64,000 bases of DNA from Ornithinimicrobium pratense (GTDB lineage Bacteria > Actinomycetota > Actinomycetes > Actinomycetales > Dermatophilaceae), in the NCBI RefSeq assembly GCF_008843165.1, contig NZ_CP044427.1, positions 3,410,001 to 3,474,000 on the forward strand. The letters are read 5' to 3'. Below, one piece after another: positions 1 to 64,000 of this stretch. Position numbers and translations under genes: made by a program. The stretch's first letter is position 1. Each line of letters starts with the position of its first letter. The notes under the pieces were generated by a model. That model made no database searches. It was not told where the DNA came from and worked only from the letters and a program-made list of their open reading frames with translations.

Positions 1-1294
1 CATACCCCCGCTGCTGCATCCAGGAGAGCACCCGTGCGACCAGGCGCGCGGTGAGGTCCGCCCGCAGGGTCCAGGAGGCGTTGACGTAGCCGACCGTGAA
101 GGCGAAGTTGGGCAGGCCGGTGATCATGGCGCCGGCCCAGACCAGCTGCTCGCCCAGCTGCACCGGTATGCCGTCCACCTGCGGCTCGATCCCGCCCGCT
201 ACCTGGACGCGCAGGCCGGTGGCGGTGACCACGACGTCGGCGGGCATGACCTCCCCGGTGCTCAGCCGCACGCCCCCCGGGACGACCCGGTCGATGGTGC
301 CGGTGACGATCCGCGCCCGGCCGCTGCGCAGGGCGGCGAAGAAGTCGCCGTCGGGCGCGGCGCAGAGCCGCTGGTCCCAGGGTGCGTAGGGCGGGGTCAG
401 GTGGGCATCCACGTAGTCCCGCGCGGCGTCGTCACCGCCCAGGGCCTGGACCGCCCGGCCGGTCAGCACCCGGCTGGCCAACCCCGGTGCGCCCCGCATC
501 GCTGCCCACAGCGCGGACCCGATCAGCACGTTCTTGGCCCGCGCGGCCCGGTGGGCCGGCCCCGGGGGCAGTAGCTGGCGGGCTCGGTCGGCGAACCGGT
601 CGCGGGAGGGGATCGAGCCGACCCACGTGGGGGTGCGCTGGAGCATCGTCACCTGCGTCGCGGCCTGGCCGTCCTCGCCCGGCCCGGCCAGTGCCGGGAC
701 CAGGGTGACCGCCGTCGCTCCGGAGCCGATCACCACGACGTGGCGCCCGTCGTAGTCGAGATCCTCCGGCCAGAACTGCGGGTGCACCACGTGGCCGGAG
801 AAGTCCTCCAGCCCGGGGATCTGCGCGTCGTGCGGGTCGTCGTAGGAGTAGTAGCCGGTGCAGACGTGCAGAAACCGGCAGGTCCGCTCCTGGCGGCCGT
901 CAGGGGTCTCGACGGTGAGCGTCCAACGGGCGGCTGCGTTGTCGAAGGAGGCCCCGATCACCTTGTGCCGAAGCCGGATCCTCCGGTCGATGCCGTGCTC
1001 GGCGGCGGTCCGCCGCAGGTAGTCGAGGATCTGTGACCCAGAGCCGATCGCCTCCTGCTCGCGCCAGGGGGCGAACGGGTAGGCAAGGGTGAACATGTCG
1101 GAGTCGGACCGCACGCCGGGGTAGCGGAAAAGGCTCCACGTGCCGCCCAGGTCGTCCTGGGCCTCGAGGACCTCCAGCCGCAGGTGCGGCAGCGCCGTCA
1201 GCAGTCGGTGCGCGGCCCCGATCCCGGACAACCCGGCGCCCACGACCACGACGTCGGCGTCCACCGGCGCGCCGAGGTCGGCCAGCGCGGTCAT
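1..1294 (-). CDS. FAD/NADPH flavin monooxygenase, Baeyer-Villiger-like (3' end off window)
   Basis: Group B flavoprotein monooxygenase that would insert oxygen into ketones or oxidise hetero-atoms using FAD and NADPH. The translation has the FAD Rossmann motif GAGLSG near residue 19, the fingerprint FSGHVVHPQFWP at residues 165-176, which fits FxGxxxHxxxW[P/D], and a second dinucleotide motif GSGATA near 191. About 431 residues are visible and the gene continues past position 1. Its ATG overlaps the stop of the upstream esterase as ATGA, so the two are translationally coupled. A ketone-to-ester monooxygenase followed by an esterase is a known functional pairing, and the MymA/LipR pair of mycobacteria is the closest analogy I know. 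Substrate unknown. Confidence 0.9.
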   Translation of the reverse strand, partial: MTALADLGAPVDADVVVVGAGLSGIGAAHRLLTALPHLRLEVLEAQDDLGGTWSLFRYPGVRSDSDMFTLAYPFAPWREQEAIGSGSQILDYLRRTAAEHGIDRRIRLRHKVIGASFDNAAARWTLTVETPDGRQERTCRFLHVCTGYYSYDDPHDAQIPGLEDFSGHVVHPQFWPEDLDYDGRHVVVIGSGATAVTLVPALAGPGEDGQAATQVTMLQRTPTWVGSIPSRDRFADRARQLLPPGPAHRAARAKNVLIGSALWAAMRGAPGLASRVLTGRAVQALGGDDAARDYVDAHLTPPYAPWDQRLCAAPDGDFFAALRSGRARIVTGTIDRVVPGGVRLSTGEVMPADVVVTATGLRVQVAGGIEPQVDGIPVQLGEQLVWAGAMITGLPNFAFTVGYVNASWTLRADLTARLVARVLSWMQQRGY

Positions 1295-2223
1295 CCGCGC
1301 AACGACGCAGTCACGCCGGCCAGAAGGACGCCGCGGTCACGGCGACCCTCAGGGGTGGGCAGGAGCACGTGCACGTGCGGAGAGCCCTTCGCCGCGTGGA
1401 CGGTGATGTCCGTGCCGGCCTCCTGGCACCGGCGCTGCAGAACCGCGACGTCGGGCCAGCAGATGTCCCGGGTGCCGGAGTAGACGTGGATCGGGGGCAG
1501 GCCGGAGAGGTCGGCGAAGAGCGGGCTGACCCGCGGGTCCTGCAGGTCGCGGTCGCCGGCCCAGGCCTCCATCAGCGGCGCGGTGCCGGCCCGCGAGAGC
1601 CACGGGTCGGAGGGCTCCACCTCGGCGATGCCGGGGTTGGACTGGCTGAGGTCCAGGGCGGGGCTGATCAGGGTCACCCCCACGAGCCTTGGGTCGCCGC
1701 GCAGGTGCTGGGCGGCCAGCAGCGCGATCGCGCCGCCGGCGGAGTCGCCGGCGAGGTGAATGCGCACGACCGCCCGGTCGCCGCCGTCCCGGTGTCCGTC
1801 ACCGTCCCGGCCGGTGACCTGCTCCACCACCGCGTCGACGAGAGCGAAGATCTCCTCCCCCGTGTGCTGCGGCGCCCGGCCGTAGTGCGGCACGTACACC
1901 GGCGCACCCGTGGCGTCGGCCAGGTCGCCGACCAGGTCCCAGTGCTGGCGGGCGATGCCGTGCACGAAAGCGCCGCCGTGGAAGTAGACCACCGCGGTCC
2001 CCGGCATGGTCACGGTCGTCGGCGACGGCCGGACCCGGTCGAGGACGTGCCGGCCGGGGACGGGCAGGGCTCGCCGCCGCACCCTCGCGCGCAGCCGGCC
2101 CGGGGGTGAGGCAGGCGCCTTCCCGCGGGTCAGCAAGCGCAGTCCACGTGTCCGGGTGGCCATCGCCGGGTGCAGGACCAGGCGCAGGTAGGTCACGACG
2201 CCCCGGTTCGCCCAGCTGGTCAT
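1291..2223 (-). CDS. alpha/beta hydrolase, HSL-family esterase
   Basis: A 310-residue hormone-sensitive-lipase-type esterase. Visible are the oxyanion-hole motif HGGAF near residue 82, the nucleophile elbow GDSAGG near 163, the catalytic Asp in GTRDICW and the His in SPHVHVL near the C-terminus. There is no signal peptide, so it is likely cytosolic. It is first in a two-gene operon and overlaps the flavin monooxygenase by 4 nt, which suggests it hydrolyses the ester made by that enzyme. The operon is divergent from the GH13 gene with under 50 bp between the starts. Confidence 0.9.
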   Translation of the reverse strand: MTSWANRGVVTYLRLVLHPAMATRTRGLRLLTRGKAPASPPGRLRARVRRRALPVPGRHVLDRVRPSPTTVTMPGTAVVYFHGGAFVHGIARQHWDLVGDLADATGAPVYVPHYGRAPQHTGEEIFALVDAVVEQVTGRDGDGHRDGGDRAVVRIHLAGDSAGGAIALLAAQHLRGDPRLVGVTLISPALDLSQSNPGIAEVEPSDPWLSRAGTAPLMEAWAGDRDLQDPRVSPLFADLSGLPPIHVYSGTRDICWPDVAVLQRRCQEAGTDITVHAAKGSPHVHVLLPTPEGRRDRGVLLAGVTASLRG

Positions 2224-2269
2224 GGCCTTGACGTTAGCGGGCCGTCCGCCGACCTCCTACGCTGGTCGG

Positions 2270-3532
2270 ATGCCGACATCACCCGCCTGGCCGGAGCACG
2301 CGATCTTCTGGCACGTCTACCCGCTCGGGTTCACCGGTGCCCCGGTGAGCGGGGAGGAGGCGAAGGCTGCGAATGCCCCCGGGGCGATGCCATACCCGCG
2401 CTTGCGGCACCTCACCCGGTGGCTGGACCACCTGGTGGAGCTGGGCTGCAACGGGCTGTTGCTCGGTCCGGTCTTCGCCTCGGCGGGGCACGGCTACGAC
2501 ACCCTCGACCACCGGCGGATCGACCCGCGACTGGGGACCGAGGAGGACTTCGCCGCGCTCGTCGGCGGCTGTCGCGCCCGCGGCGTGCGACTGGTCCTCG
2601 ACGGGGTCTTCAACCACCTGTCCGCCGAGCACCCCGTCGTGCAGCGGGCGATGGAGGCCGGGCCGGACTCCGAGGCGGGGCGGTGGATCCGGTGGGTGGA
2701 CGGCTACCCGCGGTGGTTCGAGGGGCACTCGACGCTGGTCGAGCTGGACCTGGCCCACCCTCCGGTCCGCGACGCGGTGGCCGGGGTGATGACGCACTGG
2801 CTGGAGCAGGGGGCGGACGGATGGCGGCTGGACGCCGCCTACGCGCCGGGCGCCGAGGTATGGCGTCCCGTCATCGACCGGGTGCGCGCCGCCCACCCGG
2901 AGGCCTGGGTCGTGGGTGAGGTCATCCACGGGGACTACCCTGCCTTCGTGGCGGGCTCGGGCGTGGACTCGGTGACCCAGTACGAGCTGTGGAAGGCGAT
3001 CTGGTCCGCGCTGGTCGACACGAACCTCTACGAGCTGGACCACGGGCTGGGGCGGCACGACGACTTCCTGGAGACGTTCCTGCCGCAGACGTTCGTGGGC
3101 AACCACGACGTCACGCGGATCGCCTCGCGGGTCGGCGAGGACGGGGCGGTGCTGGCCCTGGCCGTGTTGATGAGCGTCGGCGGGGTGCCCTCGGTCTACT
3201 ACGGGGACGAGGAGGGTTATACCGGCGTGAAGGAGGACCGGGCCGGCGGGGACGACGCGGTGCGCCCGCGGTTTCCCCAGGACCCGGGTGAGCTGGCGCC
3301 ATGGGGCCAGCAGGTGCACCGCGCGCACGTCGACCTGATCGGCCTGCGGCGCCGGCACCCCTGGCTGGTGCGCGCGCGGACGAAGACCGTGTCGTTGGCC
3401 AACGAGCACCTCGTCTACCGGTCGGTGGGCGCCGACGGGCAGTGGCTGGAGGTGGAGCTGGACCTGCGGGAGGGTGCGCACCGGGCGCAGGTCCGGGACG
3501 CGGAGGGCCAGCGGCTCTGGGCGTGGGGATGA
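2270..3532 (+). CDS. GH13 (alpha-amylase family) glycoside hydrolase
   Basis: A 420-residue enzyme acting on alpha-glucosidic bonds through a retaining mechanism. The four GH13 regions are present: DGVFNH at 111-116, GWRLDAAY with nucleophile Asp188, GEVIHGD with acid/base Glu217 and VGNHD with Asp280. YYGDEEGY follows, as in maltogenic or trehalose-type members. There is no signal peptide or carbohydrate-binding module, so it is cytosolic. I chose ATG 2270 over an upstream in-frame ATG because TACGCT lies 6 nt before it, the leaderless promoter layout seen repeatedly in this window. Exact specificity cannot be read from the motifs. Confidence 0.9.
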   Translation: MPTSPAWPEHAIFWHVYPLGFTGAPVSGEEAKAANAPGAMPYPRLRHLTRWLDHLVELGCNGLLLGPVFASAGHGYDTLDHRRIDPRLGTEEDFAALVGGCRARGVRLVLDGVFNHLSAEHPVVQRAMEAGPDSEAGRWIRWVDGYPRWFEGHSTLVELDLAHPPVRDAVAGVMTHWLEQGADGWRLDAAYAPGAEVWRPVIDRVRAAHPEAWVVGEVIHGDYPAFVAGSGVDSVTQYELWKAIWSALVDTNLYELDHGLGRHDDFLETFLPQTFVGNHDVTRIASRVGEDGAVLALAVLMSVGGVPSVYYGDEEGYTGVKEDRAGGDDAVRPRFPQDPGELAPWGQQVHRAHVDLIGLRRRHPWLVRARTKTVSLANEHLVYRSVGADGQWLEVELDLREGAHRAQVRDAEGQRLWAWG

Positions 3533-3563
3533 ACGTCCGGTCGTCCTGACGGCATGACGCGGA

Positions 3564-3577
3564 CCCCGCGTGCGGGG
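3564..3577. terminator. GC hairpin between convergent genes
   Basis: CCCCGC-GT-GCGGGG inverted repeat in the 50-bp gap between the convergent GH13 and methyltransferase genes. It could terminate both. There is no U-tract, as is common in actinobacteria. Confidence 0.4.
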
Positions 3578-3582
3578 CGTCG

Positions 3583-4200
3583 CTAACGACGGGCGACGGC
3601 CAGGAAGACCGCGAAGACCTCGCCGTGCTTGACCAGGGTGGTGCAGTCGTCGACGGTGACGTCGGTGAAGCCGGCCGCCCGCAGCTGACGCGCGAGGCCG
3701 TGGCGGTCGAAGCCGTCGTGCCCGTCGAAGTCGTGCAGGTGGGCGTGAAACCGCCCGTCGTCGCTGTCGAGGTCGGCGACCGCGAGGTGCCCGCCGGGGA
3801 CCAGGAGGCGGTGCAGGCCCGCCAGCACGGGCGCGAGGTCGGGGATGTGGTGCAGGACGAGGCTGGAGACCACTAGGTCGAAGTTCTCCTCGGGGAGGGT
3901 TACCTCGGGGTCGGTGAGGTCGAGATCCCACACCCGGGTGCCTTCGGGCAGCGCTCCGTCGGCCACCTTCCGCTCGGCGACCTGCCGCATACCGGAGGAG
4001 CTGTCGGCCAGGGTGAGCCGGCCCACGGCGCCCTGCAGCGCCTGGGCGACCAGGCCGGTGCCGGCGCCGTACTCCAGCAGCCCCTCCCGGCCGGTCAGCG
4101 GGACGGCCGCTCGGACGGCGTCTGCGATCTGGCGCGCCCGGTCCACCTTGTCCTGGTCGTCGTAGTCCTGCGCGATGCCGTCGAAGTGCTCCCGGGTCAT
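3583..4200 (-). CDS. class I SAM-dependent methyltransferase
   Basis: A 205-residue methyltransferase with motif I LLEYGAGTG near residue 42, an acidic motif II region (LTLADSS) and the post-II segment DLVVSSLVLHHIPD. It resembles small-molecule methyltransferases of the UbiE/Methyltransf_11 type. It stands alone between a convergent GH13 gene and an upstream ArsR-type regulator in the same orientation, with a 96-bp gap from the latter. Substrate not predictable. Confidence 0.85.
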   Translation of the reverse strand: MTREHFDGIAQDYDDQDKVDRARQIADAVRAAVPLTGREGLLEYGAGTGLVAQALQGAVGRLTLADSSSGMRQVAERKVADGALPEGTRVWDLDLTDPEVTLPEENFDLVVSSLVLHHIPDLAPVLAGLHRLLVPGGHLAVADLDSDDGRFHAHLHDFDGHDGFDRHGLARQLRAAGFTDVTVDDCTTLVKHGEVFAVFLAVARR

Positions 4201-4296
4201 AGGGTCAGCCTGCCACGGTGACGGGTGGGCCTGGGGCGACCGCGGGGTGTTCGGGGCGGGACCGACCGAGCCCGGGACCGGGCGGTGGCCCCTACG

Positions 4297-4893
4297 TCAG
4301 TCCTCAGCCCGTAGCGGGAACAGCTGCCGATAGACCTTCACCGTCCGGGTGCCCTCGTCGCCGTGCTCCTCGCGGGCGGCCCGCGCCCGGTCCCGGTGCT
4401 CGGCGACGACCTCGGCGAGGGCCGTGTTCAGCGCCTGGAGCTCCTGGGGGGTCATCCGGGCGGTGAGCTCGTCCGTGATGGCGACCTCCAGCCACTCGCG
4501 CTCCTCGTGCGGCTGGCGGTCGATCCACTCCATCCCCCGCCGGGCACGTTCCTGGACCTGATGACGCTGGATCAGCTCCACGGAGGTCAGCGCCCCAGGG
4601 TCCTCGGCGAGCACCTCGAAGCCGAAGGAGATTCCCTCGGCCTGCCACCAGCGCTCCCGCCCGGTGCCGCGGCCGACGAGCTCGGAGACGACACCGTGCC
4701 GCTCGAGCTGACGCAGGTGGTAGCTGGTCTGCCCGGTGCTCTCCCCCGTGGCCCGCGCCAGCATCGTCGCCGTCGCGGGGCCGTGGTCCTTGAGGTGGTC
4801 ATAGAGGCGCAGGCGCAGCGGATGGGCGAACGCCTTCAGCGCGGAGGTGTCGATGGCCCGGGCGTGCACGGGAGGGGGGTTGCGCTCAAACAT
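4297..4893 (-). CDS. ArsR/HTH_20-type winged-helix regulator
   Basis: A 198-residue regulator with an N-terminal winged helix at about 15-75 (HPLRLRLYDHLKDHGPATATMLARATGESTGQTSYHLRQLERHG), typical of ArsR-like HTH_20 proteins. A helical C-terminal half rich in Glu and Arg is likely the dimer or ligand domain. No cysteine metal-binding motif is seen. It is divergent from the MFS gene, and the 66-bp intergenic region carries repeated TTGCAG/CTGCAA sites, so it probably represses the exporter and itself. Confidence 0.85.
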   Translation of the reverse strand: MFERNPPPVHARAIDTSALKAFAHPLRLRLYDHLKDHGPATATMLARATGESTGQTSYHLRQLERHGVVSELVGRGTGRERWWQAEGISFGFEVLAEDPGALTSVELIQRHQVQERARRGMEWIDRQPHEEREWLEVAITDELTARMTPQELQALNTALAEVVAEHRDRARAAREEHGDEGTRTVKVYRQLFPLRAED

Positions 4894-4906
4894 GATGCAG
4901 ATATAC

Positions 4907-4942
4907 CTTTGCAGAGAATTCTTTGCAGTGTTCTGGCTGCAA
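4907..4942. promoter_or_regulatory. operator region between ArsR-type gene and MFS gene
   Basis: The octamer CTTTGCAG occurs at 4907-4914 and again at 4921-4928 (14-nt period). The second copy forms a dyad TTGCAG-N8-CTGCAA (4923-4928 and 4937-4942). The sites sit between the divergent starts at 4893 and 4960, where a winged-helix regulator would act. The link to the regulator is inferred. Confidence 0.6.
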
Positions 4943-4959
4943 TCAGTCTAGGAGCCGTC

Positions 4960-6225
4960 ATGCACCTCTTCCGCCTCCACCTCGCCGGGGTCGGCCTGGG
5001 CAACCTTGCCGATGGCATCGTCGCCGGGGCAGTGCCACTCCTGGCGATCACCCTGACCCGGGACCCCCTGCTCGTCGGCCTCGTCTCCACCGCGATGTGG
5101 CTGCCCTGGCTGCTCGGGGCACTGCTCGTCGGGGTCGTGGTCGACCGCACCGACCGGGCCCGGCTGCGTCGGCTCGCCCTGGCTGCCCGGACCTGCGTCC
5201 TCGGCGCGGGCGTCGGCGTGGCCCTCGCGGACGTGCTCACGATCTGGGTGCTGCTCGCCCTGTGCCTGGCGTATGCCGTGACCGAGGTGTTCTCCGACCT
5301 GGCGGCCAGCGCGATGATCCCCCAGCTCGTCCCGCGCGAGGACCTGCCCCGGGCCAACGCACGGGTGATGGGCACCGAACGGCTGATGCAGGAGTTCGTC
5401 GGTCAGCCGATCGGCGGGGCGCTGGTCATGCTCGGCGCCGGCTGGGTGTTCGGCAGCTCGGCGGCCGTCGTCGTGCTCGTCGTGCTGCTGCTGGGCCGGC
5501 TGCGGCGGCCCGAGGGCTTCGTCGCCCCGCGCCGGTCATCCGTCGACAGCTCGGTGGCGGAGGAGGCCGCGACCGTGCGTCAGGACCTGGCCGAAGGGCT
5601 GCGCCTCGTGCTGCGCCACCCTGTCGTGCGCCCGTTCACCATCTCGGCGGCGCTGACCAACTTCGCCAACACGGCCTACTTCTCGGTCTTCGTGCTGTGG
5701 GCGGTCGGCCCGGGGTCGGCGGTCGGGCTGGAGCCCTGGCAGTTCCCTCTCCTGGTCGCGGTGCTGTCGGCGGGCGCGATCGCGGGTTCACTCGTCCCCA
5801 GCCGATGGCTGCTGCGCGTCGGCGAGGTGCGGGTGATGATCGGCTGCTGGTTCGTCAACTCGGCGCTGCTGCTGGTGCCGGTGCTGGTCCCGGCGTGGTG
5901 GGCGATCGGCCCGGTGCTGGTGGTGATCGGCGCCACCAACATGGTCGGCAACGTCATCGGCGCCAGCATCCGTCAGCGGGTGGTCCCGGCGCAGCTGCTG
6001 GGCCGGACCGGGGGCGCGACCCGCACCCTGGTCTTCGGCACGATGGCCGTCGCCGGGCCGGTCGGTGGGCTGGTCGCCCGCGAGCTGGGGCTACCCGTGC
6101 TCTTCGTGGGCGCGACCGTGATGGCGCTGCTGGTCACCGCCTGGGTAGCGACCCGGGTCGACCAGGATGTCGTCGACCGCGCCGAGGCGGCGCTGGCCGA
6201 GCAGGAGACCACCCCTGTCCGCTGA
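4960..6225 (+). CDS. MFS transporter
   Basis: A 421-residue membrane protein of the DHA-like/enterobactin-exporter (MFS_3) type with about 12 hydrophobic segments. It has the A-like loop VVDRTDRARLRR after TM2 and a long charged central loop near residues 190-215. ATG 4960 is chosen because it follows AGGAG and begins the first membrane segment, whereas upstream extension runs antisense through the regulator gene. It is probably a drug or metabolite exporter controlled by the divergent ArsR-type protein. Confidence 0.88.
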   Translation: MHLFRLHLAGVGLGNLADGIVAGAVPLLAITLTRDPLLVGLVSTAMWLPWLLGALLVGVVVDRTDRARLRRLALAARTCVLGAGVGVALADVLTIWVLLALCLAYAVTEVFSDLAASAMIPQLVPREDLPRANARVMGTERLMQEFVGQPIGGALVMLGAGWVFGSSAAVVVLVVLLLGRLRRPEGFVAPRRSSVDSSVAEEAATVRQDLAEGLRLVLRHPVVRPFTISAALTNFANTAYFSVFVLWAVGPGSAVGLEPWQFPLLVAVLSAGAIAGSLVPSRWLLRVGEVRVMIGCWFVNSALLLVPVLVPAWWAIGPVLVVIGATNMVGNVIGASIRQRVVPAQLLGRTGGATRTLVFGTMAVAGPVGGLVARELGLPVLFVGATVMALLVTAWVATRVDQDVVDRAEAALAEQETTPVR

Positions 6226-6276
6226 CGCCGGGCGCCCCGGGGGCCTCGCCGGGCTGGCCGTCTGGCCGCCGGCGAC

Positions 6277-6483
6277 TCAGCGGTCGACCAGGGTGAAGAT
6301 CTGCTCCACCGGGCGACCAAGGAGTTGGGCCAGTCGCAGCGCCAGCGGCAGGCTGGGGTCGAACCGGCCGGTTTCGATGGCGTTGATGGTCTGCCGCGAG
6401 ACCCCGACCTCCTCGGCCAGCCGCCCCTGACTCCATCCGCGGTCCTCGCGCAGCGACCGCAGGATGCTCGTGGTCTCAGCCAC
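6277..6483 (-). CDS. small XRE-family HTH regulator
   Basis: A 68-residue protein that is almost entirely one helix-turn-helix: LREDRGWSQGRLAEEVGVSRQTINAIETGRFDPSLPLALRLAQLLGRPVEQIF. It starts with GTG and overlaps the end of the upstream membrane protein gene by 8 nt, so it is the second gene of a coupled pair. Such short Cro/CI-like proteins are usually dedicated repressors of their own operon, and palindromes upstream of the pair support this. Confidence 0.88.
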   Translation of the reverse strand: MAETTSILRSLREDRGWSQGRLAEEVGVSRQTINAIETGRFDPSLPLALRLAQLLGRPVEQIFTLVDR

Positions 6484-6868
6484 CCAACTTCCTCAGCTCC
6501 ACGGCGTAGCAGCTCCAGATCAGCACCGGCAGCGCGGCGAAGGCCGCGATCCCCCAGAGGCCGGGCGTGGGGCCAGGGACGTACAGCAGAGCCAGCATGA
6601 GCAACCCGTTGATGACCAGGACGCCCAAGAGGGCCCGCTCGTATGCGTTCTGCCACGCCCGTCTCTCGACGCTATCGGGGGAGTCCTCCCGCCGCTCCCG
6701 ACGACGCCGCCGGGAGATGACGTTGGCCGCCAGGCCGGCCGGAATGATCATCAAGGCGCTGGACAGCACCCGGATCAGGGTGCTCTCGCGCTGGTCGGCG
6801 AGGTAAAGCAGCGCGACCCCCGCAAGAAACAACGCTGCTGCCAGCAAGCAGATGTCCCGAGACCTCAT
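6476..6868 (-). CDS. four-TM membrane protein paired with XRE regulator
   Basis: A 130-residue protein with hydrophobic segments at about 7-24, 33-50, 80-97 and 103-121 and a very basic loop (SRRRRRERREDS) between TM2 and TM3. I recognise the architecture of membrane proteins encoded next to short XRE regulators (DUF2178/DUF2975-like), but cannot assign a family with certainty. It is first in the operon, with the regulator overlapping its end. A -35/-10 pair and operator lie directly upstream. Confidence 0.75.
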   Translation of the reverse strand: MRSRDICLLAAALFLAGVALLYLADQRESTLIRVLSSALMIIPAGLAANVISRRRRRERREDSPDSVERRAWQNAYERALLGVLVINGLLMLALLYVPGPTPGLWGIAAFAALPVLIWSCYAVELRKLGG

Positions 6869-6874
6869 GTGTCA

Positions 6875-6917
6875 TGTGTACTTGACAGCCGAGCGGCCTG
6901 TCAAGTGCACTTGTCAG
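6875..6917 (-). promoter_or_regulatory. promoter and palindromic operator of the XRE/membrane operon
   Basis: On the minus strand a consensus -35 TTGACA (6899-6904) is separated by 18 nt from a -10 TACACA (6875-6880). CTGTCAAGTGCACTTGTCAG at 6898-6917 has a perfect 12-bp core CAAGTGCACTTG and covers the -35. A half-site ACTTGACAG (6880-6888) overlaps the -10. Repressor binding here would block the promoter, so autorepression by the XRE protein is likely. Confidence 0.75.
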
Positions 6918-6953
6918 GGGGGTCGTGTCGGGTTCAGTACCCCGTCGGGCCGG

Positions 6954-7397
6954 TCAGATCTGCGGGTTCCATGCGCGCTCCACGGCCAGCTGCACGATCT
7001 CCGCGGTGTGCTCGGTCAGCGGGAAGTCCGACCTGGGCACCCAGCGGGCGAAGTCCGTCGTGCCATCACGCTCCACCGTCCCCAGCTCCCCGCCGGTGAT
7101 CGTCGCGGCAAACAGCAGCCGCTGGGAACGGAAGGGGCGGCCCGACTCCTGGCGACCGGAGAAGTGATGCTCGGCGAGCAGCGGACCGACCGTGACGGCA
7201 TACCCGGTCTCCTCGTAGACCTCCCGGACCACCGCGTCCTCCAGCCGCTCGTCGAAGTCGACGCCGCCGCCCGGCAGGGACCAGCCCGGTCGCAGCCCAC
7301 GCGGCCCGCCGTTGAACCAGGTCAGCAGGATCCGGTCCTGCTCGTCCACGAGGACGGCGTAGACGGCCAGGCGGGTGTCGTACTCGGTGTAGTGCAC
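6954..7397 (-). CDS. Nudix hydrolase
   Basis: A 147-residue Nudix enzyme that hydrolyses a nucleoside-diphosphate-linked substrate. The Nudix box is intact: GGVDFDERLEDAVVREVYEETGY, matching Gx5Ex7REUxEExGU. GTG 7397 is preferred to a longer upstream start because TAGGTT lies 7 nt before it, giving a leaderless transcript, and because the added N-terminus is low-complexity. It is divergent from the M50-like gene with both promoters in about 65 bp. Substrate cannot be assigned. Confidence 0.88.
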   Translation of the reverse strand: MHYTEYDTRLAVYAVLVDEQDRILLTWFNGGPRGLRPGWSLPGGGVDFDERLEDAVVREVYEETGYAVTVGPLLAEHHFSGRQESGRPFRSQRLLFAATITGGELGTVERDGTTDFARWVPRSDFPLTEHTAEIVQLAVERAWNPQI

Positions 7398-7462
7398 GGC
7401 GAAGAACCTACCCGCGCCCCGGAGCACCGTCGGGTGCGGGGATGTGTGCCAGGATCGGGTCC

Positions 7463-8164
7463 GTGCTGGCTGACCTCTGGGCGCGGGCGAGCGCAACGCA
7501 ACCCCCGTTGCCCTGGGAGGGCAGCCTGCTGCTCGGCCTGGTCGCCCTGCTGGTCACCTGGAGCCCGCTCGGCCACCGGGTGGTGCGCCACCTGGTGACC
7601 CTGGTGCACGAGGCCGGGCACGCGGCGGTCGCAGCCCTGGTCGGGCGTCGTCTCTCCGGCATCCGGTTGCACTCCGACACCTCCGGCGTGACCGTGTCCC
7701 GGGGCCGACCACGCGGGCCCGGCATGGTGGCCACCATGCTGGCCGGCTACCCGGCCCCGGCCCTGGTCGGCCTGGCGGGCGCCTTCCTGCTCGGCGCGGG
7801 GTATGCAGCAGGCGTCCTCTGGGCGCTGGTCCTCACCTGCGCCCTCGTGCTGCTGCTGGTGCGCAACCTCTACGGGCTGTGGGTGGTGCTCGTGCTGGGG
7901 GTCAGCGTGGCGTTGCTGTCCTGGACTGCTCCGGCGGCCGCGCTGTCGGGGACGGCATACCTGATGGTGTGGACCCTGCTCCTCGCGGCACCCCGCGCGG
8001 TGGTCGACCTGCACCGCGAGCGCCGCGGTCGGCGCGGAGGCAGCGACGCCGACCAGTTGAGGAGGCTCACCGGTGTGCCGGCGTCGGTGTGGACCGCCGT
8101 CTTCTGGTTGGTCACCGTGGGCGCGCTCGTCGTCGGGGCTCGCGAGCTCGTGCCGCTCGGCTGA
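7463..8164 (+). CDS. M50-like integral membrane metallopeptidase
   Basis: About 233 residues with six or so hydrophobic segments. HEAGH at 49-53 is the zinc-binding HExxH motif of M50 (site-2-protease-like) peptidases, lying in a membrane segment. The usual downstream Asp motif is not obvious to me, so activity is uncertain. I prefer GTG 7463, preceded 7 nt upstream by CAGGAT; an ATG at 7442 is the alternative and adds 7 residues. Confidence 0.75.
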   Translation: MLADLWARASATQPPLPWEGSLLLGLVALLVTWSPLGHRVVRHLVTLVHEAGHAAVAALVGRRLSGIRLHSDTSGVTVSRGRPRGPGMVATMLAGYPAPALVGLAGAFLLGAGYAAGVLWALVLTCALVLLLVRNLYGLWVVLVLGVSVALLSWTAPAAALSGTAYLMVWTLLLAAPRAVVDLHRERRGRRGGSDADQLRRLTGVPASVWTAVFWLVTVGALVVGARELVPLG

Positions 8165-8211
8165 GGGGCGGCCGGTCTGGCCCTCGATGCCGGGCCTGCG
8201 ACGATGGACCC

Positions 8212-8814
8212 GTGACCATCTCCCAGCAGACCCGCGCCGGCTCCCCGACCTGGCGGCACCGCCTCGTGCCGGTGCTGGTTTTGGTCGCCCTGATGTGGGT
8301 CCTGGAGCTCACCGACCTGCTCCTGCCGCTGAACCTCGACCAGTTCGGGATCCGCCCGCGCGACACCGGGCACCTGGCCGGCATCGTGCTCAGCCCGTTC
8401 CTGCACCTCGGCTTCGGCCACCTCATCGCCAACACGACCTCGCTGCTCGTCCTGGGCGGGCTGTTGGCCCTGGCCACCCGCCACCTGTGGGCGGTCACCG
8501 GCCTGGTCGTGCTGATCGGCGGGCTGGGCGTCTGGCTGTTCGGCGGCTCGGGCAGCGTCCACATCGGCGCCAGCGGGGTGGTCTACGGCTACGCCGCCTT
8601 CCTGGCTGTGTACGGCTTCGTCGCACGGGCGTTCGGCCCGGCGTTGGTCGGTCTGCTGGTCGTGGTGGCCTACGGCTCGCTGCTGTGGGGCGTGCTACCG
8701 CTGCGCGAAGGCGTCTCCTGGCAGGCCCACCTCTTCGGCGCCGTTGCCGGGGTGCTCGTCGCGGTCTGGCTCGGGCGGCAGGACCGCGAGGCTCGCCCAG
8801 CGCGGCGTCGCTGA
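8212..8814 (+). CDS. rhomboid-family intramembrane serine protease
   Basis: A 200-residue, roughly six-TM protein with the rhomboid elements HLIANT (His70/Asn74), GASG with nucleophile Ser121, and QAHLFGAVAG with catalytic His173. It would cleave membrane proteins within the bilayer. GTG 8212 is chosen: it begins just before the first basic/hydrophobic segment and follows GACGAT by 6 nt. It lies 47 bp after the M50-like gene, so two membrane-protease-like genes sit side by side. Confidence 0.88.
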   Translation: MTISQQTRAGSPTWRHRLVPVLVLVALMWVLELTDLLLPLNLDQFGIRPRDTGHLAGIVLSPFLHLGFGHLIANTTSLLVLGGLLALATRHLWAVTGLVVLIGGLGVWLFGGSGSVHIGASGVVYGYAAFLAVYGFVARAFGPALVGLLVVVAYGSLLWGVLPLREGVSWQAHLFGAVAGVLVAVWLGRQDREARPARRR

Positions 8815-8935
8815 CCGACCCGCACGGCGGCACTGACCACCGCCGACGGCGATCTGCGGAAATTGTTGTCGGACCGTCACCCATCCGTGACCGTCCCGAG
8901 ATCGGATCCCCAGATCGGCTTCCTATCCTGGCGCG

Positions 8936-9319
8936 GTGCTGTTCGCCGGACTCATCCTCGCTGCCCTCGCGGCGGTGCTGCACGTCTACCTCTTCTACCT
9001 CGAGTCCATGGCCTGGACCTCGCGCGAGGCGCGCCGGATTTTCCGCACCACGCCGCAAGAGGCCCAGCAGCAGCGCCTCCTGGCCTTCAACCAGGGCTTC
9101 TACAACCTCTTCCTGGCCCTGCTCGTCGCCCTCGGTGCCGTCTCCTACGCCCTGGGCTCCACGACGGTCGGGCTGACCCTCCTGCTGGCCGGCACCGGCT
9201 GCATGCTGGCCGCAGCGGTCGTGCTCGCGTTCAGCTCACCCGCCTACCGGCGCGCGGCGGTGCGGCAGGGCGCCCTGCCGCTCCTCGCGGTCCTCGCCCT
9301 GGTCGGCTCCCTCCCCTGA
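8936..9319 (+). CDS. DUF1304 membrane protein
   Basis: A 127-residue protein with four hydrophobic segments matching the DUF1304 family (LHVYLFYLESMAW near the N-terminus, QGFYNLFLAL centrally). The function of the family is unknown. It starts with GTG 8936, which lies 6 nt after TATCCT, another leaderless promoter. The 120 bp before it hold nothing else that I can see. Confidence 0.85.
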   Translation: MLFAGLILAALAAVLHVYLFYLESMAWTSREARRIFRTTPQEAQQQRLLAFNQGFYNLFLALLVALGAVSYALGSTTVGLTLLLAGTGCMLAAAVVLAFSSPAYRRAAVRQGALPLLAVLALVGSLP

Positions 9320-9351
9320 GAGACCGCCGCCCTCCCGACTACCCTGCCCGG

Positions 9352-10242
9352 ATGGGCACGCTTCCGAAGGACCGCGGGCTGGACCGGCACGGTCACGTCC
9401 GGCGCGAGGGGGACCTGAGCCTGGTGCAGCCCGAGTTCGCTCCCCTGGTGCAGCGGTATGCGGCCGACGCCCGAGCAGCCTTCGGATCCGACCTGGACAG
9501 CATCTACCTCTACGGCAGCATCCCGCGCGGCACCGCGCGCCTGGGGGTCTCCGACCTGGACGGTCAGCTGTTGCTTCGGCGGGAACCGACCGCGGCTGAC
9601 CGCGAGACCGTGCGCGATCTGGAGGAAACCCTAGGAGCGACTGGCCCGCAGGTCAGCTTCGTCGGGATCCTGCTTGACGCGCGCGCCGCCCTGGTCGACC
9701 CCGCCGACCACTACGACGGTGGCTTCCACATCCGGGTGCTGTGCACGCCGGTCTGGGGGCCGGACGCCGGCGAGGAGGTCGCGCCGCACGAGGCCAACCT
9801 CGAGCTTGCCCGAGGGGTCCAGGGCGACTGGCGCGGCGCCCTGCAGCGGCTGCGGCAGGACGGGAGCACGCTGGCTCAGGCCTCGGCCAGCACGGGCGCC
9901 AATGGCGGGGTCAGCGTCGGCAGCGCCGACGGCGGGGTCAGCGTCGGCAGCGCCGACGGCGGGGTCAGCACCCCTCCCGACCTCAGGACGTTCTGCCGGT
10001 CGACCGGCCGGCGGCTCTGCCGCATCGCCTTCTCCTGGGTGCTGCCCCGGTGGGGCGGCTGGAGCAGCGACCCGGCCGTCATGCACCAGGTGGTGGCCGC
10101 GTTCGAGCCGGGGTGGGCGACACCGATGGCCGCCGCCGTCCGGCTCGGCTGGGAGGGCGAGCAGGACCTCGCGCTTGCGCAGGAACTGCTGGGCGGCTTC
10201 GCCCAGGAGCTGACCGACCACGGGAGCGCGCTCGGGGCCTGA
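9352..10242 (+). CDS. nucleotidyltransferase-domain protein
   Basis: A 296-residue protein with an N-terminal nucleotidyltransferase fold: GSIPRGTARLGVSDLD near 52-67 is the GS-x(n)-DxD metal-binding motif of MNT/aminoglycoside nucleotidyltransferases. The C-terminal half is helical with a Trp-rich patch (SWVLPRWGGWSS). Between them lies a glycine/serine linker made of a 9-residue repeat GGVSVGSAD. ATG 9352 follows TACCCT by 6 nt. It could be a resistance-type adenylyltransferase or a toxin-like MNT protein; no HEPN partner is next to it. Confidence 0.75.
   Translation: MGTLPKDRGLDRHGHVRREGDLSLVQPEFAPLVQRYAADARAAFGSDLDSIYLYGSIPRGTARLGVSDLDGQLLLRREPTAADRETVRDLEETLGATGPQVSFVGILLDARAALVDPADHYDGGFHIRVLCTPVWGPDAGEEVAPHEANLELARGVQGDWRGALQRLRQDGSTLAQASASTGANGGVSVGSADGGVSVGSADGGVSTPPDLRTFCRSTGRRLCRIAFSWVLPRWGGWSSDPAVMHQVVAAFEPGWATPMAAAVRLGWEGEQDLALAQELLGGFAQELTDHGSALGA
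9904..9969 (+). repeat. 27-bp tandem repeat inside the nucleotidyltransferase gene
   Basis: Two identical 27-bp units (9904-9930, 9931-9957) plus the first 12 bp of a third. They keep frame and encode GGVSVGSAD in a linker between domains, so unit number can change without breaking the gene. Confidence 0.9.
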
Positions 10243-10358
10243 TGCCCACGGTGCGGCAGCTCCAGCCGGCTTGGGGCTGCCTGCTCCGGCGACGCGCGCC
10301 CGTCCTCCACCAGGGTGCGGAGGCGGCCCCCCTCGTGCCGCAGGGTGTGGGCGAGGAG

Positions 10359-10643
10359 CTACGCCAGCAGGTCGGCGTAGTCCGGGTGCTTGTCGATCCA
10401 GGAGGCGATGAACGCGCAATCGGCGCGCACCTTGCGCTCCCCCGCCTCGCGCACCTCGTCCAACGCGGCCTGGGCCAGCGTGCTGCCGATCCCCTGGCCC
10501 TCGTGCGCCGGCTCGACCTGGGTGTGGGTGAAGACGACCAGGTCGCCCTCGAGACGGTACTGGGCGACGCCGGCGAGCTCCCCCTGCCGGTGCGCCTCGT
10601 ACCGCTGCTGTTCGGGCTCGTGGGTGACGCTGACTTCGCTCAT
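10359..10643 (-). CDS. small GNAT-type acetyltransferase (YjdJ/COG2388-like)
   Basis: A 94-residue single-domain protein with VVFTHTQVEPAHEGQGIGSTLAQAAL, the acetyl-CoA loop of the short COG2388 GNAT family, and a conserved Cys-His tail (ADCAFIASWIDKHPDYADL). These are usually about 90 residues, so it is full length. The start codon follows TAGGGT by 6 nt. Substrate unknown. Confidence 0.85.
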   Translation of the reverse strand: MSEVSVTHEPEQQRYEAHRQGELAGVAQYRLEGDLVVFTHTQVEPAHEGQGIGSTLAQAALDEVREAGERKVRADCAFIASWIDKHPDYADLLA

Positions 10644-10665
10644 CCTTCGACCCTAGGGCAGGTCC

Positions 10666-11460
10666 TCAGCCGATGAGCAGCGAACGGTCGGACCCGAGCA
10701 CGTCGGCGATCTGCCGCGCGGTCTCCCGCAGGACGGTGACGCCGCGGCGCACCGCAGCATCGTCCATCCGGGCGCTCGGCCCGGACATGGACAGCGCCAT
10801 CTTGCGCGGTGCGCCGGGGACCGGCACCGCCACGCAGCGCACGCCGATCTCCTGCTCCTCCTCGTCCGTGGCGTATCCCCGCCCCCTGGTCAGCGCCAGG
10901 TTCTCCAGGAGCTGCTCGGGCGTGGTGCGGGTGTGCTCGGTCAGGCGCGGCATGCCGGTGCGGGCCAGCAGGGCGCGGACCTCATCCTCGGGCAGCTGGG
11001 CCAGCATCACCTTGCCGACCGCGGTTCCGTGCGGCAGCGTGCGGCGGCCGACCTCGGTGAACATGCGCATCAGCGTCGTCGAGGGCTGCACCTGGGCCAC
11101 GTAGGTCACGTGGTCGTCCTCAAGGACGGCCACGTTGACCGACTCCCCGAGCTGCTCGACGGCCCGGGAGAGGTAGGGCCCGGCCCAGACCCCGATGCGC
11201 CGGGCGGACTCCGCCGAGAGCCGGAGCAGCTTGGGGCCCAGGGAGTACTGCCGGTTGGACTCCTGGCGCACGTAGCCGAGGTCGACGAGGCTGCGGATGA
11301 GCCGGTGGATGGTGGCCGGCGCCAGGGACAGTTGCTCGGCCAGCTGGGACAGGCTGATCATCCCCCCGGCGTCCGCCATCGCCTCCAGAATCCCAAAGGC
11401 CCGCTCCAGGGACTGCACGCCACCGGTCCGCGCCGTGGGGACGCTGCTGGGTTCGGCCAT
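10666..11460 (-). CDS. IclR-family transcriptional regulator
   Basis: A 264-residue regulator with an N-terminal winged helix (SLERAFGILEAMAD ... ISLSQLAEQLSLAPATIHRLIRSLVDLGYV) and a C-terminal IclR ligand domain with the GTAVGKVMLA and VRCVAVPVPG segments. ATG 11460 has GGAAGG upstream; an alternative GTG at 11475 would overlap the glycerate kinase stop by 4 nt. Placed immediately after glycerate kinase and opposite a purine permease, it fits an AllR/GlxR-like role in glyoxylate or purine-derived carbon use. This is inference. Confidence 0.88.
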   Translation of the reverse strand: MAEPSSVPTARTGGVQSLERAFGILEAMADAGGMISLSQLAEQLSLAPATIHRLIRSLVDLGYVRQESNRQYSLGPKLLRLSAESARRIGVWAGPYLSRAVEQLGESVNVAVLEDDHVTYVAQVQPSTTLMRMFTEVGRRTLPHGTAVGKVMLAQLPEDEVRALLARTGMPRLTEHTRTTPEQLLENLALTRGRGYATDEEEQEIGVRCVAVPVPGAPRKMALSMSGPSARMDDAAVRRGVTVLRETARQIADVLGSDRSLLIG

Positions 11461-11471
11461 GGGATCCTTCC

Positions 11472-12683
11472 TCACCCTCCGCTTGGTGGGCGGAAAGTTC
11501 TGCTGGATGGAAAGTCTAGCTGGGCGGGCTGGGACGGATCCGGCCCTGGCAGCTCTCGGGCAATCCGCCGGCCCACCTCACGCAGGAGGGGCTCGGGGTG
11601 GGTGAAGGACTCCTGGGGGTAGGTGGCCAGGTCGGCGAGCGCATGGGCAGCGCGGAAGCCGGCCTGCCGCAGCTGCTGCTCGTCGAGCGCCACCCGGCCG
11701 GCGACCGCCACCACCGGGACACCCGCCGCGCGGGCCGCGGCCGCCACTGCCGCCGGGGCCTTGCCGTGCAGGGTCTGCCCGTCGAGGGAGCCTTCCCCGG
11801 TGACGACCAGGTCGGCACCGGGCAGGGCATCGTGGAAGCCGGTGAGCTCGAGCACCACCTCGGCGCCGGGCCGGAGCACGGCCCCCAGGACAGCCAGCGC
11901 GGCAAACCCGACCCCTCCGGCGGCACCTGCGCCCGGGGTGTCCCTCAGATCCTGGCCGGTATGGCGAGCCACCACCTCAGCGAGGTGGGCCACGCCCGCG
12001 TCCAGCGCCCGGACGTGGTCCTCGTCGGCCCCCTTCTGCGGCCCGTAGACGGCGGCTGCGCCGTGCGGGCCGGTGAGCGGGTTGTCCACGTCGCAGGCGA
12101 CGGTCAGCCGCGCCGTGGCCAGCCTCGGGTGCAGACCGGAGAGGTCCAGGGCCGCCAGGCGTTCCAGCCCGGCGCCGCCGGGTCCCACGGGCGCCCCGTC
12201 GGCGTCGAGCAGGCGGGCCCCGAGCGCCTGCAGCAGGCCCGCGCCCCCGTCCGTCGAGGCGCTTCCGCCGATGCCCACGAGCAGGGAGGTGGCGCCGGCG
12301 TCGAGCGCGTGCGCGACCACATCGCCGAGCCCGCGGCTCGTCGCGGTCATCGGTGCCAGCCGGTGCCTGAGCCGGGCGAGGCCGCATACCTCGGCCATCT
12401 CGACCACGGCCTCGCGCCCGCCCGCGCGGGCGGCATAGGCCGCGCGGACGGGCTCGCCGAGCGGCCCGGCTGCAGTGACCTCCACCCGCTCGAAACCGGC
12501 TGCGGCCGCCGCCGCCAGCAACCCGTCCCCACCATCGGCCACGGGCACCACGACAACCTCCGCGTCGGGTCGTTCCAGCGCGATCCCCTCGGCCAGGTGC
12601 CCGGCGACCTCGGCCGCGGTCAGCGTGCCCTTGAACTTGTCGGGGGCGAGCAGGACCCGCGGGGCAGTCGGTGCGGTGGCCAT
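11472..12683 (-). CDS. glxK: glycerate kinase
   Basis: A 403-residue enzyme phosphorylating D-glycerate with ATP. It matches the GlxK/GarK family along its length: VLLAPDKFKGTLTAAEVAGHLAEGI at the start, PVADGGDG near 47, LLVGIGGSASTDGGAGLLQALGA centrally and VVTGEGSLDGQTLHGKAP near 295. It is the first gene of an operon with the IclR regulator. Its neighbour on the other strand is an AzgA-type purine permease, which suggests a ureide/glyoxylate setting, though no allantoinase genes are in view. Confidence 0.9.
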   Translation of the reverse strand: MATAPTAPRVLLAPDKFKGTLTAAEVAGHLAEGIALERPDAEVVVVPVADGGDGLLAAAAAAGFERVEVTAAGPLGEPVRAAYAARAGGREAVVEMAEVCGLARLRHRLAPMTATSRGLGDVVAHALDAGATSLLVGIGGSASTDGGAGLLQALGARLLDADGAPVGPGGAGLERLAALDLSGLHPRLATARLTVACDVDNPLTGPHGAAAVYGPQKGADEDHVRALDAGVAHLAEVVARHTGQDLRDTPGAGAAGGVGFAALAVLGAVLRPGAEVVLELTGFHDALPGADLVVTGEGSLDGQTLHGKAPAAVAAAARAAGVPVVAVAGRVALDEQQLRQAGFRAAHALADLATYPQESFTHPEPLLREVGRRIARELPGPDPSQPAQLDFPSSRTFRPPSGG

Positions 12684-12877
12684 CGTCGAGCCTCGTTCCC
12701 TCGTCGGTCGTCCCGGCCCTGGAGGCAGCCGTGAACCCCGATTATCCGCACACCCTGACGGGTCACGCCAGCGAGGGGCTACCCTATCGCCCGCCCCGTC
12801 GCGACACTGACCGGCACCCGGCTGCCATCGGTCCGCGTCTTTCCCCGCCCCGCTGTCCCGCCCCGCTAGGAACTGCC

Positions 12878-14308
12878 TTGGCTACCACCCAACCCGCCAA
12901 CACCCCACCTCCTTCCCGACCGCACGACCCGGGCCCCGGCACCGGGGCCACGGGCCTGCTCGACCGCTACTTCGGCATCACCGCCGTCGGCTCCACCATC
13001 CCGCGCGAGCTGCGGGCCGGGCTGACCACCTTCCTGACGATGAGCTACATCATCTTCGTCAACCCCTCGGTCCTCAGCGCGGCGATCGACGTCCCCAACG
13101 GCTTCGTCCAGCTGCTCATGGTGACCTGCATCGCCGCCATGTTCGGCTCGGTGATCATGGGCGTGGTCGCGAAGTACCCCTTCGCGCAGGCGCCGGGGAT
13201 GGGGCTGAACGCCTTCTTCTCCTTCACCGTCGTGCTGGGGATGGGGGTGGAGTGGCCGACCGCGCTGGGTGCCGTCTTCATCTCCGGCCTGCTCTTCGTC
13301 GTGCTCTCCCTCATCGGGGTGCGGCAGGCGATCGTGCGTGCGCTGCCGATGGGGCTGAAGCTGGCGATCACCGCCGGCATCGGCTGCTTCCTGGCCCTGC
13401 TCGGGCTCAGCACGGCCGAGATCGTCGTGTCCAACGAGGCCACCCTGGTGGGCCTGGGCGACCTGAGCGCGCCCACCGCCTGGCTGGCGCTGCTCGGCCT
13501 GGGCCTGACCGCGGCGCTCATGGCCCGCAAGGTCACCGGCGCGATCCTGTGGGGCATCCTCGTGATGTCCCTGGTGGCCGTGGTGTCTCGCATCCCGGTC
13601 TACAGCGGGGGCGAGGACGACACGCTGCAGGCCTTCCCCGGCTTCTCCGACGGGGTCGTCGCGCTGCCGGTGTGGCCCGGTGACCTGGTCGGGCAGCTGG
13701 ACATCATGGGCGCACTCAGCCTGGGCCTGGTGACTGTGGTGCTGACCTTCTTCATCGTCGACTTCTTCGACGCGACCGGCACGCTCACCGGCCTGGCGCA
13801 CCGCTCCGGCTACCTGGACGAGAACGGCGACATGCCCCGCGCAAAGCGGGCCTTCTCGATGGACGGCGTTGCGGGCATGTTCGGCGCCTTCATGGGCACC
13901 TCCACGGTGACCGCCTACGTCGAGTCCGCCTCCGGCATCGAGGAGGGCGGCCGCACCGGCCTGACCGCCACGATGACCGGCGTCCTGTTCGGGCTGGCGA
14001 TGTTCCTGTGGCCGGTGGCGGCCATGGTGCCCGGCGCGGCCACGGCACCGGCGCTGATCCTCGTCGGCGCGCTGATGATGCAGGGCATCCGGCACATCGA
14101 GTGGGAGAAGGTCTCCGAGAGCGTGCCGGCCTTTCTCACCATCATCCTGATGCCGCTGACCTTCTCAATCGCCAACGGCGTCTCGCTGGGCATCATCAGC
14201 TACTGCGCGATCAAGCTCGCGATCGGTGAGGGCCGCAAGGTGTCCTGGCCGCTCTACCTCATCGCCGCCTTCCTGCTCTCCCGATACATCTTCTTCGCCG
14301 ACGGCTGA
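12878..14308 (+). CDS. NCS2/AzgA-family purine permease
   Basis: A 476-residue transporter with about 12-14 membrane segments and the AzgA signatures LTTFLTMSYIIFVNP, APGMGLNAFFSF and DFFDATGTLTGLA; it would import guanine/hypoxanthine-like bases with protons. TTG 12878 is chosen because AGGAA precedes it and it matches family length; the upstream open frame is proline-rich and unlike the family. The 194-bp gap to glxK has a possible TACCCT -10 near 12780 and no riboswitch that I can fold by eye. Confidence 0.85.
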   Translation: MATTQPANTPPPSRPHDPGPGTGATGLLDRYFGITAVGSTIPRELRAGLTTFLTMSYIIFVNPSVLSAAIDVPNGFVQLLMVTCIAAMFGSVIMGVVAKYPFAQAPGMGLNAFFSFTVVLGMGVEWPTALGAVFISGLLFVVLSLIGVRQAIVRALPMGLKLAITAGIGCFLALLGLSTAEIVVSNEATLVGLGDLSAPTAWLALLGLGLTAALMARKVTGAILWGILVMSLVAVVSRIPVYSGGEDDTLQAFPGFSDGVVALPVWPGDLVGQLDIMGALSLGLVTVVLTFFIVDFFDATGTLTGLAHRSGYLDENGDMPRAKRAFSMDGVAGMFGAFMGTSTVTAYVESASGIEEGGRTGLTATMTGVLFGLAMFLWPVAAMVPGAATAPALILVGALMMQGIRHIEWEKVSESVPAFLTIILMPLTFSIANGVSLGIISYCAIKLAIGEGRKVSWPLYLIAAFLLSRYIFFADG

Positions 14309-14393
14309 CCGGCGGCCCGGACCTCGTCGCTGGAGCGGGATGCCGTGAATTAGCGTGGTCCTCCACAGTCGTCGAGGCGAGGGAGGGCCACGC

Positions 14394-15677
14394 ATGGCCG
14401 ATCATCCCTACCCGTCTCCCCAGGCCCGCACAGGTGCCCCGCAGGGGCCGGGGCCGAGCAAGGTGGTCGTGGCGGCGGTCGGCAGCCGCGGCGATGTCGT
14501 GCCGTTCGCCAACCTGGCCGCCCGCCTGGCCGCGGCGGGGCACGACGTCACGCTGGTCACCCACGCGGCCTACAGTCATCTCGCCAACCCCTCGCTCCGC
14601 CTCGCCCCCGTCGCCAGCGACCCGAGGGCGCTGCTGGCGGGCCCGGCCGCGCGGGCGGTGCGGCGGGCCAGCCCGCGTGGGCTCAACCGCACGCGTCATC
14701 ACTTCGCTGACTTCCTGCACGCCGCCCAGGAGCCGGCCGGCGCGGTCCTGCCCGGTGCTGACCTGCTCATCGCCTCGACGTTCGCCGTCGCGGCAGTCGA
14801 CGAGGCGCTGCGACAGTCCGTCCCTGTCGTCCGGGCTCACATGTGGCCGGAGTACTCGGGGCTGACCGGGCCGATGCCTCTGCTCCCGTACGGGTGGCTC
14901 CTGCCCGGGCCGGCACGGCGTCTCGCCCGCGGTGCGCTGCGTCGCGCCGAGCCGTTCCTGGGTGGCCTGGACGGGTGGTGGGAGCGTGGACGGCTGCATC
15001 TGGTCGCCAGGCACCCCGTCGGCCTGACGACGGCGACCCTGGGGTCGTTGTACGCCTTCAGCCCGCGCCTCGTCGCACCGCTGCCCTCCGACGGCGTCGT
15101 GACGGGGTGGTGGACCGATCCGGACCCGCCGCAACTCTCCCCCGAGGTGGCGCAGGCCCTCGACGACGGTGATGACTGGATCTACGTCGGGTTCGGCTCG
15201 ATGGAGCAGGACGACCCCGACGAGCTGCTGGCCCGGGTCGATGCGGCGTGCGAACGCCTCGGGGTCCGGGCCGTCGTGCAGCTCGGGCAGGTGCGCGGCA
15301 GCCCCCACCCGCACCTACTGTGCATCGGCGAGGAGCCGCACGACGAGTTGTTCGGCCGGACGCGCGCCGTGGTCCATCACGGGGGCGCGGGCACCACGGG
15401 CGCCGTCGTCCGCAGCGGCGTCCCCTCCGTGGTCGTCCCGCACTTTGCCGACCAGTTCTACTGGGCGTCTCGCCTCTACTCCCTCGGGGTGGCCCCGCGC
15501 CACGCCCCCAGGGCCTTCTCGTCCGAACGGCTGCTGGCCCGGCGCATCGAGGAGGCCCTTGCACCCCAGATGACCCGGCGTGCAGCCGAGCTGGCGGACG
15601 GAGTGCGCAGCGAGGACGGTTGCGGGCACGCCGTGCGCCAGGTCGAGGAATGGCTGGTCCAGGCGAGGAGCGGGTGA
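14394..15677 (+). CDS. UGT-type glycosyltransferase (GT1 family)
   Basis: A 427-residue GT-B enzyme. The N-terminal half begins VVVAAVGSRGDVVPFANLAARLAAAGHDVTLVTH and the C-terminal donor-binding half has VVHHGGAGTTGAVVRSGVPSVVVPHFADQFYWA, the GT1 signature of macrolide and sterol glucosyltransferases. ATG 14394 has GGGAGGG upstream. The stop overlaps the GTG of the next gene. A paralogue lies at 40844. Acceptor unknown; a lipid or natural product is typical. Confidence 0.88.
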   Translation: MADHPYPSPQARTGAPQGPGPSKVVVAAVGSRGDVVPFANLAARLAAAGHDVTLVTHAAYSHLANPSLRLAPVASDPRALLAGPAARAVRRASPRGLNRTRHHFADFLHAAQEPAGAVLPGADLLIASTFAVAAVDEALRQSVPVVRAHMWPEYSGLTGPMPLLPYGWLLPGPARRLARGALRRAEPFLGGLDGWWERGRLHLVARHPVGLTTATLGSLYAFSPRLVAPLPSDGVVTGWWTDPDPPQLSPEVAQALDDGDDWIYVGFGSMEQDDPDELLARVDAACERLGVRAVVQLGQVRGSPHPHLLCIGEEPHDELFGRTRAVVHHGGAGTTGAVVRSGVPSVVVPHFADQFYWASRLYSLGVAPRHAPRAFSSERLLARRIEEALAPQMTRRAAELADGVRSEDGCGHAVRQVEEWLVQARSG

Positions 15678-17176
15678 CCGCCGCGGGCCCGGGGAGCACA
15701 TCCGGCGCGACCGGGGCAGCGGGTGCGGGCACCACCGGGGCGACACCACGGCAGCGGCCGGTCGGGCCGCTCAGGGTCGCCGCCGCACCCATGATCGCGA
15801 TCACGATCCTCCTGCTGGCGGTCGCACCGCGCTACGGCCCGCACTGGGACGAGCTGTACTTCGGGATGCTGCCGCTGCACTGGTGGTATGTCGATCAGCC
15901 ACCGCTGACGGTGTGGCTGTCCTGGCTGGCCACCCAGCTGAGCGACGCAATCTGGGTGCAGCGCCTGCCCGCGGTGACGGCTGCGGCCCTGGGCGCCTTC
16001 GTCGCGGGGCTGTACCCCCGGGTCCTGGGTGCCGGTCCACGGGCCCAGCGGCTGGCGGCGTGGGCGCACGCCTTCACGGTCTACCCGCTGATGATGGGGC
16101 ACATCTTCACCACGGCAGCCATCGACCTGCTGGCCTGGCAGGTCGTCATTCTCCTCGTGCTCCGGGCCACCGCCGGGCACCCGCGCAGCCTCGTCTGGGC
16201 CGGGACCATCGCCGGGCTCGCCGCGTGGAACAAGCTGCTCGTCGTCGTCCTGTTGGTCGCGCTGTTCGTCGGGTTGCTGCTCACGGACCGGCAGCTGCTG
16301 CGGACGCGGCACACCGTCATCGGCGTCGTCCTGTTCGGGCTGCTGGCGGCGCCCCAGGGCCTGGCCCAGCTCCTGAACGGGATGCCGATGGCGCAGGTCT
16401 CGGCCGGTCTGGTCGAGGCGCAGGGGGATCTGGTCCGGCTCACCCTGGTGCCGACCCTCTTCCTCTTCGTCGGCCCGCCGCTGCTGCTCGTCTGGGTGGC
16501 CGGGCTGGTCGACCCCTGGCGGACCCCGGGCGGGCCGGGCCGCTTCCTGCTGCCGACCCTGCTGCTCCTGGTCGCCTGGACCCTGGCCAACCCCGCACAG
16601 CCGCACTATCCCGCCGGCGCGCTCCTGCCGGCGCTCGCCATGGGCTGGGCAAGCCCCCGCCTGCGGGCGCGCTGGTCGCCCGCCAAGAGGCAGGGCGTCA
16701 TCGCCGCCAACGCGGTCATGGCCAGCCTGGTCTGTCTACCGCTGCTCCCCGCGACCGACCCGTGGCTGTCGCTGCAGTCACGGATCAACCCGACCATCCG
16801 CGACCAGGTCGGATGGCTGGACTACGTGGACCAGGTGCGCGAGGTGCGACGCGAAGGCGAGGCGGTCATCACCGACACCTATGCCCTCGCCGGGGCCCTG
16901 CACCGCTACGGCTCACCGGAGGAACAAGCCCGGGTGCACTCAGGTCACAACGCGCTGTGGGACCTCGGGCCGCCCCGCGGAGACCGGGTGCTGTTGGTCG
17001 GCGAGCACGCCGTGGCCCAGAGCGCGGCCTTCCGGACGTGCACCCCGGCGGGGACCCTGCAGGCCAGGCCCGTCGCGCACCCCCAGCTCATCGGTCCGCC
17101 GATGCTGCACTGCGAGGAACCGGTGACTGACTGGCAGACGGTGTGGCCGCAGTTCCGTCGGCTGAGCGGCTGGTAG
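15674..17176 (+). CDS. GT-C membrane glycosyltransferase (PMT/GT39-like)
   Basis: A 500-residue polytopic protein with the N-terminal acidic loop HWDELYF and DQPPLT near residues 56-76, typical of dolichyl/polyprenyl-phosphate sugar-dependent transferases, followed by about 9 more hydrophobic segments and a soluble C-terminal region. It starts GTG overlapping the TGA of the upstream UGT (GTGA), so the two glycosyltransferases are co-translated. Its 3' end runs 89 bp into the convergent DUF998 gene. Likely acts at the membrane on a lipid-linked sugar; partner unknown. Confidence 0.82.
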   Translation: MTAAGPGSTSGATGAAGAGTTGATPRQRPVGPLRVAAAPMIAITILLLAVAPRYGPHWDELYFGMLPLHWWYVDQPPLTVWLSWLATQLSDAIWVQRLPAVTAAALGAFVAGLYPRVLGAGPRAQRLAAWAHAFTVYPLMMGHIFTTAAIDLLAWQVVILLVLRATAGHPRSLVWAGTIAGLAAWNKLLVVVLLVALFVGLLLTDRQLLRTRHTVIGVVLFGLLAAPQGLAQLLNGMPMAQVSAGLVEAQGDLVRLTLVPTLFLFVGPPLLLVWVAGLVDPWRTPGGPGRFLLPTLLLLVAWTLANPAQPHYPAGALLPALAMGWASPRLRARWSPAKRQGVIAANAVMASLVCLPLLPATDPWLSLQSRINPTIRDQVGWLDYVDQVREVRREGEAVITDTYALAGALHRYGSPEEQARVHSGHNALWDLGPPRGDRVLLVGEHAVAQSAAFRTCTPAGTLQARPVAHPQLIGPPMLHCEEPVTDWQTVWPQFRRLSGW

Positions 17177-17861
17177 GACCCTGCGAGCCCCCGGCACCAC
17201 CGCCGGGCCGCAGGCGCATCGCCTCCACCACCAGGGCGCTGACGAGGAAGAACACGATGCCCAGCTCCCCCGCGCCACGCGGGAGGACCGCATCCGGGAG
17301 GCGGCTCTCGGCGGCGAGCAGCAGCGCTGCTCCCCCGAGCAGACCACGCACGACCCGGTGGGAGTCCAGCCAGCCCGTCTCGGGCCGGGCCGCCGACCAC
17401 AGCAGGCCCAGTCCGGGGGCGACGAGGGCAAGGACGACCCCGACCAGGTGGATCGCCCCGTGGTCGGTCGCGGTGAACAGCCCAGCGACGACCAACCCCA
17501 CGCCCATCACGACCACGCTGCCCGCCAGGATGCGTCCCCACAGCCGCAGCAACAGCGAGCCCGCCACGGCCAGCAGCCCCCCGGTGAGGATGAGTCCGCT
17601 GTTGAAGAGGACGTGACCGGGTGAGCAGATCCACCGAGCATCACGGACGTGGCAGGACCGGTCACCCAGGTCGCTCACCATGTTCAGGTGCCACACGTAG
17701 GCGGTGCCCGGTGTGCGGACGGCGAGCGCGAAGACGGTCACAAAGACGCCCACCCCCGCCAGCACGGCGACCGCCCCGAGCCGGTCGCGCAGGGCGACCT
17801 CCGCCGACGCCCGATCGGCACCGCGACCGCCTGCGCCGCTGGCGCGCGAACGGAGTGCCAT
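17088..17861 (-). CDS. DUF998 membrane protein
   Basis: A 257-residue protein with six hydrophobic segments and the DUF998 layout (WHLNMVSDLGD...C near the N-terminus, FNSGLILTGGLL, TDHGAIHLVGVVL). A low-complexity Ser/Ala tail of about 40 residues is encoded antisense to the end of the GT-C gene, so the last 89 bp are shared by both genes. The start follows TAGGAT by 6 nt (leaderless). Function unknown. Confidence 0.82.
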   Translation of the reverse strand: MALRSRASGAGGRGADRASAEVALRDRLGAVAVLAGVGVFVTVFALAVRTPGTAYVWHLNMVSDLGDRSCHVRDARWICSPGHVLFNSGLILTGGLLAVAGSLLLRLWGRILAGSVVVMGVGLVVAGLFTATDHGAIHLVGVVLALVAPGLGLLWSAARPETGWLDSHRVVRGLLGGAALLLAAESRLPDAVLPRGAGELGIVFFLVSALVVEAMRLRPGGGAGGSQGPTSRSADGTAATPSASQSPVPRSAASADR

Positions 17862-17937
17862 GTGGCGATCCTAGAGGTGCCTCCCACTTCGCCGTGCCTC
17901 TTGGGGCACGTCGGGGCATGGGTGCACACTGATCGCC

Positions 17938-20292
17938 ATGAACCCCGCCGATGCCCGCCTGCACCCGGCCGACACCCATGACACCATCCGGGTCCGGGGC
18001 GCCCGCGTCAACAACCTCAAGGACGTCGATGTCGACCTGCCTAAACGGCGTCTCACGGTGGTCACCGGGGTCTCAGGGTCGGGCAAGTCCTCACTGGTCT
18101 TCGGCACCATCGCGGCGGAGTCGCGGCGGCTGATCAACGAGACCTACTCCTCCTTCGTGCAGACCTTCATGCCGACGGCCGCCCGCCCCGACGTCGACCA
18201 CCTGCACGGACTGACGGCCGCGATCGTCATCGACCAGGAGCGGATGGGCAGCAACCCGCGGTCGACGGTGGGCACCGCCACCGACGCCCTGGCCTGGCTC
18301 CGGGTGATCTTCAGCCGGCTGTCCACGCCGCACGTGGGGCCGTCGGCCGCCTTCTCCTTCAACATCGCCGCCGCCTCCGGCCAGGGCGCGGTGACGGTCC
18401 AGAAGGGGCAGGGGAAGCCGGTCAAGGAGGTCAAGCACTTCCAGGTGCTGGGCGGCATGTGTCCCGACTGCGAGGGTATGGGCACCCTGGCGGCCATCGA
18501 CGAGGATGCCGTGGTCGACCGCAGCAAGAGCCTGGCCCAGGGCGCGATCCTGCTGCCCGGCTACCCGCCCGACTCGTGGGGCTGGCGCGCGTATGCCGAG
18601 AACGGCCGCCTCGACCCCGACAAGACGCTGCGCGACTACTCCCCCGAGGAGTGGGACTGGCTCATGCACGCCGAGCCGACCAAGGTCAAGGTCGGCGGCA
18701 TCAACATGACCTACCTGGGCCTGGTCCCACGCATCCGCCAGACCCTCTTCGGCGAGCGCCCGCCGAAGCAGGCGCACATGATCGCCTTCAAGGAACGGGT
18801 GGCGGCCACCGGCCCGTGTCCGGCCTGCGGGGGCACCCGGCTCAACGAGCCGGCCCGCACCGCGACCGTCCGCGGCACCACCCTGCCTGAGTGCTGCGAG
18901 CTGGAGATCAGCGAGCTGCTGACCTGGGTCGAGGATCTCGACGAGCCGAGCGTGGCACCGGTGCAGCAGGCGCTGGCTGAGATGCTGCGTGCGATGGTCG
19001 ACATCGGCCTGGGCTACCTCTCGCTCTCCCGCGCCTCCGGCACCCTCTCCGGTGGGGAGTCGCAGCGGGTGAAGATGGTGCGGCACCTGGGCTCGGCGCT
19101 CACCGACGTCACCTACGTCTTCGACGAGCCCACCGTCGGTCTGCACCCGCACGACATCGCGCGGATGAACACGCTGCTGGGCCAGCTGCGCGACTCCGGC
19201 AGCACCGTCCTCGTCGTCGAGCACAAGCCGGAGGTCATCGACATCGCCGACCATGTCATCGACATCGGTCCCGGGGCAGGCAGCGACGGCGGCCAGGTCG
19301 TGTACGCCGGGCCCCGCGCCGGTCTTGAGGCCTCCGGGTCGGTGACCGGTCGCCTGCTGGACCGGCGCCCCAGCCTGCGCGACCCGGCGCGGGAGGGCAC
19401 GGCATACCTGGAGATCCGGGACGCGCGGCGCAACAACCTGGCCGGCGTCGACGTGGACATCCCGCTCGGGATGCTCGTCGCGGTGACCGGTGTCGCCGGC
19501 TCGGGCAAGAGCTCGCTGGTGCACGGCTCGCTGGCCGGACGGGAGGAGGTGCTCGTCGTGGACCAGTCGGCGATCCGCGGGTCCCGGCGGTCCAACCCCG
19601 CGACCTACAGCGGGCTGCTCGACCCGATCCGCGCCGCCTTCGCCAAGGAGCACGGCGTCAAGGCCGCCCTGTTCAGCCCGAACTCCGAGGGTGCCTGCCC
19701 GGCGTGCAACGGCTATGGGGAGATCTACACCGAGCTGCCCGGTATGCCGCCCGTCGTCACCCCCTGCGAGGCGTGCGGTGGGCGCCGCTTCCAGGACGAG
19801 GTGCTCGCCTACACCCTGCACGGGCTGGCGATCGACGAGGTGCTGCGGCTGTCCGTGGCAGAGGCGGCGGAGGTGTTCACCACCGGCAAGACGGCGACGA
19901 TCCTGCGGCGGCTGCTCGACGTCGGCCTGCCCTACCTCAAGCTGGGGCAGACACTGACCAGCCTCTCCGGCGGCGAGCGCCAGCGGCTCAAGCTCGCCTC
20001 CCAGCTCCGCACCTCGCCGGTCGTCGTCCTCGACGAGCCCTCCTCCGGGCTGCACCTCGCCGACACCGACACCCTGCTGGGGATGTTGCACGGCCTCGTC
20101 GACGACGGCACCAGTGTCATCGTCATCGAGCACAACCTGGCGGTCGTCAGCCAGGCCGACTGGATCATCGATGTCGGGCCGGGCGCCGGCCACGAGGGTG
20201 GGCGCATCGTCTTCGAGGGCACCCCGGCGCAGATGGTCGAGGTGTCGGACACGCTCACCGCCCAGTACCTTCGCGAGCGGCTGGGGCGGTAG
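17938..20292 (+). CDS. short UvrA-like ABC ATPase (UvrA2/drug-resistance class)
   Basis: A 784-residue protein with two ABC ATPase modules: Walker A GVSGSGKSSL near 46 and GVAGSGKSSL near 523, signatures LSGGESQRVK and LSGGERQRLK, and Walker B motifs ending DEP. Four CxxC zinc-finger pairs are visible (CPDCEGMG, CPACGGTR, CPACNGYG, CEACGGRR). It is about 170 residues shorter than housekeeping UvrA and seems to lack the UvrB-binding region. Such UvrA2-type proteins are linked to tolerance of DNA-intercalating drugs or to damage sensing. No uvrB or uvrC is nearby. Confidence 0.87.
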   Translation: MNPADARLHPADTHDTIRVRGARVNNLKDVDVDLPKRRLTVVTGVSGSGKSSLVFGTIAAESRRLINETYSSFVQTFMPTAARPDVDHLHGLTAAIVIDQERMGSNPRSTVGTATDALAWLRVIFSRLSTPHVGPSAAFSFNIAAASGQGAVTVQKGQGKPVKEVKHFQVLGGMCPDCEGMGTLAAIDEDAVVDRSKSLAQGAILLPGYPPDSWGWRAYAENGRLDPDKTLRDYSPEEWDWLMHAEPTKVKVGGINMTYLGLVPRIRQTLFGERPPKQAHMIAFKERVAATGPCPACGGTRLNEPARTATVRGTTLPECCELEISELLTWVEDLDEPSVAPVQQALAEMLRAMVDIGLGYLSLSRASGTLSGGESQRVKMVRHLGSALTDVTYVFDEPTVGLHPHDIARMNTLLGQLRDSGSTVLVVEHKPEVIDIADHVIDIGPGAGSDGGQVVYAGPRAGLEASGSVTGRLLDRRPSLRDPAREGTAYLEIRDARRNNLAGVDVDIPLGMLVAVTGVAGSGKSSLVHGSLAGREEVLVVDQSAIRGSRRSNPATYSGLLDPIRAAFAKEHGVKAALFSPNSEGACPACNGYGEIYTELPGMPPVVTPCEACGGRRFQDEVLAYTLHGLAIDEVLRLSVAEAAEVFTTGKTATILRRLLDVGLPYLKLGQTLTSLSGGERQRLKLASQLRTSPVVVLDEPSSGLHLADTDTLLGMLHGLVDDGTSVIVIEHNLAVVSQADWIIDVGPGAGHEGGRIVFEGTPAQMVEVSDTLTAQYLRERLGR

Positions 20293-20364
20293 AGATCTGG
20301 GCCGGCACCACCGGTGCGTGTGTCAGCTCCGGAATGCCTGTTCCTCCACCGCGTTGACCCAGGT

Positions 20365-21387
20365 ATGAAGCGCATCGGCTTTCTCTCCTTCGGGCACTGG
20401 ACCCCGCACCCGCAGTCGGCGGCGCAATCCGCGTCGGATGTGCTGCTGCAGTCGATCGACCTGGCGGTCGCGACCGAGGAGCTGGGCGGTGACGGCGCCT
20501 ACTTCCGGGTGCACCACTTCGCCCGGCAGCTGGCCTCCCCGTTCCCGCTGCTGGCGGCGGTCGGGGCCCGCACCAAGCGGATCGAGATCGGCACCGGCGT
20601 GATCGACATGCGCTACGAGAACCCGCTCTACATGGTCGAGGACGCCGGCGCCGCCGACCTCATCTCCGGAGGGCGGCTGCAGCTGGGCATCAGCCGCGGC
20701 TCCCCGGAGCAGGTGATCGAGGGCTACGGCTACTTCGGCTACCAGCCCGCGGAGGGAGAGACCGATGCGGACATGGCCCGTCGGCACACCGCGGCCTTCC
20801 TGCAGGCGCTGGAGGGCGAGGGCTTCGCCGAGCCCAGCCCGCGCCCGATGTTCCCCAACCCGCCCGGACTGCTGCGGCTCGAGCCTCACTCCGAGGGGCT
20901 GCGGGAGCGCATCTGGTGGGGTGCGGGATCCCGGGCCACCGCCGAGTGGGCCGCGGGGCAGGGGATGAACCTGATGAGCTCGACCCTGCTGACCGAGGAC
21001 GCTGGCGTGCCCTTCCACCAGCTGCAGGCTGAGCAGATCCGGCTCTTCCACGACGCCTGGACGGCTGCCGGGCACCACCGTGAGCCGCGGACCTCCGTCT
21101 CCCGCAGCATCTTTCCGCTGGTGAGCGAGCAGGACCACGCCTACTTCGGACTGGAGCGTCGCAGCGCGGACCAGGTCGGGATGCTGGAGGGCGGACGGGC
21201 AACCTTCGGCAAGACCTATGCCGCTGAGCCGGAGGAACTGGTCCGCCAGCTGGCGCAGGACGAGGCGATCGCCGCCGCGGACACTCTGCTGCTCACCGTG
21301 CCCAACCAGCTGGGTGTGGACTACTGCGCCCACATCATCGAGCAGGTGCTCGAGGTGGCCAAAGACCCCGCGCTGGGCTGGCGCTGA
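20365..21387 (+). CDS. LLM-class flavin-dependent oxidoreductase
   Basis: A 340-residue luciferase-like TIM-barrel flavoenzyme, using reduced FMN or F420. It begins MKRIGFLSFGHW and has EELGGDGAYFRVHHFARQLASPFPLLAAVGARTKRIEIGTGVIDMRYENPLYMVEDAGAADLISGGRLQLGISRGSPE, the bacterial-luciferase-like core. It follows the UvrA-like gene by 72 bp in the same direction and ends 15 bp from the convergent MFS gene. Substrate unknown. Confidence 0.88.
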   Translation: MKRIGFLSFGHWTPHPQSAAQSASDVLLQSIDLAVATEELGGDGAYFRVHHFARQLASPFPLLAAVGARTKRIEIGTGVIDMRYENPLYMVEDAGAADLISGGRLQLGISRGSPEQVIEGYGYFGYQPAEGETDADMARRHTAAFLQALEGEGFAEPSPRPMFPNPPGLLRLEPHSEGLRERIWWGAGSRATAEWAAGQGMNLMSSTLLTEDAGVPFHQLQAEQIRLFHDAWTAAGHHREPRTSVSRSIFPLVSEQDHAYFGLERRSADQVGMLEGGRATFGKTYAAEPEELVRQLAQDEAIAAADTLLLTVPNQLGVDYCAHIIEQVLEVAKDPALGWR

Positions 21388-21402
21388 CCTGCCCGCGGAC
21401 GC

Positions 21403-22737
21403 TCAGGGGTTGGGTGAGGGGGGGCTGACACGGAACCGGCCGACCTCACGGTGGGTGAGCGCCACGACGACGGTGACGGCCAGGCACGACACCGCGCCGA
21501 GGACGGCCGCCGCGGCCGGAGTCGTCAACCCGGCGACCAGGCCAGCGCGGGCGTTGCCGAGGTCGGGACCGGCGACCCCGACCACGTGCTCCACGGCCGA
21601 GACCCGACCCAGGTGGCTGTCCGGGGTGGCCAGCTGGACGATCGCTGCCCGGGAGGTCACCGACGCGGTGTCGGCGGCGCCGGCCACGACCAGCGCGGCG
21701 AGCACCCACCATGTCAGCCCGGCGAAGGAAGCCAGGCCAAAACCGAGCAGGGCCAGGCCCCAGACCCCCACTGCGAGCAGCTGCACCCGCCCCAGGTGGG
21801 TCCTACGGGTGACCAGCCCAGAGGCCAGACCCGCTATGGACCCGCCGACCGCGACCGCGCTCATGAACAGGCCGAGGGTCCTCGGGTCCCCGTCAAACAG
21901 CTGCTGGTTGATCATCGGAAAGAGGGCGACCGGGAAGGACAGCACCATCGCGGCCAGGTCGAGCAGGAACGAGCCGCGCAGCACCGGGTCCCGGGCCACC
22001 AGGGACATCCCCTCGGTGAGGTGGCCCAGGCCCCGTCGGGTCCGGCCCCAGAGCAGGGCCACCCGACCCGGCGTCGTGACCACCTCGCCCGCCACCGGGT
22101 CCGGGCCGACCTCTTCGAGCTCATCGGCCCGACGCGGAGGCATCGAGGGCAGGCTCCACACGGCCCAGCACGACACGGCCAGCGCGCAGGCGTTGACCAG
22201 GTAGCACAAAGCCGGGCCCACCGCCCCCACCAGCACCCCGCCCAGCGCGGGCCCCACCAGCATGGCCAGCTGGAAGGAGAGCATGTGCAGGGCGACCCCG
22301 GCCGGAACCAGGTGTCGCGGCAGGAGACGGGCGATGAAGGTGCGTCGGGCTGGGGCACCGAGGGCGTTGCACGCCGTCTGCAAAGAGATGAGCCCGAGCA
22401 GAAGAGGCAGCGGGTAGGCGCCCAGCACGAGCTGGGCCGCGAGGAGCAGCGCCGCGACGGCCTGCCCGCCCGTGGACCACATTCCGACAACGCGTCGGTC
22501 GAAGAGGTCGGCCAGCGGCCCCCCGAGCAGCCCCATGACGATCATCGGCACCGCCTGCGCGAGCCCGATGGCGCCCACCCAGAACGGGTTGCGGGTCAGG
22601 TCCCACACCTGGAAGAGGACCGCGACGACGGCGACCTGCTGGCCCAGGCTGGAGAGGATCCCGCTGACCCACAGCCGCCGGAAGGGCGCGCTGGCCCGCA
22701 ACGGCGCGAGGTCGACCAGGGCGTTGCGGGCGCTCAC
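21403..22737 (-). CDS. MFS transporter (MFS_3/enterobactin-exporter-like)
   Basis: A 444-residue transporter starting FRRLWVSGILSSLGQQVAVVAVLFQVWDLTRNPFWVGAIGLAQAVPMIVMGLLGGPLADLFDRR, the MFS_3 pattern, with about 12 segments. GTG 22737 is chosen because the open frame upstream of it is arginine-rich and unlike the family. It is likely an exporter. No regulator is adjacent; the NarL-type response regulator upstream is in the same direction at a 159-bp distance. Confidence 0.85.
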   Translation of the reverse strand: MSARNALVDLAPLRASAPFRRLWVSGILSSLGQQVAVVAVLFQVWDLTRNPFWVGAIGLAQAVPMIVMGLLGGPLADLFDRRVVGMWSTGGQAVAALLLAAQLVLGAYPLPLLLGLISLQTACNALGAPARRTFIARLLPRHLVPAGVALHMLSFQLAMLVGPALGGVLVGAVGPALCYLVNACALAVSCWAVWSLPSMPPRRADELEEVGPDPVAGEVVTTPGRVALLWGRTRRGLGHLTEGMSLVARDPVLRGSFLLDLAAMVLSFPVALFPMINQQLFDGDPRTLGLFMSAVAVGGSIAGLASGLVTRRTHLGRVQLLAVGVWGLALLGFGLASFAGLTWWVLAALVVAGAADTASVTSRAAIVQLATPDSHLGRVSAVEHVVGVAGPDLGNARAGLVAGLTTPAAAAVLGAVSCLAVTVVVALTHREVGRFRVSPPSPNP

Positions 22738-22896
22738 CCGCCGGCTCCGGTCATGGTGCAGACCCGCACCACCGATCGGTCGGCGACGATCCTGCGCGCG
22801 AAACCGGTCCCCCTCATTGCCCCGATGATAGGCGCTGCGTCTCCGCCGCCGAAGGCAGCACCGGGACACTGGCCTCGCGGCCTGCGCCACGGAGGG

Positions 22897-23574
22897 TCAG
22901 CCCAGGATCCCTTCGTGCAGCGCCCGCAGCACGGCGTTGGTGCGGTCGCGGGCGTTGAGCTTGACCAGCACGGCGGACACGTGGTTCTTCACCGTGCCCT
23001 CGGCCAGGTGCAGCGCACCGGCGATCTCGCGATTGCTGTAGCCCTCGGCCACCAGCCGCAGCACCTCTACCTCGCGGGTGGTCAGCGGCTCCACGGCAGC
23101 ACTGGCCGGCGAGTGTGCGGCTGAGGGGGCTGGGCCGGAGCGCAAGGCGGTGAGCAACCGGCCGGTGATCGAGGGGGCGATCAGCGTGCCGCCCTCGGCC
23201 AGCGTGTGCACCCCGCGGGCCAGCTGCTCCAGCGTGACGTCCTTGAGCAGATAGCCCCGGGCACCCTCGCGCAGGGCGTCCAGCACCAAAGTGTCGTCGT
23301 CGAACGTGGTCAGCACCAGTACCGGCACCTCCAGGCCCCGCTCCCGCAGCTCGCGCAGAGTCCAGAGCCCGTCGAAGCGGGGCATCCGCAGGTCGAGCAG
23401 CACCACGTCCGGGCGCTCCTGCTCGACCACCGCCACCGCCTCCGCACCGTCCCCGGCCTCCCCGACCACGCAGATCGAGGCGAGGTCGAGCAAGGTCCGG
23501 ATGCCCTGCCGCACCAGAGTCTGGTCGTCGACCACCACCACCCGGACCCGGTCGTCCGCCGGTGGGTCCGTCAT
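22897..23574 (-). CDS. NarL/LuxR-type response regulator
   Basis: A 225-residue regulator with an N-terminal receiver domain (VVVVDDQTLVRQGIRTLL, phospho-acceptor Asp in DVVLLDLRMPRFDG near 61, Lys in YLLKD) and a C-terminal LuxR HTH (LTTREVEVLRLVAEGYSNREIAGALHLAEGTVKNHVSAVLVKL). Its ATG overlaps the TGA of the kinase gene (ATGA). It most likely controls the divergent ABC exporter at 24807-26344. Confidence 0.92.
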   Translation of the reverse strand: MTDPPADDRVRVVVVDDQTLVRQGIRTLLDLASICVVGEAGDGAEAVAVVEQERPDVVLLDLRMPRFDGLWTLRELRERGLEVPVLVLTTFDDDTLVLDALREGARGYLLKDVTLEQLARGVHTLAEGGTLIAPSITGRLLTALRSGPAPSAAHSPASAAVEPLTTREVEVLRLVAEGYSNREIAGALHLAEGTVKNHVSAVLVKLNARDRTNAVLRALHEGILG

Positions 23575-24695
23575 GCCGCCGGCACCCGCGCGACCACGGC
23601 GAAACCGGCCGGACCCTGGCCGTCGAACCGAACCTCCCCGCCCAGCGCCTCGAACCGCTCGACGAGGCCCTGCAGACCGTGGCCAGGCTGCACCCGTGCC
23701 GCTCCACGACCGTCATCCTGGGCCTGCAGGACCGTGCACCCCTCCCCGTCCCGTGCCACGGTCACGCTGAGCGTGCGGGCCTGCGCGTGCCGGAGGGTGT
23801 TGGTGACGATCTCCTGGACGGCCCGGACCAGCGCGGCCGACTCCTCCTCCCCCACCTCGACGTCGCCCGCCACCTCCAGGCGCACCTCCAGCCCTGGTAT
23901 GTCGTGCACCACCTGCTCCAGCGCCTCGCGCAGGTCGGTGGGTCGGGTGCGCAGCTCGTCCACCGCCGCCCGCACGTCGCCGAGCAGCTCCCTGGCCACG
24001 GCTCCGGCCCGCACGACGTGTGCCTGGGCCCCCTCCCCCTCCCGGTGGCGGGCGGCCTCGAGCTCCAGGCTGAGCACGGTCAGCGAGTGACCAACCGTGT
24101 CGTGCAGGTCGCGGGAGATCCGCAACCGCTCGGCCGTCCGGGCCGACTCGCCCAGCAGGGCCGTAGCTGCCCGGAGTTCGACGTGGGCCGCGGTCAGCTC
24201 ACGGCGCAACCGCTGCTCCCGGACCAGGCTGAGCACGGACAGCGCCGAGACGATCTGCAGGAAGAGGTAGAGCGCGGCGGCGGCGACGACCTCCCACCAC
24301 GGACCGTTGCCGTCGGCCCAGGCCCAGGCCAGGACGAGGAGGGCCGTGTTGAGGCCGACGATCGCCAGCACGAGCCCGAAGGGCACCAGATAGACGGCCA
24401 GGGCGGCGACCACGACCAGCAGGATCGACAGAAACCCGGCAGGCGCGCTGCCGACCAGGACCCATGCGCCGACCGTCGCGACCCCGAGCGCGACGCGACC
24501 GGACACCGGTGGGTGGCCTGGTTCCGAGTGCGCCGCGGCCACGACGAGAGCCACCACGGTCACCACGTAGGTCAGCGACCACCAGAGGCGCGGCAGCTCG
24601 GGGCTCACCACCCCGGTCAGGACGGGCAGCCCGATCGCCAGGAGCACGGCGAGCATGACGAGCCCGGCCCAGACCTCGGCGTCCACCTTGCGCAT
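23571..24695 (-). CDS. sensor histidine kinase (HisKA_3)
   Basis: A 374-residue kinase with four to six membrane segments in the first 150 residues, the HisKA_3 box RISRDLHDTVGHSLTVLSLELEAA with phospho-His, and a HATPase_c domain ending with GHGLQGLVERFEALGGEV. This is the DesK/LiaS-like intramembrane-sensing class. The start lies 6 nt after TACGCT on the minus strand, leaderless. It is divergent from an ABC-2 exporter, a common arrangement for envelope or antibiotic stress response. Confidence 0.9.
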   Translation of the reverse strand: MRKVDAEVWAGLVMLAVLLAIGLPVLTGVVSPELPRLWWSLTYVVTVVALVVAAAHSEPGHPPVSGRVALGVATVGAWVLVGSAPAGFLSILLVVVAALAVYLVPFGLVLAIVGLNTALLVLAWAWADGNGPWWEVVAAAALYLFLQIVSALSVLSLVREQRLRRELTAAHVELRAATALLGESARTAERLRISRDLHDTVGHSLTVLSLELEAARHREGEGAQAHVVRAGAVARELLGDVRAAVDELRTRPTDLREALEQVVHDIPGLEVRLEVAGDVEVGEEESAALVRAVQEIVTNTLRHAQARTLSVTVARDGEGCTVLQAQDDGRGAARVQPGHGLQGLVERFEALGGEVRFDGQGPAGFAVVARVPAA

Positions 24696-24806
24696 GTCCC
24701 CAGCGTAGGGCGGCCTTCCTGGGCCGCGCGGGTGCCGGAAGTCATGGCCCGAACCGGTGACGATCGGCACGCGCGCGGGGTGCCCCGACCTCCATACCGT
24801 CGACAC

Positions 24807-25565
24807 ATGAGGACGACACAGATCCCACCCCCCGCCGTGGTGGTGGAACAGGTGCGCAAGCGCTACCGCTCGACCCAGGCCGTGGACGGCATCAGCCTGA
24901 CCGTCGCCCGAGGGGAGACGGTCGGGATCCTCGGGGCCAACGGCGCCGGCAAGACCACCCTGGTCGAGATGATCGCCGGCCTGCGCACCCCGGACACCGG
25001 CTCGGTCCAGGTGCTCGGGCTGCACCCGACCCGCGACCGCGCCCGGCTGCGGCAGGTCCTCGGCGTGCAGCTGCAGAACGCCTACCTGCACCACGCCCTG
25101 ACCGCGCGGGAGCTGGTCGAACTCTACCGCAGCTTATACCCCCACCCGCGCGGCACCGACCAGACGCTCGACCTGGTCGAGCTGGGTGCGCACCGGGACA
25201 CCCAGTTCGAGAAGCTCTCGGGCGGGCAGCAGCAACGTCTCTCCGTAGCGCTGGCCCTGGTCGGCCGGCCCCGGATGGTGATCCTCGATGAGCTGACCAC
25301 CGGGATGGACCCCCGCGCCCGGCGACGGATGTGGGGAGCGATCGAGGCCCTGCAGGACGACGGCGTGACCATCCTCATCGTCAGCCACGCCATGGACGAG
25401 GTGGAGCGGCTGTGCGACCGCGTGCTGCTCCTGCAGGACGGGAAGGTGATCGCGGAGGGCACGCCCGCCGAGGTCACCGCGCAGGCGCAGGCGGCGAGCC
25501 TGGAGGACGCCTTCGTCGCGCTGACCGGGACCACGCTCGACGACCTGCAGATGGAGGAACTGTGA
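24807..25565 (+). CDS. ABC transporter ATP-binding protein
   Basis: A 252-residue ATPase with Walker A GANGAGKTT near 50, signature LSGGQQQR, Walker B MVILDEL and switch His in IVSHAMDEVERL. It belongs to the ABC-2 exporter type with its permease next. ATG 24807 is preceded by TACCGT at 6 nt. The stop overlaps the permease ATG by one base (TGATG). The NarL-type two-component system is divergent. Confidence 0.92.
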   Translation: MRTTQIPPPAVVVEQVRKRYRSTQAVDGISLTVARGETVGILGANGAGKTTLVEMIAGLRTPDTGSVQVLGLHPTRDRARLRQVLGVQLQNAYLHHALTARELVELYRSLYPHPRGTDQTLDLVELGAHRDTQFEKLSGGQQQRLSVALALVGRPRMVILDELTTGMDPRARRRMWGAIEALQDDGVTILIVSHAMDEVERLCDRVLLLQDGKVIAEGTPAEVTAQAQAASLEDAFVALTGTTLDDLQMEEL

Positions 25566-26344
25566 TGACCACCGACACCGCACAGATCGAGGCCCGGCGG
25601 CCCGGGCCGCACGCCTGGCGCATGCTGGTGCAGTCCGAGGCCAAGATGGTCATCCGGGACACCGCCGGCCTGATCGTCCCGCTGGGCCTTCCCCTGCTCA
25701 TCCTGGTGATGAGCGCCTCGGCCGCGTCCGAGCACGCCGTGGGGTCCCAGGGTCTGACCGGGCTGGAGGCCTACGTGCTGCCACTCGTCTTCGCGGTGGT
25801 GATCGCCTCCATCGGGATCATCAACATGCCCAGTTTCCTGGCCTACTACCGCCGGACGGGGATCCTGCGCAGGCTTGGGGTCACGCCCGCCTCGCCCACG
25901 ATGGTGCTGATGGCGCAGGTGCTGGTCAGCCTGGCGCAGGCGCTGCTCGGGATGGGGCTGGCGCTCGCCGTCGCGATGCTCGGCTTCGGCGCCCGGCTGC
26001 CCGACGCCCCCTTGACCGTGCTGGGGATCGGCCTGCTCGGCATCGCGGCGATGTATGCCGTCGGCCTCGTCGTCGCCGCGGTCGCGCCCACACCCAACTC
26101 GGCGGTGGCGATCGGTCTGGTCGCCTTCTTCGCCATCGGCGCCGTCGGTGGCCTGTTCGGCGGCCAGGACGCGCTGCCGGGCCCGGTGGCCACGATCGGG
26201 GAGCACCTGCCCTTCGGGGCGACGGTGCAGGCGCTGGGCGCGGCCTGGGTCGGCGCCGACGTCGAGCCGTCCCACCTGCTCGCCCTGGGGGTCAGCGTCG
26301 TGGTCGGCGCGGGGCTGGGCACGGCGTTCTTCCGCTGGGAGTGA
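25565..26344 (+). CDS. ABC-2 type transporter permease
   Basis: A 259-residue membrane protein with six hydrophobic segments, the first after residue 35 (DTAGLIVPLGLPLLILVMS) and the ABC-2 motif LAYYRRTGILRRLGVTPASPTMVLMAQ in the centre. It forms the membrane half of the exporter with the preceding ATPase; GGAGGAAC upstream serves as its ribosome binding site. A GC hairpin follows the stop. Confidence 0.9.
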   Translation: MTTDTAQIEARRPGPHAWRMLVQSEAKMVIRDTAGLIVPLGLPLLILVMSASAASEHAVGSQGLTGLEAYVLPLVFAVVIASIGIINMPSFLAYYRRTGILRRLGVTPASPTMVLMAQVLVSLAQALLGMGLALAVAMLGFGARLPDAPLTVLGIGLLGIAAMYAVGLVVAAVAPTPNSAVAIGLVAFFAIGAVGGLFGGQDALPGPVATIGEHLPFGATVQALGAAWVGADVEPSHLLALGVSVVVGAGLGTAFFRWE

Positions 26345-26350
26345 CCGAGG

Positions 26351-26368
26351 CGGTGCCGGGCGGCACCG
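26351..26368 (+). terminator. hairpin after ABC-2 permease
   Basis: CGGTGCC-GGGC-GGCACCG, a 7-bp stem with a 4-nt loop, starting 7 bp after the permease stop. No U-tract. Confidence 0.55.
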
Positions 26369-26446
26369 TGCCGCACGCAGACCCCACCGGGTCATCGACT
26401 GCTGCAGATGTGCCCGCCAGCTGCCCAGATCACGGGCGTGGCCGCG

Positions 26447-26998
26447 TCACTCGGTGGGCAGCACCATGACCAGGACGTCCGGGCCCTCGTCCCCGACGAC
26501 CGAGGTGAGCCATGGCGGCCGGATCGCCAGCACGTCGCGCCAGCCGGTGGACAGGTAGAGGTGGCGGGCGCTGGCGTGGTGGGGCAGCACCTCCAGGCAG
26601 GGGTGGTGACCCGCGGCCCGGATGTCCGTCACGATCGTCTCGAGCAGGGCCCTGCCGACGCCGTGCCCGCGGGCGCGCTCTGCGGTGAACAGGCCGGAGA
26701 CGTAGGAGAGCTCCTCGACCGCGCAGCCGTGGCCCTTCGCGCACGCCGCGTTCATCCGCGCGGAGTCAGGGAACCCGTGCGCCGGTCCGGTGCGACCCAC
26801 GTGGCCGACCACGTCGCCGTCGATCTCAGCGACGAAGGCGCCGAGGGCGTCCTCGGCGTGCAGGAAGACGTCGGTGCTCACCGGCAGCGGGTCGCGGAAG
26901 GGATACCGGGTGCGCGGCTGCTGCTCCAGCAGGTCCGTGCCCAGGCCCGGCAGGTCGCCCGGGCGCCGACGCCGGACGGTCGGTGTCCCGGCAGTCAT
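26447..26998 (-). CDS. GNAT-family N-acetyltransferase
   Basis: A 183-residue GNAT protein with the beta4-alpha3 acetyl-CoA segment VSGLFTAERARGHGVGRALLETIVTDIRAAGHHPCLEVLPHHASARHLYLSTGWRDV. Its ATG overlaps the stop of the trans-aconitate-methyltransferase-like gene by 4 nt, so the two are an operon. Substrate unknown. Confidence 0.88.
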   Translation of the reverse strand: MTAGTPTVRRRRPGDLPGLGTDLLEQQPRTRYPFRDPLPVSTDVFLHAEDALGAFVAEIDGDVVGHVGRTGPAHGFPDSARMNAACAKGHGCAVEELSYVSGLFTAERARGHGVGRALLETIVTDIRAAGHHPCLEVLPHHASARHLYLSTGWRDVLAIRPPWLTSVVGDEGPDVLVMVLPTE

Positions 26999-27792
26999 GC
27001 TGGTGTGTGCGCCACGGCGAACACCCGGCGGAAGGGCAGGACGACGCCATACCCCTGGTCGGGGTAGGCCTGCCGCAGCCGCCGCTTGAACTCCGCCTCG
27101 AACCTCTCTCGGACCCCCTCCGGCAGCGCCTGTAGGGTCGGCCGCGCACCCGTGCCGGAGACCCAGGTGAAGACCGGGTCGGGGTCGCTCGCGCGCTCGC
27201 CCGGCAGGACGTGCAGGTAGGTGGTCTCCCACGCGTCCACGGTGCAGCCCTGCTCCTGGAGCGCCCGCAGGTAGACCCCCGGGTCGTGCGAGGAGGGCAC
27301 GGCCACCCCCTGGGTATGCGGCGCGAACGCCGGCTCTGCTGCCAGCTCCCGGCGGATCGTGTGGCTGGGCTCGTCGAAGTTGCCGGGGACCTGCATCGCA
27401 AACCACCCGCCGGGGGCGAGCCTGCCCACCAGGGCGGGCAGCAGCTCGAGGTGGCCCGGGACCCACTGGAGGGCCGCGTTGCTGATGAGGACGTCGACGG
27501 GGTCGCCGTGGGTCTTGGCCCACGCGACGATGTCGGCCACCCGGGCGTCGATCCCCTCGACCTGCCGGGCCTTCTCGACCATCTGCGGGCTGGTGTCCAG
27601 CCCCAGGACGTGCGCCTGGGGCCAGCGCTGGGCGAGCAGCCGGGTCAGGTTGCCAGGCCCGCAGCCCAGGTCGACGACTCGTGGGGGAGCCTCGGCGCCT
27701 ACCCGCGCGAGCAGTTCGACGAACGGGCGGCCCCGCTCGTCGGCGTAGGAGAGATAGCGATCGGGGTCCCACTCATGGCTCGTCCGCGTCAC
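26995..27792 (-). CDS. tam: trans-aconitate 2-methyltransferase-like protein
   Basis: A 265-residue SAM-dependent methyltransferase with the Tam pattern: W-DPDRYLSYADERGRPFVELLARV, motif I VVDLGCGPGN, ISNAALQWVPGH and GWFAMQVPGNFDEPSH. Tam methyl-esterifies trans-aconitate and related carboxylates to limit aconitase inhibition. GTG 27792 is favoured over a longer start because TACCGT sits 7 nt upstream. It is coupled to the downstream GNAT gene. Confidence 0.88.
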   Translation of the reverse strand: MTRTSHEWDPDRYLSYADERGRPFVELLARVGAEAPPRVVDLGCGPGNLTRLLAQRWPQAHVLGLDTSPQMVEKARQVEGIDARVADIVAWAKTHGDPVDVLISNAALQWVPGHLELLPALVGRLAPGGWFAMQVPGNFDEPSHTIRRELAAEPAFAPHTQGVAVPSSHDPGVYLRALQEQGCTVDAWETTYLHVLPGERASDPDPVFTWVSGTGARPTLQALPEGVRERFEAEFKRRLRQAYPDQGYGVVLPFRRVFAVAHTPA

Positions 27793-27836
27793 GTGCGCCA
27801 CGGTAGCCCGCGCGGAGCCGGCGTCGGTCGGCACCC

Positions 27837-27874
27837 GTCAGTCGCGCAGGGCAGGCGGGTCAGTCGCGCAGGGC
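27837..27874. repeat. 16-bp direct repeat at the 3' end of the hydrolase gene
   Basis: GTCAGTCGCGCAGGGC occurs at 27837-27852 and 27859-27874 (22-bp period). The second copy spans the stop codon of the minus-strand alpha/beta hydrolase, so the gene's last codons are duplicated just beyond its end. Confidence 0.85.
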
Positions 27875-29032
27875 GGCCAGGAGAGCGTCGACGAAGGTGT
27901 CGGTGTCGTCCAACCAGGGGTAGTGGGCGGCGCCGGCCAGCTCCACGGCCTCGCCGTGCGGGAAAAGTGCGGCAAGGTCCCGGGCCTGACGAGTGGTCGG
28001 GTGCAGGTCGAGCTCCCCGTGCAGGACGGTGACCGGGCCGGCGAACCCTGCCGCGGCTTCGCGGATCTGCTCCGTGTCCGGCAGCGGCTCGGCGTAGTAG
28101 GCAGCCAGCCGGTCGGCGCGGTCCCCGGTGGTCGTGGCCGCCAGCGCCTCGTGCTGCTCGCTCCACCGGCCGAAGGAGATGCGGGGATGCTCCACCGGGG
28201 TCCCGGAGCAGTCCACGGCCGCACGGGCGGCGGCATACTCCTTGTCCTGGGCGCAGCGGCGGGCGATCAGTGCCTCCACCCCGTCCGCGTCCTCCACCAC
28301 CCCGGCGACGCGGATCGCCGGGCAGACCAGGACGAGCCCGCGCACCCGGTCAGGGTGGGCAGCGAGGTAGGCCAGGGCCAGCGCGGCCCCGGCCGAGTGG
28401 GCGATGAGATTGACCGAGTCCGGGCCGAGGTCGGCACGCGCGGCGTCGACGACCGGCACCAGCTCGGTCACCCTGCGCCAGGGCAGGTCGACCACGGCGA
28501 GGGGATGCCGATGGGCGGCCCCGCCCAGGTCGCCGAGGTAGTGGGTGTCAAGGAGCGGGCCGCCGGGCAGGACCAGCGCCGGTCGGACGACGTCCAGGCC
28601 AAGCTCAGCCGTCCCCGCCGGCTCAGTCCCGAGCATGCGGTAGGCCCCTTCGCCGGTGTGTCGCACATCCTCCTGTTGCAGGAGGAGCCGCAGGGCAGCA
28701 AGCACTGCGGGCCCGGCGCTCGCGACCGACCCGGGGACGGCAGCGGCATACTCCTGCGACTGTCGGACCAGACCGAGATGCGACAGCGTCTCCCCCGGCG
28801 AGTAGCCCTCGTAGTCGACCCGGGTCACGCGGCCCGCCTCGCGCTCCACGGTGAGGTCGATGCAGGCGCGTCCGGATCGCTGTTCCCGCACCTGGGGCAG
28901 ATGCGGAAGGTGCTCCTGCACCAGGGCGTAGTTGCCGCACCACAGCAGGTAGTCCTCCCCACCCTGCGGGTCCCCGACGTCCCAGGGCTCCAGCAGCGCG
29001 CCGATCTGCTCGGTCAACTCAGCCCAGGTCAT
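27860..29032 (-). CDS. alpha/beta hydrolase with extra N-terminal region
   Basis: A 390-residue protein. The C-terminal ~240 residues form an alpha/beta hydrolase: HSAGAALALAYL with nucleophile Ser near 213, Asp in LHGELDLHP and His in AGAAHYPWLDD. The first ~130 residues (MTWAELTEQIGALLEPWDVGDPQ onward) are not part of that fold and I do not recognise them; they are acidic and predicted soluble. ATG 29032 is chosen over a longer start. Reaction unknown. Confidence 0.8.
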   Translation of the reverse strand: MTWAELTEQIGALLEPWDVGDPQGGEDYLLWCGNYALVQEHLPHLPQVREQRSGRACIDLTVEREAGRVTRVDYEGYSPGETLSHLGLVRQSQEYAAAVPGSVASAGPAVLAALRLLLQQEDVRHTGEGAYRMLGTEPAGTAELGLDVVRPALVLPGGPLLDTHYLGDLGGAAHRHPLAVVDLPWRRVTELVPVVDAARADLGPDSVNLIAHSAGAALALAYLAAHPDRVRGLVLVCPAIRVAGVVEDADGVEALIARRCAQDKEYAAARAAVDCSGTPVEHPRISFGRWSEQHEALAATTTGDRADRLAAYYAEPLPDTEQIREAAAGFAGPVTVLHGELDLHPTTRQARDLAALFPHGEAVELAGAAHYPWLDDTDTFVDALLAALRD

Positions 29033-29118
29033 AGGGCCGATGCTGCCGGATCGTCGTGCGTCGGACAACACCTCGACCCGCTGGCCAAAGCCGTCGCGGC
29101 AGTGACGCCACGCCCAGT

Positions 29119-30525
29119 TCAGCTCAGGAGGTCGCCTAGACCGGCGCTGGTGGGGACGAGCCCGCAGGCGCGCTCGTAGAAATCGGTGTGCTCCGCCGCG
29201 TAGTCAGCATGCAGCCACCGACAGCCGCGGGCCCTTGCCTCGTCCGCGGCTGCGCGCACGAGCGCGACACCGATCCCGCACCCTTGGCGGGCAGGGTCAA
29301 CGCACGTGTCGAGGAGGATCGCGTGCGCACCGCCGTCACCGACCACGTTGACGAATCCGACCAGCTCGCCGTCCGATCGGGCGGTCACCCAGAAAAGGCT
29401 GTGCCGCTCCAGCCGCTCGCGCCATGGGACACCAGCCGGTTCGTGTCGGAAAGCCGTGGCGTGCAGGTTGTCCAGCTCTGCGTCGGTGAGGGCGCCGCGC
29501 ACCGCGAGAGCCACGTCCGGTTGCACCCGCAGCTCAACCTGAAGCCAGGGGAAGCCGTCGAGGTCGTCCGCGGTGAGCGGGTCACCCTCGACCTCGGGCC
29601 CGGGCAGAAACTGGACGCCGGTGCCCGTCCGGCCGGTGCCGGGCAGCTCGCGCAGCTCGGCTGTGGGGATGCCGTGCTCGTAGCGCTGCGTCCACGCCCC
29701 GCTGGCCCGGTAGTTGCTGTGTTCGAGCCAGGTGGAGAGCGCTGCCACGGTGGACATCCCCTGGCGCGGCAGCCCGTCCGGCAGCAGCGGGGCATCGGGC
29801 TGCCCGAAGAAGCGGACATCCCGGGTGGCCATGACGGGCTTGCGGATCACCTGACCCGCGGGGTCCCGCCGGGTGTCGGTGCCGCGCCCGTCGTCGACGA
29901 CGGAGACCGACCCGTCCCGGCGCTGGGTGATGACCACGTGCCCGGTGCGGCCACGGTGCTCCGCCTCCTCCTCAGCGTAGGCGAGGACCTCCAGAATGAG
30001 GTGCCGGAGCCCGCCCGCGGCGTACCGTCCCGGGTCGTTCCTGATCTCCCTGAGGTGGTCCTGGTCGACCAGCCGCCCCCAGTCGTGCGTCGTGACCTCC
30101 CACGAGCTCGGGTCCCCAGGCGTGGCCTCGATCAGGTCACGCAGCCGCTCGAGGTCGGCCCGCACCGCGGCTGCGTCCAACTCCAGCTCGGCCGACGCCC
30201 TACCCTGCTGCCGGAGCGTGAAGATGACCTCTGAGCCGTCCGGGTGCGGCACGACCCGCAGCGGGTTGGTCACCACCTCACCGTCGGGCAGCACGACGAC
30301 GTGGTCGAGCACGCCGTAGCTGTTCGCCCCCGCGAACTGCACCCGGACCGTGCCCATCGGGGACTCCACGACCAGCCACTCGCCCTCCCGGCGCAGCTCA
30401 CCCGTGGCCAGGCCGGCCGCCCAGCCGGGCAGGTTGTTCGGATCACCGGCGAAGGCGCTGACCTCGGCCGCAGGCCGACTGATGACCACGCTCACGTGCT
30501 CGCTGCGCATGTGTCCGTGGCTCAC
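29119..30525 (-). CDS. three-domain fusion: SRPBCC + GyrB-like ATPase domain + GNAT
   Basis: A 468-residue protein with three recognisable parts. Residues 8-135 look like an SRPBCC/polyketide-cyclase ligand-binding fold. Residues 150-325 resemble the ATPase domain of GyrB: GGLRHLILEVLAYAEEEA parallels the GyrB helix carrying the catalytic Glu, then VSVVDDGRG, and YEHGIPTAEL...GTGRTGTGVQFLPG parallels the GyrB transducer entry. The Asn that binds Mg in GyrB is replaced (VLAYAEEEA), so hydrolysis is doubtful. Residues 345-468 are GNAT (DPARQGCGIGVALVRAAADEARARGCRWLHADYAAEH). The start follows GATGAT by 6 nt. Function unknown. Confidence 0.8.
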   Translation of the reverse strand: MSHGHMRSEHVSVVISRPAAEVSAFAGDPNNLPGWAAGLATGELRREGEWLVVESPMGTVRVQFAGANSYGVLDHVVVLPDGEVVTNPLRVVPHPDGSEVIFTLRQQGRASAELELDAAAVRADLERLRDLIEATPGDPSSWEVTTHDWGRLVDQDHLREIRNDPGRYAAGGLRHLILEVLAYAEEEAEHRGRTGHVVITQRRDGSVSVVDDGRGTDTRRDPAGQVIRKPVMATRDVRFFGQPDAPLLPDGLPRQGMSTVAALSTWLEHSNYRASGAWTQRYEHGIPTAELRELPGTGRTGTGVQFLPGPEVEGDPLTADDLDGFPWLQVELRVQPDVALAVRGALTDAELDNLHATAFRHEPAGVPWRERLERHSLFWVTARSDGELVGFVNVVGDGGAHAILLDTCVDPARQGCGIGVALVRAAADEARARGCRWLHADYAAEHTDFYERACGLVPTSAGLGDLLS

Positions 30526-30643
30526 CTGCCCATCATCGCGACCCCTCCCCCGCGCGTGTGGCCCGGGGCCTCGAGGCGGGGGCTACGGCCTCCATGGCGT
30601 CATGACTGCGGCGTGACTTGGCGCCTGCGATGACTCCTCCCCC

Positions 30644-30666
30644 ACCCGGCCCCACACGGGCCGGGT
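30644..30666. terminator. strong GC hairpin between convergent or tandem ends
   Basis: ACCCGGCCC-CACAC-GGGCCGGGT, a perfect 9-bp stem with a 5-nt loop, lying 38 bp beyond the stop of the HAD gene on the minus strand. A terminator for that gene is likely; no U-tract. Confidence 0.6.
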
Positions 30667-30670
30667 TAGA

Positions 30671-30724
30671 CACCACTGCGCGGGGGCGGATCCCTGCGCG
30701 GGGTCACACCACTGCGCGGGGGCG
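30671..30724. repeat. 18-bp direct repeat at 3' end of HAD gene
   Basis: CACCACTGCGCGGGGGCG is present at 30671-30688 and 30707-30724 (36-bp period), with a related CCCTGCGCGGGG between. The second copy lies within the last codons of the HAD gene, just inside its stop codon. Confidence 0.85.
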
Positions 30725-31339
30725 CGGACCCTGCGGACGACCACGGGTCTGATCGTGAGCACCGGCGAGCGCCCCGACGCCTGGGAGGCGTAAGGCCGCG
30801 ACGGACGCGTCACCGCGGTCGAAGCGGTCGGTGAGGTCGAGCGCAGCGGTGACCGCGTCTGGCAGGTTGGCGGCCAGCACGTCCGGCCAGGCGTCCGCGA
30901 GGTCCGGTGCCGAGGAGCGTCCATAGGTGACCGCCACGGTGCGCAGCTGGGCCTTGCGCCCCATGGTGACAGCGCCGGTCAAGTCGCTGATGACCGCCAC
31001 CTGGCACAGCGATCCGTCCCAGCGCAGCAGCTGCAACGCCCGGTGCGCCGGCACCGGCGACGGCAGCCAGCGGGCTGTGTCAGAACGGGCCACCACGGCC
31101 TGGACATAGGGCTTGAGCCCGGTGGCCCGCAACAGCTCCTCGGCCCACCCGGACGGCAGGGTCGTCAGTGCGGCGCAGGCGACCCGGTACCCCGCGAGCC
31201 GCTGCAGTTGCCCCGGCACCCCAGGGCGGATCGCACGACCGACCTCGTGCGGCCCGGCCAGGTCGCGCGTCAGCGTCGTGTCGAGCAGGACACCGTCGAG
31301 GTCCAGCAGGACTGCGCGCGACCAACGATGGTCGGTCAT
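30704..31339 (-). CDS. HAD-superfamily hydrolase-like protein
   Basis: A 211-residue protein with HAD motif I DLDGVLLDT near residue 13. Motif II is weak (ALTTLPSG) and the motif III/IV area reads VISDLTGAV rather than the usual GD...D, so phosphatase activity may be reduced or specialised. The last 30 residues are Arg/Pro-rich and overlap an 18-bp repeat. It lies 81 bp downstream of the S8 protease on the same strand, after a hairpin. Confidence 0.75.
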   Translation of the reverse strand: MTDHRWSRAVLLDLDGVLLDTTLTRDLAGPHEVGRAIRPGVPGQLQRLAGYRVACAALTTLPSGWAEELLRATGLKPYVQAVVARSDTARWLPSPVPAHRALQLLRWDGSLCQVAVISDLTGAVTMGRKAQLRTVAVTYGRSSAPDLADAWPDVLAANLPDAVTAALDLTDRFDRGDASVAALRLPGVGALAGAHDQTRGRPQGPRPRAVV

Positions 31340-31376
31340 CTCCCGGGCACCTTCCGCGAGGACGGCGCCCGGCCGC

Positions 31377-31393
31377 CGGCCCCGCAGGGGCCG
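31377..31393 (-). terminator. hairpin after S8 protease gene
   Basis: CGGCCCC-GCA-GGGGCCG, a 7-bp stem and 3-nt loop in the 81-bp gap downstream of the protease on the minus strand. Confidence 0.5.
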
Positions 31394-31420
31394 ACGACCG
31401 AGGCGTGGTGGGGATCGGGG

Positions 31421-32626
<1,206 letters not shown>

Positions 32627-32876
32627 TACTCACTCCTTGCAGGGGGGCGCGGGGACTCCGCGGTGGCTAGGAAGACTGGCCCACCGGCCGCTAACTGGGT
32701 AGACCCCAGAGGTCGATCCGGGCCGATCCTTGACAAACTCTGACTGCCGGTTTGCCCGTGCTTGACCGCTTGTTCGCGTGTCGTTCACCTGCCCGGCGTG
32801 TCCCGGTCCGCGCGCACCCTGCCCCATCACGCCTCGAACGGTCGCCAGGGGCGAGCGGTCCCACTATGGTCGGGCC

Positions 32877-33503
32877 ATGTACGACATACGCCCCGTCCGG
32901 GCCGAGGAATGGCGCGAGTCCCGGGACCTGCAGCTGCGGGCCCTGCAGGACGAGGACGCCGCGGTGGCCTTCTTCGAGACCTACGACGAGGCGCTGGTCA
33001 AACCAGAGGAGGAATGGCGCAACTGGGCCAAGATGGCCGGCTCCGACGCGGAGGGGACGCCTTTCATCCGTGACTTCGTGGCGGTCACCCTCTTCGGGGA
33101 GTGGGTGGCGACCAGCACCCTGCTCATCCGGATGGCCGGTGACCCCGAGCTGGGCGGCGGGACGGTCGAGACGGACCGGGGCGAGTTCATCGGGGTATGG
33201 ATCGACCCCCAGCACCGAGGTCAGGGGTTGTTCACCCGCCTGGTGGAGGCGGGTATGTCGTGGCTCGCCGACAACGCGATCTCCCGCTCGGCCTTGTGGG
33301 TGCACGAGGAGAACGGCCGTGCCCGGCGCGCCTTCGAGGGGGTCGGCTTCGAGCGGACCGGGCTCCGGGTGGTGGAGAGCAAGGGCCCGGAGATCCAGCT
33401 GGGGCGCCCGGTCCGGCTGGACTCGTCAGCAGGGCTGGGCGGGGCCGTCGGCGGATACTCCGCGCCCCAGGCGACGAGCCGGGGTCCTTTCCCGGCGCCG
33501 TGA
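32877..33503 (+). CDS. GNAT-family N-acetyltransferase
   Basis: A 208-residue acetyltransferase beginning MYDIRPVRAEEWRESRDLQLRALQDE, with the CoA-binding segment VWIDPQHRGQGLFTRLVEAGMSWLADNAISRSALWVHEENGRARRAFEGVGFERTG. About 35 residues of Ser/Gly-rich tail follow. It is divergent from the S8 protease with 250 bp between starts. TATGGT lies 6 nt before the ATG. Substrate unknown. Confidence 0.88.
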   Translation: MYDIRPVRAEEWRESRDLQLRALQDEDAAVAFFETYDEALVKPEEEWRNWAKMAGSDAEGTPFIRDFVAVTLFGEWVATSTLLIRMAGDPELGGGTVETDRGEFIGVWIDPQHRGQGLFTRLVEAGMSWLADNAISRSALWVHEENGRARRAFEGVGFERTGLRVVESKGPEIQLGRPVRLDSSAGLGGAVGGYSAPQATSRGPFPAP

Positions 33504-33618
33504 CTGCGGATGAGACATCCCCCGACCGTCGCGAGATGACCCGGTCAGCGCCCGCGACTGCGCTGCCCCTTCTCGCCGTGCCGGGCAGTCTCACCCCTCT
33601 CCCCGGGCATGGGCAGGC

Positions 33619-34644
33619 TCACCCCTCCTCGGCGCGGTCCCGGCCGTCCGCCGTGTGCGGGTGCTCGTCGATCCCCTCGACGGCGGCGCTGAAGTCCGGC
33701 TCCGTGCTGGGGCGACGGTCCAGGTGGATGCCGGCGATCATGCAGCGGACAGATCCACCCGCGAGCTCGATGGTCGGGATATCGACGGCGACGATCTCGC
33801 AGGACTCCTCGATGACGGCGACCTGCTCCTGCGTGAGGCTGCGCCGGGCCCGGGCCGACATCGCCATCACGTAGCGACGCCTGCCGTCCGGCGTCCGGGT
33901 GCACAGCTCCACGGCGTTGCCGGCGAACTCCCGGACCTGCTCCTCGGTCAGCTCCACCACCCGGCGCCCGTTGACCGAGAGCCGTTCCCGGACCTCCTGA
34001 CGGCGCTGCTCATCGACGATCATGTCCAGGGCGAAGAGGGCGACATCCGTTCCGACACAGGCCATCACATTGGTGTGGTAGACCGGCACACCGTCGGAGT
34101 CGACCGCGTCGAAGGCCATCGGCTCATAGCCGAAATCGGTGCAGAAGCGCTCCAGGACGTGTGAGTCCATGCGGTGGCTGCGCGCGGCGTAGGCCACCCG
34201 CGAGACGTGGTCGAGCACCATCGCGCCGGTGCCCTCCAGGAAGATCCCGTCCGGCTCCAGGCCGGAGTAGTCCATGATCGTCTGCACCCGGTAGCGCGAT
34301 TTGAGCATCTCCAGCACGTCCGCGCGCCGCTCGTGGCGGCGGTTGGAGGCGTACATCGGGTAGACGGCCACATAGCCACCGGCGTGCGTGGACAGCCAGT
34401 TGTTCGGGAAGACGCTGTCGGGGCGGGTGTGGTCCTCGTCCTCGAAGACGTGCACGGTGACGCCGACCTCCCGCAACGCCGCCGCGAGCGCATCCATCTC
34501 GCCCAGCGCCCGTGCGGCGGTGTCGTCCACCGACTGCCCGCGGGGGACGTCGGCCTGGAAGGCGTTGTCCGCGGCGGTTTCGGGGTTCGGGACGAAACGC
34601 AGGGCGCGGATCAGGATGACGGCAGAGGGGGACTGGGCACTCAC
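33619..34644 (-). CDS. ctlX: CtlX-type hydrolase of the arginine deiminase/amidinotransferase fold
   Basis: A 341-residue guanidino-modifying-enzyme-fold protein. Visible landmarks are DSVFPNNWLSTHAGGYVAVYPM, FLEGTGAMVLDHVSRVAYAARS, YHTNVMACVGTDVALF and, near 300, ELAGGSVRCMIAGIHL with the catalytic Cys. The family includes the citrulline-utilisation hydrolase CtlX. A Glu/Asp-rich C-terminal tail is extra. TAGATT lies 8 nt before the GTG start. No arginine or citrulline genes are nearby. Confidence 0.85.
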   Translation of the reverse strand: MSAQSPSAVILIRALRFVPNPETAADNAFQADVPRGQSVDDTAARALGEMDALAAALREVGVTVHVFEDEDHTRPDSVFPNNWLSTHAGGYVAVYPMYASNRRHERRADVLEMLKSRYRVQTIMDYSGLEPDGIFLEGTGAMVLDHVSRVAYAARSHRMDSHVLERFCTDFGYEPMAFDAVDSDGVPVYHTNVMACVGTDVALFALDMIVDEQRRQEVRERLSVNGRRVVELTEEQVREFAGNAVELCTRTPDGRRRYVMAMSARARRSLTQEQVAVIEESCEIVAVDIPTIELAGGSVRCMIAGIHLDRRPSTEPDFSAAVEGIDEHPHTADGRDRAEEG

Positions 34645-34848
34645 GTTGGCGCAATCTAGCCCATCTCGGCGGGGCCACCCCTCACCGGTCAGGCCAGACC
34701 AAGTTCGTGTGCCCTGGGGGTCCCGAAGCCAGGCGAAGGAGCACGGTCCTGGCCTCCGGGTTCGTCGGCGTCCATGGGCACGTGAAAACTCGTCATGGGC
34801 TAACTGCTGTGGGCCCGGTCGTTCGTGCGGTGGGCCCGAAGGGACGGC

Positions 34849-35487
34849 TCAGCGGGCCGGGGGCCTCACGGCGCGCACCATCTCCAGCACACCGGCGGTG
34901 CGGCGGTGGCTCTCCACCACCTGCAGCCCGGCCGCCTCCAGCAGCGTGCGCGGCCGGCGGGTGAAGTGCTCCTCCTGCAGCGGCACGGTGACCGTCTCCA
35001 GCAGGCGCTGCCCCAGCCGCAGCGGCCAGACGCTGGAGCGGACATGGTCGGCGAGCAGCAGCTGGCCGCCGGGGCGCAGCACCCTGGCGATCTCGGTCAG
35101 CGCCAACGGCACGTCGGGCACGCAGCACAGGACGTAGGTGGCCACCACCGAGTCGAAGGAGCCGTCCTCGAAGGGCAAGTCCCCCACGTCTGCTGGCAGA
35201 AGCCGGGCCGGCAGGGCCAGGCTCAGGTCCCGGCCCAGGCCCGTCAGCTTGTGCCGGGTCTCCTCGAGCATCCCGGTGCTGGGGTCGGTGGCGATGAGCT
35301 CGACGTCCGGCCCGTAGTGGGCCAGGTTGGCCCCGGTGCCGACACCCACCTCCAGGGTCCTGCCGGTGGCGCGCGCGCAGACCCAGGTGCGCCCGTGCCA
35401 GAGGAGACGCCGCTCCAGCCAGGCGGTGCGGGCGTCATACCGCGGCGCGTGGCGGTCCCACACCTCACGGCGGGTCCTCCCGGCCAT
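34849..35487 (-). CDS. class I SAM-dependent methyltransferase
   Basis: A 212-residue methyltransferase of the UbiE/PmtA-like small-molecule or phospholipid type, with motif I LEVGVGTGANLAHY, LPFEDGSFDSVVATYVLCCVPD and LRPGGQLLLADHVRS. GGGAGAG precedes the ATG. Divergent from the cupin gene. The 204 bp between it and ctlX contain no gene that I can support. Confidence 0.87.
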   Translation of the reverse strand: MAGRTRREVWDRHAPRYDARTAWLERRLLWHGRTWVCARATGRTLEVGVGTGANLAHYGPDVELIATDPSTGMLEETRHKLTGLGRDLSLALPARLLPADVGDLPFEDGSFDSVVATYVLCCVPDVPLALTEIARVLRPGGQLLLADHVRSSVWPLRLGQRLLETVTVPLQEEHFTRRPRTLLEAAGLQVVESHRRTAGVLEMVRAVRPPAR

Positions 35488-35668
35488 CGTGCTCTCTCCC
35501 TGCCCTGATCATCATCGTGAGGCGACTCTCACCCGGTCATCCTGCCATCGGGGCCGCCCACCCGCGGTCCGTCAAAGTGCGATCCAGGGCCACGAGTCGC
35601 ACCGCGATGGCCGGTAAGAGATGCTGGGGTCGTCCCGAACGTCCGACGAGAACGAGGAGCATGCAGTC

Positions 35669-36145
35669 ATGTCCGTGACCGACAACGGCCCCCGACCCAA
35701 CGCCTTCAACATCGAGGCCGAGACCCGCGCCAACGCCAACTACCGGACCGTCGCCTGGACGGGCAAGTATCTGCAGGTGACGCTGATGTCGATCCCGGCC
35801 GGGGAGTCGATCGGGCTCGAGGTGCACCCGGAGACGGACCAGTTCCTGCGCCTGGACGCCGGTCGAGGCCGGTGCGTCATGGGCCCGGCCGAGGACGACC
35901 TGACCTTCGAGCAGGAGGTCACGGATGGGTGGTCGATTCAAGTGCCGGCGGGTATGTGGCACGACGTGATCAACACCGGCGACGAGCCGCTGCAGGTCTA
36001 CGCCATCTACGCGCCGGTGCACCACGCCGCCGGCATTGTGCACGAGACCGCGGACGACTCCGAGCGCGACGAGGAGTCGGGCCAGGACGAGCCGCCGAGC
36101 TGGACCGTGCAGCCTGGCAGCGGCGAGCCGGACCAGTCGGCCTGA
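35669..36145 (+). CDS. cupin-domain protein
   Basis: A 158-residue single-domain cupin: motif 1 GESIGLEVHPETDQFLRLDAGRGRCVMG and motif 2 PAGMWHDVINTGDEPLQVYAIYAPVHH supply His/Glu metal ligands. The acidic tail (about 25 residues) is variable. It resembles the family of short mannose-6-phosphate-isomerase-like cupins. CGAGGAGC at 35653 serves the ATG. The next gene starts 34 bp downstream. Confidence 0.87.
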   Translation: MSVTDNGPRPNAFNIEAETRANANYRTVAWTGKYLQVTLMSIPAGESIGLEVHPETDQFLRLDAGRGRCVMGPAEDDLTFEQEVTDGWSIQVPAGMWHDVINTGDEPLQVYAIYAPVHHAAGIVHETADDSERDEESGQDEPPSWTVQPGSGEPDQSA

Positions 36146-36178
36146 CCCACGGGCCGCGCGCCGCGGCATACTCGGTGG

Positions 36179-36628
36179 ATGACGGAGGGCGCCACCCCGA
36201 CCTGGTCCGCCGACGCTGACGCTCACGCCCAGAAGTGTCTGCGCCGCGTGCGCGGGATCTGCCTGCCCTTCCCCGGTGCTGCGGAAAAGGTGTCTCACGG
36301 TTCGCCGACCTTTTACACCCGCAAGGTGTTCGCGGTCTTCGGCGGCTCACTCAAGGGCGACCATGACGCACCCGTCGCCCGCAACGCGCTGCTGTTCCTG
36401 CCCGACGAGTCCGAGCGGGAGGCGCTGGTGCAGGACGACTGCTTCTTCGTCCCCGCCTACCTCGGGCCGGCGGGCTGGCTGGGCCTCAGTTTCCACCGCG
36501 TAGGCGACGTCGACCGGGTGGACTGGGATGAGGTGGCCGAGCTGGTCGAGATGTCTTACCGGCTGACCGCCCCGGTCACGCTGATCCGGGAGCTGGACGG
36601 CCAGGCTGGGTCGACGCGAGGCCGGTGA
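36179..36628 (+). CDS. MmcQ/YjbR-family protein
   Basis: A 149-residue protein with the YjbR fold signature: CLPFPGAAEKVSHGSPTFYTRKVFAVFGG, LLFLPDESEREALVQDDCFFVPAYLGPAGWLGL and a C-terminal YRLTAP. The family is called DNA-binding, but its role is undefined. CATACT lies 6 nt upstream of the ATG, so it has its own promoter despite the cupin gene 33 bp away. Confidence 0.85.
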   Translation: MTEGATPTWSADADAHAQKCLRRVRGICLPFPGAAEKVSHGSPTFYTRKVFAVFGGSLKGDHDAPVARNALLFLPDESEREALVQDDCFFVPAYLGPAGWLGLSFHRVGDVDRVDWDEVAELVEMSYRLTAPVTLIRELDGQAGSTRGR

Positions 36629-36687
36629 GGCCGGCGCGGGCAGCTCAGGCCGGCGGGTGTGTCAGTGCCGGCTGGTTGAGTGCGTGC

Positions 36688-38136
36688 ATGGAGGGGATGC
36701 GGGGTAGCGCAGGAGCCGAGGGAGGCAGTTTTCTCGACGGTGCTCCGCGGGCATCCCAGGTCCGCGTGTCTGACGAGGAGTGGGGTCGGGTCGGGGACGA
36801 GCTGCTGGCGGACGCACGCGCTGTCCGGCGCGCTGAGCGCGAGGAGGCCGCGTGGTGGTCCGCCGTCATGGACGACCTCGAGGAAGCCCTGCAGGAGGTC
36901 CTGGAAGAGGGCGCGCAGAGCCTCACTCCGGCGCAGGAGCTCGATGCTGGCCTGACCACCGCTCGCCGCGGGATTGAGCAGGCGTGGTTGACCGCCCAAC
37001 AGACCCCGCGACTGCTCGAGGACGACATCGGAGGCGGGCTCAGGCGGCTGGGGGCGCTGGCCCTGGCGACGGGGGCGGCGCTGTTCACGCTGGCGCTGGA
37101 GGCGCAGGGGCGCGGCCTGCCGGGCGAGACCGGTTTCAGGCTGGTCGACTGGATGGGGCAGCGGTGCCCCTGGCTCTCCCGCAGCGAGCTTGGCGACATC
37201 GACGCCGCCGCACGAGCCTCGACCAACCGGCTGAACGCCCCGTTGATCGACGCGGTCACGCAGGGGCGGACGCCGGTGCGCCGGGGGGCGATCGTGGCGC
37301 GGGCGCTGACCAAGCTGTCCTTGGTCCTGGATCCGGAGGGGTACGAGGCGTTCGTGAAGATTTTCGTCGACGCCGCCTGCAAGCCGACGATCAGCGATCA
37401 GGACCCGCGAGAGATCATCGAGACCGCCGTCCGGGCCCTGCTGGACGAGAACGAGAAGGACCGACGGGAGAAGGTCGCCCGCGAGGCCCGCTCCTTCACC
37501 AGCCGGCGACTCGGCAACGGACTCACCCGGTTCACCATCGACGCCCCCGAGGACGACGCCGGGGTGCTGAACGGCATCGTGACCTCCAAGCTCGCCGCGC
37601 CGGCCAGCGCGGGGGACGACCCAGACACCCGCACCGCCGCGCAGCGCCGCTACGACGCGTTCTGGTCGGTTCTGACACGCGGCACGACCTGCCCGACGGG
37701 CACGCCGACCATGCCGCGGGCGACGCTCGTGATCACGATCAGCCTGTCGGACCTGCTGGGCCAGACCCGGGGTGCCGGCCTGACCACCACCGGTGAGGTG
37801 CTCTCGCCGGGGCAGGTGCGGCGGCTGGCCTGCGAGGCCGAGCTGATCCCGGTGGTCCTGGGCACCGACAGCGAGATTCTCGACGTCGGTCGGGAGCACC
37901 GGCTGGCCACGCCGGCCCAGGTCAAGACGCTTCGGCTCCGCGACAAGGGCTGCACCTTCCCCGGTTGCACAGTGCCACCGGAGTGGTGCATCGCCCACCA
38001 CATCATCTGGTGGTCCCGCGGCGGTGCCACCGACATGGACACCCTGGCCCTCCTGTGCGAGCGGCACCACACCCACGTGCACCAGCACGACCTCGAGGCA
38101 GAGGTCATCGGCGGTCACGTCGTCTGGCACGTCTAG
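36688..38136 (+). CDS. DUF222/HNH endonuclease-domain protein (13E12 family)
   Basis: A 482-residue protein with a long helical DUF222 region and a C-terminal HNH nuclease: CTFPGCTVPPEWCIAHHIIWWSRGGATDMDTLALLCERHHTHVHQ. The Cys pairs and His residues for zinc and metal are intact. Such proteins occur in many copies in actinobacteria and are often associated with repeats or mobile DNA; their substrate is unknown. ATG 36688 is used; an upstream start would add 21 residues. Confidence 0.87.
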   Translation: MEGMRGSAGAEGGSFLDGAPRASQVRVSDEEWGRVGDELLADARAVRRAEREEAAWWSAVMDDLEEALQEVLEEGAQSLTPAQELDAGLTTARRGIEQAWLTAQQTPRLLEDDIGGGLRRLGALALATGAALFTLALEAQGRGLPGETGFRLVDWMGQRCPWLSRSELGDIDAAARASTNRLNAPLIDAVTQGRTPVRRGAIVARALTKLSLVLDPEGYEAFVKIFVDAACKPTISDQDPREIIETAVRALLDENEKDRREKVAREARSFTSRRLGNGLTRFTIDAPEDDAGVLNGIVTSKLAAPASAGDDPDTRTAAQRRYDAFWSVLTRGTTCPTGTPTMPRATLVITISLSDLLGQTRGAGLTTTGEVLSPGQVRRLACEAELIPVVLGTDSEILDVGREHRLATPAQVKTLRLRDKGCTFPGCTVPPEWCIAHHIIWWSRGGATDMDTLALLCERHHTHVHQHDLEAEVIGGHVVWHV

Positions 38137-38195
38137 CGACCACGCCCCGTGCCCGACCTCCCGGGGGCCGGGCGCTGAGGCATGCACCGCTGCTC

Positions 38196-38222
38196 ATCGG
38201 GCTGATCGGGCTGATCGGGCTG
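38196..38222 (+). repeat. three tandem 9-bp units
   Basis: ATCGGGCTG repeated three times exactly, in the gap after the HNH gene. Non-coding as far as I can tell. Confidence 0.85.
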
Positions 38223-38244
38223 GTCTGATCCGGCGCCCCCTGAT

Positions 38245-38260
38245 GTCCCCAAAGGGGGAC
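38245..38260. terminator. hairpin between convergent HNH and coiled-coil genes
   Basis: GTCCCC-AAAG-GGGGAC, 6-bp stem with 4-nt loop, midway between the two converging stops at 38136 and 38310. Confidence 0.5.
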
Positions 38261-38309
38261 CGCGACCCTGGACGGGCCCCCCGCGCAGGTGGCTCGCCGA
38301 GGCGAGAGG

Positions 38310-38858
38310 TCAGCCCTCGCTCGAGAGCTTGGCGACCATGACCTCCAGCCCCTTCCGGGCGGCCCGCTCGGCGGCCCGCACCCGCTCCTGCATCTCGCGG
38401 GTGGCCACCAGCGCGGCCGTCGCGTGCTCTACCGCGGCGTGACAGGCGTCGATCCCGTCGGTCCGCTCCCGGGTCAGCTGGGCCTGGTCGTCCTGGAAGC
38501 CCTGCACCTCCGCCGCAGCCAGCTCGGCGGCGCGGTCCAGCAGGAACCGGTAGGAGGCACGGACCTTCTTCGGGGTGGTCTTGCGCGCCAGGCCCTCGAC
38601 CTCCTCGCTGAGCGACTCCCGCATGAATGGCAGCGGGCTGGACGTGTAGCGCTCGTGGGCGGCGGCCTCCTTGGCCCGGGCCAGGCGGACCTGCGCCTCG
38701 GTCAACTCCCGTTCGGCCTCACGGACGGCCGCAGCAGCGGTGTCCAGGTGGGTGGCGAAACGCACCTCCAGGGCGTAGACCAGCTGCTCCTGCTCGCCGG
38801 AGGCCAGACCCTCCCCCGCCGGGCCCGCCGTCCGGCGGGCCCGGTCCTGCTCAGCCAT
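38310..38858 (-). CDS. hypothetical coiled-coil protein
   Basis: A 182-residue, almost entirely helical, Ala/Glu/Arg-rich protein with two long heptad-like stretches (about 28-70 and 100-175). No membrane segment, signal peptide or catalytic motif. GAGGTGAG precedes the ATG. I do not recognise it. It lies 77 bp downstream of the phosphofructokinase gene on the same strand. Confidence 0.65.
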   Translation of the reverse strand: MAEQDRARRTAGPAGEGLASGEQEQLVYALEVRFATHLDTAAAAVREAERELTEAQVRLARAKEAAAHERYTSSPLPFMRESLSEEVEGLARKTTPKKVRASYRFLLDRAAELAAAEVQGFQDDQAQLTRERTDGIDACHAAVEHATAALVATREMQERVRAAERAARKGLEVMVAKLSSEG

Positions 38859-38934
38859 GCCGGCTCACCTCATACCTCTGCCTCATCACCCCACTGTCTC
38901 AAACCGGGCTGGACGCCCGGTCGGGGCGGACCCG

Positions 38935-40083
38935 TCAGTAGAGGAACATCGGCTTGCCGCGCACGTGCCGGACCTTGGGGCGGTAGTTCCGGGCGTCGTA
39001 GAGCTCGCCGACGTCGACGCCCTTCACACCTTCACCGGTGACCGAGATCGGCACGCTGCTGTAACTGCCGTTGCGCAGGGCCACCATCCGGCCGGTAGAT
39101 CCGTCGAGGGCGAGGTCGGCCGCCATCACCGCATAGTTCGTGGCCACCATGAGGTCCAGGGAGTCCGGGCTGCCGGAGCGCATGAGGTAGCCGACCTGCT
39201 GGTAGACGATGTCCTCCCCGGTCCGCTCCTTGATGAGCTCACCCGTCACCTGACCGATGCCGCCGAGCTTGCGGTGACCGTAGGCGTCGGCCTCCCCGGA
39301 CAGCATCATGTCGCCCCCGGCCAGGGTGGCCCCCTCGGAGATGGCGACCATCGCGTAGTTGGACGGGTTCTTCGCCTTGTCCGCCAGCAGCAGCTCGCAG
39401 ACCCGGTCGATGTCGAAGGGCACCTCGGGGATCAGCGCCCGGTCCGCGCCGGAGAGGTAGGCCGTGATCAGCGAGGTCTCCCCGGAGTAGCGGCCGAACA
39501 GCTCCACCACGGCGATCCGCTCGTGCGAGCCGGTGGAGGTGCGCAGGTTGTGCATGAACTGCACCCCGCGGGTGATGGCTGTGGAGAAGCCGATGCAGTA
39601 GTCGGTGCCGTTGACGTCGTTGTCCATTGTCTTGGGAATGGCGATCGTGGGCACGCCCTCCTTGTGCATGCGTAAACCGTAGGAGAGGGTGTCATCACCA
39701 CCGATCGGGATCAGCACGTCGATGCCGGCGGCCTCGATGACCCGCAGCACGTGCGGGGTCAGATCATGAGGGCCCTCGCCGCTGACCTGGTCGGCCAGGA
39801 AGTCCGGCACGTCCCGCGGGCGGACCTTGGCCGGGTTGGTGCGTGAGCTGTGCAGGAAGGTGCCGCCGGTGCGGTCCACGGTGCGGACGACGGACGGGTC
39901 CAGCTCGAGCAGGTTGGCGGCCACGGACTCCGGGTCGTCGGGGTTGGTGCCGACCAGGCCGCCCCAGCCGCGTCGGATGCCGGTGACCTGGTGCCCCTCT
40001 TCGTGGACCCTGTTGACCACCGCCTTGATGCACGGGTTCAGCCCCGGGACGTCACCGCCTCCGGTCAGTATGCCGATGCGCAC
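38935..40083 (-). CDS. 6-phosphofructokinase, PPi-type active site
   Basis: A 382-residue phosphofructokinase converting fructose-6-phosphate to fructose-1,6-bisphosphate. The phosphoryl-donor site reads GGDDT (Asp131) and PKTMDND (Lys151), which correspond to Asp104/Lys124 in E. coli numbering; ATP enzymes have Gly/Gly, whereas this pair marks pyrophosphate-dependent enzymes. [13 protein letters not shown] and the [18 protein letters not shown] region [13 protein letters not shown] bind substrate. GTG 40083 is preceded by GAGGGAG. The longer open frame upstream is not family-like. Confidence 0.88.
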
Positions 40084-40309
40084 GTTCGCCGCTCCCTCGC
40101 CGTCGTGGACCCGGCCGGTCGGTGGGCCCTGGGTTGTGGTCAGGCTAGCCGAGCATGCGCTCGCCCGTCCTGAGGAGGCGAAGGTCTGATCCCTGCGCGG
40201 GCGCTTCACCCTCGCGGGGCAGCGATGACTCGTCCCATAGCGGCAGGTAGGTGCGGGCAGGCCACATACTCGGAGGTGACCCGTTGGATTGATCGAAAGG
40301 ACCGTGACC

Positions 40310-40768
40310 ATGACCCCCGAACCTGAGCTTGTCGAGGTCGAGCCGACGCCCACCGCGGTGATCCGCGGATCGGTGCCGGTGACGGAGATCACCAGCTTCT
40401 ACGACCGGTCCTTCACGGAGGTCGCCGCGGTCCTCGGGCGTCAGGGTGTCTCGCCGCGGGGCACCTTCGGCCGCTACCTGGCGCCCCCGGCCGACGTGAT
40501 CGAGCTCGAGGTCGGATTCGTCGTGGACCGGGCGGTCGAGGCGGACGGCGACGTCGTGGCCTCCACTCTGCCAGGGGGCCGGGTGGCGCGGTTGATCTTC
40601 CACGGGGCCTACGACGGGCTGGGCGAGGCGTGGGATGGGCTGATGACGTGGGTCGGTGACCAAGGACTGGCACCGGCCGGCCCGGTGTGGGAGGTCTACG
40701 TCACCGAGCCCACGCCGCAGACCGATCCCTCGACGTTGCGGACCGACCTGTTCTGCCCCGTGGCCTGA
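40310..40768 (+). CDS. GyrI-like effector-binding domain protein
   Basis: A 152-residue stand-alone GyrI/SOUL-type small-molecule-binding domain: [72 protein letters not shown] and [25 protein letters not shown] with the conserved Glu. Such domains bind or hydrolyse cytotoxic compounds. AAAGGA lies 8 nt before ATG 40310. It is followed after 75 bp by a UGT-type glycosyltransferase. Confidence 0.85.
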
Positions 40769-40843
40769 CGGACGGGCGGAGGCACGCAGCCCTGCCACTC
40801 CTTCGCGGGCGACGGCGGTGCTGGGTGCGGGCACATTGGGCAG

Positions 40844-42064
40844 ATGCGCATCGCGATGCTCGCGGCCGGCAGCCGCGGCGACTACCAGCCGGTGCTCGCC
40901 GTCGCCCGCGGACTGGCGGCGCGCGGTCACGAGGTGGGCGTCACCGCGACCAGCGACTTCGTCGGGCTGGTGCGCAAGGCCGGGGTGCGGCCAGAGGAGG
41001 TTGCGGTCGACGCGATGGGCTACTACCGCGACGACGCGCTACGGCAGGGCATGCCTGTTGGGCTTGCGGCCCAGCTGGAGCTGCTCCGCGAGGTGGCCCG
41101 GGCCCTGGCGCCCGCCGTGCGCGCGACGATGACCGACCTGCTGCCGCGCTATGACGCGCTGGTGACGACCGCGATGACCTCGGCCTGGGCCGGGATGGTC
41201 GGTGGGCCGCGCAAGCCACAGGTCCTGATGATGTTCGTGCCCGCGATCCCGTCGGCCTGGGGCGACTCCAGCCTGTTCTCGGTCCGGCCCGGGCGGTCGG
41301 TGCACAACCTGGCCGCCGGCGTCCGCGCTATGGGGCCGGCGATGCGCCTGGCCTCGGCCGATCCCGCTGCGACCTGGCGCGAGCGGCTGCGTGGTCTGCG
41401 CCAGCTCGCGACGTCACCGGTCTTCGTGGCCAACAGCGCCCAGATCGTGACTCCCCGGCGGGTGGGCGGACGGCTGGTCCGGGCCACCGGGTATCCCTTC
41501 CGCGACCTCCCGGAAGGCTCCGCCCTGCCCGCACCGGTTGCTGACTTCCTCGACGCCGGGGCTGCACCGGTCTACGTCGGGCTCGGGTCGCACACGGTGC
41601 CCACGGTGCGGGAGGCGATGCGGCATACCGTCGACGCCGCCCTGGGGCTGGGCCACCGTGCAGTGGTGCAGCGGGGGTCGGGACTCGAGGAGGAGGCTGG
41701 GTATGACGATCGGGTCCTGTTCGTGGGAGACGCCCCGCACGAGCTGCTCTTCGCGCGGACGGCGGCGGTGGTGCACCACGGTGGCGCCGGCACTACTGCG
41801 CAGGCCCTGCGCGCGTCCCGGCCGCAGGTCCTGATGCCGTTCACGATGGACCAGCCGTTCTTCGCCCGGCGGGTGCACGAGATCGGGGTCGGGTCGCGGC
41901 CGGTGCCGACCTCAGAGGCGACCCCGGACCGGCTGCGGGCAGCGCTGGAGACGGCGCTCGATCCGGCGGTGGCGGACCGGGCGGCTGAGGTCGGCTTTCT
42001 CGTCAGGCAGGAGGACGGAGTCGGTGGTGCGGTCGCGTTCATCGAGGGTGAGCTGCTGCGGTAG
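40844..42064 (+). CDS. UGT-type glycosyltransferase (GT1 family)
   Basis: A 406-residue GT-B enzyme, paralogous to the one at 14394: MRIAMLAAGSRGDYQPVLAVARGLAARGHEVGV at the N-terminus, VYVGLGSHTVPTVREAM in the linker and VVHHGGAGTTAQALRASRPQVLMPFTMDQPFFARRVHEIGVG in the donor site. Members often glycosylate sterols, macrolides or other lipophilic molecules, some as self-resistance. CACATT lies 7 nt before the ATG. Confidence 0.88.
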   Translation: MRIAMLAAGSRGDYQPVLAVARGLAARGHEVGVTATSDFVGLVRKAGVRPEEVAVDAMGYYRDDALRQGMPVGLAAQLELLREVARALAPAVRATMTDLLPRYDALVTTAMTSAWAGMVGGPRKPQVLMMFVPAIPSAWGDSSLFSVRPGRSVHNLAAGVRAMGPAMRLASADPAATWRERLRGLRQLATSPVFVANSAQIVTPRRVGGRLVRATGYPFRDLPEGSALPAPVADFLDAGAAPVYVGLGSHTVPTVREAMRHTVDAALGLGHRAVVQRGSGLEEEAGYDDRVLFVGDAPHELLFARTAAVVHHGGAGTTAQALRASRPQVLMPFTMDQPFFARRVHEIGVGSRPVPTSEATPDRLRAALETALDPAVADRAAEVGFLVRQEDGVGGAVAFIEGELLR

Positions 42065-42132
42065 AGCCTCAGCGCGGCCAGCGTGGCGGGGAGATCCGGC
42101 GGTATGCAGTGCTCCTGACCCTGCGACGGGGT

Positions 42133-43086
42133 TCAGCCGTCGGCGAGAGAGTCGGCGACCACCGTGGCCGCGGCCAGAGCGCCGGTGGCGACCGCCTGCG
42201 CGACCGAGGCCATCGGCATCGGCAGGGCAGGCACGTGGGCCATGTCCCCCGCCGCGTACACGCCGGCCCGGCTGGCGCGCCCGCGCTCATCTACCCGCAC
42301 GCAGCCAGAGGGGTTGAGCTCTAGCCCCAACTGCTCCGCAAACGGTGACGACTGGCGCAGCCCGGTCCCGACGAAGATGCCCGCGGCCTCGATCACCTGC
42401 CCCGAGCCCAGCGCGATCCGCACGCCCTCGCCATGCCGCCGCACCTGCGCCACCGGGTCCGTCAGCACGGGGACCGCGACGGGGACGGACAGATCCTCGC
42501 CGTTCGTCAGGACGACGACCTCGCTGGCGACGGGGGCGAGGAGACCGGGCAGGTGGCCCGCCGGGCCGGCCCCGAGGACCACCACCCGCCGGCCGGCGAA
42601 CTCGTGCCCGTGGCAGAAGGGACAGTGCGCGACGAGGTCGCCCCACAGCTCGGCCACGCCGGGGATGTCGGGCAGCTGGTCGCGCACGCCGGTCGCGAGC
42701 ACCAGCCGCCGCGCGGTGAGGCCCGACCCGCCCTCCAGGTCGATCCGGAAGCGGGTCGACTCCGGCTGCTGCGGGTCGCTGACGTCCTCAATCCCGCGCA
42801 CCCGCGCGGCTCGCACCTCGACGGTCGGGTAGGCCGTGAGCTCGGCGTGGGCCAGGCGTCGGAACTCCGCTGGAGGCGTCCCGTCGCGGGTGATGAGGTT
42901 GTGCATCGCGCTCGCCGGGGCGTTGCGGCCGTCGCCGGCGTCGAGCAGGACGACGTCGCGGTGAACGCGGCCGAGGGTGAGGGTCGCCTGGAGACCGGCC
43001 GGTCCGCCCCCGACCACGACGACGGACCGGACCGGGCGGTCCAGGGAGCTTCCGGGGCGGTCTGCAGAGTGCTGAGTCTGGTTCAT
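42133..43086 (-). CDS. thioredoxin-reductase-like NAD(P)/FAD oxidoreductase
   Basis: A 317-residue two-dinucleotide-domain flavoprotein: VVVVGGGPAGLQATLTLGR near 23, redox-active CPFCHG near 155 within the NADPH domain, VVVLGAGPAGHLPGL and GVYAAGDMA for FAD. Length and layout match low-Mr thioredoxin-reductase-like enzymes. It is transcribed divergently from a MerR-type regulator whose operator overlaps both starts, so it is probably induced by the signal that regulator senses. Confidence 0.9.
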   Translation of the reverse strand: MNQTQHSADRPGSSLDRPVRSVVVVGGGPAGLQATLTLGRVHRDVVLLDAGDGRNAPASAMHNLITRDGTPPAEFRRLAHAELTAYPTVEVRAARVRGIEDVSDPQQPESTRFRIDLEGGSGLTARRLVLATGVRDQLPDIPGVAELWGDLVAHCPFCHGHEFAGRRVVVLGAGPAGHLPGLLAPVASEVVVLTNGEDLSVPVAVPVLTDPVAQVRRHGEGVRIALGSGQVIEAAGIFVGTGLRQSSPFAEQLGLELNPSGCVRVDERGRASRAGVYAAGDMAHVPALPMPMASVAQAVATGALAAATVVADSLADG

Positions 43087-43095
43087 GCAGCCGAT

Positions 43096-43124
43096 GCTGT
43101 ACCTTCAGGTTGACATGAAGGCAA
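43096..43124. promoter_or_regulatory. MerR-type dyad and divergent promoter
   Basis: CCTTCA-N8-TGAAGG (43102-43107, 43116-43121) lies between a minus-strand -35 TTGCCT (43119-43124) and -10 TACAGC (43096-43101), a 17-nt spacer filled by the dyad as in MerR-family promoters. It also covers the ATG of the MerR gene at 43115, so binding would block its own expression. Confidence 0.65.
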
Positions 43125-43597
43125 GCCCAACGTCAGATACTTCGGCCCCAGGCGGCGCGACCTGGAGCATCGGTGAGCTGGCCGGCAGGCTCGGGCTGGC
43201 CACCCACGTGCTGCGCCACTGGGAGGACGTCGGCCTGCTCTCACCGCGGCGCGACGGCTCCGGCTATCGGCGCTACAGCCGGGAGGACCTGGTGCGAGTG
43301 CTCACCATCCGCAGCAGCCAGGCCGCTGGGATGAGCCTGGACCAGGTCCGTGCCCTGCTCGACGTCGACTCCGCCGCCCGCCACGAGGTGCTCCAGGCGC
43401 ATCTCGCCACGCTGGAGGAGCAGCGCCGGGAGCTGGAGCGCTCCCGGCTGATGACCGAGCACGCGCTGCGCTGCCAGGCCCATGACATCGCCCAGTGCCC
43501 ACGCTTCGCGTCCTATGTGCAGGACCTGGTCGACGGGGTGGTGAGCCCGGACGCCGCGGTGCCCGTGGTGCCCGTGGTGCCGCCACGGCGCCCGTAG
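43115..43597 (+). CDS. MerR-family transcriptional regulator
   Basis: A 160-residue regulator with the MerR winged helix WSIGELAGRLGLATHVLRHWEDVGLLSPRRDGSGYRRYSREDLVRVLTIRSSQAAGMSLDQVRALL, a dimerisation helix and a C-terminal segment with Cys (HALRCQAHDIAQCPRF) that could sense redox or metal. The tail has a VPVVPVVPP repeat. It is divergent from the thioredoxin-reductase-like gene. Confidence 0.88.
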   Translation: MKASPTSDTSAPGGATWSIGELAGRLGLATHVLRHWEDVGLLSPRRDGSGYRRYSREDLVRVLTIRSSQAAGMSLDQVRALLDVDSAARHEVLQAHLATLEEQRRELERSRLMTEHALRCQAHDIAQCPRFASYVQDLVDGVVSPDAAVPVVPVVPPRRP

Positions 43598-43657
43598 CCA
43601 GCCGCTAGGGTCGGGCGTGACCAGGCTGCATACCGTCCGGGGCACAGAGAGAACGGC

Positions 43658-44394
43658 ATGACCGACTACGACGACTTCGCCCGGGCCTACTCCAACGCGA
43701 ACGAGACCAACCTGCTCAACGCCTGGTACGAGCGACCGGCAATGCTCGAGCTGGGGGGGACGTGGACGGCCGCCGCGTCCTCGACGCCGGCTGCGGGTCT
43801 GGTCCCCTCGCCGCCGCCCTGCGCGAGCGGGGTGCCCTCGTGAGCGCCTTCGACCTGAGTCCCGGCATGGTCACCCTGGCCCGTGAACGCCTCGGGGACG
43901 ACGTGGACGTCCAGGTCGCCGACCTCGGTGAGCGCCTCCCCTACGACGATGACTCCTTCGACGTCATCGTCTGCTCCCTGGCGCTGCACTACCTGGAGGA
44001 CTGGGCTGCACCGCTGGCCGAGCTGCGGCGCGTCCTGCGGCCGGGCGGGCGGCTCATCATCTCGGTGCCGCACCCGTTCGTGTACCTGTTCAACTACCAG
44101 GACCGTGACTACTTCGCGCTGACGCAATACTCCGAGGAGTTCGAGTTCGGGGAGCAGAGCGCCGTGCTGACCTACTGGCACCGTCCGCTGCACGCGATGA
44201 CCGACGCTTTCACCCAGGCGGGCTTGCACATCCTGACGGTGAGCGAGCCACCGTGGTCGCCCGATACGCCAGCGGAGTTGCTGCCGCCCAAGGCCAGCGA
44301 GCGGTCCGCCTTCGTCTGCTTCCTCTTCTTCGCCCTGCAGGCGCCCCTGAGCCCAGGACGGGCGCGACCGGCTCTCAGCCCGACGTCGAGATAG
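43658..44394 (+). pseudogene. class I SAM methyltransferase, frameshifted at a G-tract
   Basis: The N-terminal part (MTDYDDFARAYSNANETNLLNAWYERPAMLELGG) is in one frame and the rest (DGRRVLDAGCGSGPLAAALRERG ... CSLALHYLEDWAAPLAELRRVLRPGGRLIISVPHPF) is in another. The switch falls at a run of seven G at 43753-43759; an eighth G would give a continuous 245-residue methyltransferase of a familiar type. This may be a real mutation, a slippage site or an assembly error. GAGAGAA precedes the start. Confidence 0.85.
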
Positions 44395-44455
44395 CCCTGC
44401 AGGCTGGTCGGCGCCGGCGCCGGATCTGCGGTCCGCGTTTCTGGAGCCCCTGCCG

Positions 44456-44809
44456 TCAGAAGTCGGGGCCGGAGACGCAGAACTCGTTGCCCTGCGGGTC
44501 GGCCAGGGTCACCCAGCGGAAGCTCTCGCCCCCGCGACGGGCCACCAGGCTGGCGCCGGCGGCCAGCAGTCGCTCGACCTCGGCATCGAGGTCTGGCGCG
44601 GTCAGGTCCAGATGTAGGCGGTTCTTGCCCGGCGTCACCTCATCCACCTTCTGGAAGGCCAGCCGCACCGGCAGCGTGCCCCCGATGAGCATCACGAACC
44701 CTCCGTCGTAGCTGTCGTGCACCTCCGCCCCCGTCTGCTCTGCCCACCAGCTCGCCAGGGCGCGCGCGTCGGTCGTGTCGGTCGTCACCATGCCCAATGT
44801 CAGTGCCAT
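44456..44809 (-). CDS. VOC-family (glyoxalase/bleomycin resistance-like) protein
   Basis: A 117-residue vicinal-oxygen-chelate protein: LGMVTTDTTDARALASWWAEQTGAEV, KNRLHLDLTAPDLDAEVERLLAAGASLV and VTLADPQGNEFCV with the usual His/Glu metal positions. Single-domain, so dimeric. TAGGTT is 6 nt before the ATG. Substrate unknown. Confidence 0.88.
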   Translation of the reverse strand: MALTLGMVTTDTTDARALASWWAEQTGAEVHDSYDGGFVMLIGGTLPVRLAFQKVDEVTPGKNRLHLDLTAPDLDAEVERLLAAGASLVARRGGESFRWVTLADPQGNEFCVSGPDF

Positions 44810-44873
44810 GGGGTCAACCTAGACCCGGTTGCGACCGGGCTGCAGCCGCTCTCCGGAAGCGGCGGTCGTGGGG

Positions 44874-47234
44874 TCAGGGGGACAACCACGAGGGGTCACC
44901 CGTCTGGACCTGGAGGGAGAAATCCTCGTAGTCCTCCACGACCACGGTGAGCTCGATCGTGGATCGCGGGGTTAAGAAGTGGGCGACCGAGACCACTGAG
45001 GTGACCGGTTGCACCGTCCAGCTGGACCACCAGCCATCGGAGGCCCAGAGACCGTCGGCGGGTTGGCCGTCGACCAGGAACCGGATCCGTCCCTTGCCCT
45101 CCGTCGTGGCCTGCACCGCAACCTCGCCACCTGGCTCGACACTCACCGTCACCTGGCCGTCCTGGAGGTCCTGGGGCCCGATGGTCGTCACCGTCTCGTA
45201 CCCCACCATGTGTGATTGGGAGTGCGGATCGGTGGGGGGTGAGCCCGCTGGCCAGATGTCCGCCGGGACGACGGCGGCGGAGAAGTCGAACTCCTCGTAG
45301 GGGACCGGGGTGTAGGCGAGGATGCTGGTGGCGGGGTGGCCGACGGCAGCAGGAACAGCCACCGTCAGCGGCCCGGGACCGGGCGGCAACTGCGCGAACT
45401 CCGGCCGCCGCAATTCCAGCAGCGCGCCGGCCAGGGCACGCTGCGGCCAGAAGGGCACTGCCTCGCCGCCCCGGCTGAGCCTGCCCTCGCCCCAGGAGGA
45501 CCAGCCGGTCGGATCCGGCTCACGCACGGCCAGGATCACCGTCTCCTCGGGCAACGGGCCGGAGTCATCCAGCGTCAGCTCCCGCACGTGCCCATCCGCG
45601 GGCACCTCCCACTGACCGACCATGCGGTGGCCGGTGACGAACAATGGTGCGTCCGGCGTCGCCAGCGCAACCACCGGTGCGGTGTCGACCGCGGCAGGCA
45701 GGGCGTCGGTGACCACGACCTGCAGGTGGTCATCGACGTTCTCGGTCACGACTTCGACCGTGACCGTGCGGCGCTCGCCTGCTCCTGGGGTGAGCTGGCT
45801 CGGGAGAGTGAAGGTCCGCACCGCATCCGGGGCGGGGACGAGCCACCGACCGTCCCGGACGTCGGCCTGCTGGGTGGACCAGTCGGCGTAGTCCCGCGGC
45901 TCGGGCATCATGACCTGGGCGGCGTCCGAGGGCTCCTCCAGCTGGGCCTCCAGGAGCGCCATCACCGCCGCCACGTCGCCGTCATCCGTCGCCGGCACCC
46001 CGTCGACGTTCACCGCGATGCCGCCGGTCCGTCCGGCCCAGACCCGAATCGTGCTCCCGTGCCCGACGGAGAACGACTGCACCGCGCGCCAATTGTGGTG
46101 CATGCCCGGCCCGCCCTCCGACAGGTCGAGCTCGACCGCGCCGTCGTCGACGGGTGGTCCCTCGGTCAGGTCACCCCGCGGCATCGGGATGAGATGGCTT
46201 TCCGTCTCCTGGTAGACGCCCAGGGTCGCGACCCCGTCCCCGGGCATGTCACCGCTGAGCTCCAGCATTCCCTGCCCGCTGGGCGGGAGCGCAACCACCT
46301 GGGTGACGGGCGGTGAACCCTCCCTGCCCGCGCACGGCAGCGTGATCTCGACACCGTCAACCCTCAGGGTCCCGGCGGGGACCTTGAGGTGGTCGTCCTC
46401 GGTGGGCGGCATGTCGCACCAGAGGACGCCGAAGGCCGCGAAGGCGAACTCGGGCGCGGTCGGCAGGCTGACCAAGGTGTCGCGTCGGCCCTTGTCCAGG
46501 GTGACCGTCTCCCGCAGGTGCACACCGTTCACCGACCGCGGCGGGTCACCATCCTCGTCCAGCAGCCAGCCGGCCTCGGTGAGGTCCGTGTGGCCGGTCG
46601 TCGTCAGCGTCTCGGGGTGCTCCGCCCCGGCGCCCTGCCCGCCTTCGTCGCCCCGGTCTTCGGCCTGCACGAGGCCGACAGCCAGTGCCACGGCCAGCAC
46701 GGCCGCGATCAACGGTCCGCGTCCACGCCACCGGGTGGGCGCCAGGCCGCTGTCGGGCGTCGCGCCCAGGACGGCCTCCTCCAGCTCCTGCCCGGCGAGG
46801 GCGTGCTGGTCGGCCACGGCCACGAGAGCGAAGTCGAGCCCCGGCACGGACGGGACCAACGTGGCGACCTTGCTCCTCGACACTCCCACGGCCCTGGCGG
46901 TGGGCTCGGCGTCCCAACCCTCCACCAGCTGCAGAGCAGCGGCGGCCCTTGCGCGGGGGCGGAGGTGGCGGAGCACGTCGCCGGCATCACCGTCGGTGGC
47001 CCGGACCCCCTCCTGTCGCCGGGGAGCAGAGCGTAGGTAGTTCCGGACCAGATCTGTCTTCACCCGGTCGGGCGACACCGGAGACACCGGGTCGTGGTGC
47101 GCGAGGGTGCGAGCCGTGAGCGACGTCGCGAGCACCTCTGCACCGGTGAGCATCGCCGCCAGCCGGTGCAGGTCGGCGCCGTGGGCACGGACCAGCTCCC
47201 TCAGCTCGGCACTCCCCCGCGACGGCGTCGTCAT
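44874..47234 (-). CDS. membrane protein with ECF-sigma-like N-terminus and large extracytoplasmic domain
   Basis: A 786-residue protein. Residues 5-125 look like a degenerate ECF sigma factor: a region-2-like helix (LRELVRAHGADLHRLAAMLTG...) and a region-4-like segment (HLRPRARAAAALQLVEGWDAEPTARAVGVSRSKV). One membrane segment lies at about 174-190 (PLIAAVLAVALAVGLVQ). The remaining ~590 residues would be outside and have repeated beta-rich segments with Gly/Asp/Val-rich strands, with no motif I recognise. CATGAT lies 6 nt before ATG 47234. It may be a membrane-tethered sigma-like regulator or a sensor that has lost promoter recognition. Confidence 0.7.
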   Translation of the reverse strand: MTTPSRGSAELRELVRAHGADLHRLAAMLTGAEVLATSLTARTLAHHDPVSPVSPDRVKTDLVRNYLRSAPRRQEGVRATDGDAGDVLRHLRPRARAAAALQLVEGWDAEPTARAVGVSRSKVATLVPSVPGLDFALVAVADQHALAGQELEEAVLGATPDSGLAPTRWRGRGPLIAAVLAVALAVGLVQAEDRGDEGGQGAGAEHPETLTTTGHTDLTEAGWLLDEDGDPPRSVNGVHLRETVTLDKGRRDTLVSLPTAPEFAFAAFGVLWCDMPPTEDDHLKVPAGTLRVDGVEITLPCAGREGSPPVTQVVALPPSGQGMLELSGDMPGDGVATLGVYQETESHLIPMPRGDLTEGPPVDDGAVELDLSEGGPGMHHNWRAVQSFSVGHGSTIRVWAGRTGGIAVNVDGVPATDDGDVAAVMALLEAQLEEPSDAAQVMMPEPRDYADWSTQQADVRDGRWLVPAPDAVRTFTLPSQLTPGAGERRTVTVEVVTENVDDHLQVVVTDALPAAVDTAPVVALATPDAPLFVTGHRMVGQWEVPADGHVRELTLDDSGPLPEETVILAVREPDPTGWSSWGEGRLSRGGEAVPFWPQRALAGALLELRRPEFAQLPPGPGPLTVAVPAAVGHPATSILAYTPVPYEEFDFSAAVVPADIWPAGSPPTDPHSQSHMVGYETVTTIGPQDLQDGQVTVSVEPGGEVAVQATTEGKGRIRFLVDGQPADGLWASDGWWSSWTVQPVTSVVSVAHFLTPRSTIELTVVVEDYEDFSLQVQTGDPSWLSP

Positions 47235-47429
47235 CACCACATCATGCCTGGGCCACGTTGCCACCGTGCCGACGGCACACTTTCACCAGGCGGCTGGCCG
47301 CCGGGTTGGAGATCTCCTGGAGCCTTGCCGGGTGGCGCGCGAGGGACGACCCGACGGGGGCTACCCCCACCTAGTTTCTCCGGGTGGCCGTCTGTCCGGG
47401 GACCCCGTGACTGCGGAATCGTGAACGTC

Positions 47430-48250
47430 ATGCACGAAAACCGCTTCACCTACCCCGGGGCCGGGGCAGAGCAGCTGCGCTACGGCGAGCGACATGTCGA
47501 CGGGCACCAGCTGCTGGCCTGCGATCCCCCGGGTGGGGCACGCATCGTGGAGGCGCTCGGCGACGTCGTCGCTGCCGACCACATCGCCGTTCTCGTGCCG
47601 GGCAACGGCCACCACCAGGGCAACTACTTCACCGAGCGCGGACCCGTCGCCCCCCGGGCACGCGGCCAGCTCCTGCTACGCACGATGCAGGACCTCGCCC
47701 CCGGGAGCCGCGCGGCGGTCGTGGTGTGGGTGGGCTACCACGCACCGCCCGGGCTGGCCTCAGCCGTGTCCAACGCCCCCGCTGTCAGCGGTGCCCCCGA
47801 CCTGGCCCGGTTCACCGACTACCTTCCCCGGTCCGCCCACCTGACGCTGGTCGGGCACAGCTACGGCAGCACGGTCTGCGGTCTGGCCCTCACCCATGCA
47901 CGCGTCCAGGACTGCGTGGCGCTGGGGAGTCCCGGTATGGGCGTGCGGCGGCGCGCACAGCTCGGCGGCGCCCGCCTGTGGGCAGCCCAGGCCCCGACAG
48001 ACTGGATCCGGCACTTCCCGCAGGTCCGGGTAGGCCGTTTCGGGCTCGGTCGCTCCCCCCTGCACCCCGAGCTGGGCGCCACCCGCATCGGCACCGGCGA
48101 TGTCGCCGGCCACTGCGGTTACTACACCGAGGGCAGCGAGTCGCTGCGCAACGTCGCTCGGATCGCCCTGGCCCGTTACGACGAGGTGACCCCGCCCGGG
48201 GACGCCGGGGCCACGCGGCATACCGCCAGCATGCCGGAACTGGCAAGAGC

Positions 48251-48254
<4 letters not shown>
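47430..48254 (+). CDS. DUF1023-type alpha/beta hydrolase
   Basis: A 274-residue hydrolase: DVVAADHIAVLVPGNGHHQGNY near 45, nucleophile elbow LVGHSYGSTVCGLAL, GSPGMG, and CGYYTEGSESLRNVARIAL at the C-terminus, all as in DUF1023 proteins. An alternative GTG start at 47421 adds three residues. The stop overlaps the ATG of the next gene (ATGA), making a three-gene operon with a DrrAB-like exporter. Confidence 0.85.
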
Positions 48255-49230
<976 letters not shown>

Positions 49231-49234
<4 letters not shown>

Positions 49235-50070
49235 GCGCCCCGACGCTGGAGAGCCTCCCCCGGACCCGCCTTTCCGACCTGGGTTGGGCGGCTGCCGACA
49301 CCTGGGTGGTGGCCCGGCGGCACCTGCTGCGCCTGGTGCGTCGGCCCGACGAGCTGCTGGGCACGCTGCTGATCCCGGTCATGGCTGTGCTGATGTTCGG
49401 CTTTGTCTTCGGTGACGCCTTGGGGGCGGCCATGGCCGTGCCCGGTGGTGAGTACCGTGACTTCCTGCTTCCGGGGCTGTTCGCCCTGACTATGGCCTTC
49501 GGGATCGGCAACACCACCATCGCGGTGGCGGCCGACGTCCGCGGCGGCGTGCTGGACCGGATGCGCTCGCTGCCGATGTCCAACGTGGCGCTGCTCACCG
49601 GCCGGTCGCTGGCGGATCTCGTGACGGCCCTGGTCGAGCTGACGATCCTGATGGCGCTGGGGATGATGCTGGGCTGGCAGTGGCACGGCAGCCTCGCCGC
49701 GGCGCTCGCCGCCGTCGGCCTGCTGCTGCTCCTGCGCCTGGCACTGTCCTGGGTCGGCATCCTGCTGGGCCTGCTGGTCAGCGGCCCGGAGGCGGCGATG
49801 AAGTACTTCGCGCTGATCTTTCCGTTAGCGATGGTCGCGGACACCATCGTGCCCACGTCCCTGATGCCGGAATGGCTCGCCGGGGCGGCCGAGTGGAATC
49901 CCCTCTCTGCCACCGTGACCGCGATCCGGGGCCTCTTCGGGGGTCCCAACGCAGCGTCCACCTCCTGGGTCGCCGAGCACTCGGTGGCGATGGCCGTCGC
50001 CTGGCCGCTGGCGATCACCACGGCCGGCGTGCTCCTGGCCCTGGCCCGGCTGCGGCGCCTGGGGCGGTGA
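49231..50070 (+). CDS. DrrB-like ABC-2 permease
   Basis: A 279-residue permease with six hydrophobic segments; VVARRHLLRLVRRPDELLGTLLIPVMAVLMFGFVFG at the N-terminus, GVLDRMRSLPMSNVALLTGRSLADL in the middle and the ABC-2 FVPTSLMPEWL-like segment IVPTSLMPEWLAGAAEWNPLSATVTAIRGL. AAGGAG lies upstream of its ATG, which overlaps the ATPase stop by 4 nt. It exports an unknown amphiphile. Confidence 0.92.
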
Positions 50071-50185
50071 GGGTCGGCCTGAGGGCACGCAGGCCGTGAG
50101 CCGCTCGCGCCGATGGGGCGCTGCGGCAGCAGCGGCTGCCCAGCGGCTTGACCCTCCCGTTCCGTGAGCCCTTAGCGTCCAACGC

Positions 50186-50956
50186 ATGGACACACGAGGC
50201 ACATCCAAGGCCGAGACGACGCTGCCGACTGCGCTTGCGGCGTTGGTCCACCCGGACAAGGACGTGCGCCAGCAGGCGGCTGTGGGACTGGGGGAACGGG
50301 CTGACCCACGGCTTGCGCCCGCCATCGCCCAGCTGTTGTGGCGCGAGAGCGACTTCTTCGTCCGGGAGACCCTGACGTGGGTGCTAACACGCACTCCCGC
50401 CACCGCGACCGAGGCCGCGACTGCGGCGTTGGCCGACCCCGACGCTTCGGTGCGTCTGCAGGCTTTGCACGTGCTCAGCAAGATCGCCGATCCTGATTCC
50501 GCTGCGGTGGTGGCTGCCCAGCTCGAGGACCACGACCCGGGGGTGGTGGACAAGGCACGGTGGGCCCTCGCGCGGATCGGTGACCCCTCGGTCATCCCGT
50601 TGCTGGTCGACCGGCTCGGGCAGACGGACCTGGCGGGGCGGGACGCGATGACCACCACGCTGGCCCAGTTCGGCGCAGCCGCGGTCCCCTCACTCGTGTC
50701 TGCCTTGGGCGATGAGGATCCCAGCGTCCGGGCGCACGCCGCGGACGTGCTGTGCTTCATCGGCGCCCCGGGGGCAGTGCCGGCGATCACTGCGCTGGTC
50801 GGTCTCCTGGGAGATGACCACCCGGATGTGCGGATGTCGGCCACGCTCGCGCTACGTGAGCTGGTCGACCACCCGAGCGTCAGGAGCGCTCTGCAGCACG
50901 CGGCAGCCACTCATGACGATGCTCGGGTGCGTGCTATCGCCAGTGCCAGCATCTGA
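50186..50956 (+). CDS. HEAT-repeat protein
   Basis: A 256-residue all-helical protein with seven or so HEAT/PBS-lyase-type repeats of about 31 residues (ALADPDASVRLQALHVLSKIADPDS, LEDHDPGVVDKARWALARIGDPS, LGDEDPSVRAHAADVLCFIGAPG, LGDDHPDVRMSATLALREL). It is probably a protein-binding scaffold. TAGCGT is 7 nt before the ATG. No partner is evident. Confidence 0.87.
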   Translation: MDTRGTSKAETTLPTALAALVHPDKDVRQQAAVGLGERADPRLAPAIAQLLWRESDFFVRETLTWVLTRTPATATEAATAALADPDASVRLQALHVLSKIADPDSAAVVAAQLEDHDPGVVDKARWALARIGDPSVIPLLVDRLGQTDLAGRDAMTTTLAQFGAAAVPSLVSALGDEDPSVRAHAADVLCFIGAPGAVPAITALVGLLGDDHPDVRMSATLALRELVDHPSVRSALQHAAATHDDARVRAIASASI

Positions 50957-50994
50957 GGCTCCCGCGATGCTCTGGCTGGGCTGTTGTCGCGCGC

Positions 50995-51055
50995 TCGACA
51001 CCGACCTGCCTCGGTGCTAGTGTGCCGATATTCGATGTATCGATAAGCAATACAT
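50995..51055 (+). promoter_or_regulatory. promoter and dyad of the second membrane-protein/XRE operon
   Basis: TCGACA (50995-51000) and TAGTGT (51018-51023) are 17 nt apart and form a plausible promoter. Just downstream, ATGTAT-N9-ATACAT (51035-51040, 51050-51055) is a dyad that contains the palindrome TATCGATA at 51038-51045. A repressor here would block transcription start or elongation. Confidence 0.6.
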
Positions 51056-51070
51056 CAGTGGCAGGGGAAC

Positions 51071-51733
51071 ATCACGACAAGCACCGAACAGACGAGCTCG
51101 AAGACGCTGCTAGGTCGCGCTGCGTTGATCATCATCAGCGTCCTAACTCTCCTGGGCTCCGCCTTCACCTTTGTGCTGCTGGCACTCCACGTGCACAGCC
51201 TGCGGACGAACCCGGGATCCCAGCTTCGACTGGTTGGGCTCGGAGAGGACCAGGCTGACGGAATTCTGCCGCCAGGCATGCAGTACGACACGGCGACCAT
51301 GACGGTGGGGGTCGACGTGGTGGCGCATGGGGTCGACCACGCGTTCCTCACCTGGCAGATCTGGGCGTGGGCCAGCCGATATGGGGTGGCCATCGTCCTG
51401 CTGTTGTCGGTGGTCTACCTGTGCTGGCGGCTGTGGCGTGGAACGCTGGGCCTGGGTCAAACGATGTCCTGGTGGGCAGCAGGTTTAGGGGCGCTTGCGC
51501 TTGCGGTCGCGGTACTGGCTCCCTGGGCGCTCATCTCCGCCGACCAACTCGTGGCCCAGGCTGTCGCCGCCCCCACCGATCCGCAGCACGGCGACCCGTG
51601 GTTCGTGGTGCCCGGCTGGTCCATCCAAGACACCGACTGGTGGCTCGCCCTGTTCGCCGCACTGCTGTTCCTCCTAGCGCTGCTGCTACGCCGGGCTCAA
51701 CGGGCCGAACGTGACACCCAGGGCCTGATCTAG
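51071..51733 (+). CDS. four-TM membrane protein (DUF2975-like), apparent ATC start
   Basis: About 220 residues with hydrophobic segments near 22-42, 112-132, 142-162 and 195-215 and the internal PGMQYDTATMTVGVDVV typical of DUF2975-like proteins. The frame has no ATG or GTG. AGGGGAA at 51063-51069 is followed at once by ATC ACG ACA AGC, exactly where an ATG would be expected; the fallback is TTG 51125, with no ribosome binding site. It is first in an operon with an XRE regulator starting right after its stop. Confidence 0.7.
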   Translation: MTTSTEQTSSKTLLGRAALIIISVLTLLGSAFTFVLLALHVHSLRTNPGSQLRLVGLGEDQADGILPPGMQYDTATMTVGVDVVAHGVDHAFLTWQIWAWASRYGVAIVLLLSVVYLCWRLWRGTLGLGQTMSWWAAGLGALALAVAVLAPWALISADQLVAQAVAAPTDPQHGDPWFVVPGWSIQDTDWWLALFAALLFLLALLLRRAQRAERDTQGLI

Positions 51734-51736
51734 GTG

Positions 51737-51979
51737 ATGGCGCGACGCACACAGGCGGTTCCTCCATCGGAGGTGACATGCCACCTCGATGAACTGCTGG
51801 CCGACCGCGGAATGACCTTGGCTGACCTGGCCAAGCAGGTAGACATCACCTACGCGAACCTGTCGGTGCTCAAGAACAACCGCGGCCGCGCGATCCGCTT
51901 CTCCACCCTCGCCGCAATCTGCCGAGCTCTGAACTGCTCGGTCGGTGAACTCCTCGAGGTACTCCCAGACGGGGGATAG
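51737..51979 (+). CDS. YozG-like XRE-family regulator
   Basis: An 80-residue HTH protein: LDELLADRGMTLADLAKQVDITYANLSVLKNNRGRAIRFSTLAAICRALNCSVGELLEVLPD, the YozG subgroup. It begins with overlapping GTG/ATG codons directly after the membrane-protein stop. It likely represses the operon through the dyad at 51035-51055. Confidence 0.85.
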   Translation: MARRTQAVPPSEVTCHLDELLADRGMTLADLAKQVDITYANLSVLKNNRGRAIRFSTLAAICRALNCSVGELLEVLPDGG

Positions 51980-52079
51980 GCCACTTGCGCCCAGCGGCAG
52001 AGTCGATCGGTGTGCGGAGTTCGCGCCGACGTTAGACGCTCGGCATGGGCGGGCAGCTCTGGGGCAGAACCCAGCGTGA

Positions 52080-52553
52080 CTACAGGGGGAGTTTGAATCC
52101 TTCGTGGGTGGGTTGGTAGCCAAGGTGTTCGTAGAAGCGGTGAGCGTCGGCTCGCTGCTTGTCGCTGGTCAGTTGAGCAAGCGTGGCGCCTCGCCGGCGT
52201 CCGTACGCGTGGGCCCAGACGAACATCGCTGTTCCTACTCCGGTGCCGCGGGCGCTTGGCGTGAGGCGGACCGCGTCGATGTGTAGCCGTTTGGCGCCCT
52301 CTCGGGACAGGCTCGGGATGAGCGTGAGCTGCAGGGTGGCCACGATCAGGTCCTCCTCGTCGCAGATGACGGCGAGGAACTGGTTGGGGTCGTCGTCGAT
52401 CTCGGCGAAGGCCTGTTCGTAGGCGCTCAAGTCGGCCCTTTCGCGGTCGGCGCCGAGGATGTCGTCGGCCAGCAGCACGGCTAGCGCTGGGATGTCGCGA
52501 ATGGTGGCACGCCGTACGGTGTACCGCCGACCACTCACCTGGAGGTGTTCCAT
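52080..52553 (-). CDS. GNAT-family N-acetyltransferase
   Basis: A 157-residue acetyltransferase, YTVRRATIRDIPALAVLLADD and IDAVRLTPSARGTGVGTAMFVWAHAYGRRRGATLAQLTSDKQRADAHRFYEHLGYQPTHEGFKLPL, complete with the usual C-terminal F-E-x-L-G-Y/F. ATG 52553 follows CATGCT by 6 nt. The family includes small-molecule and aminoglycoside acetyltransferases; substrate unknown. Confidence 0.88.
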   Translation of the reverse strand: MEHLQVSGRRYTVRRATIRDIPALAVLLADDILGADRERADLSAYEQAFAEIDDDPNQFLAVICDEEDLIVATLQLTLIPSLSREGAKRLHIDAVRLTPSARGTGVGTAMFVWAHAYGRRRGATLAQLTSDKQRADAHRFYEHLGYQPTHEGFKLPL

Positions 52554-52713
52554 CGGGCCAGCATGACAAGGGTGACGCGACGACCCACGACGAGGTCCAG
52601 TGTCGGGTCCGGGTCCCTCCAAGCTTGCGTGACAGTTGCGTGCGACCGCGCTCCTGGCGACTGGACCGTGGCAAGCAGAGATCCCCCCACGGCGGCACAA
52701 GGGGTAGCTGGAG

Positions 52714-53536
52714 CTAGAGGGCGCTCTGGATGGCAGCAGACTGTCTGGCCAGCCAGTGTCTGGCTCGGGGCAGCTTGTCTTTCACGCCCTCGTCCCACCA
52801 CCGGCGGAAGACAGGGTCAACCTCGGCGGCAGCCTGCGCCGTGAGAGCGAAGTTGGCCACCATCCGATTCGCCAACGGAATCACTTGGGCCCGCTGGCCC
52901 GCCGTCATTCCGTAGGCGTCGGCGAAAGCGCGCACCCGGGTGGGAATGTGTGCCTTGACCAGCGAGGAAGCCCGGTCCTCAGGATCGACAAGGGGTGCCC
53001 ACCAGTAGAGCGCGTTGGCGAGGTCGGCGACACGCGTGGTCGGCCGGGCAAGGTCGAAGTCGATCAACGCCTTCGGGCGTGAGTCGGCGAACACAACGTT
53101 GCCGGGGCAGTAGTCCATGTGCGACACGAGCTCCGCCTTGTCGATCCTCCGCCTTGTCGATCAGGGGGACCACCCCGGCAGGCCGTCTTCCAGGAGTTCC
53201 GCCCCAGGTCGCACCAGTTGGCGGGAGCCAACCGTCTGCCGCTTCGTGCAGCCGACGAATGAGCGCCCCCAGTGCCTCTAGCGCGTCTACCGTCGTCGCG
53301 TAGGCAGGTAACGGCTCGACCGGCACGTCACCAGCCACGTAGGAGAGGATCTCCCGTCCTTGTGCGTCATACCCCAGCGGCTCGGGACACTCGGTGAATC
53401 CCCGACTGCGCACGTGCGCAAGATACGCCTGGATGGTGGCCGTGAACGGCCGCACCGGACGGCGCACGGTCTGCCCAACCCGGACCACGTGGGTGACACC
53501 CTCGCTAGCCAGCGTCTGCTCGACATCCTCGGTCAC
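52714..53536 (-). pseudogene. APH-fold phosphotransferase broken by 16-bp tandem duplication
   Basis: The 5' part (MTEDVEQTLASEGVTHVVRVGQTVRRPVRPF ... GVVPLIDKAE) and the 3' part (VSHMDYCPGNVVFADSRPKALIDFDLARPTTRVADLANALYWW) are in different frames. They are joined by a perfect 16-bp tandem duplication (53131-53162). Removing one copy restores a continuous 268-residue aminoglycoside/choline-kinase-fold enzyme with the HxDxxxxN loop and DFD metal motif. GTG 53536 lies 6 nt after TACGGT. As it stands the protein stops before the catalytic loop. Confidence 0.9.
53131..53162. repeat. perfect 16-bp tandem duplication
   Basis: CTCCGCCTTGTCGATC twice in direct succession (53131-53146, 53147-53162). 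It shifts the reading frame of the phosphotransferase gene; reversion needs loss of one unit. Confidence 0.95.
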
Positions 53537-53651
53537 CCCAGAACCGTAGTACCGGTACGGCGCCTGCGACTGAGAGCGGGTGCGCAGTCATCGGCGAAGT
53601 CGAGATGTCACGACCATGCTGGTTTTGCCCTGGAGCTTAAGTGGCAGGGGT

Positions 53652-54101
53652 CTACCGTCCGGCTGCTGGTCCGTCGTCGAGCGATAGTTCCTGGGGAGAC
53701 TCCGGGTCGGTGAGTTCGACGGTCTGTCCGTCAGGGTCTTGGACGACGAAGGACCAGTACCCAACCCAGAATGGCTCCGGCCTCAGCGCGGGCACACCGG
53801 CGGCTTTGAGCCTGGTCACGGCCGACCCGAAGGCAACGGGTGGGAGTGCAATGGAAATGGACCTGACCTGTTCGGTTGTGGGCGCATTGGGCAGCTGGCC
53901 GTGGCCCCAACCGGGTTGGAAGGCCCAGCCCATGGGCCGCTCAAGCGAGTCGACAAACCGGAACGACAGTTGCACACAATCGTGTCGAAACGCGATGTCC
54001 TCGGGTTCATCCCAGATCAGGTCCAAGCCTACGAGTTCGCCATAGAACTTTCGCGTGGCGGCGATGTCCGTGCAGTACTCGTAGGCAAACCAGGTGGCCA
54101 T
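53652..54101 (-). CDS. VOC-family protein
   Basis: A 149-residue vicinal-oxygen-chelate protein: FAYEYCTDIAATRKFYGELVGLDLIW at the N-terminus and GYWSFVVQDPDGQTVELTDPESP at the C-terminus. TACGGT is 7 nt before the ATG on the minus strand. The paired beta-alpha-beta-beta-beta modules suggest a complete domain pair. Substrate unknown. Confidence 0.86.
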   Translation of the reverse strand: MATWFAYEYCTDIAATRKFYGELVGLDLIWDEPEDIAFRHDCVQLSFRFVDSLERPMGWAFQPGWGHGQLPNAPTTEQVRSISIALPPVAFGSAVTRLKAAGVPALRPEPFWVGYWSFVVQDPDGQTVELTDPESPQELSLDDGPAAGR

Positions 54102-54302
54102 GACGTCAACCGTATCTGCATTTCGACCGGTGAGAATCGGACAACGTGCGCGTCTAGCGGCCAGCCTTCCACGATCAGAGTCTCCCGACAGGAGTTGCGC
54201 AAGGTAGCGCCTGACGGCAGACGAGTGCCTGTGGAACGGGTCCGCGCGGCGGTCTTGCCACCGGCCAGGGCATCGATGGCTGCTGGCATTAGGTTGTGGC
54301 CC

Positions 54303-56033
54303 ATGTCGCTTCAGTCGGAACTAGCTCCGCTTGTCTCTGCCGCTATCGAGGCCGCGCTCGGTGCGGAGTTCACCGGAGCTGACCCCGTGCTGCGGCCCAG
54401 CCAGTTCTCAGACATCCAGGTCAACGCTGCTCTTGGCCTCGCCAAGCGCGTTGGCAGGGCACCGCGCGACATCGCCGCGGACATCGTGGGGCATTTAGCC
54501 ACGGACGGGACGTTCGCGCAGGTCGAGATCAGCGGGCCGGGCTTCATCAACCTCACTCTTGCCGGCGACTGGATCAGCAACCAGGTGAGTGCCATGGCCG
54601 CGGACGACCGCCTGGGCGTACCGCGACAGGATACGCAGCAGGTCCCGATCGACTACTCCGCGCCGAACGTGGCGAAAGAGATGCACGTCGGCCACCTGCG
54701 CACCACGGTGGTCGGCGACGCGCTTGCCCGCACGCTGGAGCACCTGGGGCACCACGTCATCCGGCAGAACCACATCGGTGACTGGGGCACGCCGTTCGGC
54801 ATGCTGCTCGAGCGCCTGCTGGAGGTCGGTGAGGCCAGTGAAGAAGCACGGCTCCTGGAGAGCGACCCCAATGCCTTCTACCAGGCTGCCCGCGCCCGGT
54901 TCGAGTCCGACGACGACTTCGCGACCCGTTCCCGTGCCAGGGTCGTCTCGCTCCAGGCCGGGGATCCCGAGACGCTGCGGCTGTGGGGCGGCTTGGTGGA
55001 ACTGTCCAAGCACTACTTCAACCGGATCTATGGCGCCCTGCGCGTGACGTTGACCGACGCCGACCTGGCCGGTGAGTCCACCTATAACGATGACCTGGCG
55101 GCGATCTGTGCAGAGCTGGAGGCGGCCGGGATCGCCACGGTGAGCGACGGCGCCCTGTGCGTATTCCTTGAGGGTTACTCCGGTCGCGACGGTAAACCGG
55201 TGCCGCTGATCATCCGCAAGTCCGACGGTGGCTACGGGTATGCCACGACCGACCTGGCCACGGTCCGGCACCGCGTGCGGGACCTGGCCGCCGACCGCAT
55301 CCTGTATGTCATCGGCGCCCCACAGGCACTGCACCTGAACATGGTGTGGGACACGGCCCGGCTGGCCGGCTGGCTACCGCAATCGGTCGAGGTCGTCCAT
55401 GTCCAGATCGGCAACGTACTGGGCAAGGACCGCAAGATCCTGCGCACACGCTCCGGCGCTCCGCTACGGCTAATGGCACTGCTGGAAGAGGCTGTTGGGG
55501 CGGCGCGAGCGGTCATCGACGAGGCCCGGCCGGACCTGCCGGAGGAGACCCGCGCGGCGATCGCCCCGCAGATCGGCATCGGGGCGGTGAAGTATGCCGA
55601 CCTGTCGGTCGCGCACGACAGTGAGTACGTCTTCGACCTGGACAGGATGACCGCGCTCACCGGAAACACGGGACCCTATCTGCAGTATGCCGCCGCCCGG
55701 GTGCGTTCCATCTTCCGCGCCGCCGGTATGGGTCCTGAGCAGGCACGAGGCCGGATCGTGGTCAGTGAGCCGGCCGAGCGGGAGCTTGCCCTGGAGCTCA
55801 TCGAGTTCGGTGAGGTGGTCGCACACGTGGGCACGGCGCTCGAGCCGCACCGGCTGTGCAGTCATCTGTTCCAAGTAGCGCAGGCGTTCTCGGCGTTCTA
55901 CGAGAACTGCCCGGTGCTCAAGGCCGCTGGCCCGCAAGTGCAGGGCTCACGCCTGGCGCTGTGCGCCGTGACGCTCGACGTGCTCGTCACCGGGCTGGGG
56001 CTGTTGGGCATCGACTCACCCGAGGTGATGTGA
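54303..56033 (+). CDS. argS: arginyl-tRNA synthetase, second-type/stand-alone
   Basis: A 576-residue class I synthetase charging tRNA-Arg. It has an N-terminal additional domain (RPSQFSDIQVNAALGLAKRVGRAPRDIAADIV), HIGH-like HVGH at 128-131 in SAPNVAKEMHVGHLRTT, NHIGDWGTPFG, the KMSKS-loop equivalent GKDRKILRTRSG and an anticodon-binding C-terminus. TAGGTT is 7 nt before the ATG, so it is leaderless. It is not next to lysA as the actinobacterial housekeeping argS usually is. It may be a second copy or a resistance-type variant; a single-copy gene is not excluded. Confidence 0.88.
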   Translation: MSLQSELAPLVSAAIEAALGAEFTGADPVLRPSQFSDIQVNAALGLAKRVGRAPRDIAADIVGHLATDGTFAQVEISGPGFINLTLAGDWISNQVSAMAADDRLGVPRQDTQQVPIDYSAPNVAKEMHVGHLRTTVVGDALARTLEHLGHHVIRQNHIGDWGTPFGMLLERLLEVGEASEEARLLESDPNAFYQAARARFESDDDFATRSRARVVSLQAGDPETLRLWGGLVELSKHYFNRIYGALRVTLTDADLAGESTYNDDLAAICAELEAAGIATVSDGALCVFLEGYSGRDGKPVPLIIRKSDGGYGYATTDLATVRHRVRDLAADRILYVIGAPQALHLNMVWDTARLAGWLPQSVEVVHVQIGNVLGKDRKILRTRSGAPLRLMALLEEAVGAARAVIDEARPDLPEETRAAIAPQIGIGAVKYADLSVAHDSEYVFDLDRMTALTGNTGPYLQYAAARVRSIFRAAGMGPEQARGRIVVSEPAERELALELIEFGEVVAHVGTALEPHRLCSHLFQVAQAFSAFYENCPVLKAAGPQVQGSRLALCAVTLDVLVTGLGLLGIDSPEVM

Positions 56034-56220
56034 CGGGGCTCCCAAGCTGGAGATGGGTGGAGCGCGCCAACTCGGCCTCCAGGACCGTCGGATCGAACTG
56101 CATCCACCTCGACCATGCCTTCGACAACAGCAGTTGGCGCGCCAGCCTCCCAGCCTCAACCGTTGGCACGAACTCAACCAGGGGCTCGGTCGGTCGACGT
56201 CCTGCTGTCCTCCCCGTCAT
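55987..56220 (-). CDS. possible small hypothetical protein or gene remnant
   Basis: A 77-codon frame (MTGRTAGRRPTEPLVEFVPTVEAGRLARQLLLSKAWSRWMQFDP...) whose ATG lies 6 nt after CATGCT, the local leaderless layout. The 3' third is antisense to the end of argS. I do not recognise it; it could be a decayed gene. Confidence 0.3.
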   Translation of the reverse strand: MTGRTAGRRPTEPLVEFVPTVEAGRLARQLLLSKAWSRWMQFDPTVLEAELARSTHLQLGSPVTSPRVSRCPTAPAR

Positions 56221-56226
56221 GGCCAC

Positions 56227-56654
56227 AGCATGTCACCGGCCGCAGAGACAGCCCCGGAGCGAACTAGGTCACCCGCACCGGGTGTCGAGGTGTATTGAAG
56301 AGTGCACAGCCTGAGCGGGCAACCCTGCACGGTCCCGGTTGGACACCTTGGCCGTGCAACTAGGCACCTGGTTAGCGGTGTGTCTGACGGAGGCAGGCAG
56401 GGCGGCTCCCCAGGTCACCGGCCCAACACGCAGTCCGAGTGGACCCCGCAGGTGGAGCGCTACTGCACCAACCGTCGCTGTGGGTAGGCGCGACCGGCGA
56501 TCAGGGCACCGTTAAGGCAAGCCCTCGCCAACGCGGGGGAGCTGTTCCTGAGCACCTTCCACGAGTGATGGCATCCGGCCGAAGCGCGATCACGCCACTC
56601 GCGTCGCAGCAGCGGTCCTCTCGACCGGTGCCGCCCTCGGGGCCGGTCTGCGCC
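56227..56654. other. gene-poor stretch
   Basis: About 430 bp between argS and the MarR gene. Frames are short and not gene-like. I see no tRNA, terminator or dyad that I would defend. Confidence 0.5.
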
Positions 56655-57191
56655 TCAGTCTCGGTGATGGGACTTTGACCCGCTCGTGCGGCTGCTGTCC
56701 CCGGATCCTGCGAGGAGCCGCTCGAGGAGACCGGCGAGCTGGGTTTGCTCCTGGGGTGTGAGCGGGGCGAGGAGCCGGCGCTCGTTCTCCAGGTGTCCTT
56801 CGACGACCTGCTCGACCAGGGCAAGTCCGTCCTTGGTGAGCGCGACGAGCACGTTGCGCCGATTGTGTGGATCGGTGCGTCGCCGCAGCAGGCCCTTGGT
56901 CTCCAGGCGGCTGAGCCGGTTGGTGATGGCCGCGGAGCTGACCATGGTGCTCTCCGCGAGCTCTCCCGGGGTGAGCGTGAACGGTGCCCCGGAGCGTCGC
57001 AGCGTCGCCAGGACGTCGAACTCGCCCGGCTGAAGGCCGTGTCCGGTGAAGTAGGCGCGGGTCGCACGGCCGGCCAGCTCGTTGGCCCGGGAGATCCGGC
57101 CCACGACACCCATCGGTGCAACGTCGAGGTCTGGGCGCACCTCGCGCCACTGCTGCAAGTAGTCACTGACCCGGTCCGCTCCCACCACCAT
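56655..57191 (-). CDS. MarR-family transcriptional regulator
   Basis: A 178-residue regulator with the MarR winged helix FTLTPGELAESTMVSSAAITNRLSRLETKGLLRRRTDPHNRRNVLVALTKDGLALVEQVV. It is divergent from the EamA transporter, and the 96-bp gap has a perfect dyad, so it most likely represses that transporter. Start taken at ATG 57191; several adjacent GTG codons are possible. Confidence 0.88.
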   Translation of the reverse strand: MVVGADRVSDYLQQWREVRPDLDVAPMGVVGRISRANELAGRATRAYFTGHGLQPGEFDVLATLRRSGAPFTLTPGELAESTMVSSAAITNRLSRLETKGLLRRRTDPHNRRNVLVALTKDGLALVEQVVEGHLENERRLLAPLTPQEQTQLAGLLERLLAGSGDSSRTSGSKSHHRD

Positions 57192-57221
57192 CACCTTTCG
57201 ATCTCGAACTATTTGACTTGT

Positions 57222-57243
57222 GAAGGTACCACGTCGTACCTTC
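57222..57243. promoter_or_regulatory. MarR operator candidate
   Basis: GAAGGTAC-N6-GTACCTTC (57222-57229, 57236-57243), a perfect 8-bp inverted repeat between divergent MarR and EamA genes. A second near-palindrome, CTTTGACATCAAAAG, lies closer to the EamA start. Confidence 0.65.
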
Positions 57244-57287
57244 GTTTGAGGTCGAAGCCTTTGACATCAAAAGATCGGTGGTACGGC

Positions 57288-58184
57288 ATGGCAGCTCAGA
57301 GCTCGTGGGGCCTGGTGGCCTCGACGGCCTTCGCGCCGGCGGTGTGGGGCACGACCTATGTGGTCACGACCCTGTACCTGCCGCCGGAGCACCCGCTGTG
57401 GTCCGGTCTGCTGCGGGCACTCCCTGCTGGGCTGCTCGCGTTGACCATCGGCCGCTCGCTGCCGCGGGGTGCGTGGTGGTGGAAGGCGTTCGTGCTGGGT
57501 GCCTTGAACATCGGGGTGTTTTTCCCCCTACTGTTCCTGGCCGCCTACCTGCTACCCGGGGGCGTGGCAGCGATCTTCGGCGCGAGTACCCCGCTGATCG
57601 TCGCAGCACTCGCGCTTCCCCTGCTGCGCGAACGCCCTACCCGCTGGCGCCTGGCCTGGGGCGCGCTCGGGGTGCTGGGCGTAGCTCTGATGGTCCTGGG
57701 CCCGGACGCGGCACTCAGCCCCACGGGCGTGCTCGCCGGGATCGCCGCCACCTTGTGCATGGCACTGGGAACAGTACTGAGCAAGCGCTGGGGCAGACCC
57801 GTCGGGCCGGTGGCCTACGCCGGGTGGCAGCTCACCGCCGGCGGCCTGGTCATCGCCCCTGTCGCGGTCCTCCTCGAAGGACCGCCGCCGGCCCTCGACG
57901 TCAGTGCCGTAGCCGGCTACGCCTGGCTCGGCCTGGTGGGTGCAGCGCTGGCCTACACCCTGTGGTTTCGGGGTGTGGGCCAGATGCCAACCGGAGCGGT
58001 CGCGTTCCTGCCGCTGATCTCCCCGCTGGTCGCCACCGTCCTGGGATGGGCGGTCCTAGGCGAAGCGCTCACCCCACTCCAAGGCACCGGCTTTGTCCTC
58101 GCCCTGCTGGCTGTCGCCTGCGCGCAGCAAACCCCCTCACGCGTGACCAACCGCCGGCTCGCACCCAGGGAGAGTGTCGGATGA
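57288..58184 (+). CDS. EamA-family (DMT) transporter
   Basis: A 298-residue transporter with ten hydrophobic segments in two EamA repeats: APAVWGTTYVVTTLYLPPEHPLWSGLLRALPAGLLAL at the start and LGLVGAALAYTLWFRGVGQMPTGAVAFLPLISPLVATVLGWAVLGE in the second half. It exports an unknown metabolite, probably under control of the divergent MarR protein. Its stop overlaps the ATG of a truncated oxidoreductase. Confidence 0.88.
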   Translation: MAAQSSWGLVASTAFAPAVWGTTYVVTTLYLPPEHPLWSGLLRALPAGLLALTIGRSLPRGAWWWKAFVLGALNIGVFFPLLFLAAYLLPGGVAAIFGASTPLIVAALALPLLRERPTRWRLAWGALGVLGVALMVLGPDAALSPTGVLAGIAATLCMALGTVLSKRWGRPVGPVAYAGWQLTAGGLVIAPVAVLLEGPPPALDVSAVAGYAWLGLVGAALAYTLWFRGVGQMPTGAVAFLPLISPLVATVLGWAVLGEALTPLQGTGFVLALLAVACAQQTPSRVTNRRLAPRESVG

Positions 58185-58321
58185 AGATCCTCATCATCGG
58201 AGCTACTGGCGATGCCGGCTCGCGCATCCTCGCCGAGGCGTTGCGGCGCCGGCACGACGTCATTGTCGCGGCTCGGCGCCCGCCCCAAGGCCGTACCGCC
58301 CCGCTGACGGCGGTTGAGTGA
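58181..58321 (+). pseudogene. truncated NAD(P)-binding oxidoreductase
   Basis: 46 codons beginning MKILIIGATGDAGSRILAEALRRRHDVIVAARRPP, the Rossmann start of NmrA/YwnB-like NAD(P)-dependent reductases that normally run to about 210 residues. The frame then ends and the following DNA no longer encodes the family. ATGA overlap with the EamA stop shows it was once part of that operon. Confidence 0.75.
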
Positions 58322-58417
58322 TGTCACGAGCACGCTCGTCCTGCACGACGTGGCCCCCGGCTCCCGGGTCGGAGAGACCCCGTCGCGGGCGCGCCATCGA
58401 CAACGCCCGCCACGGTT

Positions 58418-59419
58418 CTACGGGAGCGGGTACCGGTCGGGCGTGGCCAGTGCGAGATCGAGGAGCTGGGGGCCTTGGCGGGTGTCCACCCAGGCAGCGT
58501 CGTCGTTGTCCTCCAGTACCCAGGTGCCTTCCTCCCAGAGCATGTGGTCGATGGCAAGGGGCCACAGCTCACGTTCTCGCTGGGTCAGGGTGACATGCCG
58601 GAGGTAGGCGGTGGCGAAGCGTCCCCACTCGGTGGAGGTGAGCAGCCGCGCCGGGGCGGTGGGGCACTCGTTGTGGAACAGGACGAGCGCCAAGGCGAGG
58701 TCGAGGATTCGCGGTTCGACTCCACCGTTGTCCGGGTCGACCAGCACCGGCTCCGTGTCAACAAAGACTAGGTTGCTGGCCTTGTAGTCGCTGGTGACTC
58801 CTGCTCGGGGCAGTGGGGCGGCGTTGTCGGCGTCCCGGAGCCCGGGCAGCGCGGTCGTCCACCAGCGCTCTGCCAAAGCACGGACAGAGTTCGTCGCACT
58901 CTGCGCACGGTCTCCGGCGTGGCGCGCCAGGACTTCGCCCAGTGTCTCAAGGTCGCTGTCGACGTCCTCGCGGACGGTGTCAGGCCACTCGTAGGGGCGC
59001 AGGCCAGCCTCGAGTTGGGGCGTCAGGGATACGGCGTGAATGCGGCCCAAGAGGTCGCCAGCAGCCTCGATGTCACCGAGGGAACCGTTGTAGGGGCGGC
59101 CTTCAACGAAGGGGTACACCACCCACCATGATGTGTCGGCTTCTTCATCGGTGGCCGCCGGGGACACCTCGATCTGCTGGGGATTGGAAGTGTCAAGTTC
59201 CGTCGGAGTGACGACGGTGATTCCTGCGTCCGCCAGTGTGCGAGTCCAACTGGCCATGGCGTCGGCGCGTTGCTGGCTACTTGCGGTCCGCTTGACGACC
59301 ACGGGAGTGCCGTCGTGCGTCAGAGCTTGGTGGACGTTCGCCCACGGAGACAGCGAGTTCTCATCGACAGAGCGAAGGTCGAAGCTGCGGCGGAGCTGGG
59401 CAGATGTCGGTGCGTTCAC
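58418..59419 (-). CDS. APH-fold phosphotransferase
   Basis: A 333-residue kinase of the aminoglycoside/macrolide/choline kinase fold: ALTHDGTPVVVKRTASS (ATP Lys), VYPFVEGRPYNGSLGD (hinge), VTSDYKASNLVF in place of the canonical HxDxxxxN loop, with Ser instead of His, and LVDPDNGGVEPRILDLALAL as the metal-binding motif. GTG 59419 follows GACTGT by 6 nt; a TTG at 59458 is an alternative. The substrate may be an antibiotic or a small metabolite. Confidence 0.82.
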   Translation of the reverse strand: MNAPTSAQLRRSFDLRSVDENSLSPWANVHQALTHDGTPVVVKRTASSQQRADAMASWTRTLADAGITVVTPTELDTSNPQQIEVSPAATDEEADTSWWVVYPFVEGRPYNGSLGDIEAAGDLLGRIHAVSLTPQLEAGLRPYEWPDTVREDVDSDLETLGEVLARHAGDRAQSATNSVRALAERWWTTALPGLRDADNAAPLPRAGVTSDYKASNLVFVDTEPVLVDPDNGGVEPRILDLALALVLFHNECPTAPARLLTSTEWGRFATAYLRHVTLTQRERELWPLAIDHMLWEEGTWVLEDNDDAAWVDTRQGPQLLDLALATPDRYPLP

Positions 59420-59658
59420 AAGACGACAGTCAACGGCAGCAATGGACGTCACGGCCAATCAATAAGAGCGCACAGCGAGGCGATGGGCCCGTAGGCCAGA
59501 CATCTGCAGGCGATCTCGGCGCCGAGATACGCCGCGGGTCCTTCCAGCGTCGCCGCCGGCGGGGGTCCGAAGGTAGCCGTCCGGACTCCCCGACCCCTCG
59601 GCGCAGCGCCGGGGCCTGGGAGGCTCGCAGCACGGTGAGGACGCGGGAAGGGTGCCCT

Positions 59659-59678
59659 CATATAGATCAACGTATATG
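59659..59678. promoter_or_regulatory. AT-rich inverted repeat
   Basis: CATATA-N8-TATATG, in an AT-rich patch (about 59655-59695) that contrasts with the surrounding DNA. It looks like an operator, but no regulator gene is adjacent. Confidence 0.35.
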
Positions 59679-59699
59679 CATCATAGGAATGCCGCTTTT

Positions 59700-59750
59700 G
59701 TCGAGATGCAGCGAAGACTGCACGCCCGGTTCGGTGAACCTTGCACGATC
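59700..59750. repeat. bipartite repeat, copy A
   Basis: GTCGAGATGC (59700-59709) and, after 22 nt, CGGTGAACCTTGCACGATC (59732-59750). The second copy is at 60540-60567; the GNAT gene lies between them. Confidence 0.7.
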
Positions 59751-59833
59751 AGGAACCGCGGCGGGGGTTGTGCAAAGTAGGACCGCGGGCGGCAAGGGCG
59801 CGTCCGGCGGCGTCTTGCATGGCAGTCGTTGAT

Positions 59834-60436
59834 CTAGCGCGTCGTGAGCCTGAAGGAGATGAAACCTGGTTCGCGGTTGAGCCGATCAGAGGTGTGTGGG
59901 GATGACGTCTCCATCGTAGGGGTCGGTCGTGGCTCGATATGTGGTGTGCCACCAGACTTCTCCGTGGTCGGCTCGAAGCCTGTGAAGCCAGCCCGGGCTA
60001 CAACAGCCTCCGAGGCGCGGTTGCCCGGTTTGATCCGAGCGAAGATGTGCCGAAAGCCGGCTCGCAGTGCAGCGTCACTCAGCGTGACCAGCGCCGCAGC
60101 TGCCCATCCACGACCACGGTGACGGGGATGGATTAGGTACGACACATCACTGGCGGCCTCCGCCGGGGCGAGGTCGTGCAGGTATGCGGACCCCACGACG
60201 GTGTCGGAGTCGGGCAGGGTCACCGCGTAGTGAAACGCGGTCCCCGCCGCGCGAGACCCAGCGGCTCGCCGCACGAACTTAGCCGCCCGGGCCGCGTCGT
60301 ATGGTTGCGGAACGTCTATGTACTGCACGGACAACGGATCGCCATAGATCGCCGTCAACGCCGTGATGTCCTCCGCGCGCCACGGCCGCAACACCACGGT
60401 GCTCGCAATGATCACGGGTTCCGGCTCGATCCGCAC
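59834..60436 (-). CDS. GNAT-family (RimJ/RimL-type) acetyltransferase
   Basis: A 200-residue acetyltransferase: VIIASTVVLRPWRAEDITALTAIYGDP, VSYLIHPRHRGRGWAAAALVTLSDAALRAGFRHIFARIKPGNRASEAVVARAGFTGFEPT. GTG 60436 is chosen because TACGGT is 6 nt upstream; a longer frame exists but begins inside a repeat. The last 40 residues are polar. It is flanked on both sides by copies of a bipartite repeat, so it may have arrived as a unit. Confidence 0.83.
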   Translation of the reverse strand: MRIEPEPVIIASTVVLRPWRAEDITALTAIYGDPLSVQYIDVPQPYDAARAAKFVRRAAGSRAAGTAFHYAVTLPDSDTVVGSAYLHDLAPAEAASDVSYLIHPRHRGRGWAAAALVTLSDAALRAGFRHIFARIKPGNRASEAVVARAGFTGFEPTTEKSGGTPHIEPRPTPTMETSSPHTSDRLNREPGFISFRLTTR

Positions 60437-60539
60437 GACTCCACCGTAGTAAGCAGTTGGCAACCCACACTCAACGACGCCCCGAAGCTTGAAGTGTGCA
60501 AGATCCTCCGCACACGGTCGAGCGATCTCCCCCGCAGCT

Positions 60540-60567
60540 GTCAAGATGCGGTGAACCTTGCACAATC
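60540..60567. repeat. bipartite repeat, copy B
   Basis: GTCAAGATGC (60540-60549) runs directly into CGGTGAACCTTGCACAATC (60549-60567). It differs from copy A by one base in each block and lacks the 22-nt spacer. Confidence 0.7.
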
Positions 60568-60679
60568 CGCCCGCCTCCTTTGATAACCAGCTCCTTGTCG
60601 CAGGGCCGTGAAAAGTTGGGCAGCGCGCGACGCATGCGCCGTACGTCCCGAGCCCACGGTCAAGTCCCGGGTAGTGGTG

Positions 60680-60694
60680 TAGCGCTGCGCTCCT
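60680..60694 (+). repeat. left copy of 15-bp target-site duplication
   Basis: TAGCGCTGCGCTCCT, identical to 62368-62382, directly abutting the left end of the IS481-family element. It overlaps the inner end of the IS256 left terminal repeat. Confidence 0.9.
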
Positions 60695-60794
60695 TGTGAA
60701 GTCTCAGGACTTCGTGGACGGTTCTGTCTCAGGACATCGTGGACAGTCGGTCTCATGACATCGTGGCCACTTCACCTGAGTGTTCGCTTTCTGT

Positions 60795-61982
60795 ATGGAC
60801 TTCAACCACGTGCCCGCGGACGTGCGGTGGGCGATCGCGAACTGGCCCGAGGACGCCGAGCGAGGCGCGGTGACGCTCTTCTGCGAACGGCACGAGATCA
60901 GCCGGGCGGTGTTCTACAAGATCCGCCGCCAGGCGCGCGAGTTAGGCCCGGTCGGGGCCTGCGAACCAGGCTCTCGGCGTCCGCACCACAGCCCGTCACG
61001 CACGGACGAGAGGGTGATCGAGCACGCTCTGGCGGTGCGGTCCTGGCTGGTCGAGCAGGGCCTTGATGCAGGCCCCCTCTCGGTGCGCGCGAGGATGCTC
61101 CGCCAAGGGTTGAACCCGCCCTCACGGGCGACCCTGGCCCGGGCGTTCGCTGCTGCCGGAGCCTCGAAGCCTGAGCCGCGCAAGCGGCCGCGGGCGGCGA
61201 ACCGCCGGTTCGTTTATCCGGCGCCGAACTGCTGCTGGCAGATCGATGCGTTCGCATGGTCCCTCGCCGACGGCACGTCGATCGCGATCCATCAGGTCAT
61301 CGACGACCACTCCCGCATGGCGCTCGGGTCCCTGGCCGCCGGCGGGGAGACGGCCAAGGCGGCCGTGCAGGTCGTCTCTACGGCTGTCCGGCGCTGGGGA
61401 GTCCCGCAACGGCTGCTCTCGGACAACGGGCTCGCGTTCAACCCCACCCGCCGCGGGTTCACCGGCAAGCTCGTGGACTACCTGACCGGCCTGGGAGTCA
61501 AGCCGATCACCGGCAAGCCAGACCGGCCCACGACGCAGGGCAAGAACGAGCGGTTCCACCAGACGCTGCAGAAGTGGCTCAACGCGAGACCGCCGGCCAA
61601 GACGATCACCGCACTACAGGCGCTGATCGATGAGTTCGACCAGTACTACAACCACGAGCGCGCCCACCAAGGGCTCGATGGCCTCACACCGGCTGAGGCA
61701 TGGGCTGCCACTGCGCCTGCACCGGAACCGGCGGCCGAACCGCGCATGCCGCCGATCCCATCCTCGGCGAGCACGCCCACGTCTATCCGCAGCAGGGCAG
61801 CTCTGGCCCTGCACCCGGCTGAGGGGGACGCGACGTTGAAGGTCAAACAGAACGGGCAGATCAAGGTGCTCAGCTGCCTGCTCTATGTCGCCACCAGCCG
61901 TGCCGGGCAGCAGGTGCACGTCATCTGGAACCAGAGCACCGTCGAGATCTTCACCCACGACGGCGAGCACCTCATCGCCTAA
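60795..61982 (+). CDS. IS481-family transposase
   Basis: A 395-residue transposase with an N-terminal HTH (MDFNHVPADVRWAIANWPEDAERGAVTLFCERHEISRAVFYKIRRQ) and an rve integrase core with DDE residues in WQIDAFAW, LLSDNGLAFN and GKNERFHQTLQKWL, then YYNHERAHQGLDGLTPAEAW. The last ~55 residues form a beta-rich tail domain (VKQNGQIKVLSCLLYVATSRAGQQVHVIWNQSTVEIF). Intact. Confidence 0.93.
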   Translation: MDFNHVPADVRWAIANWPEDAERGAVTLFCERHEISRAVFYKIRRQARELGPVGACEPGSRRPHHSPSRTDERVIEHALAVRSWLVEQGLDAGPLSVRARMLRQGLNPPSRATLARAFAAAGASKPEPRKRPRAANRRFVYPAPNCCWQIDAFAWSLADGTSIAIHQVIDDHSRMALGSLAAGGETAKAAVQVVSTAVRRWGVPQRLLSDNGLAFNPTRRGFTGKLVDYLTGLGVKPITGKPDRPTTQGKNERFHQTLQKWLNARPPAKTITALQALIDEFDQYYNHERAHQGLDGLTPAEAWAATAPAPEPAAEPRMPPIPSSASTPTSIRSRAALALHPAEGDATLKVKQNGQIKVLSCLLYVATSRAGQQVHVIWNQSTVEIFTHDGEHLIA

Positions 61983-62042
61983 CCGCGCCCCGCGACCACC
62001 GGCATGTACTACGGGCCGCGCAGCGCCCGCCAGGGCACACCG

Positions 62043-62306
62043 ATGAAGACTGCCGCACAGAACCCCTCAGCTGGCACCGTCGGCACCGCGCAGCGCACCG
62101 TCTCCAAAGGCGGGTACGTCGGCATTCTCGCCTGCAAGTTCTACGCCGGATACAAACGCCAAGGCGAGCAAGTGACGATCACCTGGGACGCCACCACCGT
62201 GGCCATCAGCGACCCGGCTGGAAAGACGATCGCCACCTACGACAAGCCGACCCGTCGCCGCGGCTGGCACGGCCCCACCGAGAGGCGATCGTCCACGAAG
62301 TCATGA
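62043..62306 (+). CDS. IS481 accessory protein resembling the transposase tail domain
   Basis: An 87-residue protein, MKTAAQNPSAGTVGTAQRTVSKGGYVGILACKFYAGYKRQGEQVTITWDATTVAISDPAGKTIATYDKP. It aligns by eye with the C-terminal tail of the transposase just upstream (same G-x-I/V-x-L-x-C-x-Y ... G-x-Q-V-x-[VI]-x-W ... T-V pattern), so it looks like a duplicated, free-standing copy of that domain. Its end overlaps the inner right-end repeat of the element. Confidence 0.75.
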   Translation: MKTAAQNPSAGTVGTAQRTVSKGGYVGILACKFYAGYKRQGEQVTITWDATTVAISDPAGKTIATYDKPTRRRGWHGPTERRSSTKS

Positions 62307-62367
62307 GACACACCTGCGTCCACGATGTCCTGAGACACATCCGTGCACGATGAACTGAGACATCACA

Positions 62368-62382
62368 TAGCGCTGCGCTCCT
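62368..62382 (+). repeat. right copy of 15-bp target-site duplication
   Basis: TAGCGCTGCGCTCCT, continuing into the IS256 sequence that leads to its transposase stop at 62396. Confidence 0.9.
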
Positions 62383-62395
62383 TCGATGATGGGGG

Positions 62396-63643
62396 TCAGG
62401 CGGTGAGTGCGGGTAGTTGGTCAGCTCCGATCTCTGGGTTGGTGGTGGGCACGATGTTGAGGCGGCAGCGGGCCAGGACCTCGAGTCCGAGGTAGCGGCG
62501 CCCTTCGGCCCATTCGTCGGTCTGCTCGGCAAGGACGGCGCCGACGAGGCGGACGATCGCGGCCCGGTTGGGGAAGATCCCGACGGCATCGGTACGGCGG
62601 CGGATCTCCTTGTTGAGACGCTCCGCAGGGTTGTTGGACCAGATCTGGGTCCACACGTCCTTTGGGAAGGCGGTGAAGGCCAGGATGTCCTCACGCGCTT
62701 CGCCGAGGTGCTCGGCCACGACGGGCAGCTTGTCGGTGACGTAGTCGATGAGCCGGTCGAACTGGGCGTGCACGGCGGGGGCGTCGGGCTGGTCGTACAC
62801 CGAGTGCAGCATCGCCTTGACCGCTGGCCACATCGACTTCGGTGTCACGGACATCAGGTTGGCGGCGTAGTGGGTGCGGCAGCGTTGCCAGGACGTGCCG
62901 GGCAGGTTCGCCGCGATCGCCTCGACCAGCCCGGCGTGCGCGTCGGAGGTCACCAGCCGCACGCCGGACAGGCCGCGGGCGACGAGGTCGGCGAAGAACT
63001 CGTTCCACGCCGTGCCTGTCTCTGCCGTGGCCACGCGCATCCCGAGGACCTCGCGGTGCCCATCGCCGTTGACGCCGGTCGCGAGCAGGACGACGGCGTT
63101 GATGACGCGCCCGCCCTCGCGGACCTTCATCGTGAGCGCGTCGGCGGCCACGAACGTGAACGGGCCGGCTTCGCCGAGAGGGCGGTGGCGGAAGTCCTCG
63201 ACGAGCTGGTCCAGGTCGGCGGCCATGCGGGAGACCTGGGACTTGGACAACGAGTCGATGCCGAGGGTCTTGACGAGCTTGTCCATCCGCCGGGTGGAGA
63301 CCCCGGCGAGGTAGCAGTCAGCCACGACGGTGATCAGCGCGGACTCCGCGCGTTTGCGCCGCTCGAGGAGCCACTCGGGGAAGTAGGTACCCTTGCGCAG
63401 CTTGGGGACCGCGACATCCAGGGTCCCGACCCGGGTGTCCAGGGGCCGGTGCCGGTAGCCGTTGCGCTGGGCGAGGCGGTCGGGGCTCGTACGTCCGTAC
63501 TCGGCGCCGACGACAGCATCGGCGTCCGCGGACAGCAGGGTGTTGATGATCGACTGCAGCAGGTGCCGCATCAGATCCGGGCTCGCCTCGGCCAGGGCTT
63601 CGCCGAGCAGGCCGGCAGGGTCGACAATGTGAGGTGCGGTCAT
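62396..63643 (-). CDS. IS256-family transposase
   Basis: A 415-residue mutator-type transposase: EYGRTSPDRLAQRNGYRHRPLDTRVGTLDVAVPKLRKGTYFPEWLLERRKRAESAL, DDE residues in VAADALTMKV, LVTSDAHAGL and NNPAERLNKEIRRRTDAVGIFPN. Full length and uninterrupted, although the left end of its element has been displaced 1.7 kb by the IS481 insertion. Confidence 0.93.
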   Translation of the reverse strand: MTAPHIVDPAGLLGEALAEASPDLMRHLLQSIINTLLSADADAVVGAEYGRTSPDRLAQRNGYRHRPLDTRVGTLDVAVPKLRKGTYFPEWLLERRKRAESALITVVADCYLAGVSTRRMDKLVKTLGIDSLSKSQVSRMAADLDQLVEDFRHRPLGEAGPFTFVAADALTMKVREGGRVINAVVLLATGVNGDGHREVLGMRVATAETGTAWNEFFADLVARGLSGVRLVTSDAHAGLVEAIAANLPGTSWQRCRTHYAANLMSVTPKSMWPAVKAMLHSVYDQPDAPAVHAQFDRLIDYVTDKLPVVAEHLGEAREDILAFTAFPKDVWTQIWSNNPAERLNKEIRRRTDAVGIFPNRAAIVRLVGAVLAEQTDEWAEGRRYLGLEVLARCRLNIVPTTNPEIGADQLPALTA

Positions 63644-63851
63644 CGTGTGACTCCGTTCGAGGGTGCTGTGAGAGGTTCACTCGAAGGATCACGCGGTGGC
63701 CGCGTCCTCGTCCGACGTACACGCCGAGGACGCTGTCGACGACCGCGCTACACCACTATGCGGGACTCAACTGAGCCCACAGCCCGGTCCTGCTCGGTGG
63801 GCGTCAATATTGGGTTGCCCCGGGCCGTGGTGGTCGCGAACTATCGGGTCC

Positions 63852-64000
63852 GTGACTGACGAGAACCAGGCCAACGAGTTCGACCACCCCTTATCCGCCG
63901 CAATCTACGACATGGCAGAGGGCTCGCGGGAGGACCTCGACCACTACGCCGCCATCGTTGAGGAACTCGGCGGCCGCTCGGTGGTCGACGTCGGCTGCGG
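63852..64000 (+). CDS. class I SAM-dependent methyltransferase (partial, runs off window)
   Basis: 49 codons are visible: VTDENQANEFDHPLSAAIYDMAEGSREDLDHYAAIVEELGGRSVVDVGCG, ending within motif I. This is the start of a class I methyltransferase. GTG 63852 follows AACTAT by 7 nt. It is the first host gene after the IS256 right end. Confidence 0.7.
   Translation, partial: MTDENQANEFDHPLSAAIYDMAEGSREDLDHYAAIVEELGGRSVVDVGC

What the first reader, a model, noticed from the sequence alone, without database searches (positions are those of the whole stretch)
29119..30525. SRPBCC domain, GyrB-like ATPase domain and GNAT in one protein
Residues 150-325 match the GyrB N-terminal domain in several separate places (helix with catalytic Glu, VSVVDDGRG, YEHGIP, TGTGVQF), but the Mg-binding Asn is replaced. 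It sits between a ligand-binding fold and an acetyltransferase. This could be a nucleotide- or ligand-gated acetyltransferase, or a gyrase-drug decoy. I know of no described system with this order.
Basis: partly seen in the sequence, partly recalled or inferred. Interest (0 to 1): 0.7.

Follow-up and report, generated by a model that had tools for sequence, protein, structure and literature searches.

The report
Rewired gyrase-like domain fused to acetyltransferase
One actinobacterial protein joins a ligand-binding fold, a copy of the gyrase ATP-binding domain whose phosphate site has been rewritten, and an acetyltransferase; the middle part belongs to a large, apparently undescribed family that is usually a small protein on its own and has repeatedly been joined to enzymes of the kinds that modify small molecules.

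The parts
29119..30525 (-). Whole gene, 468 aa, GTG start (ATG six codons in); SRPBCC + GyrB-type GHKL + GNAT
   Evidence: ORF and translation; homologues over the full length: P0002 (the window's own protein) and P0003, 79% identical, 462 aa
30124..30510 (-). SRPBCC (START-like) domain, residues 6-134
   Evidence: PDB 2qpv E 5.2e-32; Polyketide_cyc2 E 2.9e-5, just under cut-off; AlphaFold2 of this part is poor, pLDDT about 25-51
29527..30102 (-). GyrB-type GHKL-like domain, residues 142-333
   Evidence: gyrB models E about 1e-15; PDB GyrB; AlphaFold2 pLDDT 89.2, pTM 0.86; GyrB/ParE best folds
30079..30090 (-). THDW segment, residues 146-149, in register with the N-terminal arm (YDSS) of GyrB
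   Evidence: Alignment; T, H and W invariant in 24 and in 20 aligned members
29977..29991 (-). N-box remnant, residues 179-183 (E-V-L-A-Y): Glu42 kept, Asp45 to Ala, Asn46 to Tyr
   Evidence: 140 aligned members
29881..29895 (-). G1 box DDGRG, residues 211-215 (Asp73, Arg76, Gly77 kept)
   Evidence: D73, R76, G77 in 140 of 140 members
29758..29769 (-). G2-box position, residues 253-256 (P-R-Q-G in place of H-G-V-G; Gly117 to Arg254)
   Evidence: Arg in 140 of 140 members
29707..29709 (-). Arg273 = E. coli Arg136 (contact of aminocoumarins, recalled)
   Evidence: Arg in 140 of 140 members
29119..29526 (-). GNAT acetyltransferase domain, residues 334-468, with QGCGIG acetyl-CoA-type motif (motif recalled)
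   Evidence: Acetyltransf_1 E 1.5e-14, over cut-off
27860..29071 (-). Alpha/beta-hydrolase gene 47 bp downstream on the same strand; shares with the fusion gene a slot that differs in a close relative
   Evidence: Abhydrolase_1 E 2.2e-13; slot between methyltransferase and HAD genes holds another gene in G002

Best explanation
The gene makes a chimeric small-molecule-modifying protein. Its middle domain descends from the ATPase domain of GyrB but is no longer a conventional Mg-ATPase: it keeps the GyrB fold and the adenine end of the pocket, and has a new, strictly conserved polar site where Mg-triphosphate used to sit. I infer that this domain, with the SRPBCC domain, binds a specific small molecule (adenine-like, or one that fits the GyrB ATP site), and that the tethered GNAT acetylates that molecule or a related one, so that the protein inactivates or tailors a metabolite or drug. 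Shown here: anatomy, fold, residue replacements, family, recurrent fusion. Inferred: ligand binding, acetylation, joint action.
For: Fold. Pocket: adenine end kept, Mg/phosphate end replaced by other residues fixed in 136-140 of 140 members, which argues for a rewritten site rather than decay. Recurrent fusion: of 49 non-GyrB proteins of 257 aa or more that carry the domain, 12 have GNAT and 7 APH Pfam domains; GNAT fusions sit on six branches of a 133-row tree, and one APH family occurs before and after the domain. Six of 13 partner lineages being GNAT is far above gene abundance (P 6e-9; 13 lineages and 3300 genes are my own counts, 41 GNAT matches). Relatives of the other two modules have partners of the same sort: the SRPBCC type with an AAC(3)-XI-like GNAT (114-116 bits, cut-off 300) and this GNAT type with an aminoglycoside-nucleotidyltransferase-like domain (PF10706, E 4.1e-9).
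Against: No ligand or substrate is known. GNAT and APH are common and fusion-prone folds with many non-antibiotic substrates. Free-standing members show no conserved neighbour, and GNATs are not significantly enriched beside them (7 of 159 immediate neighbours, 6 of 156 second, 10 of 498 farther; Fisher P 0.15 for immediate against farther). P0004 lacks the GHKL core yet keeps SRPBCC and GNAT about 80% identical, so the module is dispensable in one relative.
Confidence: 0.35

Rival explanations
1. Chance fusion: three independent accessory domains share one polypeptide, each keeping the (unknown) job it has as a free-standing protein, with no joint mechanism.
For: Each module occurs apart in the same genus and no match in 30 other genus genomes covers two modules. 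The three-domain order was found in only one further protein. P0004 has lost the GHKL core. The GNAT part has lower GC3 (0.80) than the other two parts (0.91, 0.93), as if joined separately.
Against: GNAT partners recur on six branches and in both orders; the fused domain keeps the family's invariant residues.
Confidence: 0.27
2. Gyrase-drug trap: the domain is a target mimic that captures ATP-site gyrase inhibitors (aminocoumarins, kibdelomycin, cyclothialidine); the GNAT or APH parts inactivate the captured drug.
For: Adenine/drug end kept: D73, R76, G77, R136 in 140 of 140, T165 in 138, E50 in 135, V43 in 133. The folds closest to the model include novobiocin and clorobiocin complexes (these are GyrB structures, so expected). 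Accessory, mostly in antibiotic-producing phyla members, sometimes on plasmids.
Against: Two recalled drug contacts are lost in the family: Asn46 in all and Pro79 in all of 140; Ile78 is Thr in all. The kept residues also form the GyrB adenine site, so their retention is not specific to drugs. No link to any drug gene cluster was tested.
Confidence: 0.13
3. Nucleotide- or cofactor-gated acetyltransferase: the domain senses an adenine nucleotide or an adenine-bearing cofactor and switches the GNAT.
For: Asp73/Thr165/Gly77 adenine end and Glu42 kept. Several fusion partners use adenine-bearing cofactors: GNAT, APH-type kinase, methyltransferase (cofactors recalled).
Against: Mg and triphosphate ligands are gone and no transducer domain follows; a gate would need a ligand other than Mg-ATP.
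Confidence: 0.11
4. The rewritten site is itself a catalytic site: a new enzyme built on a GHKL fold.
For: Lys229, Asp236, Arg238, Asp250, Arg254, His269 and Asn271 are fixed in 140 of 140 members, with Glu179, Asp211, Arg214 and Arg273.
Against: Positions relative to each other in space were not computed; fixed residues may serve binding only.
Confidence: 0.09
5. The domain acts on gyrase or topoisomerase IV itself, pairing with GyrB/ParE through the N-terminal arm (THDW).
For: THDW is in ungapped register with the GyrB arm that crosses to the partner subunit, and nearly invariant.
Against: In GyrB that arm contacts bound ATP (recalled), which this family probably does not bind; it would not explain fusion to GNAT and APH.
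Confidence: 0.05

Closest known systems
ATPase domain of DNA gyrase B / ParE (24-kDa GHKL fragment; 5mmn, 7ptf, 1EI1)
   Same: Fold, co-linear N-terminal arm, Glu42, Asp73, Arg76, Gly77, Gly119, Arg136, Thr165
   Different: No transducer, TOPRIM or C-terminal domains; Asp45, Asn46, Lys103, Tyr109, His116 and Gly117 kept in none of 140 members
MTOPVIB, topoisomerase-VIB-like protein with a degenerate GHKL fold (PMC11077084; search listing and start of abstract only)
   Same: A topoisomerase-derived GHKL domain that has diverged from its ATPase ancestor
   Different: Type IIB lineage, eukaryotic, part of a DNA-cleaving complex; no acetyltransferase
SRPBCC-GNAT fusions with an AAC(3)-XI-like GNAT (P0032, P0036 and kin)
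   Same: SRPBCC part 53-62% identical to the window's, GNAT at the C-terminus
   Different: No GHKL domain; another GNAT type, matching AAC(3)-XI at 114-116 bits, below its cut-off of 300
GNAT-GHKL and GHKL-GNAT proteins (P0010, P0015, P0027, P0175, P0020, P0182, P0183)
   Same: Same GHKL family fused to an acetyltransferase
   Different: No SRPBCC domain; GNAT regions with no full-length BLAST similarity to the window's (only one 28-residue match)

Membership tests
GHKL superfamily | Bergerat (GHKL) fold of the GyrB 24K type | tested here: met
GHKL superfamily | N box with the Mg-binding Asn (motif recalled) | tested here: not met
   Glu42 kept 140/140 but Asn46 is Tyr in 137 and His in 3
GHKL superfamily | G1 box DxGxG | tested here: met
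   D73, G75, R76, G77: 139-140 of 140
GHKL superfamily | G2 box / ATP-lid glycines and lysine | tested here: not met
   G101, G102, K103, H116, G117 kept in 0 of 140; G119 in 140
GHKL superfamily | ATP binding and hydrolysis | not testable with these tools
   Needs purified protein
DNA gyrase B / ParE | Curated full-length model score (transducer, TOPRIM, C-terminal parts present) | tested here: not met
   TIGR01059 56.9 bits vs cut-off 882.4, matching model positions 12-171 of 639
GNAT acetyltransferases | Pfam GNAT score over the curated cut-off | tested here: met
   Acetyltransf_1 54.7 bits vs 20.7
GNAT acetyltransferases | Acetyl-CoA-dependent acetylation | not testable with these tools
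   Needs an assay; the Q/RxxGxG/A-type motif is seen by eye (recalled motif)
SRPBCC (START-like) superfamily | Sequence match to a solved member or a curated model | tested here: met
   2qpv E 5.2e-32; Pfam just under cut-off here, over it in P0004
Aminocoumarin-type drug site (target-mimic reading) | Contacts Asn46, Asp73, Arg76, Pro79, Arg136, Thr165 (list recalled) | tested here: inconclusive
   D73, R76, R136 140/140 and T165 138/140 kept; N46 and P79 0/140

The most novel reading that the evidence does not exclude
A gyrase ATPase domain was copied, stripped of its ATP chemistry and turned into a widespread stand-alone trap for ATP-site gyrase antibiotics. Some lineages then fused this trap to acetyltransferases or kinases that inactivate the captured drug: resistance by a captured piece of the drug's own target.
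Probability: 0.13. Interest if true: 0.85.

Novelty: new variant of a known kind. Interest (0 to 1): 0.55.

Why it matters
Databases label this family gyrase subunit B or ATP-binding protein, yet its Mg/phosphate site has been replaced by a different, equally fixed set of residues. It would be a clear bacterial case of a topoisomerase ATPase domain recruited to other chemistry. It keeps the end of the pocket where several natural antibiotics bind and is fused repeatedly to enzyme types that can inactivate antibiotics, so simple binding tests could show whether it is a new detoxification or resistance route.

Tried and rejected
Conserved operon partner: genes called in 80 loci and clustered (813 neighbour genes) show mainly vertical synteny in Kribbella and a few Streptomyces, plus common families such as ABC and regulator genes; rejected. 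Long upstream frames as fusions: the Pfam scan of 29 long frames found one, DUF3626, taken to be L068 because its domain is identical to that of P0008; the others gave no partner domain and look like open frames of high-GC DNA.

GNAT at 26447-27004 as a functional partner: it is 43% identical to the GNAT fused to this domain in P0010 and the only genome match to that part, but a close relative keeps that GNAT in place without the fusion gene, so I treat the closeness as probably coincidental. Viral origin: 3 pattern matches in viral contigs, none a relative; one phage record matches at 33% identity and was not pursued. Anti-phage defence: of five proteins scanned, one weak PADLOC match (E 0.085) in the GNAT part of P0183. 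The C-terminal part of P0179/P0191: labelled APH2 in the tree from a kinase-like motif seen by eye, but Pfam found nothing in P0179, so not counted as APH. Fusions P0011 (isochorismatase, looks frame-shifted) and P0178 (AhpC) are uncertain and are counted only among the four single cases. Spatial arrangement of the new residues: not computed, no coordinates were available. Co-occurrence with gyrase-inhibitor gene clusters was not tested.

Full report

THE FAMILY. A profile search returned 2226 proteins at E<=1e-10 among 8000 scored; the 120 listed are 192-307 aa, most near 200, named ATP-binding protein, DNA gyrase subunit B, topoisomerase subunit B, hypothetical protein, or nothing. A scan of GTDB genomes gave 201 relatives from 219 pattern matches, of which the best 80 were kept. 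Of these 80, 77 carry actinobacterial names and one each Myxococcota, Acidobacteriota and Bacillota. My gene caller gives a single-domain-sized gene (185-240 aa) over the domain in 71 of 80, a 490-aa DUF3626 fusion in one (L068) and no call in eight. The family is patchy: 8 of 58 relatives' genomes, the window's own included; 3 of 396 drawn over the phylum, own included, with only 8 candidates scored per genome; 29 of 199 of the genus of G079, taken to be Streptomyces because one place in it (G467, contig 2) matches the position on the named Streptomyces sp. NBC_01237 plasmid; and 10 of 72,556 plasmid records, nine Streptomyces and one Pseudonocardia.

THE POCKET. I aligned 140 members (the 120 listed of 2226, and the 20 rows of alignment A3) with six GyrB/ParE proteins and E. 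coli GyrB. At the adenine end, identity to E. coli is 133 (V43), 135 (E50), 124 (V71), 140 (D73), 140 (R76), 140 (G77), 138 (T165) and 139 (V167) of 140; I78 is Thr in all, and I94 is Val in 125 and Ile in 15. Arg136 is kept in 140. At the Mg/phosphate end only E42 (140), G114 (133) and G119 (140) are widely kept among 16 positions; L115 is kept in 22, K110 in 2, and D45, N46, H99, A100, G101, G102, K103, Y109, H116, G117 and V118 in none. Most replacements are as fixed as the originals were: Ala for D45, Asp for H99, Arg for G101, Phe for G102, Arg for G117, Lys for E92, Asp for G113, His for L132, Asn for I134 and Trp for H141, each in 140 of 140; Tyr for N46 in 137 and Phe for K103 in 136. 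Positions 109, 110 and 115 vary. This looks like a rewritten site rather than decay. Pro79, a recalled aminocoumarin contact, is lost (Asp in 139), which counts against the drug reading. The THDW segment is in ungapped register with the GyrB N-terminal arm. Functional roles of the E. coli residues are recalled from the GyrB literature, not from a call.

THE FUSIONS. A search limited to proteins of 257-819 aa by the tool's length rule found 54 with the domain, five of them ordinary GyrB. Of the other 49, twelve carry GNAT Pfam domains (the window's own copy and P0003 among them), seven APH, three DUF3626, one each isochorismatase, AhpC, MarR and methyltransferase, and 23 none. Order varies: GNAT before the domain (P0010, P0015, P0027, P0192) or after it (P0001, P0003, P0020, P0175, P0180-P0183); one APH family (65-90% identical among members) before it in four and after it in three. 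On a 133-row tree GNAT fusions occupy six branches; free-standing against fused needs 10 changes, of which well-supported branches force at least 4. Some fusions lie on long contigs: Aeromicrobium (175 kb), a Propionibacteriaceae MAG (363 kb) and Arsenicicoccus (3.5 Mb). Against gene abundance GNAT partners are over-represented (the 13 lineages and 3300 genes are my own counts), but GNATs fuse often. GNATs are not significantly enriched next to the free-standing genes. So this evidence is suggestive only.

THE WINDOW'S VERSION. Besides P0002, which is the window's own protein, only P0003 (79%) shares the three-domain order among the proteins found. The genus is taken to be Ornithinimicrobium, because genomes G019 and G020 of the same genus contain the named O. 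sp. F0845 and O. murale loci. Among 31 genomes of the genus, the GHKL domain is in five (own included), this GNAT type in the own genome and four more, and the SRPBCC type in the own genome and ten more (two by short matches). No match in the other 30 covers two domains; one GHKL match (G019) runs 18 residues past the domain through a stop codon. Where two modules share a genome (G005, G010, G016) they are on different contigs or about 3 Mb apart. P0004 has SRPBCC and GNAT with the C-terminal tail of the GHKL domain but not its core, which reads as in-frame loss from a three-domain ancestor. In the relative G002 the neighbours are conserved (83-95% for methyltransferase, HAD, S8 protease, GNAT and DDAH genes), but the place of the hydrolase gene and the fusion gene holds a gene that looks by eye like a metal-transporting P-type ATPase. 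So the fusion gene and the hydrolase gene 47 bp downstream sit in a variable slot.

HOW IT PROBABLY WORKS. A kept adenine end with a new, fixed set of charged and polar residues points to binding of a specific ligand without Mg-ATP. Tethering to GNAT, and elsewhere to APH, points to chemical modification of that ligand or of molecules like it. Relatives of the SRPBCC and GNAT parts are also fused to drug-modifier-like domains. Nothing beyond anatomy is shown: ligand, substrate and joint action are inference. The strongest points against are P0004, the lack of any conserved neighbour, and the general fusion habit of GNATs.

WHAT IS KNOWN. Eight full-text searches in an open-access library returned no paper that I could see describing this family or this order of domains. 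I read only listings and the starts of abstracts; most subscription papers are not covered. A topoisomerase-VIB-like protein with a degenerate GHKL fold (PMC11077084, listing and start of abstract) is the nearest precedent seen. I rate the finding a new variant of a known kind: known folds, a new and strictly conserved pocket, and a recurrent fusion habit.

Noticed in passing
window about 52714-53587, minus strand: A kinase gene related to the APH family that is fused to the GHKL domain elsewhere (up to 43% identity); its match is split over two overlapping frames, so it looks frame-shifted. Described only.
   Followed up: partly
window 27860-30525: Variable slot: hydrolase gene plus fusion gene here; in the same-genus genome G002 (L143 9572-11749) a gene that looks like a metal P-type ATPase instead, with conserved genes on both sides.
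   Followed up: yes
window 26447-27004, minus strand: A GNAT 43% identical to the GNAT fused to this GHKL family in P0010, the only genome match to that part, about 2.5 kb away; but it is kept in G002 without the fusion gene.
   Followed up: yes
P0004 (290 aa, metagenome): An 80%-identical relative that kept SRPBCC, GNAT and the GHKL tail but not the GHKL core, apparently an in-frame loss.
   Followed up: partly
window 29119-29526: The GNAT part has lower GC3 (0.80) than the SRPBCC (0.91) and GHKL (0.93) parts, as if of other origin.
   Followed up: no
L078: A MAG titled Acidobacteria bacterium ATN4 carries the same sequence as G005, which genome search places in the window's actinobacterial genus; the record name is probably wrong.
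   Followed up: yes
L080: A member in a contig titled Sporosarcina beigongshangi, at 68% GC, much above what I recall for that genus; contamination is likely.
   Followed up: partly
L021 about 5107-5821: In Phycicoccus endophyticus an APH-like frame (about 32% identity to the fused APHs) lies directly upstream of a free-standing member; 1 of 159 immediate neighbours.
   Followed up: no
L124 (Streptomyces sp. NBC_00704 plasmid): A free-standing member lies 70 bp behind an MFS transporter gene and a helix-turn-helix gene.
   Followed up: no
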